NCBI GenBank assembly: GCA_030550155.1
Contig: JAUQPZ010000017.1
Location: 1-34,913 of the forward strand
DNA length: 34,913 nucleotides
DNA from: Thermoproteota archaeon
Lineage (GTDB): Archaea > Thermoproteota > Nitrososphaeria_A > Caldarchaeales > Calditenuaceae
Direction of reading: 5' to 3'
Of this stretch, positions 1 to 34,913 are shown one piece after another. Below the pieces are notes generated by a model. It made no database searches. It saw only the letters and a program-made list of their open reading frames with translations, and was not told the origin of the DNA. Positions within the stretch are counted from its first letter, which is position 1; each line of letters begins with the position of its first letter. The position numbers and the translations under genes are program-made.

Positions 1-332
1 CCCGCCCTTTCCAGAAACCCTCTCTCTGCCAGCCTCGAGAGATAAGTGGAGGCGGTGCTCAGGGACAGCTTCTCTCCATATTCGATCTCGTAGGCCTCGG
101 CCACATCTCTCGATGTGAAATCGGTGTAGGGAAAACGCTTCTCAATCAGTCTCGCAAGCCGCGTCAGCTTGTTCTCCACAGCAGGCACCCTCTCAGCGGC
201 GCCGCCGTAGAGATCAACGAGGTCTGCCAGCTGCATAATCTTCTCCCTCGTGACCCTCCCTTCAAGGATAACGGTCAGTCTATCACCGTCATCGCCCACA
301 ACCTCGAGTCTAACCTTCCTCCTTGCGGGCAA
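1..332 (-). CDS. Winged-helix-like protein, 3' part outside window
   Basis: I translated this by hand on the minus strand; the ORF track does not list it. A TTG at 332 opens a frame reading LPARRKVRLEVVGDDGD and continuing to the window edge, with an in-frame TGA shortly upstream. The visible ~110 residues have a beta-rich N-terminus (RLTVILEGRVTREKIMQL) and a segment resembling a winged helix (FTSRDVAEAYEIEYGEKLS, then STASTYLSRLAERGFLER), so DNA binding is plausible. A TATA-like stretch on the minus strand (GATATAG, about 364-372) lies roughly 36 nt upstream, implying a short leader. I do not recognise a named family. The start codon is uncertain because TTG is a weak choice. Confidence 0.6.
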   Translation of the reverse strand, partial: MPARRKVRLEVVGDDGDRLTVILEGRVTREKIMQLADLVDLYGGAAERVPAVENKLTRLARLIEKRFPYTDFTSRDVAEAYEIEYGEKLSLSTASTYLSRLAERGFLERA

Positions 333-548
333 AGCGCTACCGGCCCGGCCTCAACAAGCTCAAGCTATATCTCTTTTGATGTCCACGCTTCCGATGGAAG
401 GGCCCGAATCATACGAGGAGCAGGCCAAAAAGCCTATCACAAGAGCATCACGGCATCAAAAACAAATGGCGAGACAGTAGAAAAAACATAACTACTATGA
501 TATTTGTCGATTATTACCAGAAAACTCTCGAGCGTTCACTGACTGGAG

Positions 549-558
549 ACTTATATAT
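549..558 (+). promoter_or_regulatory. TATA box for the 586-2838 gene
   Basis: CTTATATATC lies about 30 nt upstream of the TTG at 586, the usual archaeal TATA-to-start distance for a transcript with little or no leader. The rest of the 333-585 interval contains nothing else I can call; ORF 250..480 there is a shadow. Confidence 0.5.
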
Positions 559-585
559 CATCTGCTCTAAAACTCGGGAGAAGGC

Positions 586-2838
586 TTGCGGAGCTTAAAG
601 TCGGCGGCCCTTACCCTGCTGCTGGCGGCCCTCCTCGCCTCGTCGTATCCTCTCAGCACATACTCTGACCCCGCCTATGGCCTACTTCGAACCTTCAGTG
701 ACGAGTCGGGTGGATGGATCTTCAGGGCCTATGACATCGAGGTAGACGAGGAGGGGATATACATAGTGGGGGGAGCGAGTTCTGCCCGGGATGGTAAGGC
801 AGTTAGCGGCTGGACGCCCTTCCTCTTGGCTCTGGAACGGGACCACACACTCAAGTGCAACCGGATGTTCGGATTTCTGTCTCAGGATCAGGAGTATCCG
901 GACGGCGTCGCCGTAGCTGTCGAGACCAACGAGACACACGCCATCGTTGCAGGATACTTCATGCTTGAGAGGACAGTAACAAATCTCTTCGTGGCCGCAT
1001 TCTCAAAGGGGGACTGCAGCCTGACGTCCACCTATGCGGCTTTCGTAGCGTCACAGGGGAATGCTCGCTCCCTCATCGACCTATACGGCGAGGGGATAGA
1101 CTTGGCCATGGACGAGACAGGGATATATGTCCTCACTGGGTTAACAATCTTCGGAGGAGGCGAGAAAACCGCCGGATTTCTCCTCATCAGGCTCGACCCA
1201 TACCTGGTGCTGAGGGACTACATGTATTACTTCGTGACAGACCCAAGCCGCGATTTCGCGACATCCCTAGCACTCGGAGACGAGAGCATCTACATCCTCG
1301 GATTAACAAGGCTCAACTTAGACGACAGACCTGTCAACGCGGGCGGGCTCTTCATCCTAGAGGTTTCTAAAAACGATCTCCAGGGGAGGAATGTGACGCT
1401 TGTTCAGCCGATTGATGCGTTCGCTGTTAACTCGGAGATACTCGTTGATGAGGGCGGATACGTCTATGTCGTTGCGACGGAGGAGAAGCCCCGCGCGCGC
1501 GACAACGTGGCCGCCATCAAGCTCGATAGGGAAATGAATGTAGTCTGGTGGCAGAATTACACGCTCTCCTTTTCCTATCCCGAAGCCCCAGCCTCCCCTC
1601 CCGTAAACAAAGTCTCTATGTTCGACTATGCGTTCTCAGCAGCCCTTTCAGACTCCGAGCTCTTCATCGGCGGATACCTGTTTTTCGAATATCAAAGCGA
1701 CATAGGAGCCGCCTACGTTCCTCACGGAATCCTTCTTGCTGTGGACCGCTCTACCGGTGGAGCTCTCTATTCCTATAGGATTCAGGGTTTCGATGATGTG
1801 AGCCTGCCGGTGATGGTTTTTGGCGTTGATTCCTATGAGGGCTGCGCGTATCTGGCAGGCATGTCGCAGGGATATAGACTCGAATACGTCTTTCTTAACA
1901 GCCTAAATCTCAGCCTACAACTCCCCACATCAGGCACAAAAACTAGCTATAACTACATTGGACTGCCCAGCAAAGAATACGAGCCAAAGTATTTTGATTG
2001 GAGACCGGTCTTCGACACCGACCAAGCCTCGCTGGGCACCAAAGGATACGGCTTCTACGGAGTCTTTTGCGGCTCATCACTCATAGAGCGAACCACGACC
2101 ACCTCCACAAGCTACACGACAGTCGCTGAGTATACGACAATCACGGAGACACGCATCAGTCGATCCACCTCAACCCGCATCATCAGGGTCACGGAGACCA
2201 GATTAACCACAGAATACGTTACAAGTCTCCTCGAATCGACGGTCTACACAACTAGCCTTGTGCTGAGCACAGCGGTGGATAGGGTTGTCGTATCACTTAT
2301 CCGCACCGAGACCGCTACGACCTATGTTACCGATACCTCGCCGCGCCTAGTCAGGACGACCACGACTGTGCTCCAGAACGTTACCCAGATGATAACTAAG
2401 ACCGAGATGATAACCAAGACCGAGACCCCGAAGGCTGATGGCGGGTTCGTGGTCCTGCCTCCGTGGCTCTTCCCGCTATTCCTCTTGCCCATTCCTGTGC
2501 TGGCGCTCTTGGGGAGGAGGCGGAGATACAGGATAGTGATTAAGGAGGGTGTAGTGTCGCCGCCGGGCTGGAAGGAGGGAGACCCGCCAATCTTCAGCGA
2601 CGCCTATCTTTATCCGAGCGTTCTGAGCCTGGCGAAGGGCTCGGTGGTCGAGTTCGTCAACAACGACTCCGTCGAGCATGTGCTGGTCTCCTATGACGGG
2701 CCGTCCTCCGGCCGTTTCGTCTCGGAGCCGATAAAGCCGGGCTCGAAGTGGGCATACAAGTTCCGGGAGCCGGGAATCTACTTCGTGACCAGCCGCAGAA
2801 AGCCCTTCATCGGCGGACTTATTAGGGTGGGAGAGTAG
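586..2838 (+). CDS. Secreted membrane-anchored propeller-like protein with Thr/Ser stalk and degenerate cupredoxin domain
   Basis: Residues 1-25 form a signal peptide (LTLLLAALLASS). Residues ~30-500 contain recurring blade-like units with similar strands (GIYIVGGAS, GIYVLTGL, SIYILGLT, ELFIGGYL, CAYLAGMS), which suggests a beta-propeller of the SBBP/kelch type. Residues ~500-615 are a Thr/Ser/Val-rich stalk, probably glycosylated. A membrane span (LFPLFLLPIPVLALLG) follows at about 625-645, then RRRR. The last ~100 residues resemble a plastocyanin-like cupredoxin fold (GSVVEFVNNDSVEHVL ... GIYFVTSRRKPFIGGLIRV), but the usual Cys-His-Met cluster is absent and only one His is kept. The positive cluster after the span predicts a cytoplasmic C-terminus. 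The start is TTG behind a TATA box. It converges on TerL with a 36-nt gap and is probably a host surface protein; its function is unknown. Confidence 0.75.
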   Translation: MRSLKSAALTLLLAALLASSYPLSTYSDPAYGLLRTFSDESGGWIFRAYDIEVDEEGIYIVGGASSARDGKAVSGWTPFLLALERDHTLKCNRMFGFLSQDQEYPDGVAVAVETNETHAIVAGYFMLERTVTNLFVAAFSKGDCSLTSTYAAFVASQGNARSLIDLYGEGIDLAMDETGIYVLTGLTIFGGGEKTAGFLLIRLDPYLVLRDYMYYFVTDPSRDFATSLALGDESIYILGLTRLNLDDRPVNAGGLFILEVSKNDLQGRNVTLVQPIDAFAVNSEILVDEGGYVYVVATEEKPRARDNVAAIKLDREMNVVWWQNYTLSFSYPEAPASPPVNKVSMFDYAFSAALSDSELFIGGYLFFEYQSDIGAAYVPHGILLAVDRSTGGALYSYRIQGFDDVSLPVMVFGVDSYEGCAYLAGMSQGYRLEYVFLNSLNLSLQLPTSGTKTSYNYIGLPSKEYEPKYFDWRPVFDTDQASLGTKGYGFYGVFCGSSLIERTTTTSTSYTTVAEYTTITETRISRSTSTRIIRVTETRLTTEYVTSLLESTVYTTSLVLSTAVDRVVVSLIRTETATTYVTDTSPRLVRTTTTVLQNVTQMITKTEMITKTETPKADGGFVVLPPWLFPLFLLPIPVLALLGRRRRYRIVIKEGVVSPPGWKEGDPPIFSDAYLYPSVLSLAKGSVVEFVNNDSVEHVLVSYDGPSSGRFVSEPIKPGSKWAYKFREPGIYFVTSRRKPFIGGLIRVGE

Positions 2839-2874
2839 AGCTAGTTCAAGGACGTTTCATAAAGCTCAGCAGAT

Positions 2875-4191
2875 TCAGGGCCAATTCCACACCCTCTTCA
2901 CCGCAGTGCCCGTAGTGAGCCTCTTCAAGGCGGCGCCGACCGCGAGGGCTAGGCTCATGACGTAGTCGTCGTGCTGGCCCCGCGGGGCCTCGTACCTGAC
3001 GCCGCCCGTCTGCGTCTCGACTCTCTGATAGGCCCTGAGCTGATTAATCAGCTCCGGTGCGTCCGCGGGGATTCTTATCCTCCTACCCCTCATCAGGCTC
3101 TGAATAGCCGCTATCATCGCCTCCTTGAGGTTGTGCGTGAAGGCTACGCCCTCAACCCCGGGAAGAGTCCTGGAGAGGGACTCGTAGAGTGGAAGGCCTA
3201 TCCCCGTCTTGTCCACGGCGATTGAGACTGGGCGGAGAGCTCTCGCCAGCTCAGCTATGACATTCTCCTGAGTCTGGAAGTCTACACCCCTGAGCTCCTG
3301 TATGTGGAAGACTCTCAGGAGGCCGTCGTCAAGCCTCTCCAGCGCAGTGATGACCGTGGAGTCCCTCAGCCTCCCAACATCCACGCCGATGAATACGGGG
3401 TGTGATGCGGGCTCGTAGGCGTCTTCGGAGATGCATTGAAGTATGAGCTCGTAGGGGAAGACGGCGTTGGCCTCGTCGAGGAACTCGTGCTCCATCTCCT
3501 GAAGCCACTCCAGCTCAGTGAGGGTTTTTCTCAGCCTCTCCAGCTCCTCGCTGGTTATGTGTCTGGCCTCTGAGTAGTGTGCTGTGTGTCGCGAGAAGGC
3601 GCCGCCGGTCCAGGCCTCATAGAACCAGCCTCTACGGCCCTTGGGCGTCGAGACTAGACTCAGCCTCCCACCCCTCCCGACCGTGCTGGGGATCACGGCG
3701 GATTTCACCTCGAAGTCGTCCCTAAACATGCCCGCCTCATCGATGTAGACGCTGTCGGCCCTGTAGCCCCTTATCGCGTCGGGATTGTTTGGCAGAGAGA
3801 CTATCCTGCTCGCGTTTCCCAGCTCTAGCTGCGTCTTAGACTCCGAGGAGACCTTGACACTTCTGTATACTTCCCCGCCCCAGCTCAGTGAGGCTCTCTC
3901 CAAGGCTCCAAGTACCGTTTTGACTTTTCTGAAGAGCTCGAGGGACTGTCTCTGGCTGTAGCTGATGAGGAGTGTGAGGCTTCCGGGGTTGAGGAGGGAC
4001 TCTATGAGGGCCTCGAGGGCGATGATGAATGAGCCTCCGACGCCGCGGGATTTGAGGAGGATGCGGAACGTGGAGTCGTCGTCCAGCCACCGCCTCTGCC
4101 ACTCGTAGAGCCTGATGCCGGTCTCAGCGGCGCCTAGCAGGAGCTGAGCTAGCGTGCTCCGCCTCAAGGACGCCCACCATCCCGCCAACAA
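2875..4191 (-). CDS. Terminase large subunit (TerL)
   Basis: This is the packaging motor ATPase and nuclease that pumps virus DNA into proheads. The N-terminal ATPase carries a deviant P-loop (KSRGVGGSF, Lys47 at the front as in lambda gpA) in place of GxxxxGKS. Walker B is SVYIDEAG (about residue 150) and the coupling motif is SLVSTPKG. The C-terminal RNase H-like nuclease shows its acidic residues in FIGVDVGRLRDST, IAVDKTGIG and HDDYVMSLALA. At 438 aa it is of normal length. The start is a TTG inside the preceding small gene (68-nt overlap); no better start is visible. It is the last gene of the minus-strand operon, downstream of all tail genes, whereas terminase genes usually lead the head module. 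Confidence 0.92.
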   Translation of the reverse strand: MLAGWWASLRRSTLAQLLLGAAETGIRLYEWQRRWLDDDSTFRILLKSRGVGGSFIIALEALIESLLNPGSLTLLISYSQRQSLELFRKVKTVLGALERASLSWGGEVYRSVKVSSESKTQLELGNASRIVSLPNNPDAIRGYRADSVYIDEAGMFRDDFEVKSAVIPSTVGRGGRLSLVSTPKGRRGWFYEAWTGGAFSRHTAHYSEARHITSEELERLRKTLTELEWLQEMEHEFLDEANAVFPYELILQCISEDAYEPASHPVFIGVDVGRLRDSTVITALERLDDGLLRVFHIQELRGVDFQTQENVIAELARALRPVSIAVDKTGIGLPLYESLSRTLPGVEGVAFTHNLKEAMIAAIQSLMRGRRIRIPADAPELINQLRAYQRVETQTGGVRYEAPRGQHDDYVMSLALAVGAALKRLTTGTAVKRVWNWP

Positions 4192-4351
4192 CCTCGGTCA
4201 AGTCCCTTAGCAGCAGACGGAGATCGCTCTCCGTCCTCGCCTGAGCTTCCACAATTATTGTCCCGTCCCTGGCCCTCTTCACGACGAGCTTGACACCCCT
4301 CTCAACCTCTCCCTCATCGCCTGAGACCCTGCCGCCGAATATGGCAACCAT
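4124..4351 (-). CDS. Small hypothetical protein preceding TerL
   Basis: This small ORF encodes ~75 aa from an ATG at 4351 (the track starts at a GTG at 4363; GGGGTG about 10 nt before the ATG could act as its ribosome-binding site). The visible parts are a short N-terminus (MVAIFGGRVSGDEGEVERG), a beta-like stretch (VKLVVKRARDGTIIVEAQA) and a helix (SDLRLLLRDLTEVVGGM). It overlaps TerL by 68 nt, so the two are probably translated together. The position beside TerL is where a small terminase subunit often lies, but no helix-turn-helix is apparent and I do not assign that role. The downstream part of the overlap could be non-functional. Confidence 0.5.
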   Translation of the reverse strand: MVAIFGGRVSGDEGEVERGVKLVVKRARDGTIIVEAQARTESDLRLLLRDLTEVVGGMVGVLEAEHASSAPARRR

Positions 4352-4405
4352 TAACGCGGACACCCCTAAGAGACTTCGGGGCAGAAGCAGTAATGAGCCT
4401 GAAAA

Positions 4406-4798
4406 CTATCTCTGCAGCTTCTTTTCCAGCTCCTTGACCTTGAGGGCGAGAATGGCCACGATTTCGTTGAGGCTGTATCCGCCGCCTTTCCTCAACTGTC
4501 TCGGCAGCTCGTCCTCTATGAAGCCTATGAGTATGCGGCCGTCCTCGAGCTTGTAGGCCTTGGGCTCTGGGAGCTGTATGTCCTTCTCCTCAGGGCTTAG
4601 TGGGCGTATATCCGCCTTACTCTCCCGCGAAGAGACTATTGTAACGTTGAGGCACACGATGTCTGTGGCAGGTGCCTCTCGCGTCCCGACCGCCAACCCC
4701 GTGTCTGTCTGAGTGATTATCTCCAGCTTTCCGAGGCGGGGCCTCAGTTTCTCGGCCGCCTCAAGGGGCAGGCCAGTCTCAGGGTCTATGTATCGCAT
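4406..4798 (-). CDS. Putative tail accessory protein with C-terminal coiled coil
   Basis: The ORF track extends upstream to 4843, but the better start is the ATG at 4798, which overlaps the stop of the receptor-binding gene as TAATG. The 130-residue product begins MRYIDPETGLPLEAAEKL. It ends with a charged helix (LNEIVAILALKVKELEKKLQ) likely to form a coiled coil, after a beta-rich middle (AYKLEDGRILIGFIEDELP). I recognise no family. Because it is co-translated with the distal tail gene, a tail-tip, fibre-assembly or baseplate role is the likeliest inference. Confidence 0.7.
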   Translation of the reverse strand: MRYIDPETGLPLEAAEKLRPRLGKLEIITQTDTGLAVGTREAPATDIVCLNVTIVSSRESKADIRPLSPEEKDIQLPEPKAYKLEDGRILIGFIEDELPRQLRKGGGYSLNEIVAILALKVKELEKKLQR

Positions 4799-5865
4799 TA
4801 CTCGACCACCAGTATGTCTACCTCGCCGCCCCCCGAGACCCACTCGAGCTTTCTGAAGGGCAGGGTGCCGGGCTCAAAGGTTATCGTTGCCCCGCCAGAT
4901 GTTATGAGGTCGGCGTCAGGGTTATCATCAATCCGCAAGTGAAAAGCATTGCCTGAAGATACTCTCGCTACGTAGGCCTCTGAGCCTCCAAGCTGGTCTA
5001 AGGTAATGCTTGAGCCCGCATAGTATAGGTATCGAGTAGTTGTCCACCTGAACCAGGCGGCAACAGTGCCCCACATATTGTTTCCCGTCACATCATACTC
5101 GATAATGTATTGGCTTGTTTGCGGTATAGACTGTGTCTCTACCGGGTCGCCTGACAACGATTGTCCGTTTAACCTTCTTTCATTTATTATCGTAGAACCA
5201 CTATCAGGAATAACTTTTAATCTTTTTTCGGCAACGCCGCTGTAAACGAAATCAACCGTTTGCACCATTGTTAACGAGTAATGCCCGACAGAGGCACATA
5301 TGGTGTTGGACTCAACTGTCCATGTAGTATCACTAGAATATGCGCGGATTGTTAGATTGCCACTAGTTCCAGTATAAATTATTACGTAGTTCGACGAGCT
5401 TCCACCAGAGTATTCGACGACTATCCAGTATTTTGTCCCCTGTGTAAGAGATATTGGTGATGCTGGTGTAAATGTGTATTCTGTCGGAGACGTGGTTAAA
5501 CTGGTTACGCTTAAACTGCCTATAGTGGCCAACGATGAGCCGGGAACATTATTATTATCGCTATATAGCCTCACGTATAATGTCCCCGAGGGAGAGCCCG
5601 ACTTGGCGAGAGTGCACCATGCACGGACAAGTCTAAGATTCTGCACCGACGCGCTCTGCACGGCGGTAAACTGAGTGGCGGCCCTCGTAGTCCCGCCGGA
5701 GCCGGTGTAAAGGTTTCTCCAAGCAGTTCTAGTTCCACTTAGATATCCCGTAGCTGGATAAATAGTGGGTGTGGATAACTGTGCCAGATATTGCTTATAG
5801 ACTCCGCCCCCAACCCATTTGACGAAGCGTAAACGCGGCTTAGAGACGATAATCAGCTCCGTCAT
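4798..5865 (-). CDS. Putative receptor-binding / tail fibre protein
   Basis: The ATG at 5865 overlaps the tail hub stop as ATGA, so I prefer it to the track start at 5886; this gives 355 aa. The central part (about residues 60-200) resembles the 'choice-of-anchor'/carbohydrate-binding beta-sandwich found in surface proteins (TEYTFTPASPISLTQGTKYWI). The C-terminal third is also beta-rich with many Ser/Thr/Gly residues. It comes after the tail hub, where receptor-binding proteins usually lie. The DNA of about 4900-5860 is visibly richer in A+T than the neighbouring virus genes, which fits a swapped host-range module. Attachment to a host surface glycan or S-layer is inferred; the exact ligand cannot be read from the sequence. 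Confidence 0.7.
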   Translation of the reverse strand: MTELIIVSKPRLRFVKWVGGGVYKQYLAQLSTPTIYPATGYLSGTRTAWRNLYTGSGGTTRAATQFTAVQSASVQNLRLVRAWCTLAKSGSPSGTLYVRLYSDNNNVPGSSLATIGSLSVTSLTTSPTEYTFTPASPISLTQGTKYWIVVEYSGGSSSNYVIIYTGTSGNLTIRAYSSDTTWTVESNTICASVGHYSLTMVQTVDFVYSGVAEKRLKVIPDSGSTIINERRLNGQSLSGDPVETQSIPQTSQYIIEYDVTGNNMWGTVAAWFRWTTTRYLYYAGSSITLDQLGGSEAYVARVSSGNAFHLRIDDNPDADLITSGGATITFEPGTLPFRKLEWVSGGGEVDILVVE

Positions 5866-7766
5866 CCGTAGTCTCCCTCCCTCCAAATTATCTTAACCCA
5901 TCTTATCTTAGGCGAGGTCTGGGCCGCCGAGTTCCGACTCAACTTATATCTCACCCGTATCTGCTCTCTTATAAACGAGAGAAACACGTAGTCGCTATCA
6001 ATTAGTAAATTCCGCGGCGACAATATACTTATCCAGTTAACCGCGGACGGGTTGCCGACTCTTGTGAATGTTGAGAGAGCAAGCTCATATTTGGCCCATG
6101 TGTCATGCTTAACCGTCACAACTCCCTCCCTGTAGTTCGACGCATCAGTGTGAAGCCTAATCTTAACTGAAAAGTCAGCGGCATAGTCACCGTAAAAGTA
6201 GAGCCTCATATATCTCGCAAAGTCTATGTCGAGGTTTAGATTCTTGGCAGCTGGGTAGAATATCTCGCCCTCAACCCCTTGAGTCGCTGGCGCGAGCTTC
6301 AGGCAGCTGGAGTTGATTATTCCAGCCCATACATCGGAGGCCGCGGCCCCGCTTCCTCCCCACGATGACGCGGCCTTCCTCGTTATCCATCCGAGGGCAC
6401 GGGGCCATCGCGGCGCATAGATCTGCTGAGTGTCAACGGCATCCACCACTCGCGTAATCACATTGCCACTCGAGTCCAGTATCTCGGCGGAAACTCTGCC
6501 CTGGCCGCCCTCAGCCACCCACTCAGCCTTTATGAAGGCTGTGAAGAGGGGCGAAGCGGGAAGGACGCTAGCCTCGAAGCTCCCCTCCGTGGCCCCCGAG
6601 ACCAGCCGGGCACACCCATCTGGGTCGAGCGTAACGTTATTGCTGTTGTAGAGCGTCAGCGGGGGCCTGTTCGAGTAGACCGGGTATCTGAGCGTGCTCA
6701 TCGTCTTCAGTCCTTCGCCGACGGCCTCGGTCACGGTGTAGAGTGTTGACACAAGTTCAGGGACCTTGACGGCCTGCCCGAACCGTGCGGCCACGTCGCC
6801 GCCAAGCGCCTCTTGGAGAAAGTCCTCCAGATACTCTAGCCGTCCGCCTATCTCGAGATCACACTCACCGTCAGCGGGCTCATAGCTCACTCCGACGATG
6901 AACATGTCGGTGTTTGTGAGGTTGAGGCTTGGGAGGTTGACCCTGACGGTATCGAAAAGCTCTAGGCCGCTATCCTCGAAGAGGCTTCCATGGACCCTGA
7001 CTCTCAGCCTCCTCCCATACTCTTTGCAGAGGTCTAGCCTGATGCCTGCGCGCCTCTGGGCCTCTGACTCGTCCGTGAGGAAGGGGTCGTGGACTATTAG
7101 GGGCGACTCTCCCTCTCCCTCACTTACATCGGCTAAGACTCGTCCCCCGGCCCCGACATAGATAACCCTGTCCCTGAGCATCCATCGGTCCTCGCTGTAT
7201 TCCGCTGAGACGGTGTTTGAGGAGCTGAGTGTTAGTTTAGGCGTTCCTGTCCGCTTGGGCTTGAAGAGGAGTTTCTTGCCGGGCTTAATGCGTATGTAAT
7301 AGTTTGTGCCTCGCGCTACGTCGAGCATGACTTTGAGAGCCTTGGCGTTCTCTATGAACCAGGGTGCCGTAAGGGAGGGGGTGTTGTGCTCGTCGACGCC
7401 CGCGGTGTCTGTCCCCGGCTCCAGCGAGGCTAGGTCCTTGATTATCGTGCCAGCCTTGGTTCCCGCCGGATATTCCCTGTAGACTATATGCCTGTCCCAG
7501 AGGATTAGGTCTGAGCAGGCTGTAGCCTCGACAACCCTGGCTCGCCCGCTTTCATGCCTCCTGTCCACCTGATGGGTCACTCCCTCGAAGACCACTTCAT
7601 GGCCGCGGACCAGGCGGACTCTATGGCCTGTCTTTATGTCTTCGCCGATCAGGGTGAATTTCAGGCTCTCCAGCTCCTGCCCCGAGATGGACCACTGGAG
7701 GCTGCTCAGCTCCTCTGTCCTGTCAAGCCAGTTTGAGCCATCAAAAACCCTGAATACCAGTCTCAT
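5862..7766 (-). CDS. Tail hub / baseplate protein (phage tail protein, gp27/Tal-like N-terminus)
   Basis: This 634-aa protein starts at the ATG at 7766, which overlaps the preceding stop as ATGA; a GTG nine bases upstream (7775) is the alternative. The first ~330 residues resemble tail hub proteins of the gp27/Dit-Tal type, with beta-domains such as LRFTLIGEDIKTGHRVRLVRG-like strands, AGTIIKDL, and a segment converting coordinates of a local frame (RDRVIYVGAGGRV, VRVNLPSLNLTNTDMFIVGV, PADGECDLEIGG). The second half is beta-rich and resembles a carbohydrate-binding or jelly-roll extension (FSVKIRLHTDASNYREG). It lies directly after the tape measure and a small membrane protein, the normal position for the tail tip. 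It probably closes the tail tube and carries the receptor-binding protein. Confidence 0.75.
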   Translation of the reverse strand: MRLVFRVFDGSNWLDRTEELSSLQWSISGQELESLKFTLIGEDIKTGHRVRLVRGHEVVFEGVTHQVDRRHESGRARVVEATACSDLILWDRHIVYREYPAGTKAGTIIKDLASLEPGTDTAGVDEHNTPSLTAPWFIENAKALKVMLDVARGTNYYIRIKPGKKLLFKPKRTGTPKLTLSSSNTVSAEYSEDRWMLRDRVIYVGAGGRVLADVSEGEGESPLIVHDPFLTDESEAQRRAGIRLDLCKEYGRRLRVRVHGSLFEDSGLELFDTVRVNLPSLNLTNTDMFIVGVSYEPADGECDLEIGGRLEYLEDFLQEALGGDVAARFGQAVKVPELVSTLYTVTEAVGEGLKTMSTLRYPVYSNRPPLTLYNSNNVTLDPDGCARLVSGATEGSFEASVLPASPLFTAFIKAEWVAEGGQGRVSAEILDSSGNVITRVVDAVDTQQIYAPRWPRALGWITRKAASSWGGSGAAASDVWAGIINSSCLKLAPATQGVEGEIFYPAAKNLNLDIDFARYMRLYFYGDYAADFSVKIRLHTDASNYREGVVTVKHDTWAKYELALSTFTRVGNPSAVNWISILSPRNLLIDSDYVFLSFIREQIRVRYKLSRNSAAQTSPKIRWVKIIWREGDYG

Positions 7767-7957
7767 CTCCGCCACCTGTATCCGAGAATCAGGGCGGCTG
7801 AGAGGAGTATGATGAAGAGCTGCTCGTGCGAAGGCGGGATGGTGGGTGTGGCTATGTCGCGAGGGTCGAAAAGGTAGCCCTCCCTTATAGCCTCGTCAAC
7901 TAACACGAAGAGTGCGAGGAGTGCTAGGAGGAGTGAGGCTCTGAGCCGCAGACTCAT
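7763..7957 (-). CDS. Two-span small membrane protein
   Basis: The 64-aa product has an N-terminal hydrophobic helix (ASLLLALLALFVLVDEAI) and a C-terminal one (LFIILLSAALILGY), ending in RWRR. It overlaps both neighbours by 4 nt (ATGA), so it is firmly inside the tail operon between the tape measure and the tail hub. Its size and topology would suit a holin-like or spanin-like factor, or a membrane protein that assists DNA entry, but no family match is visible and lysis is not otherwise represented here. Confidence 0.7.
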   Translation of the reverse strand: MSLRLRASLLLALLALFVLVDEAIREGYLFDPRDIATPTIPPSHEQLFIILLSAALILGYRWRR

Positions 7958-10278
7958 GCACCCATGCCCCTCAGGTGTGTGACAATCGCGCGTGAGACCG
8001 CCTTAGCTATCTCGTTGGCCGTCGCCTTTGGCTGGCTCACATTCACGACAACGTTTATGGCCTCTACGCCCCGTCTCTTGGCTCTGAGCCACTCTGCGAG
8101 CTTGGGTGGCAGGACCATCTCGCCCCTGTGGAGATATACGGGCATGTCTGCGGGGACCCTCCACATGCCTCTCTGGGCCTCAGGTATTGTTGTGGGAATG
8201 CCGTACTGCGCGGCGATGGTTTGAGGAATCGTAGGGGGCGGTGGCCTGGCAGAACCGGTTACCGTGATCTGGTGGTGGTAGTGGTATGTGTGAATAGTCT
8301 TCCCGTTGAGCATGTCGAGCAGGCTGTTGAACTCTCTGGCCTTCTCTATGTTGCCCTCGACGGCGGCCTTCACGGCCTCGAGGCCGGTCTTCAACATGCT
8401 GTGCAGGCTTGACGCCACGTCGTTGCTTTTGACGCCTAGCTGGCCAAGAATATCGATGAACTCTTGATGCGTGACCACCCCGTCCTCTGTCGCTGAGACG
8501 AGGCCAGTCATCGTGTTCACAAGCATATCGCCCGCCTCCTTTCCACCAAGCATGTAGAGCTGGACGGCCTGCTGGACGAGGCCGAAGCTCTGGGTCATCA
8601 GACTCAACAGCTGCGTTGTGGCCGTGAGCCTCTCCTTGCTCCGAGCCGCCTCCTCTGTCAGCTGCACTTCCCTGCCCAGCGCCTTCTCTATGCTCAGTAC
8701 CACGTCGTAGTATTGTGCAAACATTTTGGCCGCGTCGGCGACTATTCCGGCGTCCTCTGAGAACGCCTTTATCCTGGCGGCTAGTGTCTCAACCTCGGTT
8801 CGCGACTTCGATGCGCCGTCGGCCATGGATTGAAGCGCCTCGGTTAGTGGATGGAGGGCTGGGGGCAACTGCTCGCCCGCCGCTAACGCCTCTTGAAGCA
8901 TGGCTCCTAGCTCTGACCTAGCTATCGTGGAGAGTGAGAGGAGGGAGCCCGCTATCTCGAGAGCCTCGGCCCTAGTGATCTTGCCAGCCTCGACCCAGCT
9001 TGCTATCCAAGCAGCCGCCTCCTCCTCGGTGATTCTGCCGAGCATGTGTAGCTGGGTCTCAACCGCTGCTGAGAGCTGTTGGAACTCGTCTCCCGCGAAG
9101 TATGCGACTATGCCTCTCCAAGGCGTGACTACGGCGTTGGCCGCCTTTAGGGCCAGGGGGCCGACCATTGTGTAGATTCCCGCAAGGCCTTCTCCTAAGC
9201 TTCTCTGGAGCCTGTCAATCTCGGCCCTCTGCCTCTCGAGCTTGCCCGTAGTCGTCTCGAGCGTCGCGGCGAAGGCCTCCATAGCGGCGCCGCCTCTCCC
9301 CACTTCGCCTCTAAGCTCCTCGAAGCCCTCAGTCATCTGAGAGAATGTCAGAAGCGCCTTCAGGGCCCTCATGTCCACCCCCGTCAGCCTTTCCTGGAGG
9401 GTGGCGAGGTCTCCGCCTGCGGCTCTAACCGCGCTCACCACCTCGAGGATAACGTCGTTCATGTCTCTGATGCGGCCGCTAGTGTCTTGGAGTGGGACTC
9501 CGAGCTTCTCCGCAATCTCTCGCAGGTCGAGCAGGAACCTGTTGAAGACAGTGCCGGCCTCGTCGGCTGAGCCGAGACGCCTCTCAAGAACCACGAGCCA
9601 TGAGACCGTGTCCTCTAGGTCGAGGCCGAGGCCCTTAGCCGTTGCTGCAGCGTTCGCGAGCCCCCGCGCAAAGTCGTTGGCCGTGCCTACGCCGAGTCTC
9701 GAGGCGTTGGTTAATACATCTACTACTCTGGCAGCCTCGCCTCCGCTGAGGCCGAACTGGGCTAGAACCTGAACAAGGTTGTTGCCCGCCTCGGAGAAGG
9801 AGACTCCCTCGTTCTTCGCGAGCAGGATGGCTGAGCCGAGAGCCTCCATCGTGTCCTCCGCGCTGAGGCCGGCCTTGACAAGAGCCTCCATCGTAGCCGC
9901 GGCCTCTCCGGCTGTTACGTTGAACTCTCTGGCGGCGGCCGAGGCTACGACCCTGAAGGCTTCTGCGAGCTGACCGATGTCTTGACCCGCGGAGCGTGCT
10001 GCGACCGCGAGCTTCAGGGTGGAGCTCTCAAAGCTGGCGTAAACGTCTACGCCCTCCTTGGCGAAGTCGATGGCCTTGCTTATCGCGCCTGAGAGGGAGA
10101 AGCCCAGCGCTATTTCCGCTACTCGCCCGAGTGAGCTGAAGACGGCCTTGAGCCGGTCTCCGCTCCTCTCACCCGCATCGGCTAAGTCTCCGAGGCTCCT
10201 CTGAACCTTGCCAATCTTTCCGCTTATCCTGTCTTCCGCGTCGAAGATCGCCTTGAGCGTGAACTCCTCTACAGGCAC
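7954..10278 (-). CDS. Tail tape measure protein
   Basis: This is the longest gene of the module (774 aa), and tail length is set by its helical span. The first ~350 residues match the TMP_phage pattern: a helical start (FDAEDRISGKIGKVQRSLG), a hydrophobic helix (VAEIALGFSLSGAISKAI), and the conserved stretch with AREFNVTAGEAAATMEAL, GLSAEDTMEALGSAILLA and TANDFARGLANAAATAKG. The remainder is Ala-rich and helical. The C-terminus carries VYLHRGEMVLPPKLAEWL, also common in tape measures. The only possible start is the GTG in TAGGAGGTG, with an in-frame TAG two codons upstream. It overlaps the gp10-like gene by 10 nt. It was placed after the chaperones, as in siphoviruses. Confidence 0.93.
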   Translation of the reverse strand: MPVEEFTLKAIFDAEDRISGKIGKVQRSLGDLADAGERSGDRLKAVFSSLGRVAEIALGFSLSGAISKAIDFAKEGVDVYASFESSTLKLAVAARSAGQDIGQLAEAFRVVASAAAREFNVTAGEAAATMEALVKAGLSAEDTMEALGSAILLAKNEGVSFSEAGNNLVQVLAQFGLSGGEAARVVDVLTNASRLGVGTANDFARGLANAAATAKGLGLDLEDTVSWLVVLERRLGSADEAGTVFNRFLLDLREIAEKLGVPLQDTSGRIRDMNDVILEVVSAVRAAGGDLATLQERLTGVDMRALKALLTFSQMTEGFEELRGEVGRGGAAMEAFAATLETTTGKLERQRAEIDRLQRSLGEGLAGIYTMVGPLALKAANAVVTPWRGIVAYFAGDEFQQLSAAVETQLHMLGRITEEEAAAWIASWVEAGKITRAEALEIAGSLLSLSTIARSELGAMLQEALAAGEQLPPALHPLTEALQSMADGASKSRTEVETLAARIKAFSEDAGIVADAAKMFAQYYDVVLSIEKALGREVQLTEEAARSKERLTATTQLLSLMTQSFGLVQQAVQLYMLGGKEAGDMLVNTMTGLVSATEDGVVTHQEFIDILGQLGVKSNDVASSLHSMLKTGLEAVKAAVEGNIEKAREFNSLLDMLNGKTIHTYHYHHQITVTGSARPPPPTIPQTIAAQYGIPTTIPEAQRGMWRVPADMPVYLHRGEMVLPPKLAEWLRAKRRGVEAINVVVNVSQPKATANEIAKAVSRAIVTHLRGMGA

Positions 10279-10700
10279 CTCCTAACCACCTCAGAGAAAA
10301 CGCGGTATGCTTCGCGCCCAGCCTCCTCGAAGGCGGGCCTCCAATAGGGACTCGGCCTGCTCCCCGGATGTCTGACTCTTCTCGCATAAACTGTTTCGCC
10401 GCCCGCCTCGAACCGCAGCACGGCCGCCCTCCCCGGCTCTATGACGTGTGGGCCTGAGCCATACTCGACATATCCCGCGTAAGGCGCGAGCGCCTCGACG
10501 ACGGCCTTCCCACCCTCCTCACGCCTCATCCTGATGCTCTCCCTCAGCGCGCCAGTCCTAACAGGTGCCTTGGCCCGAGCCTCGTCCATGAAGAGCCGAG
10601 CGATCTCCTGAGCAGCCGACCCGACTCCCTGGCCCAACCCGTCCGAGAGCCTGCCCAGCAGGGCTCTCAGCTCCTCAAGGCCCTGGAGCTTAACGGACAC
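10269..10700 (-). CDS. HK97 gp10-like head-tail/minor tail protein
   Basis: The product (143 aa) has the gp10 family signature: an N-terminal helix (LQGLEELRALLGRLSDGLG), then EARAKAPVRTGALRESI, a beta stretch ending PYAGYVEYGSGPHVI, and a C-terminal YWRPAFEEAGREAY. These proteins help close the head-tail connector or tail end. I chose the GTG at 10700 because GGAGG lies 10 nt upstream; the track GTG at 10709 sits only 1 nt from that sequence. It overlaps the end of the small chaperone ORF by 11 nt. Its place between chaperones and tape measure is unusual, since gp10-like genes normally lie beside the adaptor and terminator. Confidence 0.85.
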   Translation of the reverse strand: MSVKLQGLEELRALLGRLSDGLGQGVGSAAQEIARLFMDEARAKAPVRTGALRESIRMRREEGGKAVVEALAPYAGYVEYGSGPHVIEPGRAAVLRFEAGGETVYARRVRHPGSRPSPYWRPAFEEAGREAYRVFSEVVRRCL

Positions 10701-10869
10701 CGGCCCCACTCCTCCTAGCCGCCCTCTTGGCTGCGCGCTCAGCCTCTTGGTCAGCCAGCCTCGCCGCGGCGACGTAGTATAGCGCCTCAGCCAGCGTCAT
10801 CTCGGCGATCTCCCTGTGGCTCCAGCCGAAGCGTTCAGCCAGCATCAGGGGTAGGAGCTCCCTGTTCAT
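10690..10869 (-). CDS. Tail assembly chaperone, C-terminal ORF (gpT-like), not in ORF track
   Basis: This 59-aa ORF was found by hand. It starts at the ATG at 10869, which overlaps the stop of the upstream chaperone ORF as ATGA, and ends with TAA at 10690. It reads MNRELLPLMLAERFGW, then SHREIAEMTLAEALYYVAA and a basic tail (AERAAKRAARR). The segment 'EIAEMTLAEALYY' is typical of the second ORF of tail chaperone pairs. It lies in the -1 frame relative to the first ORF, and a slippery heptamer lies 25 nt before that stop. It may therefore be made as a gpGT-like fusion as well as by reinitiation at the ATGA. Translation of both forms is inference; the ORF itself is plain in the sequence. Confidence 0.75.
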   Translation of the reverse strand: MNRELLPLMLAERFGWSHREIAEMTLAEALYYVAAARLADQEAERAAKRAARRSGAGVR

Positions 10870-11207
10870 CTTGACACCTGCGGTGACCGCGGAAAAGGGA
10901 GGTCCCAGAGGTGGAGCTTCTCTATCTCTGAGACGAGGAGGGCGATGACCGTGGCGGGCAGCTCCTCGACGGGGTTCTCAAGCCTCGGCTCCACGACCAC
11001 GCGCCTCAACAGCTCGCTCCAGATCTGGACAATCTTCTCCTCCCTGCTGCAGGCCCCGTCTCCGAGGATTCTGTCACGAGTCGCCATCCACTCCAGCTCC
11101 TCCTTCAACGTCATCCGCCTAAGCTTGAACAGGGCGCCGCCCACCTCGACCGAGGCCTCTCGGACGAAGAGCCTGCTGAGCCGCGTCCGCTCAGCATACT
11201 CCGCCAA
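10866..11207 (-). CDS. Tail assembly chaperone, N-terminal ORF (gpG-like)
   Basis: This 113-aa protein has the usual chaperone layout of a short beta N-terminus (VEVGGALFKLRRMTLKEELEW) followed by helices (EEKIVQIWSELLRRVVV, VIALLVSEIEKLHLW). Its position between tail tube and tape measure is also typical. Such chaperones bind the tape measure before tube polymerisation. The start is TTG at 11207 with GAGGTAG about 7 nt upstream. Near its 3' end the codons CTC CCT TTT contain the heptamer C CCT TTT. A -1 slip there would give a ~172-aa product by joining the first 105 residues to 67 residues encoded by the overlapping frame. Confidence 0.8.
   Translation of the reverse strand: MAEYAERTRLSRLFVREASVEVGGALFKLRRMTLKEELEWMATRDRILGDGACSREEKIVQIWSELLRRVVVEPRLENPVEELPATVIALLVSEIEKLHLWDLPFPRSPQVSR
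10893..10899 (-). promoter_or_regulatory. Candidate -1 ribosomal slippery heptamer C_CCT_TTT
   Basis: Read on the minus strand in the zero frame (CTC CCT TTT CCG), the sequence matches X_XXY_YYZ with X=C and Y=Z=T. A -1 slip continues as TCC GCG GTC ACC and enters the frame of the 59-aa ORF, passing through AAG ATG AAC. It is 25 nt before the zero-frame TGA. Tail chaperones of many dsDNA phages use this kind of frameshift. I did not test for a downstream pseudoknot. Confidence 0.5.
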
Positions 11208-11222
11208 GCCCCCTCTACCTCA

Positions 11223-12137
11223 TTAGTAGTTCTGCCTGCTGTCCACAGCCACTATCTGCAGCTCCTCGGCTCTCAGCCTCAGCTCCTGCGAGAGCTCATC
11301 AGAGCTTAGCGGAAACTCGACCTCCGCGACGCACCTCAATAGCTTGAACTCGAGGCTGTCGTTGGCTCCGCGCGTGAACTTTATCGTCGCGTCGAAGGTG
11401 TCCCTGCCGAGCATTAAGGCGATTATTGATGGGTCCATGTAGTGGAGGGAGATTGTGGCTTCTATGTCTGTTGTGCCCGCTATCTGTCCGGGTATGAATC
11501 CTTCTGAATCGCGGGGTAGGGGTATGTGGTTGTTGGTGAGGCTCAGGCTGCCTCCTGTGGCATAGCTGTATCCTTGGCCGTTGATGATAACGTTGACGGT
11601 CTCCGCTTTGAATGGCTCGCCGGGCTGCTCGCTGGGCGTCGGCAGCGAGCTGACTTGCTCTACGCTCCGGGCTCTAAAATCAAAACTACACTCTAGTGGC
11701 CCATCCTGCTCCCAGCTGGCCTCAACCCCCTCGACCACGCACCCCACATACCTGAAGCCGTGTGATTCTCCGCCCAACCTATGCTCTAATATTGTTATGG
11801 ATGGTAGCCTGTGCTCCTGCGAGATTCTTATCTCATGCGTGTAGGGTGGCTCGGCACCCGTGTTTGTTACGCTTCCCAACGCATATTTGAATGGTGCGCC
11901 GCTTGTGGGGAGAAAGCTGATGGATGGAGACAGGTCGAGGCCGTAGACTATCGTTCTCTTGAGCCGCGAGCCGTCCAGCACACCTATCGAGTCGGACGCG
12001 AGTCTAACTCCGCCGCTGAACTCTGTAACCCATCCGAATACCCTGTCAGGACTGGTTGCCGGGACTCCGTAGCTGCTCTCCTCACCGAACGTTACGAGCC
12101 TTCTAAACATCTCGCCAAAGACTCGGCGGCGAACCAC
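11223..12137 (-). CDS. Major tail tube protein
   Basis: The 304-aa product fits the phage tail tube family (Phage_tube_2-like): RLVTFGEESSYGVPATSP near the N-terminus, a beta-sandwich core (GLDLSPSISFLPT, then FKYALGSVTNTG, YTHEIRISQEH), and a conserved centre with SYATGGSLSLTNNHIPL and ATISLHYMDPSIIALML. The C-terminus is again beta-rich (FKLLRCVAEVEFPLSS). The tube is a stack of rings of this protein through which DNA passes. The track start is GTG at 12137; an ATG at 12110 that puts FGEESSYG close to the N-terminus is an alternative. It precedes the chaperones, as in lambda-like tails. Confidence 0.85.
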   Translation of the reverse strand: MVRRRVFGEMFRRLVTFGEESSYGVPATSPDRVFGWVTEFSGGVRLASDSIGVLDGSRLKRTIVYGLDLSPSISFLPTSGAPFKYALGSVTNTGAEPPYTHEIRISQEHRLPSITILEHRLGGESHGFRYVGCVVEGVEASWEQDGPLECSFDFRARSVEQVSSLPTPSEQPGEPFKAETVNVIINGQGYSYATGGSLSLTNNHIPLPRDSEGFIPGQIAGTTDIEATISLHYMDPSIIALMLGRDTFDATIKFTRGANDSLEFKLLRCVAEVEFPLSSDELSQELRLRAEELQIVAVDSRQNY

Positions 12138-12150
12138 TATTATCTCTGAG

Positions 12151-12156
12151 AAAAAA
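12151..12156 (-). terminator. T-run after the subtilase gene
   Basis: A run of six T on the minus strand begins a few bases after the TAG stop of the S8 protease and before the tail tube start. Archaeal transcription often ends at such T-runs. It may lower read-through between the two genes; there is no hairpin. Confidence 0.25.
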
Positions 12157-12162
12157 TTCCGG

Positions 12163-13047
12163 CTAGCTTCCTGATGCGAGCTGGACGGCCTCCCTGAGGG
12201 CGTCGGCTACGTTGAGCAGTCCCATGCCCACGATGTTTCTGGGGTCTGTGGAGACCGAGAGGGCCTTCAGGATCTTCTGAACCGTGGTCCTCGAGGCTGC
12301 TTGGCTTCCCCGGATAAATGCGAGGTTGAGTAGCGAGACTGGGATGGGCTGGGCTGTGAGCTGGACGAGCCTCCTGACGAGCCTCGGCCTGGGGAGAGCG
12401 CTGTAGAGGAGGGCTGCGGCCGCCGTGGCTAGGGGAGTGGAGAAGGAGGTGCCTATTAGCCTAGCCCCACCCCTCTCAAGTTGGTATCCCGTAGGAGCCA
12501 CGATGTCGGGCTTAAACCTCCCATCCAGCGTCGGCCCCCGGCTACTGCTGGACCAAGGCCTCATCCTCATGTTGACAGCTCCAACCGCAAGGACCTCGCG
12601 GCCACAGGCGGGCGCGCCTATGCTGAGCGGCCTCGGGCCCCCATTCCCAGCGGCGCAGGCCACAACCGAGACCACGGCTAGCCTGTCAGCATAGATGGAG
12701 ACAGGGTCTCCTCCGTCGCTCGTCATCTCGCTGCCCATGCTGATGTTGACGGCGTGGGGCCGCCACTTCATGGCCTCGTGAATCGCTGTGATGAAGATGT
12801 GGTCTGGGACAGGGTTGGGTACCTTGACCAGGAAGAGCTCGGCCTCCGGTAATATTCTGTGGATTATTCTGTGAATGTGTTCTCCGTGGCTCTCCGTGTC
12901 GATGAGCGACTTGTTCGTCAGGTTCACGTAGTCCTTCAGGGGCGCGTCCTCGGCGGCCCCTGTGTCTATTATCGCGACTCTGCACCCCTCGCCCCTGCCA
13001 GCAGCATCTAGAAGCCGAATAGCGTCTAGCGCCTCTCTAAGCGACAC
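12163..13047 (-). CDS. Subtilisin-like serine protease (peptidase S8)
   Basis: The full catalytic triad is present: Asp in VAIIDTG, His in SHGEHIH, Ser in GTSFSTPLA, with the oxyanion region around CAAGNGG. The protein is 294 aa, close to a bare catalytic domain, with no signal peptide and no obvious propeptide, so it should act in the cytosol or be packed in the particle. It lies inside the structural operon between a Cys-rich small protein and the tail tube. A separate S78-like prohead protease exists at 15518-16330, so capsid maturation need not rely on this enzyme. Possible roles are processing of tail or head proteins, or degradation of S-layer proteins at entry or exit. The start is the GTG of TAGGAGGTG, forced by an in-frame TAG just upstream; it overlaps the previous gene by 22 nt. 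Confidence 0.92.
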   Translation of the reverse strand: MSLREALDAIRLLDAAGRGEGCRVAIIDTGAAEDAPLKDYVNLTNKSLIDTESHGEHIHRIIHRILPEAELFLVKVPNPVPDHIFITAIHEAMKWRPHAVNISMGSEMTSDGGDPVSIYADRLAVVSVVACAAGNGGPRPLSIGAPACGREVLAVGAVNMRMRPWSSSSRGPTLDGRFKPDIVAPTGYQLERGGARLIGTSFSTPLATAAAALLYSALPRPRLVRRLVQLTAQPIPVSLLNLAFIRGSQAASRTTVQKILKALSVSTDPRNIVGMGLLNVADALREAVQLASGS

Positions 13048-13304
13048 CTCCTACGCCCCCTTGCAGAGAGATTCATGGACTTGACGACGTAGGCCCCGGG
13101 CTCAAGCTTCTCGAGGTCTAGGTCTGAGGCCTTGATGATTCTCATCTCCGGCATAATCCAGAGTAGCTGGCTCTGAGTGTCGTGTCTGATGAGTCTCTCC
13201 CATAGCGCTGGGCCGAATGGGCAGACGTTTCTGGAGCAACTAAGAGGCGCCCTCGCCCCGCAGATGGTCTTCCCCTCTGTCTTGACCCTGTAGATGCACG
13301 GCAT
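13026..13304 (-). CDS. Small Cys-rich protein of the tail/head-joining cluster
   Basis: The track ORF (13026-13541) begins far upstream inside the tail terminator gene; the real start is most likely the ATG at 13304, six bases downstream of that gene and preceded by GAGGGG. The 92-aa product starts MPCIYRVKTEGKTICGARAP and has four cysteines in ~26 residues (C3, C15, C23, C28), a possible metal site or iron-sulfur ligand set. The rest (ASDLDLEKLEPGAYVVKSM) resembles a small beta protein, and the basic tail (GRRRCRLERR) overlaps the protease gene. I recognise no family. Confidence 0.7.
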   Translation of the reverse strand: MPCIYRVKTEGKTICGARAPLSCSRNVCPFGPALWERLIRHDTQSQLLWIMPEMRIIKASDLDLEKLEPGAYVVKSMNLSARGRRRCRLERR

Positions 13305-13309
13305 CCCCT

Positions 13310-13678
13310 CTAAACCACCGCCAAGAAGCTGACCTCGATCATCTTCCTGTGGACACCATCGGCCGGGATATCCCTTATCGCCTCTATTCTCAGACCCATC
13401 CAGCCCCGCCTCCTCGAAGCATCTATCAGCCTGGCCGCGGCCCTGGAGGCCAGCCTGTCGCACTCCTCCGCAGACCCGTGCCAGATATCTACCTGGAATC
13501 TCAGCCTGTAAATGAAGCGGCTCAGCTCTATGTTGGCCCACCTGACTGTCGCCTCACTCATCACAAGGGTCACGAGGGGGTAGGTGTCCTGCCCGGTCAC
13601 CCATCCGGCCCTCACCCTCAAACCCGTCGCAGAGCCCAGCTCCTCCAGTAACGCCGAGACAATTCCAGATAGCTCCAT
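13310..13678 (-). CDS. Tail terminator / tail completion protein (gpU/gp17-like)
   Basis: The 122-aa protein has the layout of tail terminators: an N-terminal helix (GIVSALLEELGSATGLRVRAG), a strand with YPLVTLVMSEA, a long beta segment (IYRLRFQVDIWHGSAEECD), a helix (RLASRAAARLIDAS), and a C-terminal strand (MIEVSFLAVV). These proteins cap the finished tail and join it to the head. The ATG at 13678 overlaps the adaptor stop as TAATG. Order adaptor-terminator is normal for siphovirus modules. Sequence similarity in this family is low, so the call rests on size, fold pattern and position. Confidence 0.65.
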   Translation of the reverse strand: MELSGIVSALLEELGSATGLRVRAGWVTGQDTYPLVTLVMSEATVRWANIELSRFIYRLRFQVDIWHGSAEECDRLASRAAARLIDASRRRGWMGLRIEAIRDIPADGVHRKMIEVSFLAVV

Positions 13679-14502
13679 TAGACCCGCCTCACCGGCTTCG
13701 GAAGCAGCCTCCTAAACCGCTCGACCTCGTCCCTCAGATACTCCAGCCTCTCCCTCAGCCCCTCAGGAGCTCTTACGACCAGCGCCGCCTCACCATAACT
13801 CCTCTCAACCTGAAGCAGCCTCTGAAACCTGAGCAAGACCTCGTATGTCGCGGCAAGTATAGTGTATTGCCTGATGTGTTGTGGCGTCTCTGCGTATCCC
13901 GCGACGTATGTGACCTCGACCTCGATGACTGAGGGGAGGTAGAGCGGACCGGTCGGCGTCCCGGCGATGTATCGCCTTAGCCTGATGACGCCCTGCTCGG
14001 CGTCCTCGACGATGAACTCTGCGGCAGGGTCGATGAGCTCGCCGCCGGAGTCGTAGACTTTCACCGACTCGACTTGGACTATCCTGTCGCCTAGCTTAAC
14101 CCTGCTACCCTCGCCGAGAACCACGCGCTCCACCGAGAGATACCTCGTGAATCTTCTGCCCGTGGCAAGCTCAACCTCAGCCGAGGCCTTAGAGATGGCC
14201 AGCTCGATCTCGGAGTCCGGGATGGGGTGCCAAAAGTAGCTCAAGCTCACCTCTGCTCCTTGAGGAGCAGGCTCGGCCAGAGCCACCAGCCCCCTATCCG
14301 CGTCAACCGAGGCCGGTGAGACCCGCGCACCGTCGACAAAGACTTCTACGTCGTCGAGGACGCTGCCGTCAAAGTCGTAGTCCACTATGGGTCTCTTGGA
14401 GAGCTGGAGCACCGTCCCATTAACCGCGGCCGGCTTCTCCGCCTCTACCCTGATGGGAAGCCACTCGTTATAGACCCGGATGTCCCTGATGGATGCGTAC
14501 AT
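13678..14502 (-). CDS. Head-tail connector/adaptor protein (gp6/gp15-like)
   Basis: The central and C-terminal parts carry the helical adaptor pattern: SEIELAISKASAEVELATGR, a beta insertion, then VEVTYVAGYAETPQHIRQYT and ILAATYEVLLRFQRL. Adaptors of this class form a ring below the portal. The N-terminal ~100 residues add a beta-domain (VLDDVEVFVDGARVSPASV) not typical of short adaptors, so the protein (274 aa) is longer than usual. The gene starts at an ATG after a 48-nt gap from the capsid gene that contains a T-rich run and a TATA-like element. Confidence 0.75.
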   Translation of the reverse strand: MYASIRDIRVYNEWLPIRVEAEKPAAVNGTVLQLSKRPIVDYDFDGSVLDDVEVFVDGARVSPASVDADRGLVALAEPAPQGAEVSLSYFWHPIPDSEIELAISKASAEVELATGRRFTRYLSVERVVLGEGSRVKLGDRIVQVESVKVYDSGGELIDPAAEFIVEDAEQGVIRLRRYIAGTPTGPLYLPSVIEVEVTYVAGYAETPQHIRQYTILAATYEVLLRFQRLLQVERSYGEAALVVRAPEGLRERLEYLRDEVERFRRLLPKPVRRV

Positions 14503-14508
14503 CGTTGG

Positions 14509-14523
14509 AAGAGAAAAAGGGGG
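14509..14523 (-). terminator. Pyrimidine-rich tract after the capsid gene
   Basis: On the minus strand the sequence reads CCCCCTTTTTCTCTT just after the major capsid gene. This could terminate part of the transcription, raising capsid mRNA relative to downstream genes. No hairpin is present, which is usual for archaeal terminators. Confidence 0.3.
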
Positions 14524-14526
14524 ATT

Positions 14527-14536
14527 AGCTATATTG
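14527..14536 (-). promoter_or_regulatory. Possible internal TATA element
   Basis: CAATATAG on the minus strand is centred about 30 nt upstream of the adaptor start (14502). It could be an internal promoter for the tail half of the operon. It would place the start site within the pyrimidine tract, so it and the terminator call partly compete. Confidence 0.3.
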
Positions 14537-14550
14537 CTGAGAGAGAGTGT

Positions 14551-15507
14551 TTACTGTGCGAGAGCGTTCCTGATTAGGTAGATTGCGTCGGGCTTTGCAA
14601 CTTTCCAAGCGAACTTGAGGCTGGCCGCTATGACCGTTAGTCCCCGCTCGATGTCTCTGTCCTTCTCGACTGTCAGCCTTCTGCGCAGCCCACCGATGCC
14701 AGCCGCCTCTGGGTAGCAGATGATTGCGTCGCTCACCTTGGTTTGGTCTTGGCCGCTGTAGCTCCGCTTGCCGATGTTGGTGGTCAGATAGATTGCGCCT
14801 AGGCCGAAGAGCTCGTTCACCTTACCTGTCCTGAAGATGTCCGTGCTCACACCTTCAAGCCCTTTGCCTGCGAGGTCCCTTCTCAAGTGATACGCGGCCC
14901 TTGGGTGGAGGAAGAGGACCAGCCTGTCCTTGTAACCCTTCTCCTCGAGGGTTGAGACGGCCTCGAGTATGTGGTCTGTTGTGAGGGCGTCCTTGGCTAG
15001 GTCCTTCACGTTCTCCTCAGGAGGCGCGGCGTTTACGAGGCCCGCGAAGAGGTTGTAGGCGTCTGAACCGCTCCCATCCCCCGCGAGGACATTCCTGTCG
15101 ATAGTCTCAGCCATCTTCCTGCCAACGTCTCTGACAGTCTCAGCCACAAGATCTATCACCGCCTCCTCCGTAGCAGCGTCGCTTATCTTAGAGAGAACCC
15201 TGACCTCCCTGGCCACCAGCTCTATCGGAGTCCCAAAGACTAGCTTGGACTCGGGCGGCGCCGAGCCCTCGGAGGGCGCGTAGACCTCGACGGTCTCGGA
15301 CTTCACGTAGACCCTGAGCGTGTCGCTGGACATCGTCTTGAAGCTGAAGGCCTGCTGTGAGACGCTCTCCTCCACGAATATGTCTATGATGCTCCTCAGC
15401 ACCTCGGGTGGTATTTCTGGAAAGTTGGTGTCGCTGGTGAGCAGAGCCTTGCCGAACTCTAGGTAGGACCTCTGGACATCATCTCTCTCAAGTTCTTGGC
15501 CACTCAT
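14551..15507 (-). CDS. Major capsid protein (HK97 fold)
   Basis: The track ORF extends into the protease gene; the natural start is the ATG at 15507 (MSGQELERDDVQRSYLEFGK), 10 nt after the protease stop, giving 318 aa. The HK97-fold pattern is visible: an N-arm, an E-loop-like region with VYVKSETVEVYAPSEGSA, the spine helix (AATEEAVIDLVAETVRDVGR followed by KMAETIDRNVLAGDG), a P-domain segment with LVLFLHPRAAYHLRRDL, a helix-loop (RTGKVNELFGLGAIYLTTN), and C-terminal strands (RGLTVIAASLKFAWKVAKPDA). It lies directly after the prohead protease gene, which is standard. No long scaffold (delta) domain is present, so scaffolding may come from the protease protein's C-terminal extension. Confidence 0.9.
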   Translation of the reverse strand: MSGQELERDDVQRSYLEFGKALLTSDTNFPEIPPEVLRSIIDIFVEESVSQQAFSFKTMSSDTLRVYVKSETVEVYAPSEGSAPPESKLVFGTPIELVAREVRVLSKISDAATEEAVIDLVAETVRDVGRKMAETIDRNVLAGDGSGSDAYNLFAGLVNAAPPEENVKDLAKDALTTDHILEAVSTLEEKGYKDRLVLFLHPRAAYHLRRDLAGKGLEGVSTDIFRTGKVNELFGLGAIYLTTNIGKRSYSGQDQTKVSDAIICYPEAAGIGGLRRRLTVEKDRDIERGLTVIAASLKFAWKVAKPDAIYLIRNALAQ

Positions 15508-15517
15508 ACAGGCCTGC

Positions 15518-16330
15518 TCAGCCCCCGCTGCCCTTATAACTCTGAGAGGCTCTCCGAGCAGAGATTCTCCGCCAGACATCATCGAAGACCGGAGTGAAAA
15601 GCCCCCACTCCGCCGAGCCCCCGCGCACCTCAAACCTCGAGGCGAGAGCCTTCGGCCTCCTCTCAGGCTGAGAAGCAGCCCCACGCCCCAAATCCGCAGA
15701 CTTGGCCGCGAGGAGCGGCCCCAACACAGTCTTCAGCTCAGCCAGCTCAGCGCCCAGACGCGACACCGCCTCGAGCAGTCCTCTCTCAGAGGAGGACAGT
15801 GCCTCCGAGGACTCTGCCAGGAGCCCGTCCTGAATCTTGTAGCTTTTACCGAAGGCGTAGATGATCTTGGCCTCAGGGTTTAGTCCTCGAGGCGTGAGCG
15901 AGACCTCGGTGATCTCTGCATCGGTTATTTCGCGGCCTCCGCCCGGAAGCCTCCTGAAAACCTTGACAAGGCCGCCTATGCTCAGGGCCTTCAGAAGCCC
16001 CTCCTTCACTTTTCTCCAAACCTCTTCGAAGGACTTGTAGATTCCCGCCTTGATTCTCAGCTTTCCGTTCACGTATCGGGCCTCGAGTATTCTCCCGACG
16101 GCGACGGGGCCGAGGGAGGGGTCCCTCCCATGTATCAGCAGTATCGGCTTGTCGCTGAGCCTCTCCGCGTTCCTTCTCAGAACATCCTCGCTGAACCTAT
16201 CGCCCTCTAGGTCGAAGGCTGGGGTGCTGGCCACGCCCTCGAAATATCCGATGAACTCCTCTGCCTCAAGGTCCTCAGCGGACTTCTCAACCCAGACATC
16301 AACTATTGCAGAGAAGCTGTCCCTGCTCAT
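15518..16330 (-). CDS. Prohead protease (S78-like) with C-terminal extension
   Basis: The first ~170 residues match HK97-type prohead proteases: FIGYFEGVASTPAFDLEGD, the His in LLIHGRDPSLGPVAVGRI, the Ser in LLKALSIGGLVKVFRR, and the closing EITEVSLTPRGLNPEAKI. The remaining ~100 residues contain a helical stretch (SERGLLEAVSRLGAELAEL) and a basic, low-complexity tail, a plausible scaffold domain. I prefer the ATG at 16330 with GAGGAG just upstream. A TTG at 16351 overlaps the previous stop as TTGA and is the alternative. The enzyme would trim the capsid protein during head maturation. Confidence 0.85.
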   Translation of the reverse strand: MSRDSFSAIVDVWVEKSAEDLEAEEFIGYFEGVASTPAFDLEGDRFSEDVLRRNAERLSDKPILLIHGRDPSLGPVAVGRILEARYVNGKLRIKAGIYKSFEEVWRKVKEGLLKALSIGGLVKVFRRLPGGGREITDAEITEVSLTPRGLNPEAKIIYAFGKSYKIQDGLLAESSEALSSSERGLLEAVSRLGAELAELKTVLGPLLAAKSADLGRGAASQPERRPKALASRFEVRGGSAEWGLFTPVFDDVWRRISARRASQSYKGSGG

Positions 16331-16347
16331 CAGCTCCTCACAGCCTG

Positions 16348-17829
16348 TCAACCCCCATCATAAGTCTCAGAACTCAGAGGTTGTGGCAGGTCTTCGCGCT
16401 CCGGCTTCCTCCACGCCAGATAGACCGTGCTTAGCGGCCGCATGACTATAACCCGCGCCATCGCCTCGACGTCGAGGCCGCGCTTAAGCCTTCTTAACAG
16501 CTCTGACCTAGACCTGACATGCGCAGCCCTCAGCCTCTCAAGCCTCTCAACCGCCAGCCTCCTAACTCTCATCAACACGCTCCTCGGCATCGAGGCCAGA
16601 GCCTCCGCCGCCCGTTTCCAGGAGTATGCAGCCTCAACGTTGAAGCCCAGTGCCGCGAGCTTGTCGAAGAAGGGGTCGCGGGGTGGCGGCGCGTCAATCC
16701 TAGTCATGCCTGCTTTCTCGAAGAACGGGTTGTACCGGGCCATGACCGCCAGTGTCTCGACGTATGGTGTTGGTGAGAGTGGGAGTGTCTCTCTGACCAG
16801 CTTGGCTCCCAGGCCGATGCTCCTATACTTTGGATGGACTATGACGCGGGCGACTCGGGTGAAGAGGCTGTTCACCGTCTTAGCCCAGCCTGCCATGCCT
16901 CCAGCTTCCCTAAACTTTTCACGGAGAAAGGGAAAGGCTCTAAACCGGGACGAGAGCATCAATATCGGGGACGAGTAGACGATCACCCCCGCTAGCTCTC
17001 CTCCGACCCGCGCCCTGTAAACAGCCCTGACGCCAAAGACCCTCCCAGGCTTATAGTGGAGGTGCTTTAGCACCGCGTAGTCCTTCAAGCCGCCACGCTC
17101 AATCACGGCCTCTTCGAGGAGGCTGCAGGGCCGCGGCCCAGGAGAGAGATACTCCACGCTCACGGATGGGCCGAACCCCTTCCTCACCACTATGTCAGGG
17201 TTCAGGTCGGATGCTATATCCTCGTGCGTCGTCGCTGCGAGGACTGTCACGCCCCGCCGCCTAGCGGACTTTTGGAGACAGTAGGCCACGGCCTTCGCCG
17301 TCGCCCTGTCAAGTGTCGAGGTGAACTCGTCCAAGACCCAAGTCCTCGCCCTAGAGTCCAAGAGCCTCGCAATACGGTAGCGATATCTTTGCCCGTCGCT
17401 GAGCTCCTCGAATCTTCTGAGGAAGAGGTAGGCATCGTTGAGCCCCGCGAGGCTGAGCTTCTCTATCGCGTCCGAGACATCGTCTCCGAGAGTCTCGATA
17501 ATCGGGGCGTCGCGTCTAATCCTGATTCGGGATGCGTCAAGGACAGGCCTGAACTCTTCAAGCACACCCATCTCCTCCGCGACAGCTCTTAGGAGCAGGC
17601 TCTTACCACCCCCCGACTCTCCGAGGACAAGTAGGATTTGGCCTGGGTTGATCTCGAGCTGGAAGTCTTGAAAGACGGTGAAGACCTGCTCTTCGTCGAC
17701 TCCTATGCCGAATGCCTCGGCCACGGCTAATATGCGCCTCGACGGCCTCACCGAGGTCCTGAATCTCTTATCCACTCTGAAGAGTCGTCTGGCGAAATAC
17801 TCCGGCCTAGCCCTGACAGTTATCCTCAT
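16348..17829 (-). CDS. ABC ATPase fused to GNAT acetyltransferase-like domain (COG2401 type)
   Basis: The N-terminal half (about residues 40-240) is a soluble ABC ATPase: Walker A GESGGGKSLL, signature LSDGQRYRY, Walker B TWVLDEFTSTLD and an H-loop at ATTHED. The second half (about 250-400) resembles a GNAT acyltransferase: GVIVYSSP, then RVIVHPKYRSIGLGAKLVRE (motif A) and ARYNPFFEKAGMTRI. A basic helical C-terminus follows. There is no membrane part, so it is not a transporter. The same domain fusion is known as COG2401. Its GNAT half resembles Mom-like DNA-modifying enzymes of phages, so base modification of the packaged DNA is a reasonable hypothesis but unproven. It overlaps the membrane protein gene by 4 nt and sits upstream of the protease inside the head operon. 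Confidence 0.88.
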   Translation of the reverse strand: MRITVRARPEYFARRLFRVDKRFRTSVRPSRRILAVAEAFGIGVDEEQVFTVFQDFQLEINPGQILLVLGESGGGKSLLLRAVAEEMGVLEEFRPVLDASRIRIRRDAPIIETLGDDVSDAIEKLSLAGLNDAYLFLRRFEELSDGQRYRYRIARLLDSRARTWVLDEFTSTLDRATAKAVAYCLQKSARRRGVTVLAATTHEDIASDLNPDIVVRKGFGPSVSVEYLSPGPRPCSLLEEAVIERGGLKDYAVLKHLHYKPGRVFGVRAVYRARVGGELAGVIVYSSPILMLSSRFRAFPFLREKFREAGGMAGWAKTVNSLFTRVARVIVHPKYRSIGLGAKLVRETLPLSPTPYVETLAVMARYNPFFEKAGMTRIDAPPPRDPFFDKLAALGFNVEAAYSWKRAAEALASMPRSVLMRVRRLAVERLERLRAAHVRSRSELLRRLKRGLDVEAMARVIVMRPLSTVYLAWRKPEREDLPQPLSSETYDGG

Positions 17830-18116
17830 CGAGACCTCATCCTTTTGACAGGCTCGGTATGCCAGGCGGTCTCGGCCAGCTTCTTAACCACCACCAAGAC
17901 TCCGAGGTCAAAGAGCATCTTCTCGGCGGTGTCCAGCTCAACGCCCATAAAATCGCTCACGACCCCCACGAGGAGGCCCCAGGCCACGGCTGTGAAGAGC
18001 TCCGAGGGACTCAGAGCCTCGCCGCTCGCAGCTCGGGACTTTAGATAGCCTGAGACGCCGTAGACCAGGCCTGCCGCCGCTCCCACAAGAAGCCGCTCAA
18101 ACGACTGCTGACCCAC
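17826..18116 (-). CDS. Small membrane protein, first gene of the minus-strand operon
   Basis: The 96-aa product contains a hydrophobic segment near the N-terminus (LLVGAAAGLVYGVSGYL) and another in the middle (ELFTAVAWGLLVGVVSDF), with a third partly hydrophobic one near FDLGVLVVVKKLA. It begins with a GTG at 18116 and ends ATGA-overlapping the ABC-GNAT gene. It is a holin-like or virion membrane-interacting candidate by size only. The gene lies directly behind the divergent promoter shared with the portal. Confidence 0.75.
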   Translation of the reverse strand: MGQQSFERLLVGAAAGLVYGVSGYLKSRAASGEALSPSELFTAVAWGLLVGVVSDFMGVELDTAEKMLFDLGVLVVVKKLAETAWHTEPVKRMRSR

Positions 18117-18140
18117 GGAGCCCGAGTCTCTTCTCAGAGA

Positions 18141-18148
18141 AATTAAAT
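18141..18148. promoter_or_regulatory. Shared bidirectional TATA element
   Basis: AATTAAAT is nearly symmetrical and is centred 26-27 nt upstream of the portal ATG (18171) and about 28 nt upstream of the GTG on the other strand (18116). It is the only TATA-like stretch in the 54-nt gap. One element could therefore drive both divergent, nearly leaderless transcripts. Confidence 0.5.
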
Positions 18149-18170
18149 CTAAGAAGCTCTCGGGTGAGCG

Positions 18171-19358
18171 ATGAGCCTCCTCAAACGCTTCTTCGGAAAG
18201 TCTAGGAGGGTGGAGCAGCCCAAGGCCCTCACCTCAAGCCACATAGACGGCTACTGGGGCGAGCCGAGAGAGGTTGACTACCGAGGACTTCTACGCATAG
18301 CCCTCTCAGACGTCTCAGTAAGAATGTGCGTGGACGCCTACATAGCAGCTGCGGCCTCACCCGGCTACATAGTTAGCTCAAGCGACGAAGACGTCAAGGA
18401 ACTGGTTGAGAGGTATCTCGCCGAGCGCGGTGTCGAGACAAGCCAGCTCATAAAGAGGCTGATAAGCTCTCTGATGCTCTTCGACGAGGCCTTCGTCGAG
18501 ACCACCTCCGACTTCCCCAGACTGATTGCGCCGTGGACCATGAGTATTGTCAGGGACGAGTATGGCAGGGCTGAGAAGTATGTCCAGACGGAGCCTAGGA
18601 GGGTTGAGCTGGGGCTTGACGAGGTAATCCACGTAGTCTCGACGCCTTATCTCGACTTCGCCTACCCGGTGCCTAGGCTCCAGACACTCTACAGGCTCAT
18701 ACTGACCAAGAGGGAGGCGGAGGTCTTCTATTACCAGATACTGATGAGGAAGGGGATACCTGCCAAGGCCTTCATCTACCGCGGCTTGGACGCGGCGACG
18801 TTCAACGAGGCTGTCAGGGCGGTCCAGGGCTCGAAGCCTGGCGACACGCTGGCCCTGATGGGGGACTGGGAGGTCCTAGACCTCGGGAGCCCCGTCAAGG
18901 ACCTGGACCTCAACGGGTTGATGGAGTCCATCGAGCAGAGAATCTTGGCGCTTTTCGGTGTGCCGAGGATAATTCTAGGCTTCACGGAGGCGGCGACGCT
19001 TGAGACCTCGAGGAACCAGCTCGTCGTCTTCCAGCAGCGCGTCAAGGACCTCCAAGAGCTTGTCGCCTCCACGCTCACGGAGGCCTTCAGAAGGATACTC
19101 GGAGTAGGAGGCTTCTCGATAAAATTCAACGAGTGGACCAGCGCCGAGCAGCTCACAAGGCTGACATCCATGAAACTCGAGGCAGGTCTCATCTCGATAA
19201 ACGAGGCCAGAGCTCAGCTCGGACTACCAGAGGTCGACCTAGAATATGCGAGGGCCCCGCTCCCGCCAGCCCTCTCTAAAGCCCTGGCCGAGCGCATCTC
19301 AGAGTCCCTCGACGAGTTGGCATCTAGGCTGGCGGAATCGGGTGCTCCGCGTCGATGA
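18171..19358 (+). CDS. Portal protein
   Basis: The 395-aa protein shows the portal family pattern: VDYRGLLRIALSDVSVRMCV near the start, the wing/clip part with FPRLIAPWTMSIVRDEYGRAE, the conserved VIHVVSTPYLDFAYPVPRLQ and ILALFGVPRIILGFTEAATL, then EFRRILG-like helices and a C-terminal helix. It forms the 12-mer ring through which DNA enters and leaves. The start ATG is preceded by GGTGAG. It is the only structural gene on the plus strand, divergent from the rest and far from TerL. The next gene overlaps as ATGA. Confidence 0.9.
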   Translation: MSLLKRFFGKSRRVEQPKALTSSHIDGYWGEPREVDYRGLLRIALSDVSVRMCVDAYIAAAASPGYIVSSSDEDVKELVERYLAERGVETSQLIKRLISSLMLFDEAFVETTSDFPRLIAPWTMSIVRDEYGRAEKYVQTEPRRVELGLDEVIHVVSTPYLDFAYPVPRLQTLYRLILTKREAEVFYYQILMRKGIPAKAFIYRGLDAATFNEAVRAVQGSKPGDTLALMGDWEVLDLGSPVKDLDLNGLMESIEQRILALFGVPRIILGFTEAATLETSRNQLVVFQQRVKDLQELVASTLTEAFRRILGVGGFSIKFNEWTSAEQLTRLTSMKLEAGLISINEARAQLGLPEVDLEYARAPLPPALSKALAERISESLDELASRLAESGAPRR

Positions 19359-19639
19359 GGTTTAGGGTGAAGAGGTGGCCGGAGGTCCGGGGGCTGCTGG
19401 CGGCCTTGCTGGCCCAAATCCTCGCCTCGCTCTCCTCGGCATTGGCTGTCTCAGCGGCCCTCACCCTGCCGGGCCTGGGCCTGTGGGAGACTAAGCTGGC
19501 CCTGCTCGTGCTGGTCTCGTCTCTCACGCTTATCGTGGGAGTGGAGGGCGGAAAATGCCCCCACACGGACCTAGCACTGACGGCCGCGGCCCTTGCCTCC
19601 ACATCCCAAGCACTCTACACCATGGTGATCTTGGCCTGA
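19355..19639 (+). CDS. Small membrane protein following portal
   Basis: The 94-aa product starts at an ATG that overlaps the portal stop as ATGA. It has about three hydrophobic segments: LLAALLAQILASLSSALAVS, LALLVLVSSLTLIVGV, and LTAAALASTSQALYTMVILA. No signal or family is recognised. Co-translation with the portal suggests a role in virion assembly at the membrane or in DNA delivery; this is inferred from position only. Confidence 0.7.
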   Translation: MRFRVKRWPEVRGLLAALLAQILASLSSALAVSAALTLPGLGLWETKLALLVLVSSLTLIVGVEGGKCPHTDLALTAAALASTSQALYTMVILA

Positions 19640-20247
19640 GGACCCTCACAGCCCTCGCAGTAACCCTTCCACCACTCTCCACAGCCCTGCTCCTCACAGG
19701 CCTCATAGGGCTTGAAGCCTATGTGGCGGTCAACACAGCCGCCCCTCCCGCCATAATGGCCCTACAGGCCCTGCAACGTCTAAGGGCAGGAAAGACCAAG
19801 CTGGGCTTGGCTGAGGAAGAGCCCTGTAGTGTCTGCAAGCACCAGGAGAGGCGGAGTATTGAGGAGAAGGTAGCGGGCGGCGCGTCGCTGGACTCAGTCT
19901 CGGAAGAATACGGGTTGGAGGTGGATGAGCTCGTGACTCACACGGCGCTGCACGCCAGCAGGGCCCGGGAGAGGGAGGACTCAGGGGGGCTGGATATCGA
20001 GCGGGAGCTCTCCAGAATTCTTGAAGAGCTCAAGGAGATGCAGAGCGGCCTCAAGAGGATTGAAGCACTCTTCGAGGCGGGCGAGCTAAGAATTCAAGAC
20101 TATCTCAAGCTATTGGCCGAGAGAAGGGCCCTCATGAGAGACATCCGCACACTCTTGATAATCGTGGAGAGGGCTAGGCCGGGTAGGAGCTCCGAGCGGG
20201 ACCTCGGCTCACTTCTCAGACGCCTAAGAGGCCTGAGACAGGACTAG
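19555..20247 (+). CDS. Zinc/HTH protein, candidate small terminase subunit, with N-terminal hydrophobic segment
   Basis: The core (about residues 90-140) carries CSVCKHQERRSIEEKV, a helix-turn-helix-like GASLDSVSEEYGLEVDELVT and a closing THTALH. The C-x2-C-x-H ... H-x3-H pattern with HTH is common in phage small proteins that may act as small terminase subunits. A long coiled coil follows (ELSRILEELKEMQSGLKRIE). Upstream is a hydrophobic region (LTALAVTLPPLSTALLLTGL). The start is unclear. The ATG at 19555 has GGAGG 7 nt upstream but overlaps the previous gene by 85 nt. An ATG at 19756 would give a soluble 163-aa protein. A non-ATG start near 19636 is also possible. Confidence 0.6.
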   Translation: MPPHGPSTDGRGPCLHIPSTLHHGDLGLRTLTALAVTLPPLSTALLLTGLIGLEAYVAVNTAAPPAIMALQALQRLRAGKTKLGLAEEEPCSVCKHQERRSIEEKVAGGASLDSVSEEYGLEVDELVTHTALHASRAREREDSGGLDIERELSRILEELKEMQSGLKRIEALFEAGELRIQDYLKLLAERRALMRDIRTLLIIVERARPGRSSERDLGSLLRRLRGLRQD

Positions 20248-20550
20248 CCTTTTCGCCAGATATACAAAGCCTCTTACAAGATACTCTCGAACCATCAGCG
20301 CCAAGAGTGTGAAGGACAGGGCGAGGAGGGCGACGCCTAAAATACCCGCGACCGGGCTACCCCTCAAGACGCTAAACTCCCTCTCCTCGCAGACAACCGT
20401 AGAAGACCCTCCAGCCGCCCCAACAGCCTCCCTGCAGATCTCCACGCTGTATCCGCCCAGCTCCACGGGCCAGTCCGAGAGCAGCAGAACACCAGCCACA
20501 GCCAGAACAATCGCGGCAGCCGCGAGGCCGAGCCTGTAAAGCGCGCCCAC
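20224..20550 (-). CDS. Two-span membrane protein with Cys-containing loop
   Basis: The 108-aa product has an N-terminal span (LGLAAAAIVLAVAGVLLL), an external loop of ~40 residues with two cysteines (VEICREAV, STVVCEER) that could form a disulfide, and a second span (AGILGVALLALSFTLLALMV) followed by a basic tail. The gene starts with GTG and converges on the previous gene, overlapping it by 24 nt on the opposite strand. I recognise no family. Confidence 0.65.
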   Translation of the reverse strand: MGALYRLGLAAAAIVLAVAGVLLLSDWPVELGGYSVEICREAVGAAGGSSTVVCEEREFSVLRGSPVAGILGVALLALSFTLLALMVREYLVRGFVYLAKRLVLSQAS

Positions 20551-20591
20551 AGATAGCAGTGCCCGGCGGAGCCAAAATATCCCTGAGAAGG

Positions 20592-20951
20592 CTAGTCGAC
20601 TCTTATCTCTCCCCGCTTAACCTTCCTAGCCACCTCGGGGATGCTGGTTACCGCGTAGTAGATGTGGCCGCAGCTATGTGCCCTGCAGTGCTCGCAGAAG
20701 AGCCTCCTGTCCCCTGTGTATGTGAGGTCCACGGTCTGGTTGAGGAGGAAGTCCCAGAGGGTTATTGTGGCGTTGCGGAAGTTGAAGTGCAGGACCTTGT
20801 TGTACCCGTTCCTGTAGGCCCAGTCGAGGATTATCGACTTGACCAAGTCGTTCTTGCTCACGCCCCGCTTCCTAGCCTCCCTCTCCAGCAGCTCGTCAAT
20901 CTCAGGCTTCAGCCTAATGCTCCAGACAGCCTCCTTCCCTGGCCGTCGCAC
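20592..20951 (-). CDS. Ribbon-helix-helix regulator with C-terminal zinc-binding segment
   Basis: The N-terminal part is a ribbon-helix-helix DNA-binding domain: AVWSIRLKPEIDELLERE, then ARKRGVSKNDLVKSIILDW. The C-terminal part includes CEHCRAHSCGHIYYAV, a Cys/His cluster that should bind a metal. I prefer the GTG at 20951 to the track start at 20966, because the TATA palindrome AAGATATATATCTT is centred ~26 nt upstream of it, giving a leaderless transcript. The product is then 119 aa. It is likely to control its own promoter and the divergent plus-strand genes through the palindromes next to it. ORF 20559..20972 on the plus strand is its shadow. Confidence 0.8.
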   Translation of the reverse strand: MRRPGKEAVWSIRLKPEIDELLEREARKRGVSKNDLVKSIILDWAYRNGYNKVLHFNFRNATITLWDFLLNQTVDLTYTGDRRLFCEHCRAHSCGHIYYAVTSIPEVARKVKRGEIRVD

Positions 20952-20970
20952 AGTTTCACCACACACTCTT

Positions 20971-21062
20971 AAGATATATATCTTGTCCTGAAATCAGGAA
21001 ATAACACCAGAGGTGGGAATCAGATGGATAACCATTACACAGTTATGGACAGTGGTTGTCCA
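20971..21062. promoter_or_regulatory. Operator/promoter region between divergent regulators
   Basis: Three inverted repeats are seen. AAGATATATATCTT (20971-20984) is a perfect 14-bp palindrome that contains the TATA box of the minus-strand regulator. TCCTGA-AA-TCAGGA (20986-20999) is directly beside it. TGGACA-GTGGT-TGTCCA (21046-21062) lies just before the plus-strand small regulator. ATGG-ATAA-CCAT (21024-21035) is a weaker fourth. These are probable binding sites for the ribbon-helix-helix proteins on either side. Confidence 0.6.
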
Positions 21063-21076
21063 CGGTTTGAGGGGTG

Positions 21077-21229
21077 ATGGTTTTGAGGAGGGCTCTAAGG
21101 GAGAGCAGGGATATACACATCAAGGTTCCGAGAGACCTATACGAGTCCTTGGCCGCTAGGGCGGCGGCCGAGAATATTCCAGTCTCGATGCTTATACGGA
21201 GGATTCTGAGGAGCGCTCTCGGAGTCTAA
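21077..21229 (+). CDS. Small ribbon-helix-helix protein (50 aa), not in ORF track
   Basis: Found by hand: ATG at 21077 (a GTG is directly upstream), TAA at 21227. The product reads MVLRRALRESRDIHIKVPRD, then LYESLAARAAAENIPVSMLI and RRILRSALGV. A beta strand (DIHIKVP) followed by two helices with basic ends is the MetJ/Arc fold pattern. GAGGGG lies just before the start. The gene is followed within a few bases by the next ORF, so the three plus-strand genes to 22349 are likely one operon. Confidence 0.75.
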   Translation: MVLRRALRESRDIHIKVPRDLYESLAARAAAENIPVSMLIRRILRSALGV

Positions 21230-21240
21230 GGGTGTGTGGG

Positions 21241-21522
21241 ATGCCGCGCCTGAGGAATAAGAGGGTTGCGCTGAGGCTGGTCAGACTTCTCGGCGACCTG
21301 TTGGCCTCCGAGCTTCCGCAGGTTAAGGGCCGCGAATTCGTTGTCGGCGCCGCGGAGTATAGGGCCCTCTACCGGCGGGTCTCGCCCAACTCTAGGCTAA
21401 GAGACCTCACATCCATGGCCATCCAATCCTTCAGCCAGCCAGTCATCGAGACTCCGCGATGGGTTTTGGAGGTTCTCGACAATAAGAAGCCAGTCCTGAA
21501 GCTGAGGGTAAAGACGCCTTGA
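21241..21522 (+). CDS. Hypothetical protein between RHH and ParB-like genes
   Basis: The ~93-aa product begins MPRLRNKRVALRLVRLLGDL; a GTG at 21232 would add three residues. Helical N-terminal half, then a region with VSPNSRLRDLTSMAIQSF and a strand-like end (VLEVLDNKKPVLKLRV). I recognise no family. Its stop overlaps the start of the ParB-like gene as TTGA, so both are co-translated. Confidence 0.65.
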   Translation: MPRLRNKRVALRLVRLLGDLLASELPQVKGREFVVGAAEYRALYRRVSPNSRLRDLTSMAIQSFSQPVIETPRWVLEVLDNKKPVLKLRVKTP

Positions 21523-22349
21523 AGCTGGCTGTGGTCCCGCTTGACCAGATCCACAAGACATCCATGAACCCCCGACAGGTGGTTGAGAGGGAGAGGCTGG
21601 AGGCTCTCGCCAAGTCCGTCCAGCAGATAGGCATTACTCAGCCCCTCATACTCTGGTGGAACGGCGCAGCAGAGAGGTACGAGGTCTTAGACGGCTCGAG
21701 GAGGCTCGAGGCCGCTAAGCTCGCAGGGCTGAAGGAGGTGCAGGCAATAGTCTACGAGGTCTCCCAAGAGGAAGCGATGAAGATAGCCTTCTCAATACAC
21801 CTCAGCCAAGAAGACCTAACACCCGAAGAGCTCTTAAACTACATTGACCTGATGGTCCAGCGAGAGGTCTTCAGGAGCGTCGAAGAGGCCTGCAGACATT
21901 TCGGGGTCAGCCGCTCATGGTTCTACGAGCTTGAGAGGGCTGGGAGAATCCGCGACGAGAAGGTGGCCGTCAGCGTCAGGGCCGCCGTCGCCTCGTCCGA
22001 CCTCTCAGAGGAGGAAAAGAAGAGAGTCCTCGAGATGGTGAAGGAAAGGGGGCTCACGTCGCGGGAGGCTAGGCGGCTCATAGAGCTTTACGCATCGATG
22101 GGTCCGGAGGAGGCTGTGAGGATTGTGGAGGCCTCTAGGCCTAGGCTGGTTTACTCTGACCCGCTAACGGGCGAGGAAGTCTATGAGTGTGTCGGAGCTG
22201 CGAGCTACAGGCTGAGGGTCGTTGAGGGGTTCATCACGATAGAGGCGCGGGGATCCGGAGCTCTGAGGATACCCAGGGTAGATGCCTCCATCCTCGTGAA
22301 CCTGCTGAGGATGGTTGAGTCCGGGAGGGGCGCGAGGAGGCAACGCTAG
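21519..22349 (+). CDS. ParB/Srx-fold protein with HTH
   Basis: The N-terminal ParB/sulfiredoxin-fold domain has the expected boxes: VVPLDQIHKTSMNPRQVV, LDGSRRLEAAKLAGLKEVQA (GxRR box) and FSIHLSQEDLTPEELL. A helix-turn-helix follows (VEEACRHFGVSRSWFYELER). The C-terminal ~100 residues are unassigned. ParB-fold proteins bind nucleotides and DNA and act in partition or as regulators. No ParA is seen, so partition is doubtful and regulation is likelier. The start is TTG at 21519, overlapping the previous stop. The protein is 276 aa. Confidence 0.85.
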   Translation: MKLAVVPLDQIHKTSMNPRQVVERERLEALAKSVQQIGITQPLILWWNGAAERYEVLDGSRRLEAAKLAGLKEVQAIVYEVSQEEAMKIAFSIHLSQEDLTPEELLNYIDLMVQREVFRSVEEACRHFGVSRSWFYELERAGRIRDEKVAVSVRAAVASSDLSEEEKKRVLEMVKERGLTSREARRLIELYASMGPEEAVRIVEASRPRLVYSDPLTGEEVYECVGAASYRLRVVEGFITIEARGSGALRIPRVDASILVNLLRMVESGRGARRQR

Positions 22350-22405
22350 ATGATTCGTACATCCAGCCTAAATTATACCCGCGACAATTCTGCATCGAGG
22401 TAGGT

Positions 22406-22996
22406 ATGAGGAATAGGTCTAAGCTCCTCGTGGGGGTTCTTGCAGTAGTCTCGGGCCTGCTTATCGCGGCCCTACTCTTCTCGCAGCAGGCATACAGCAT
22501 CTACACCCAATCCCCGCTCGGTCTGGGCGTAAGGATGAACTGTGCAGGTGTCGGATGCCGGGGCGTCGACGCTGTCTCGGAGGCCGGGCCTTTCTTGACG
22601 CATAATAGGGGTCGAGGCTGGTTTGGCCCCCGCGCAAACTACACTGCGACAGTGGAGGAGGTGCAGCTAGAGGGAAGGCTGACTGAGCTTGACAAAGGAT
22701 ACCTGGTCATAGAGAGTGGCGGTGAGAGATATACTGTGAAGACGCCGATGTGGCTGTTTGTCGATAATCAGTCCGTAAGCCTCGTGAGGCTTGCCTTCGA
22801 GGACAGGCTCAACGCCGGAGACCAGGTTAAGATCGTCGCGAACAGAGTTACAGTATCTAGGAATGACGGCTCTGAAGCAAGCTTCTACGTTCTCAGACAG
22901 CTCGTTGACTTGACGACGGGTCTGGAGGCCTCGCACCCCCTCCTGAGGCAAATGAGGGCCGGCTGGCGGAGCAGCATGGTGCTTGACGGCTTCTAG
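22406..22996 (+). CDS. Secreted or membrane-anchored protein of unknown function
   Basis: An N-terminal hydrophobic helix (LLVGVLAVVSGLLIAALLF) acts as a signal peptide or anchor. The exported part has two cysteines (MNCAGVGCRG), then a beta-rich domain (RLTELDKGYLVIESGGERYT, then VKIVANRVTVSR) that looks like a small OB- or barrel-type fold. The ATG at 22406 is preceded by GAGGTAGGT and a TATA-like AATTATAC about 35 nt upstream. It could be the first host gene after the virus module. Confidence 0.7.
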   Translation: MRNRSKLLVGVLAVVSGLLIAALLFSQQAYSIYTQSPLGLGVRMNCAGVGCRGVDAVSEAGPFLTHNRGRGWFGPRANYTATVEEVQLEGRLTELDKGYLVIESGGERYTVKTPMWLFVDNQSVSLVRLAFEDRLNAGDQVKIVANRVTVSRNDGSEASFYVLRQLVDLTTGLEASHPLLRQMRAGWRSSMVLDGF

Positions 22997-23064
22997 CGCG
23001 ATGAGGGCTTCCCCGCTACACGCGATACATATTTTTCCGGGATATTCACTAAACGCTGAGAGGA

Positions 23065-23727
23065 TTGATTGGGCTTTTACAGCTGCTTAGGCTGGACGTT
23101 GTCCTTGAGGCTGTCAGCCTGATACTTGGGCTGTTCATAGCTGTCCAGTCGCTCAGGGCTCACAGGGCCCTCAGGTCCAGCTCTTTCCTCTTCCTCGGAG
23201 TAGGCTTCACCTTGATGTCTGTGGCCATGCTGGTGAGAGTTGTGGTGGTGGGTCTGGTCATCGCGACCGCGCAGCCCATGTGGAGGCACTTCATCCTCCC
23301 AGTACTCGGCCTGGTCACCGTCGAGATGATATACTCGGCGATTAGGATAGTCGCCTACGTCGTCTTTATCGCGGCCTACGCGGCGTCTAGGCTGGCGGCG
23401 GCCCAAGCACCCATAATGGTCTTCCCCGCGCTGCTGGCGATCTACAACCCGCTCTTCGAGCTAGCCTCCGCAGCCCTGCTGATATACGTCGTGGTGGAGA
23501 CGGCCCACAACTGGCTTATAGACAGGCCCCGGGGCTCGGGAGCCATATTCGCAGGATTCCTCGCGCTGCTATTCAGCCACATCCTCTTCTTTCTGACACC
23601 GCTCAGCACCCTCTTCTACATCCTCGGACACTCAGCCCAGCTTTCAGGCCTCGTCATGATTCTGTTTGGAACCTATGAGGCAGGCTCCTCAGCCACCGCG
23701 CCAGCCCCAACACCCCCGCCATCATAA
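23065..23727 (+). CDS. Multi-span membrane protein
   Basis: The 220-aa protein has about six or seven membrane spans (for example AVSLILGLFIAVQSL, SVAMLVRVVVVGLVIATA, FPALLAIYNPLFELASAALL, AIFAGFLALLFSHILFFL) and ends in a Pro-rich tail. A TATA-like CATATTTTT at about 23027 and TTG at 23065 define the start. No transporter motif is seen; similar seven-helix proteins of unknown role are common in archaea. Confidence 0.7.
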   Translation: MIGLLQLLRLDVVLEAVSLILGLFIAVQSLRAHRALRSSSFLFLGVGFTLMSVAMLVRVVVVGLVIATAQPMWRHFILPVLGLVTVEMIYSAIRIVAYVVFIAAYAASRLAAAQAPIMVFPALLAIYNPLFELASAALLIYVVVETAHNWLIDRPRGSGAIFAGFLALLFSHILFFLTPLSTLFYILGHSAQLSGLVMILFGTYEAGSSATAPAPTPPPS

Positions 23728-23768
23728 TATGTTTAAGTGATGCTGCGCCTGTTCTGGCTGTTGGAGGT

Positions 23769-25058
23769 TTGAGGAAGAGCGTCAGGGAAGTTTTAGCTGC
23801 TGGCGAAGGCGAAGAGATTGAGCTGAGAGGTTGGGTGTGGCGAAAGAGGGCGCATGGAAAGCTCCTCTTCATAGACCTGCGCGACTCAACCGGAGTGGTT
23901 CAGGTGGCGGTCAGCGCCTCGAGGACCGACCCTGAGAGCTTCAGTGAGGCGAGCAGGGCTAGTCGAGAGTCCTCTGTGACTCTCCGGGGCAAGGTTGCTC
24001 ACGACACCAGGGCGCCGGGCGGAGTGGAGATTCGTTGCACATTCTTCAAGATACTGGGCCAGTCTCTTGACGACTTCCCGATAAGGCGCGGAGCCACGTC
24101 TCGAGTCCTCTACGACTACAGGCACCTGTATCTGAGAAGCCCCCGAATAACGGCCGTGATGAGGATTAGGTCCAACCTGATATGGTCGATTCACGACTTC
24201 TTCAGATCAAGGGGATTCGTGGAGATTGGCTGCCCCACCTTCGTGACCGCGGCCGTCGAGGGTGGAGCAACTCTCTTCGAGGTCAACTACTTTGGAAAGA
24301 GAGTTTATCTCACGCAGAGCGTCCAGTTTTATCAGGAGGCCGCGATTTACTCCCTCGAAAAGGTCTACAGTATTCAGCCGAGCTTCAGGGCTGAGAAGAG
24401 CAGGACTACGCGGCATCTGACGGAGTTCTGGCACGTGGAGGCCGAGATGGCCTTCGCGGGGTTCGACGACCTGTTAAAGACTATTGAGGACCTCGTGAGA
24501 TATTCTGTGGAGCGTGTCGCTGAACTCTCGGAGCACGAGCTGAGGGTCTTGGGGCGCAGAATCAGGTTGGAGGAGGTTGAGCAGCCCTTTCCACGGATAA
24601 CTTACTCCGAGGCCCTAGACATACTTGCGAGGCATGGGATGAGGGCTGAGTGGGGAGTGGATATAGGTGCTGACGAGGAGCGCGTAATCTCAAGCGAGTT
24701 CGAGACACCAGTCTTCTTAACGCATTTCCCGCGAACTCTGAAGCCCTTCTACCACAAGCCCGACCCCCAAAACCCTGAGACAACGCTGAGCGCCGACCTC
24801 CTAGCACCCCGCGGCAACGGAGAGATAGTGGGCTCCGGCGTCAGAATAGACGACCACGAGGAATTGAGGAGGAGAATCCTGGAGGACGGCCTCAGGCCCG
24901 AGGACTACTCATGGTATCTCGACCTGAGAAAGTATGGCTCAGCCCCGCACGCCGGCTTCGGCCTCGGCGTCGAGAGAGTGCTGAAATGGATTCTCGACCT
25001 GCCCCACGTTAGAGTCGCAGCCCTCTTCCCGAGGACACCTACGAGGGTAACGCCCTAA
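23769..25058 (+). CDS. asnS: Asparaginyl-tRNA synthetase
   Basis: This class IIb synthetase charges tRNA-Asn. The N-terminal OB-fold reads IELRGWVWRKRAHGKLLFID. Motif 2 is in PSFRAEKSRTTRHLTEFWHV and motif 3 in GFGLGVERVLKWILDLPHVR. 'TEFWHVEAEMAF' is typical of AsnRS; archaeal AspRS has 'NEAWSIDAEMAF' at this place. THFPRTLKPFYHKPDP also fits AsnRS. Length (429 aa) is normal. The TTG at 23769 follows GGAGGT directly; a TATA-like TTTAAG is about 35 nt upstream. An AsnRS in an archaeon implies direct charging, not the amidotransferase route. Confidence 0.92.
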   Translation: MRKSVREVLAAGEGEEIELRGWVWRKRAHGKLLFIDLRDSTGVVQVAVSASRTDPESFSEASRASRESSVTLRGKVAHDTRAPGGVEIRCTFFKILGQSLDDFPIRRGATSRVLYDYRHLYLRSPRITAVMRIRSNLIWSIHDFFRSRGFVEIGCPTFVTAAVEGGATLFEVNYFGKRVYLTQSVQFYQEAAIYSLEKVYSIQPSFRAEKSRTTRHLTEFWHVEAEMAFAGFDDLLKTIEDLVRYSVERVAELSEHELRVLGRRIRLEEVEQPFPRITYSEALDILARHGMRAEWGVDIGADEERVISSEFETPVFLTHFPRTLKPFYHKPDPQNPETTLSADLLAPRGNGEIVGSGVRIDDHEELRRRILEDGLRPEDYSWYLDLRKYGSAPHAGFGLGVERVLKWILDLPHVRVAALFPRTPTRVTP

Positions 25059-25141
25059 AAGCCGCCCGAGAGCGCCTCTACGCCGGGAAGACCGGTCTGT
25101 TTAGTTGTGAATGGTTTTTAAAGAGGGGTAAAAGAGCTGAG

Positions 25142-26080
25142 ATGGACCCAATATTGAGTAAAAGTAATGTCAGTCTACCTGACGTTCAATCCGAGCCGGC
25201 CAAGTTCTCCCTAAAGGTCGAGAAGGTTGGACTCGTGAAGATCAAGATCCCCTACACAGGTATTCACGACGGCAACGGCCTCTGCGTGGTCCAGAGACCA
25301 GTCTTCACAGTCTTTGTAGACCTGCCGAGGAATCAGAGAGGCATACACGCAAGCAGGAGCTACCAGTCCGTGTTCAAGGTCGTGAATGAGCTGATGTCGT
25401 CGAGATACAGGCTTGAGGACGTCTGCTCCAAGGTGGCGGAGGATCTTCTAGTTAGGCACGAGTATGCGTCCCGCTCCAGTTGCGAGCTCCGCGGCGAGAT
25501 CTTCAGGGTCTCGAAGACCCCGACAAGCTTGGTCGAGGCGTATGAGCCGATAACAGTTTGGGCCTATGCATCCTCAGAGAGGCTTAGTGGTCGCTTGAGG
25601 ACTTGGAGGGGGATCGGGGTTTCTGTGAACGGTGTCACGGCTTGTCCTTGCGCGCAGAGGACGGTTAAGGCGATCGCAGAGTTTGAGAAAAATTCTACAA
25701 TTAGTTATGATGATATAGTTGGGACTCATATGCAGAGGACGATTGCTTCTGTGAGGCTGTTGCTGGTCGATGGCGAGTCTGTCAATCTCTTGGAGCTGGC
25801 CGACTTGGTGAAGGAGTGTATGAGTGCACCCTCCTACGAGGTTTTGAAGAGGATTGATGAGGGAAAGCTGGTTCTGAAGGCTCTGAGCAACCCGCTGTTC
25901 GTAGAGGACGTGGCCAGGCTCGTCGCGACAAGTATATGTCGGAAATACGAGAGGCTTGATGACGGGACCAAGGTCTGGGTCCGCGTTAGAAGCATCGAGA
26001 GCATACACAGCTATGACCTCGAGGCGAGGCTCTCTGCAACCATGGGGGAGATAAGGGCCAGCCTCGGCGAGACATGCTGA
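25142..26080 (+). CDS. mptA: GTP cyclohydrolase MptA (FolE2 family)
   Basis: It converts GTP to 7,8-dihydroneopterin 2',3'-cyclic phosphate, the first step of tetrahydromethanopterin-type pterin synthesis. Family motifs are TVFVDLPRNQRGIHASRSYQ near residue 60 and the metal-site region VTACPCAQRTVKA near 165. Length (312 aa) is usual. A TATA-like TTTTTAAAG lies ~30 nt upstream of the ATG. The MptE gene follows after 13 nt and works later in the same pathway, so the pair is an operon. Confidence 0.93.
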   Translation: MDPILSKSNVSLPDVQSEPAKFSLKVEKVGLVKIKIPYTGIHDGNGLCVVQRPVFTVFVDLPRNQRGIHASRSYQSVFKVVNELMSSRYRLEDVCSKVAEDLLVRHEYASRSSCELRGEIFRVSKTPTSLVEAYEPITVWAYASSERLSGRLRTWRGIGVSVNGVTACPCAQRTVKAIAEFEKNSTISYDDIVGTHMQRTIASVRLLLVDGESVNLLELADLVKECMSAPSYEVLKRIDEGKLVLKALSNPLFVEDVARLVATSICRKYERLDDGTKVWVRVRSIESIHSYDLEARLSATMGEIRASLGETC

Positions 26081-26093
26081 CAGACTGAGGGGC

Positions 26094-26888
26094 TTGAGGC
26101 TCAGCGAACCACCTGCGGGCTGGGTCGAGTGGTATGGGAGGATACTCGCGGACTTCGGATTTCCGCGGGAGAGGGACGAGGAGGCGGCTGAGATCCTCTC
26201 GGACTACATGTCGGATAAGAGGTGCCTCGTATCGGAGCTGGCGTCGAAGATCGGAGGAGCCCGATGCGTCGTAGTAGCAGGCGCATACGATACTCTGGCT
26301 GAGGAGGCGGTCATACTCTCTGAATACCTGTCCCCGCGTATAGTGGTGGTCTCGGCTGACACCGCCACCACTCCGCTACTGGATGGGGGCATAACGCCTG
26401 ACATAGTTGTTACAGACCTTGACGGGGACTTTGAAGACATAGAGGAGTGCTGGAGGAGAGGCGCGGTCATAGTCGTTCATGCACACGGAGATAACATGGA
26501 GAGGCTGAGAGCATATGTGCCGAGGCTGGGTGAGAGGGTTGAGGCGACGTGCCAGTGCCTTCCAAGGGGCCACATACACAACTTCGGCGGGTTCACAGAC
26601 GGCGACAGAGCAGTGTTCATGGCCGCGGCCCTGGGAGCCAAGAGGGTTGTGACAGTCGGAATGTGCTTCACATGCAGCGTAGGGAGATACTCGCTGGCGA
26701 CGAAGAAGCCCACTCCGGACTGGGTCAGAAAGAAGAGGATGAAACTACACTATGCCTGGGAGCTGCTCTCCTGGCTGGCATCGGAGAGGAGTGGCTTAGA
26801 ACTGATCGACGCGACGCTTACCCCTGAGCCTCCTCCCAAAGGCTTCAAAAAGATGCCTCTTAGAGACATCATTCAGGAAAGCGTGTAG
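26094..26888 (+). CDS. mptE: 6-hydroxymethyl-7,8-dihydropterin pyrophosphokinase MptE
   Basis: It transfers pyrophosphate to 6-hydroxymethyldihydropterin. The COG1634 signature is present: VVVSADTATTPLLDGGITPD, then IVVTDLDGD, and VIVVHAHGDNMERL, with GFTDGDRAVFMAAALGAK further on. The 264-aa length fits the archaeal enzyme. The TTG start lies 13 nt after the mptA stop behind GGGG. It converges on the MTA phosphorylase gene with a 12-nt gap. Confidence 0.92.
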   Translation: MRLSEPPAGWVEWYGRILADFGFPRERDEEAAEILSDYMSDKRCLVSELASKIGGARCVVVAGAYDTLAEEAVILSEYLSPRIVVVSADTATTPLLDGGITPDIVVTDLDGDFEDIEECWRRGAVIVVHAHGDNMERLRAYVPRLGERVEATCQCLPRGHIHNFGGFTDGDRAVFMAAALGAKRVVTVGMCFTCSVGRYSLATKKPTPDWVRKKRMKLHYAWELLSWLASERSGLELIDATLTPEPPPKGFKKMPLRDIIQESV

Positions 26889-26900
26889 GTGGCTGGAGCC

Positions 26901-27686
26901 TCAGAGCAGCGCCTCGTCGAGGTAGTGGCTGCAGGCGCACTCCCGCCTCTCAGGTATCATCGGTATGACTTTTGCCAGAAGCTTCTGGACCTTCTCTACA
27001 TTGCTGGCCATCGTCCTGACAACCTCTTCGGCTGTGACGCGCCACCCCTCTTTCCAGCAGTCGTAGTCCGTGACCATGGCTATTGTGAGATAGCACATCC
27101 TCGCCTCCCTGGCCAGCGAGACCTCCGGGACGAGGGTCATCCCGATTATGTGGCCACCCCAGGCCCTGAACATGTTGGACTCGGCACGGGTTGAGAACCT
27201 TGGGCCTTGGATGCAGATGTATGTGCCTCCCCTGTGTATTGGTAGGCCGAGCTTCAGGGCCTCTGTATAGACTATGTCCGTGAGCTCGGGGCAGAAGGGG
27301 TCTGCCATCGAGATGTGGGCGACCTGTCCTCCGTCATAGAAGGATGATGCTCTGCCGTGCGTCCGGTCGATGAACTGGTCGGGCAGGACCAGCTCCCCAG
27401 GCCTATACTCCTCCTGCAGGCTCCCAACCGCGCTTGGCGCCAGCACCCTTTCAACGCCCTGCTCCTTCAAAGCCCAGATGTTCGCCTGATAGTTTATCAT
27501 ATGCGGCGGGATGCTGTGGGCTATGCCGTGTCTCGGCAGGAAAACGACCTTATGGCCGCCGACCCTGCCAACAGTCATCGGCGCGCTGGGGGCTCCGTAG
27601 GGCGTGTGTGCCTTAACCTGCTTGGCCTCGCTCAACATCTCGGCGCTATAGATCCCTGAACCACCAATCAGGCCTATAACAGCCAT
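26901..27686 (-). CDS. mtnP: S-methyl-5'-thioadenosine phosphorylase
   Basis: It cleaves methylthioadenosine with phosphate in methionine and polyamine salvage. Motifs: IGLIGGSGIY at the N-terminus, FLPRHGIAHSIPPHMINYQA, SAVGSLQEEYRPGELVLPDQ, YICIQGPRFSTRAESNMFRA, and GMTLVPEVSLAREA. Length is normal (261 aa). Homologous MTI phosphorylases exist in some archaea, so substrate could differ. A TATA box 28 nt upstream of the ATG predicts a leaderless mRNA. ORFs 27357.. and 26889.. on the plus strand are shadows. Confidence 0.92.
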   Translation of the reverse strand: MAVIGLIGGSGIYSAEMLSEAKQVKAHTPYGAPSAPMTVGRVGGHKVVFLPRHGIAHSIPPHMINYQANIWALKEQGVERVLAPSAVGSLQEEYRPGELVLPDQFIDRTHGRASSFYDGGQVAHISMADPFCPELTDIVYTEALKLGLPIHRGGTYICIQGPRFSTRAESNMFRAWGGHIIGMTLVPEVSLAREARMCYLTIAMVTDYDCWKEGWRVTAEEVVRTMASNVEKVQKLLAKVIPMIPERRECACSHYLDEALL

Positions 27687-27710
27687 CGGCTCAGAGACTC
27701 CGCACCATAG

Positions 27711-27717
27711 CTATAAA
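27711..27717 (-). promoter_or_regulatory. TATA box for mtnP
   Basis: TTTATAG on the minus strand is centred 28 nt upstream of the mtnP ATG (27686), the right distance for a leaderless transcript. Confidence 0.55.
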
Positions 27718-27831
27718 GTGTTTTCACCCCAAACAGAGAAGGGACATATTACACAGGTTCTGTCCAGCGTATTTTTCTAAAAATAGCCGCGCGGCCACCG
27801 GCTTGTTAAAGCTTTTTTCTACTTCTCAGTC

Positions 27832-28653
27832 TTGGCGTGGGGTGTAGGATCTCTGTCGCGTGGCGGCGACGAAGGCTCAATGGTCTTCATCTCGTCGGAG
27901 CAGTTTGGAGAGCTTATCGGAGAGTTCAGGAGGCTTGGGCTGGACGCGGGATTCGTTATCAGGCTGCTGAAGGAGCTTGAGAGGCAGGGCGTCTTGGCTG
28001 AGGGTGAGAAGACCTTGGAGGTGGTGCGTGAAGCTCTGGTGCGGAGGAGTGGGCGTGTCCAGCCGACCGAGCTGGGAGAGTCCATCGCCCGAGTAATCAT
28101 CAACAGCAACCTCAACCCGGACGATCTGGAGCTGGCTGCGGAGGCGCTTCAGGGGTTGGCCAGGCTGGCTGTGAAGAAGAACTCAGGCATCGGGGTCTCG
28201 GAGCGTGCCAGGGAGATTGTTGCCCGCGCCCTCCTCCCAGCCCTCCAGAACCACCTAGTCCCCAGATGGGTTTACAGGTCCCTCGAGAAGACTACGGCAC
28301 AGCTGAGGGAGCGTGTCTCGATGCAGGAGCTCGAGATAGAGAGGCTCAAATCCCTTCTAAAGAAGAGCGGTAGGGAGATGCCTATTCAGCGCCTCTACCT
28401 CGTCTCCGGCCTCCTCGAAGAAGACCCCCTGCCCATGGAGGGCGAGATGGTCAGGATACCCTGCACGGTCTGCAGAGAGCTAAACCTCTTCCACCTACCC
28501 CCGGAGGAGGTTTGTAGGGAGGCTGACTCAAGGAGGCTTCTCTTCAGACTGCACTGCAGCTACTGTGGCAGGGTCATAGACTTGGAGCCCCAGAGGATAC
28601 TGATGCTGGCTGAATCTCTCTCAAACGATGCTCAGGAAGGCTTGAAGAAGTGA
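27832..28653 (+). CDS. Coiled-coil protein with C-terminal zinc ribbon
   Basis: The track start is TTG at 27832; a TATA-like TTAAAGC lies ~24 nt upstream. The ATG at 27880 (MVFISSEQFGELIGEF) is the alternative. The protein is helical for ~150 residues, has a coiled coil at about 155-190 (AQLRERVSMQELEIERLKSL), and ends in a zinc-ribbon-like module with CTVC ... CSYCGRVIDL. I recognise no named family; nucleic-acid binding is a reasonable guess. Confidence 0.7.
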   Translation: MAWGVGSLSRGGDEGSMVFISSEQFGELIGEFRRLGLDAGFVIRLLKELERQGVLAEGEKTLEVVREALVRRSGRVQPTELGESIARVIINSNLNPDDLELAAEALQGLARLAVKKNSGIGVSERAREIVARALLPALQNHLVPRWVYRSLEKTTAQLRERVSMQELEIERLKSLLKKSGREMPIQRLYLVSGLLEEDPLPMEGEMVRIPCTVCRELNLFHLPPEEVCREADSRRLLFRLHCSYCGRVIDLEPQRILMLAESLSNDAQEGLKK

Positions 28654-28681
28654 GGCGCCTCGCCTAGTCCGTCAGAGACCC

Positions 28682-28690
28682 CTATATAGT
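28682..28690 (+). promoter_or_regulatory. TATA box for 28714 gene
   Basis: CTATATAGT is centred 28 nt upstream of the ATG at 28714. It supports the choice of that start and of the plus strand (ORF 28632..28889 on the minus strand is a shadow). Confidence 0.55.
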
Positions 28691-28713
28691 AGGCAGGGGC
28701 CAGGAATTGTTCG

Positions 28714-28965
28714 ATGGGGCTGAGCGTTAAGAGAAGGCTCAGAATCAGGGGCTTCTCATCCGAGCCCACTAGCATTGTGAGGGAGGAGATGGAGCCTGTC
28801 AAGGCGGCCGCTATCAAGGCGGCCGAGAAACCTAAACTCCAGGTCAAGAGAGATAAGCTGCTCAGCAGATATGAGAGGTCGAGGCTCAAGACCGCGCTCC
28901 TGCGGGCGAACCTGCATCACAGGAGGCTTCTCCGCGGCCTAAGGGCTAAGATGTCCGAGATTTGA
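28714..28965 (+). CDS. Small basic helical protein
   Basis: The 83-aa product is rich in Arg/Lys and mostly helical (EEMEPVKAAAIKAAEKPKLQ, then RLKTALLRANLHHRRLLRGL). Its charge suggests RNA or DNA binding or a ribosome-associated role. A TATA box at the leaderless distance supports expression. I recognise no family. Confidence 0.65.
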   Translation: MGLSVKRRLRIRGFSSEPTSIVREEMEPVKAAAIKAAEKPKLQVKRDKLLSRYERSRLKTALLRANLHHRRLLRGLRAKMSEI

Positions 28966-29002
28966 TGGGCGCAGCGCCTCGGAGCGGGAGGGCCGCCCGA
29001 TA

Positions 29003-29203
29003 ATGCCTCAATACGCCAGAATCTTCGGCCGCGCTACGGCCCTTGCCCTAATACTGACCCTGCCGCCTCTCCTAGGCCTTTTCTACCTCTGGAGCGAGAG
29101 GCTCCACGGCCCCTTAGAAATCGTCATCTGGCTAGTCTCCAGCCTCCTCTGGAACACTCTGATACTCGCGTTGTTTGTGAAGGGTAAGCTCTTCCCCGAA
29201 TAA
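29003..29203 (+). CDS. Two-span small membrane protein
   Basis: The 66-aa product has two hydrophobic helices (ALALILTLPPLLGLFYLW and LEIVIWLVSSLLWNTLILAL). GGAGGG lies 10 nt before the ATG. No family recognised. Confidence 0.6.
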   Translation: MPQYARIFGRATALALILTLPPLLGLFYLWSERLHGPLEIVIWLVSSLLWNTLILALFVKGKLFPE

Positions 29204-29239
29204 GCGCCGAAAAAGGAGGCTCCGGAGCTGGGAAGCGGC

Positions 29240-29503
29240 CTAGAATGAGAGGAGCTTGATTACGAGAGTGTCGCCCTCACGCCTCATGACGATGGTCTTC
29301 GCCTTCTCAAACATGGGCCTGAGCCTTGCAGGCACGTAAACCCTGCCGTGCCTGTCTACGTTGACCTGCCACTTCTCGCCGCCCGCCTCGATGACGACGA
29401 AGGACAAGCCCCTGTATAGGTCTCTCGGGATGCGTAGCCTCCAGTAGCGCTTGAGCGTCCTGCTAACCTTTATCTCCTTGGCAAATACTAGACCACTCAA
29501 CAC
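29240..29503 (-). CDS. AbrB/SpoVT-like swapped-hairpin protein
   Basis: The C-terminal ~60 residues (KWQVNVDRHGRVYVPARLRP ... DTLVIKLLSF) match a swapped-hairpin AbrB-type domain: strand, 'R-G-R-V-Y-V-P' turn, helix, strand. An earlier repeat-like part (KEIKVSRTLKRYWRLRIPRD) may be a second hairpin. Likely a DNA-binding regulator or antitoxin-like protein. I start it at the GTG at 29503; TTG at 29518 (track) or 29500 also fit. No toxin partner is visible next to it. The A+T-rich gap 29519-29609 holds its promoter and that of the divergent membrane protein. Confidence 0.65.
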   Translation of the reverse strand: MLSGLVFAKEIKVSRTLKRYWRLRIPRDLYRGLSFVVIEAGGEKWQVNVDRHGRVYVPARLRPMFEKAKTIVMRREGDTLVIKLLSF

Positions 29504-29609
29504 TAATATAATAATCAAGAATGGATAATTTAAACCCGTCTATAGTTGATTGGATCTTCATGTTCAGTGATAGGGCTATCGATGAAATAGCCTAAAATTC
29601 TAGACTCAG

Positions 29610-30575
29610 TTGATATCTGTGCAATTGAAGCTGAAATTTATTGAGATGCTGGTCGCCACTGCCACTTTCATGTTTCGGGGAATAGGGAGGGCTAACTCGG
29701 TTAAAGGCCTCATCTTCGCCTCCATAACCTTTCTGACCAGGTCAATAGCCCTCGGCCTAATGCTACCTCTAATCCTTAGGGATGTCGTGGCCTCCCTCAG
29801 CTCCTCTCCCCCAGATACGAGGCTTCTCAACCAGAGCCTCATGTCCCTAGGCATCTTAGCTATCGCGGTCTCCGCCAGTGAATGGCTGCTCAGGCCTTTC
29901 TGGAACTCGATGGCTCTGGGCATTGTGGGGATTAAGAACAGGATTATGAGCCGCGCCTCTCCGGGTGGGAGCGACTCCAAGGACCTGATAGGGCGGCTTG
30001 TGAGCGACGTTGACTTCGTCATCTGGAACAGCTCCTCAAGCCTCACAGTCATACTTCCCAACCTACTGATGACAGTCTCCTCGCTGGCAGCCATGATCCA
30101 GCTCAGCCCCCTGCTCGGCCTAGTCTCCCTCTCCATAGTCCCGCCCCTACTGGCAACCACGGAGTATTACGTCCGCAGGGCGGAGGAGGCCCGGAACGTT
30201 GAGAGAAGCTTCTACAGCCAGAGCATACACTTCGCCGAGAGAATATTGAACGGCGGCAGGGGAGATCTGCCGGGGTTCCAGACATCTCTCGAGAGATGGC
30301 TGACAGGGATTCTCCGCCTAATCCACTATGACAGAGTCTTCTGGTTCTCGGGGTTGGCCTTCGGCTCCTCCCTCCCATTCACGGTACTCTGGGTAGGGCT
30401 CGGCGAGCTTAACCAGGGAAGGCTTGACACAGGGGCCCTTGCTGGGTCGCTCTACGCGAGCGTAAACTATTCTCTGGCGCTCGTGAACGGTTTCTGGGGC
30501 CTCTGCATGCTTGGGCAGTCGCTGGCAGCCATTAAGAGAGTTGAGGCCCTAAGCAAGGCTTGGGGTGGCTCTTAG
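29610..30575 (+). CDS. ABC-transporter transmembrane domain without ATPase domain
   Basis: The 321-aa protein has about six membrane spans and matches the type I exporter transmembrane domain: DLIGRLVSDVDFVIWNSSSS, then SLTVILPNLLMTVSSLAAMI and VSLSIVPPLLATTEYYVRRA. It ends where a fused nucleotide-binding domain would begin, and the next gene is an oxidoreductase. So it is an orphan half-exporter lacking its ATPase, or it pairs with an ATPase encoded elsewhere. The start is TTG at 29610; later GTG/TTG codons are possible. Confidence 0.75.
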   Translation: MISVQLKLKFIEMLVATATFMFRGIGRANSVKGLIFASITFLTRSIALGLMLPLILRDVVASLSSSPPDTRLLNQSLMSLGILAIAVSASEWLLRPFWNSMALGIVGIKNRIMSRASPGGSDSKDLIGRLVSDVDFVIWNSSSSLTVILPNLLMTVSSLAAMIQLSPLLGLVSLSIVPPLLATTEYYVRRAEEARNVERSFYSQSIHFAERILNGGRGDLPGFQTSLERWLTGILRLIHYDRVFWFSGLAFGSSLPFTVLWVGLGELNQGRLDTGALAGSLYASVNYSLALVNGFWGLCMLGQSLAAIKRVEALSKAWGGS

Positions 30576-30598
30576 CGGGGCACCTAGGAGGATAAAAC

Positions 30599-30608
30599 CT
30601 TTTATAAG
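30599..30608 (+). promoter_or_regulatory. TATA box for the oxidoreductase gene
   Basis: CTTTTATAAG is centred ~30 nt upstream of the ATG at 30634 and decides that start over the track start at 30565. Confidence 0.5.
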
Positions 30609-30633
30609 CCATGTTGGGGACGAGAAGAGTGAT

Positions 30634-31683
30634 ATGGGCTCTGTCAAGATGGGTATGCTGGGCTCAGGTTTCGTCGTCTCATATTTCCACCTGCCAGCCC
30701 TGATGGAGATTCCGAAGGCCGAGGTCGTAGCTATCGGGAGTAGGAGACAGGCACCGGTAGAAGAGCTCGCGAGGAGGTTTGGAGTGAAGAAGACCTATTA
30801 CGGCGACAGGTATCTGGAGAGACTCTGCACAGACCCCGAGATAGACACGGTCTTCATCTGCCTGCCCAACTTCCTCCACCTCGAGGCCACGCTGCGCGCA
30901 GCAGAGAACGGCAAAAACGTGATCTGTGAGAAGCCGCTGGGAAGAAACGCGGAAGAGGCGAAGGCGATGCTTGACGCGGTTGAGAGATACGGCGTTCTAC
31001 ATGGATACGCTGAGGACCAGGTCTTCTCGCCACAGATCACGAGGGTGAAGGGGATGATAGATAGTGGCGCCCTCGGAAAAGTCTTCTGGGTCAGGACTCG
31101 GGAGGCTCACTTCGGCCCACACTCAGATTGGTTCTGGAATCCGGAACTATCGGGCGGAGGCTCACTCCTCGACATGGGCTGCCACTCGGTTGAGGTGGCG
31201 CGCTACTTCATCGGCGACGAGCCCGTAGAGGTTATGGGCTGGGGAGCGACGCTCGTCCACACAGCCAAGACAAGGGCCGAGGACAACAGCCTAGCCGTGG
31301 TGAGGTATCAGGGCGGGCAGATCGGGCAGTCTGAGAACAGCTGGGCCGCTCACGGAGGCCTCGACCTGAGATACGAGGTCTATGGCTCGGAGGGTGCGGC
31401 TTTCATAGACACGACGAGGGATACAGGTATCAGGGTCTTCACGGTGGCTCCGGAGGAGAAGGTTGGATACGTGGTAGAGAAGGCGGAGGTCGGGCGTGGA
31501 TGGATGTATCCCATCTGGCGCGAACACGAGCTCTACGGCTACCTACACGAGCTTCAACACTTCGTCGACGCCTTCTCGCAGGGAAAGATGCCGAGAGAGA
31601 CTTACAGGGATGGCTACATAGTCAACAAGATACTCGACGCCGCCTACAAGTCCATGAAGAGCGGCCGCTGGGAAAAGATATAA
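30634..31683 (+). CDS. Gfo/Idh/MocA family NAD(P)-dependent oxidoreductase
   Basis: The N-terminal Rossmann fold begins KMGMLGSGFVVSYFHLPALM, with DTVFICLPNFLHLEATLRAA and the family EKP motif in NVICEKPLGRNAEEAKAML. The C-terminal domain has LLDMGCHSVEVARYFIGD. This family acts on sugars, inositols or related substrates; the substrate cannot be told. I use the ATG at 30634 (349 aa) because of the TATA position, not the GTG/ATG upstream in the preceding gene. Confidence 0.85.
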   Translation: MGSVKMGMLGSGFVVSYFHLPALMEIPKAEVVAIGSRRQAPVEELARRFGVKKTYYGDRYLERLCTDPEIDTVFICLPNFLHLEATLRAAENGKNVICEKPLGRNAEEAKAMLDAVERYGVLHGYAEDQVFSPQITRVKGMIDSGALGKVFWVRTREAHFGPHSDWFWNPELSGGGSLLDMGCHSVEVARYFIGDEPVEVMGWGATLVHTAKTRAEDNSLAVVRYQGGQIGQSENSWAAHGGLDLRYEVYGSEGAAFIDTTRDTGIRVFTVAPEEKVGYVVEKAEVGRGWMYPIWREHELYGYLHELQHFVDAFSQGKMPRETYRDGYIVNKILDAAYKSMKSGRWEKI

Positions 31684-31757
31684 TAAAACACTCAGAGACA
31701 GACTATCTTATTTTTCCTAATCCACATCCGCCTCAGCGCCTCTCGCGCCACATAATC

Positions 31758-31967
31758 TCATGCATAATCAGGAGGCCGTTGATCTTTTGTCAGGAATGGT
31801 GGCCAAGGCACCAGCTCCCCGTTTATAACATGGTCTGCCATAAGACCAACGGCTCCACCCCACATCAACAGATTGAGAAGTCCTACCCTCCTCCTCCAGC
31901 TTGGAGCCACCCTCTCAAGTATAGTTAAGAGAATTGCGACGGCAAGGGGTGTGATGAAGCATGCCAA
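31758..31967 (-). CDS. Small membrane protein with WGG...DHxxNGE motif
   Basis: The 69-aa product has two spans (ITPLAVAILLTILERV and LLNLLMWGGAVGLMADHVI) and ends NGELVPWPPFLTKDQ. Small archaeal membrane proteins with a WGG-DH-NGE-PPFLT pattern are known to me as hypothetical proteins. Start ATG at 31967. The interval 31968-32145 between this gene and the next holds only a promoter-like element. Confidence 0.6.
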   Translation of the reverse strand: MACFITPLAVAILLTILERVAPSWRRRVGLLNLLMWGGAVGLMADHVINGELVPWPPFLTKDQRPPDYA

Positions 31968-32124
31968 GCCCCTCTGACCACCAGTCCTCGATCTCTCGGC
32001 CTGTTATTAAATTGTTGGAAGTCCATTCATACCATTTCATGCCAACGTATTGTATAGTAGAATGGGTGTGAATCAACTCCGGTTATGACCATGAATCCAC
32101 TTCAGCCTTGAGGGAGTGAACTCC

Positions 32125-32130
32125 TTATAG
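32125..32130 (+). promoter_or_regulatory. TATA box for hjc-like pseudogene
   Basis: TTATAG is centred 27 nt upstream of the ATG at 32155, which suggests a leaderless start for the resolvase gene. The promoter survives although the gene is broken. Confidence 0.45.
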
Positions 32131-32154
32131 CCTCCCCCTCATCGGTTGATATAC

Positions 32155-32630
32155 ATGCCCCGAAGACCATCCTCCCCTTTCAGGAGGTCCTATAGGCTAC
32201 GGATAGGCTACGAGGGAGAATACTATCTGATGAAGAAGTTCACAATCCTTAACAAGCCCGGCTACTATGCCGTGAGAACACCGGGGAGAGGTACAGGAAG
32301 GACATACAAGCCCGACCTACTAGTCGTAGAGGATGGAGAGCTCTAAGCAATAGAAGTGAAGTCGACAAACAGGGCCTCGAAATACGTAAGACCCGACCAG
32401 CTTGCGAGGCCGCTCAGATTAGCAGAACTCTTCAGGATCAAGTGCCCCACTGCGGCGGAGAGTTCAACCCCAAACCAGTCCTCGCAGTCAGGTTTCTGGG
32501 AAGAGGCTGGATTTTCCGCGAGGTGGACGCCGAGGGGCCCGTCCAAGTCTCGCTAGAAAGTGCCGAGGCATCCAGTCAAGATAAATCTATACGAGACCCA
32601 GCTAGCCAGCCCATACATAGGACCTCCTGA
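32155..32630 (+). pseudogene. hjc: Hjc-like Holliday junction resolvase, broken by nonsense codon and frameshift
   Basis: Archaeal resolvase features are clear: basic N-terminus, GYEGEYYLMKKF (catalytic Glu), YAVRTPGRGTGRTYKPDLLV (Asp of the PD-D/ExK site), then AIEVKSTNRASKY (ExK). A TAA at 32344-32346 interrupts the frame between the Asp and the ExK motif. About 100 nt later the frame is lost again at AAG TGC CCC ACT: one extra C would restore KCPHCGGEFNPKPVLAVRF, with GRGWIFREV after it. So one nonsense codon and one 1-nt deletion in a C run separate three otherwise homologous parts. Either a true pseudogene or assembly error. Confidence 0.8.
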
Positions 32631-32802
32631 CGAGATATGGAACCATCTCCTGAACGATTCATGGCTTACCTGGAATCCTAGCTCGCCCAGTATCCCCCGC
32701 CACCCTCCTAGCGTCGTTTACAGGCCGGAAAGGAATCCTCTGAAGAAGTGGCCTCTGTTAACACTTACACCAGGCGCCCAGAAATATTACCTCTACCTCT
32801 GA
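32560..32802 (+). CDS. Short ORF after the hjc remnant, doubtful
   Basis: An 80-aa ORF from GTG at 32560 reads VKINLYETQLASPYIGPPDE and ends LLTLTPGAQKYYLYL. It overlaps the end of the hjc remnant in another frame. Composition is protein-like but Pro-rich and I recognise nothing. It may be a gene fragment in this degraded region. Confidence 0.3.
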   Translation: MPRHPVKINLYETQLASPYIGPPDEIWNHLLNDSWLTWNPSSPSIPRHPPSVVYRPERNPLKKWPLLTLTPGAQKYYLYL

Positions 32803-32907
32803 GGTAATATTTTCTCTCTCTGCCAGAGTATCCAAACACCATACACTCTCTAACATGGATAAAAGCAGGTTTCATAGCTAACATAGGCCAGAATGGTTTA
32901 TTTCCGT

Positions 32908-32930
32908 CCTGTTGGCTTTCCCCCAACAGG
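32908..32930. repeat. Perfect 8-bp inverted repeat (hairpin)
   Basis: CCTGTTGG, a 7-nt loop and CCAACAGG. It could be a terminator, a transposon-end hairpin of IS200/IS605 type, or an RNA element; no transposase is visible nearby. Confidence 0.45.
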
Positions 32931-32943
32931 GGGTGTTTCAGCG

Positions 32944-33344
32944 ATGGCGATGGAATTGATTAACTGGGAGGACAAGCCCTTTTACTGCCGGGCTTGCAAA
33001 ATTTGGTAGATTCTGAACATTTCAAAAACCACGGCATGTATCCCATGCCTATCGTCAAGCTATACTGTCTGGAGCCGTTGGTAGACATCTACTGCGTGTT
33101 CTGCAGGCAACCCGTCGGTAAGGAAAATGTCGGCTCGCCCCTCTCCCCTGGACTGGTTAAAAAACTATCAAAACATTTTCCGAGCTGTTTTGCTGAGTCC
33201 GCTGAAGGCTGGTCAGACGAGGCTGGAAGACTTATCGAATACTTTCTTCTTAAACATCTTTTCAGCAGGCCTAGGGATAGGCTACGCATTTCAGTTAACC
33301 TCCCACAGGCTGAAACAATCCGGGACATTGGTCTTCAACGCTGA
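32944..33344 (+). pseudogene. Small zinc-binding protein with frameshift
   Basis: The first frame reads MAMELINWEDKPFYCRACKI then W and a TAG. The next frame (ORF 32994..33344) continues VDSEHFKNHGMYPMPIVKLY, then CVFCRQPVGK and a helical tail (EAGRLIEYFLLKHLFS). Adding one G at the TGG TAG junction would give one continuous protein with CRAC and CVFC cysteine pairs. So it is a frameshifted gene, or an assembly error. Function unknown. Confidence 0.5.
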
Positions 33345-33359
33345 TTAGCATTCTGTATC

Positions 33360-33609
33360 GTCGTTGAGTTCCGGCCGCTTTTTGTGAGATGACTTCCTTA
33401 CCAAGCCGTGTCCGCAGCCTCCAGAACACTGCTGACATGGTTTACGTACATGTAAGCACCCCATCCATGGAACCGTTGAAAAACCTAGCTATCTCCCTGG
33501 CAACCCTCCTCTGGGCGTGTGGAAGAGCGCTCGCCGAGTCAGCCAATGTGTTGTCGAAGTCGAAGGAAACAGCCTTCAACCCACGCCCCATCAAAAACCT
33601 TTTACTCAT
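33360..33609 (-). pseudogene. HAD-family hydrolase fragment
   Basis: The ATG at 33609 opens MSKRFLMGRGLKAVSFDFDN with the HAD motif I DFDNTLADS. The frame ends at TAA after 55 residues; the conserved reading seems to go on in other frames (VNHVSSVLEAAD, then GKEVISQKA). At least two frameshifts are needed to rejoin it, and motifs II-IV are missing. It is a truncated, decaying gene. The track ORF start upstream (33798) lies in the antisense of the hydantoinase remnant. Confidence 0.6.
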
Positions 33610-33658
33610 AGAAAGACCTGCTCTTGGTTGCTCACCAACTTGGCGGATATTAGCCCTG

Positions 33659-33932
33659 GCCGGATCTGACGAAGGCAAACTGTGGGGAGGCGACGGTATC
33701 GAAAGAAGCATCAAAGCGCTCACAACTATCCATGCGACAGTTCTCGGAGACCGTGGCCGACATCGGCCGCGGTCTTCACGGCGGAGAACCCAACGCATGC
33801 AGCGAATACCTCGTCATAAAAAGCGATGAAACAGAACTCAAGCTCAGCAGCAAAGCATCCCTGGTTTTGGAGAAAAACGACGTGCTGGTCATCAGAACCG
33901 CGGGCGGCGGAGGATACGGAAAAAAGGAATGA
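33659..33932 (+). pseudogene. C-terminal remnant of hydantoinase/oxoprolinase subunit B (HyuB-like)
   Basis: One frame holds GKLWGGDGIERSIKA ... LGDRGRHRPR and the next holds GLHGGEPNACSEYLV, then KLSSKASLVLEKNDVLVIRT and AGGGGYGKKE. This is the order of the end of hydantoinase B proteins (GGDG, then RRR-PxGL-GGEPG, then SK-LxKGD-TPGGGGYG). One frameshift at about 33770 splits it, and the first ~450 residues of the family are absent. The upstream edge meets the HAD fragment, so a deletion or rearrangement joint lies near 33650. Confidence 0.75.
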
Positions 33933-33947
33933 AAAAATGTCTGGGCT

Positions 33948-34616
33948 TTATTTGTTCATGACCGCGGTTGCCACAGCCTGCTCTGCCACCACCATTTTTC
34001 GGAGTTTTTCAATCAATTCAGGCAACACTTCTCTCGGGATGAAGACAACGAGCTCGTCGGGAGAATAGCCTGCACGTAGACGGCTAGGCGTGCAGCCCAA
34101 GCTGATTACAGCCGTCTTGTCGTTTATTGATATCGGAACCCCCATACACGCTGGCCTTCCAACAAGCTTCACTGAAATGCACGACGATATAACCATGGCT
34201 TGCTCGGCGTTGCAGAACAAAACAGCTACATCCGGCTCAAAGGGAATGAATCTCATTGGGCCGTATGAAACTGTGCTGCTTTGATGCTTAACCGACGGCA
34301 ATTGTTTAATATCCTTCTCCGTTATCCATCCCGCGCCGACTAATAAGTCGACGTCATTGTATCCACATCCAACTCCAACGCTAGAAACATCGGTAAACCC
34401 ATGTGTGACGGCGCCAATACTACAGCTCAAGTGATGCTGTCGCTCTGTCTTGAAGAAATTCGCAGTAGCCAATGTCCAGAAGGCACAACTCGCAGGGACT
34501 GAATGTCTATAAACCTGTAGATTCTTCCCGCTTTCATTTCTAAACGATATTCCTATGACAGGTCGTCGGAGACGCAATAGCTGTTCGATTTCCTCGGCGA
34601 TAGCGTTATAATTCAT
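33948..34616 (-). CDS. DUF169 family protein
   Basis: The 222-aa protein fits the DUF169 family (COG2043): RRPVIGISFRNES, SCAFWTLATANFFKTERQHH, a Cys/Gly-rich stretch SCSIGAVTHGF and ending SPDELVVFIPREVLPELIEK. The family is common in methanogens and anaerobes; its biochemistry is not established to my knowledge. Several Cys/His residues could bind a metal or cofactor. It starts at ATG 34616, with two long inverted repeats 22-70 nt upstream. It looks intact, unlike its neighbours. Confidence 0.8.
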   Translation of the reverse strand: MNYNAIAEEIEQLLRLRRPVIGISFRNESGKNLQVYRHSVPASCAFWTLATANFFKTERQHHLSCSIGAVTHGFTDVSSVGVGCGYNDVDLLVGAGWITEKDIKQLPSVKHQSSTVSYGPMRFIPFEPDVAVLFCNAEQAMVISSCISVKLVGRPACMGVPISINDKTAVISLGCTPSRLRAGYSPDELVVFIPREVLPELIEKLRKMVVAEQAVATAVMNK

Positions 34617-34638
34617 GGTTCTATTGCAGTGTCTGTCA

Positions 34639-34685
34639 AATTTAGGCTTTACCTAAATTCTCATTTTTAGGTAATACCTAAAAAT
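34639..34685 (-). promoter_or_regulatory. Tandem operator: two 21-bp inverted repeats (TTTAGG-N5-CCTAAA)
   Basis: AATTTAGG-CTTTA-CCTAAATT (34639-34659) and TTTTTAGG-TAATA-CCTAAAAA (34664-34684) share the core TTTAGG-N5-CCTAAA. Their centres are 25 bp apart. They lie 22-70 nt upstream of the DUF169 start, over the expected TATA/BRE. The half-site resembles those of DtxR-type metal-dependent repressors, so metal control is possible. Confidence 0.7.
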
Positions 34686-34853
34686 CTAACCATCTCCATA
34701 GTTAAAAACTCCCTACACACGTTCCGTAGTTTGTGAACACTCTGTTTGATTTTTCCCCTTTCATCGGGAGAGCTTATCTGTTACTTGTCTAAAGACGTGT
34801 GGTGCCAGCTGCGGCCTGATGGGCTTAAAAACACCCTCTTAATGGTTTACTCG

Positions 34854-34913
34854 ATGAAGTTGTGTGTTTGCGGAAGTATGGTTAAAGAAGACAAGGCTTG
34901 TGAATGTGGACGG
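34854..34913 (+). CDS. Start of a zinc-ribbon protein, continues beyond the window
   Basis: An ATG at 34854 opens MKLCVCGSMVKEDKACECGR, a four-Cys zinc ribbon at the N-terminus. A TATA-like TTAAAAAC at about 34825-34832 is ~26 nt upstream, matching a leaderless start. The rest is outside. The interval 34686-34853 holds this promoter and nothing else I can call. Confidence 0.6.
   Translation, partial: MKLCVCGSMVKEDKACECGR

Follow-up and report, generated by a model that had tools for sequence, protein, structure and literature searches.

Predicted programmed −1 frameshifting in the tail assembly chaperone gene pair of a thermophilic archaeal head-tailed provirus

A programmed −1 frameshift very probably yields a G/GT tail assembly chaperone pair in a head-tailed provirus of a thermophilic archaeon, as judged from comparison of the nucleotide sequence with that of its homologues. 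The window, that is, the whole 34.9-kb stretch of DNA analyzed here, makes up contig C42 in its entirety; the contig belongs to a draft archaeal genome of 1.44 Mb in 45 contigs, probably from the order Caldarchaeales. According to our model, most ribosomes would read the G open reading frame (ORF) to its own stop codon, and a minority would slip back one base at C_CCT_TTT (P-site tRNA, CCU to CCC; A-site tRNA-Phe, UUU to UUU) and would continue to produce a 172-aa GT fusion. By analogy with lambda, G may bind the tape measure protein and the T part may recruit the tube protein, so that many G and few GT copies would coat the tape measure protein. A genus-specific ATGA start could add some free T. 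The slip itself, its rate, the G:GT ratio, and the role in assembly are all predictions. The features concerned are as follows.

10866..11207, minus strand: G ORF, tail assembly chaperone, zero-frame product of 113 aa with a TTG start
10893..10899, minus strand: slippery heptamer C_CCT_TTT (P site CCT to CCC, A site TTT to TTT), identified from the sequence and from its equivalent in all homologues
10690..10899, minus strand: −1 frame entered after the slip, 67 residues past the shared Phe, giving the 172-aa fusion GT
10690..10869, minus strand: T ORF if begun at its own ATG, 59 aa, in the −1 frame relative to G
10866..10869, minus strand: ATGA overlap of the T start and the G stop, confined to the window's genus
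10875..10879, minus strand: AGGTG, a putative Shine-Dalgarno element located 5 nt upstream of the T ATG, with a presumed function

Shift site and its recurrence in homologous gene pairs

A first-pass annotation, made from the window's letters, had claimed that C_CCT_TTT lies in the zero frame shortly before the G stop and that a −1 slip leads into the 59-aa T ORF. Both claims were borne out: the heptamer occupies minus-strand positions 10899-10893, where it is read in frame zero of G, 24 nt separate it from the TGA, and no stop interrupts the −1 frame between the heptamer and the end of T. The TTG start of the window's G ORF aligns with ATG in relatives. For the residues L-P-F and the local codon usage, the chance of a slippery heptamer at this place in the window is 0.07, so that the window taken alone is no more than suggestive, and it is the comparative evidence from homologues that carries the site far beyond chance. 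A scan of both strands of the window for a late heptamer followed by a long −1 extension gave two matches, the G-T site and GGGAAAG at 31581; the latter, inside a host-type gene (Gfo/Idh/MocA oxidoreductase-like by eye), we regard as a chance site.

Homologous pairs were collected by several routes. A search with the tube protein detected 10 further proviruses within the order, and the G profile and the T profile each recovered this set of genomes and no others, 11 of the 44 genomes of the class with the window's own counted. The T profile added three IMG/VR contigs, and the G profile added one provirus, L054, from another class of the phylum. Searches of IMG/VR with a single G protein and a single tube protein found no relative, the aligned G sequences offered no segment of sufficient conservation to serve as a query, and a search of the class of G060 with its T domain found no further one. 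A match in G098 from the phylum search (L055) was discarded as a false positive: it sits inside an unrelated ORF, and its surroundings showed no tail genes.

A −1 heptamer was present at the matching place in all 15 pairs (the window and 14 homologous pairs), in five forms, and G identity among the pairs inside the order was 24 to 77%. The heptamer was CCCTTTT in the window, L012, and L013; CCCTTTA in L004, L005, and L054; GGATTTT in L006-L010 and L056 (6/15 pairs); GGGTTTT in L011; and TTTTTTA in L057 and L058. The P-site residue differs among the pairs, being Pro, Asp, Gly, or Phe, and thus a conserved peptide does not explain the heptamer. The chance of a slippery heptamer given the amino acids was 0.011 for L004 and L005, 0.033 for L012, 0.005 for L057, and 0.020 for L054. 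The most frequent form in this set, GGATTTT, departs from a perfect X_XXY_YYZ heptamer and would arise with a chance of 0.26 to 0.40 in each M-D-F sequence, so this clade counts less. Nevertheless, pea enation mosaic virus, a eukaryotic RNA virus with unrelated genes, shifts frame at G_GAU_UUU (PMC5009743). The first-pass annotation had asked whether the heptamer and the −1 relation are kept as the protein changes, which is what we observed, and had named homologues that keep the ATGA overlap without any slippery site as evidence to the contrary; none was found among the homologues.

A downstream stem or pseudoknot had likewise been suggested for prediction, and neither the site folds nor the consensus folds revealed a conserved one. 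Folds of the 81 nt downstream of the 15 sites gave shuffle z-scores of about −1.6 to +1.6, and neither the consensus fold for the three genus members nor that for the GGATTTT clade contained a supported stem or compensatory changes at the usual spacing. Folding without explicit pseudoknots identified no stable stem-loop or pseudoknot 5 to 9 nt downstream. Besides, a stem in the window (CUCCCU/AGGGAG) that would hide the heptamer was considered and rejected, being conserved within the coding blocks only; a ribosome on the site would melt it.

Routes to T and alternative readings

Most relatives have a T frame without a usable start codon. The T frame of L009 contains no ATG, GTG, or TTG anywhere, and in L006, L007, L008, L012, L056, L057, and L058 there is no start codon from the frame's upstream stop to the conserved T motif; in L057, a stop codon in the T frame stands immediately ahead of the heptamer. 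Frameshifting is therefore the sole evident route to T in most relatives. The ATGA start of T is limited to the window's genus (the window, L004, and L005), which makes frameshifting the ancestral, general way of producing T and separate T an addition at most. Thus, the ATGA overlap proposed in the first-pass annotation as a second route holds for the window's genus, where the overlap is present, but not for the relatives outside it, where it is absent.

The residues between the heptamer and the T ATG were also informative. The residues FSxxxAG ahead of the window's T ATG are conserved with relatives having no ATG, and in the other clade Leu stands where the window has its T Met, which may thus be an ordinary residue. 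When the seven post-slip codons, which lie upstream of the window's T ATG, were compared between the genus clade and L006-L011/L056, the mean BLOSUM62 score was 1.79 in the −1 frame versus 0.51 in the zero frame and −0.38 in the +1 frame. This higher similarity in the −1 frame before the T ATG suggests selection as a fusion protein.

Within the genus trio, the codons from −39 to +50 round the site show unusual constraint, 15 of 18 being identical there versus 35 of 79 elsewhere (Fisher p=0.0035). Two 23-nt blocks, CTCCACCTCTGGGACCTCCCTTT and GGTGTCAAGATGAACAGGGAGCT, in window positions 10930-10820 (minus strand) are identical in all three members (the window, L004, and L005); this identity extends to synonymous positions, and no supported structure accounts for it. 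GGTGTCAAGATGAACAGGGAGCT belongs with the Shine-Dalgarno-like AGGTG. Together, this element and the identical block make some free T possible in the genus.

These observations bear directly on the alternatives. If translational coupling were the only route, T would be a separate 59-aa protein made by reinitiation at ATGA and the heptamer would be incidental. The AGGTG 5 nt upstream of the window's ATGA and the identity of GGTGTCAAGATGAACAGGGAGCT in the three genus members agree with this, but we consider it very unlikely, because no such start occurs outside the genus, several relatives lack any start before the T motif, the −1 codons ahead of the window's ATG are conserved as protein, the T Met may be an ordinary residue aligned with Leu elsewhere, and the genus itself keeps a heptamer, CCCTTTT or CCCTTTA. 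A tentative possibility, somewhat doubtful in our judgment, is that both routes operate in the window's genus, GT being made by frameshifting and free T by coupled initiation; this would be a refinement of the frameshift reading rather than an exclusive alternative to it. The joint conservation of the heptamer, the Shine-Dalgarno-like element, and the ATG would fit such a combination, as would the unusual constraint on codons near the site, although dual coding over 27 nt partly explains that constraint and the comparison comprises three sequences. We are not aware of any function of free T in lambda.

The fused frame might also be made by RNA polymerase slippage at the T run instead of ribosomal slippage, since the site holds a run of four T and the outcome in reading frame would be the same. 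What the sites share, however, is a codon-phased P/A-site pattern, and CCCTTTA, GGATTTT, and GGGTTTT contain runs of only three or four T, whereas typical transcriptional slippage occurs at longer runs; we therefore judge this origin extremely unlikely. The chance that the two frames stem from a single gene broken by an assembly or sequencing error, or by decay of the provirus, is practically negligible: even though the window comes from a draft in 45 contigs, the two-frame layout recurs in 14 independent homologous sequences with both parts conserved, and one of the homologues comes from a single-contig genome. Programmed −1 ribosomal frameshifting thus remains our strongly favored reading.

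Provirus context and protein assignment

The genes surrounding the pair in the window were assigned as follows.

2875-4191, minus strand: terminase
7954..10278, minus strand: tape measure protein, expected partner of G and GT (PF10145, E=1e-29; phrog_991)
10269..10709, minus strand: HK97-gp10-like tail completion protein, its gene separating T from the tape measure gene (PF04883, E=1.7e-10; phrog_5, E=8e-24)
11223..12137, minus strand: tail tube protein, upstream neighbor of G (PF18906, E=3.9e-19)
12163-13047, minus strand: subtilase, just upstream of the tube gene within the structural module (PF00082, E=3.1e-26)
13678-14502, minus strand: head-tail adaptor-like protein
14551-15684, minus strand: major capsid protein
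15518-16351, minus strand: protein matching head maturation proteases
16348-17829, minus strand: 493-aa protein with a match to an ABC-transporter ATPase domain and a weak one to GNAT acetyltransferase
18171-19358, plus strand: portal gene

Terminase, tape measure, tube, capsid, protease-like, and portal genes, together with host-type genes that begin by about 23.8 kb, identify the content of the window as a head-tailed provirus. As in lambda, the G-T pair follows the tail tube gene and precedes the tape measure gene. The match to the lambda gene order noted in the first-pass annotation is partial: direction, position, and the order tube-G-T agree, but the HK97-gp10-like gene intervenes between T and the tape measure gene. 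In L012, L013, L057, and L058, the HK97-gp10-like gene precedes G instead of filling this gap, indicating that this gene moved and the G-T pair stayed together. In L007 and L009, the gp10-like gene is followed by what seems to be a membrane protein gene in place of the tape measure gene, and their tail module may be rearranged or partly decayed. The position of the 493-aa ATPase-like gene, between the capsid and protease genes and the opposite-strand portal gene, is an unusual order for a head-tailed provirus.

By profile and predicted fold, G matches tail assembly chaperones, the fold match being modest. The profile phrog_344, annotated as tail assembly chaperone, matched 6 of 11 G members (best E value, 3.4e-4), the window's member not being among them. 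For the G model (pLDDT 81), the top PDB match was 2OB9, HK97 gp13, with a probability of 0.90, TM-scores of 0.49/0.51, an E value of 0.22, and 16% identity, and a fold search of BFVD with G returned many phage chaperones, including that of Halobacterium phage ChaoS9. Comparisons with the lambda G and T profiles gave no match, nor did a tblastn search of phage records with a G homologue. The T extension is predicted to be helical (pLDDT 84), and its fold search gave no match below an E value of 0.18. T showed weak, below-threshold similarity to P2 GpE (PF06528, E=0.031) and to P2 E' (hhalign E=0.0044, probability 7.8%). P2 gpE/gpE+E' resembles the present system in having a −1 frameshift between the tube and tape measure genes and a short C-terminal extension, in which LAERFGWSHREIAEMTL and VAVIFHWPPSELYPMSL form a similar stretch, the similarity being below threshold. 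P2 differs in its shift site, which lies within a T run of greater length (TTTTTTG as annotated), and in being a myovirus.

Occurrence across Thermoproteota and comparison with known systems

We extended the search for late heptamers with long −1 extensions to 34 other proviruses found via the tube family in the phylum, using a heptamer scanner with a look-back of 250 nt, which covers long overlaps. The scan gave 32 forward matches in 155 kb, 29 of them within roughly 750 nt just after the tube gene, versus 15 scattered matches on the reverse strand of the same DNA. A −1 heptamer joins a G-like to a T-like ORF in 27 of the 34 proviruses, a count that includes G107, whose pair sits slightly further out, and also G009 (GGATTTG) and G147, which look weak and may be chance. 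The largest family has mostly TTTTTTA as its site, followed by the −1 frame FFIRAIRRxKPHPAITxFRLCKEFGWTP, and its T often lacks a start codon. These sequence patterns suggest a feature common to head-tailed proviruses of Thermoproteota in general. With somewhat better than even confidence, we propose that −1 frameshifting of the tail chaperone is conserved throughout Thermoproteota, at U-rich sites (CCCUUUW, GGRUUUU, and UUUUUUR) like those of eukaryotic RNA viruses and with no obvious downstream stimulator, so that the archaeal ribosomes of this phylum would slip at set rates at bare heptamers.

Lambda gpG/gpGT shares with the window the succession of tube, G, and then T in the −1 frame, as well as a heptamer late in G (GGGAAAG in lambda), and its −1 slip gives G and GT in a ratio of 30:1 (PMC5009743). 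The window differs from lambda in its T part of 67 residues versus about 140, in the gp10-like gene between T and the tape measure gene, and in its U-rich A site. Closer in host domain are the haloarchaeal tailed viruses, in which tail chaperone genes likewise precede the tape measure gene (PMC5009743, PMC7911831): −1 slippage between these genes was proposed for HVTV-1 and HCTV-1, -2, and -5, and +1 slippage for HSTV-2 (PMC5009743), and −1 G-T frameshifting at G_GGA_AAT was proposed for Hardycor1 (PMC7911831). Unlike the present sites, the heptamers of the −1 cases (GGGAAAC, AAAAAAC, GGGAAAG, and GGGAAAT) have an A-rich A site (PMC5009743, PMC7911831), and the hosts are halophiles of another phylum. 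The sole −1 programmed frameshift shown experimentally in Archaea is that of Saccharolobus solfataricus fucA1, a cellular enzyme gene with the heptamer A_AAA_AAT and a putative stem-loop, unlike the sites described here (PMC8211752). The first-pass annotation described such recoding as poorly documented in archaeal viruses; the proposals for haloarchaeal viruses provide earlier archaeal cases.

The kind of system is already known from lambda and P2 and predicted in haloarchaeal viruses; what stands out here is the host group, the U-rich shift sites, and the breadth of conservation, their novelty being provisional. Caldarchaeales proviruses have been reported (PMC10547907), and we found no report of frameshifting in Caldarchaeales or across Thermoproteota proviruses in the full-text literature, which covers few subscription papers. 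Programmed frameshifting in Archaea otherwise consists of fucA1 and a few predictions for haloarchaeal viruses (PMC8211752), to which the present work adds strong comparative evidence for thermophilic Caldarchaeales, the general idea being expected from phages. The 15 homologous natural shift sites, along with about 25 others from the phylum, vary in heptamer, have few confounding structures, and are ready cassettes for measuring −1 slippage by archaeal ribosomes. Besides, the absence or mis-starting of T in such proviruses is likely to be a recurrent annotation gap.

Two further layouts were seen among the scanned loci. In seven tube-linked loci (L091, L093, L096, L097, L098, L102, and L103), no standard −1 heptamer joins G and T, some of them having separate start codons or another layout, and frameshifting may have been lost or replaced there. 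In another family of the phylum (L099, L108, L109, L111, L113-L116, L119, and L120), whose T often lacks a start codon, the G and T frames overlap by about 126 to 141 nt past TTTTTTA or TTTTTTG, and the −1 motif FFIRAIRRxKPHPAIT is strongly conserved.
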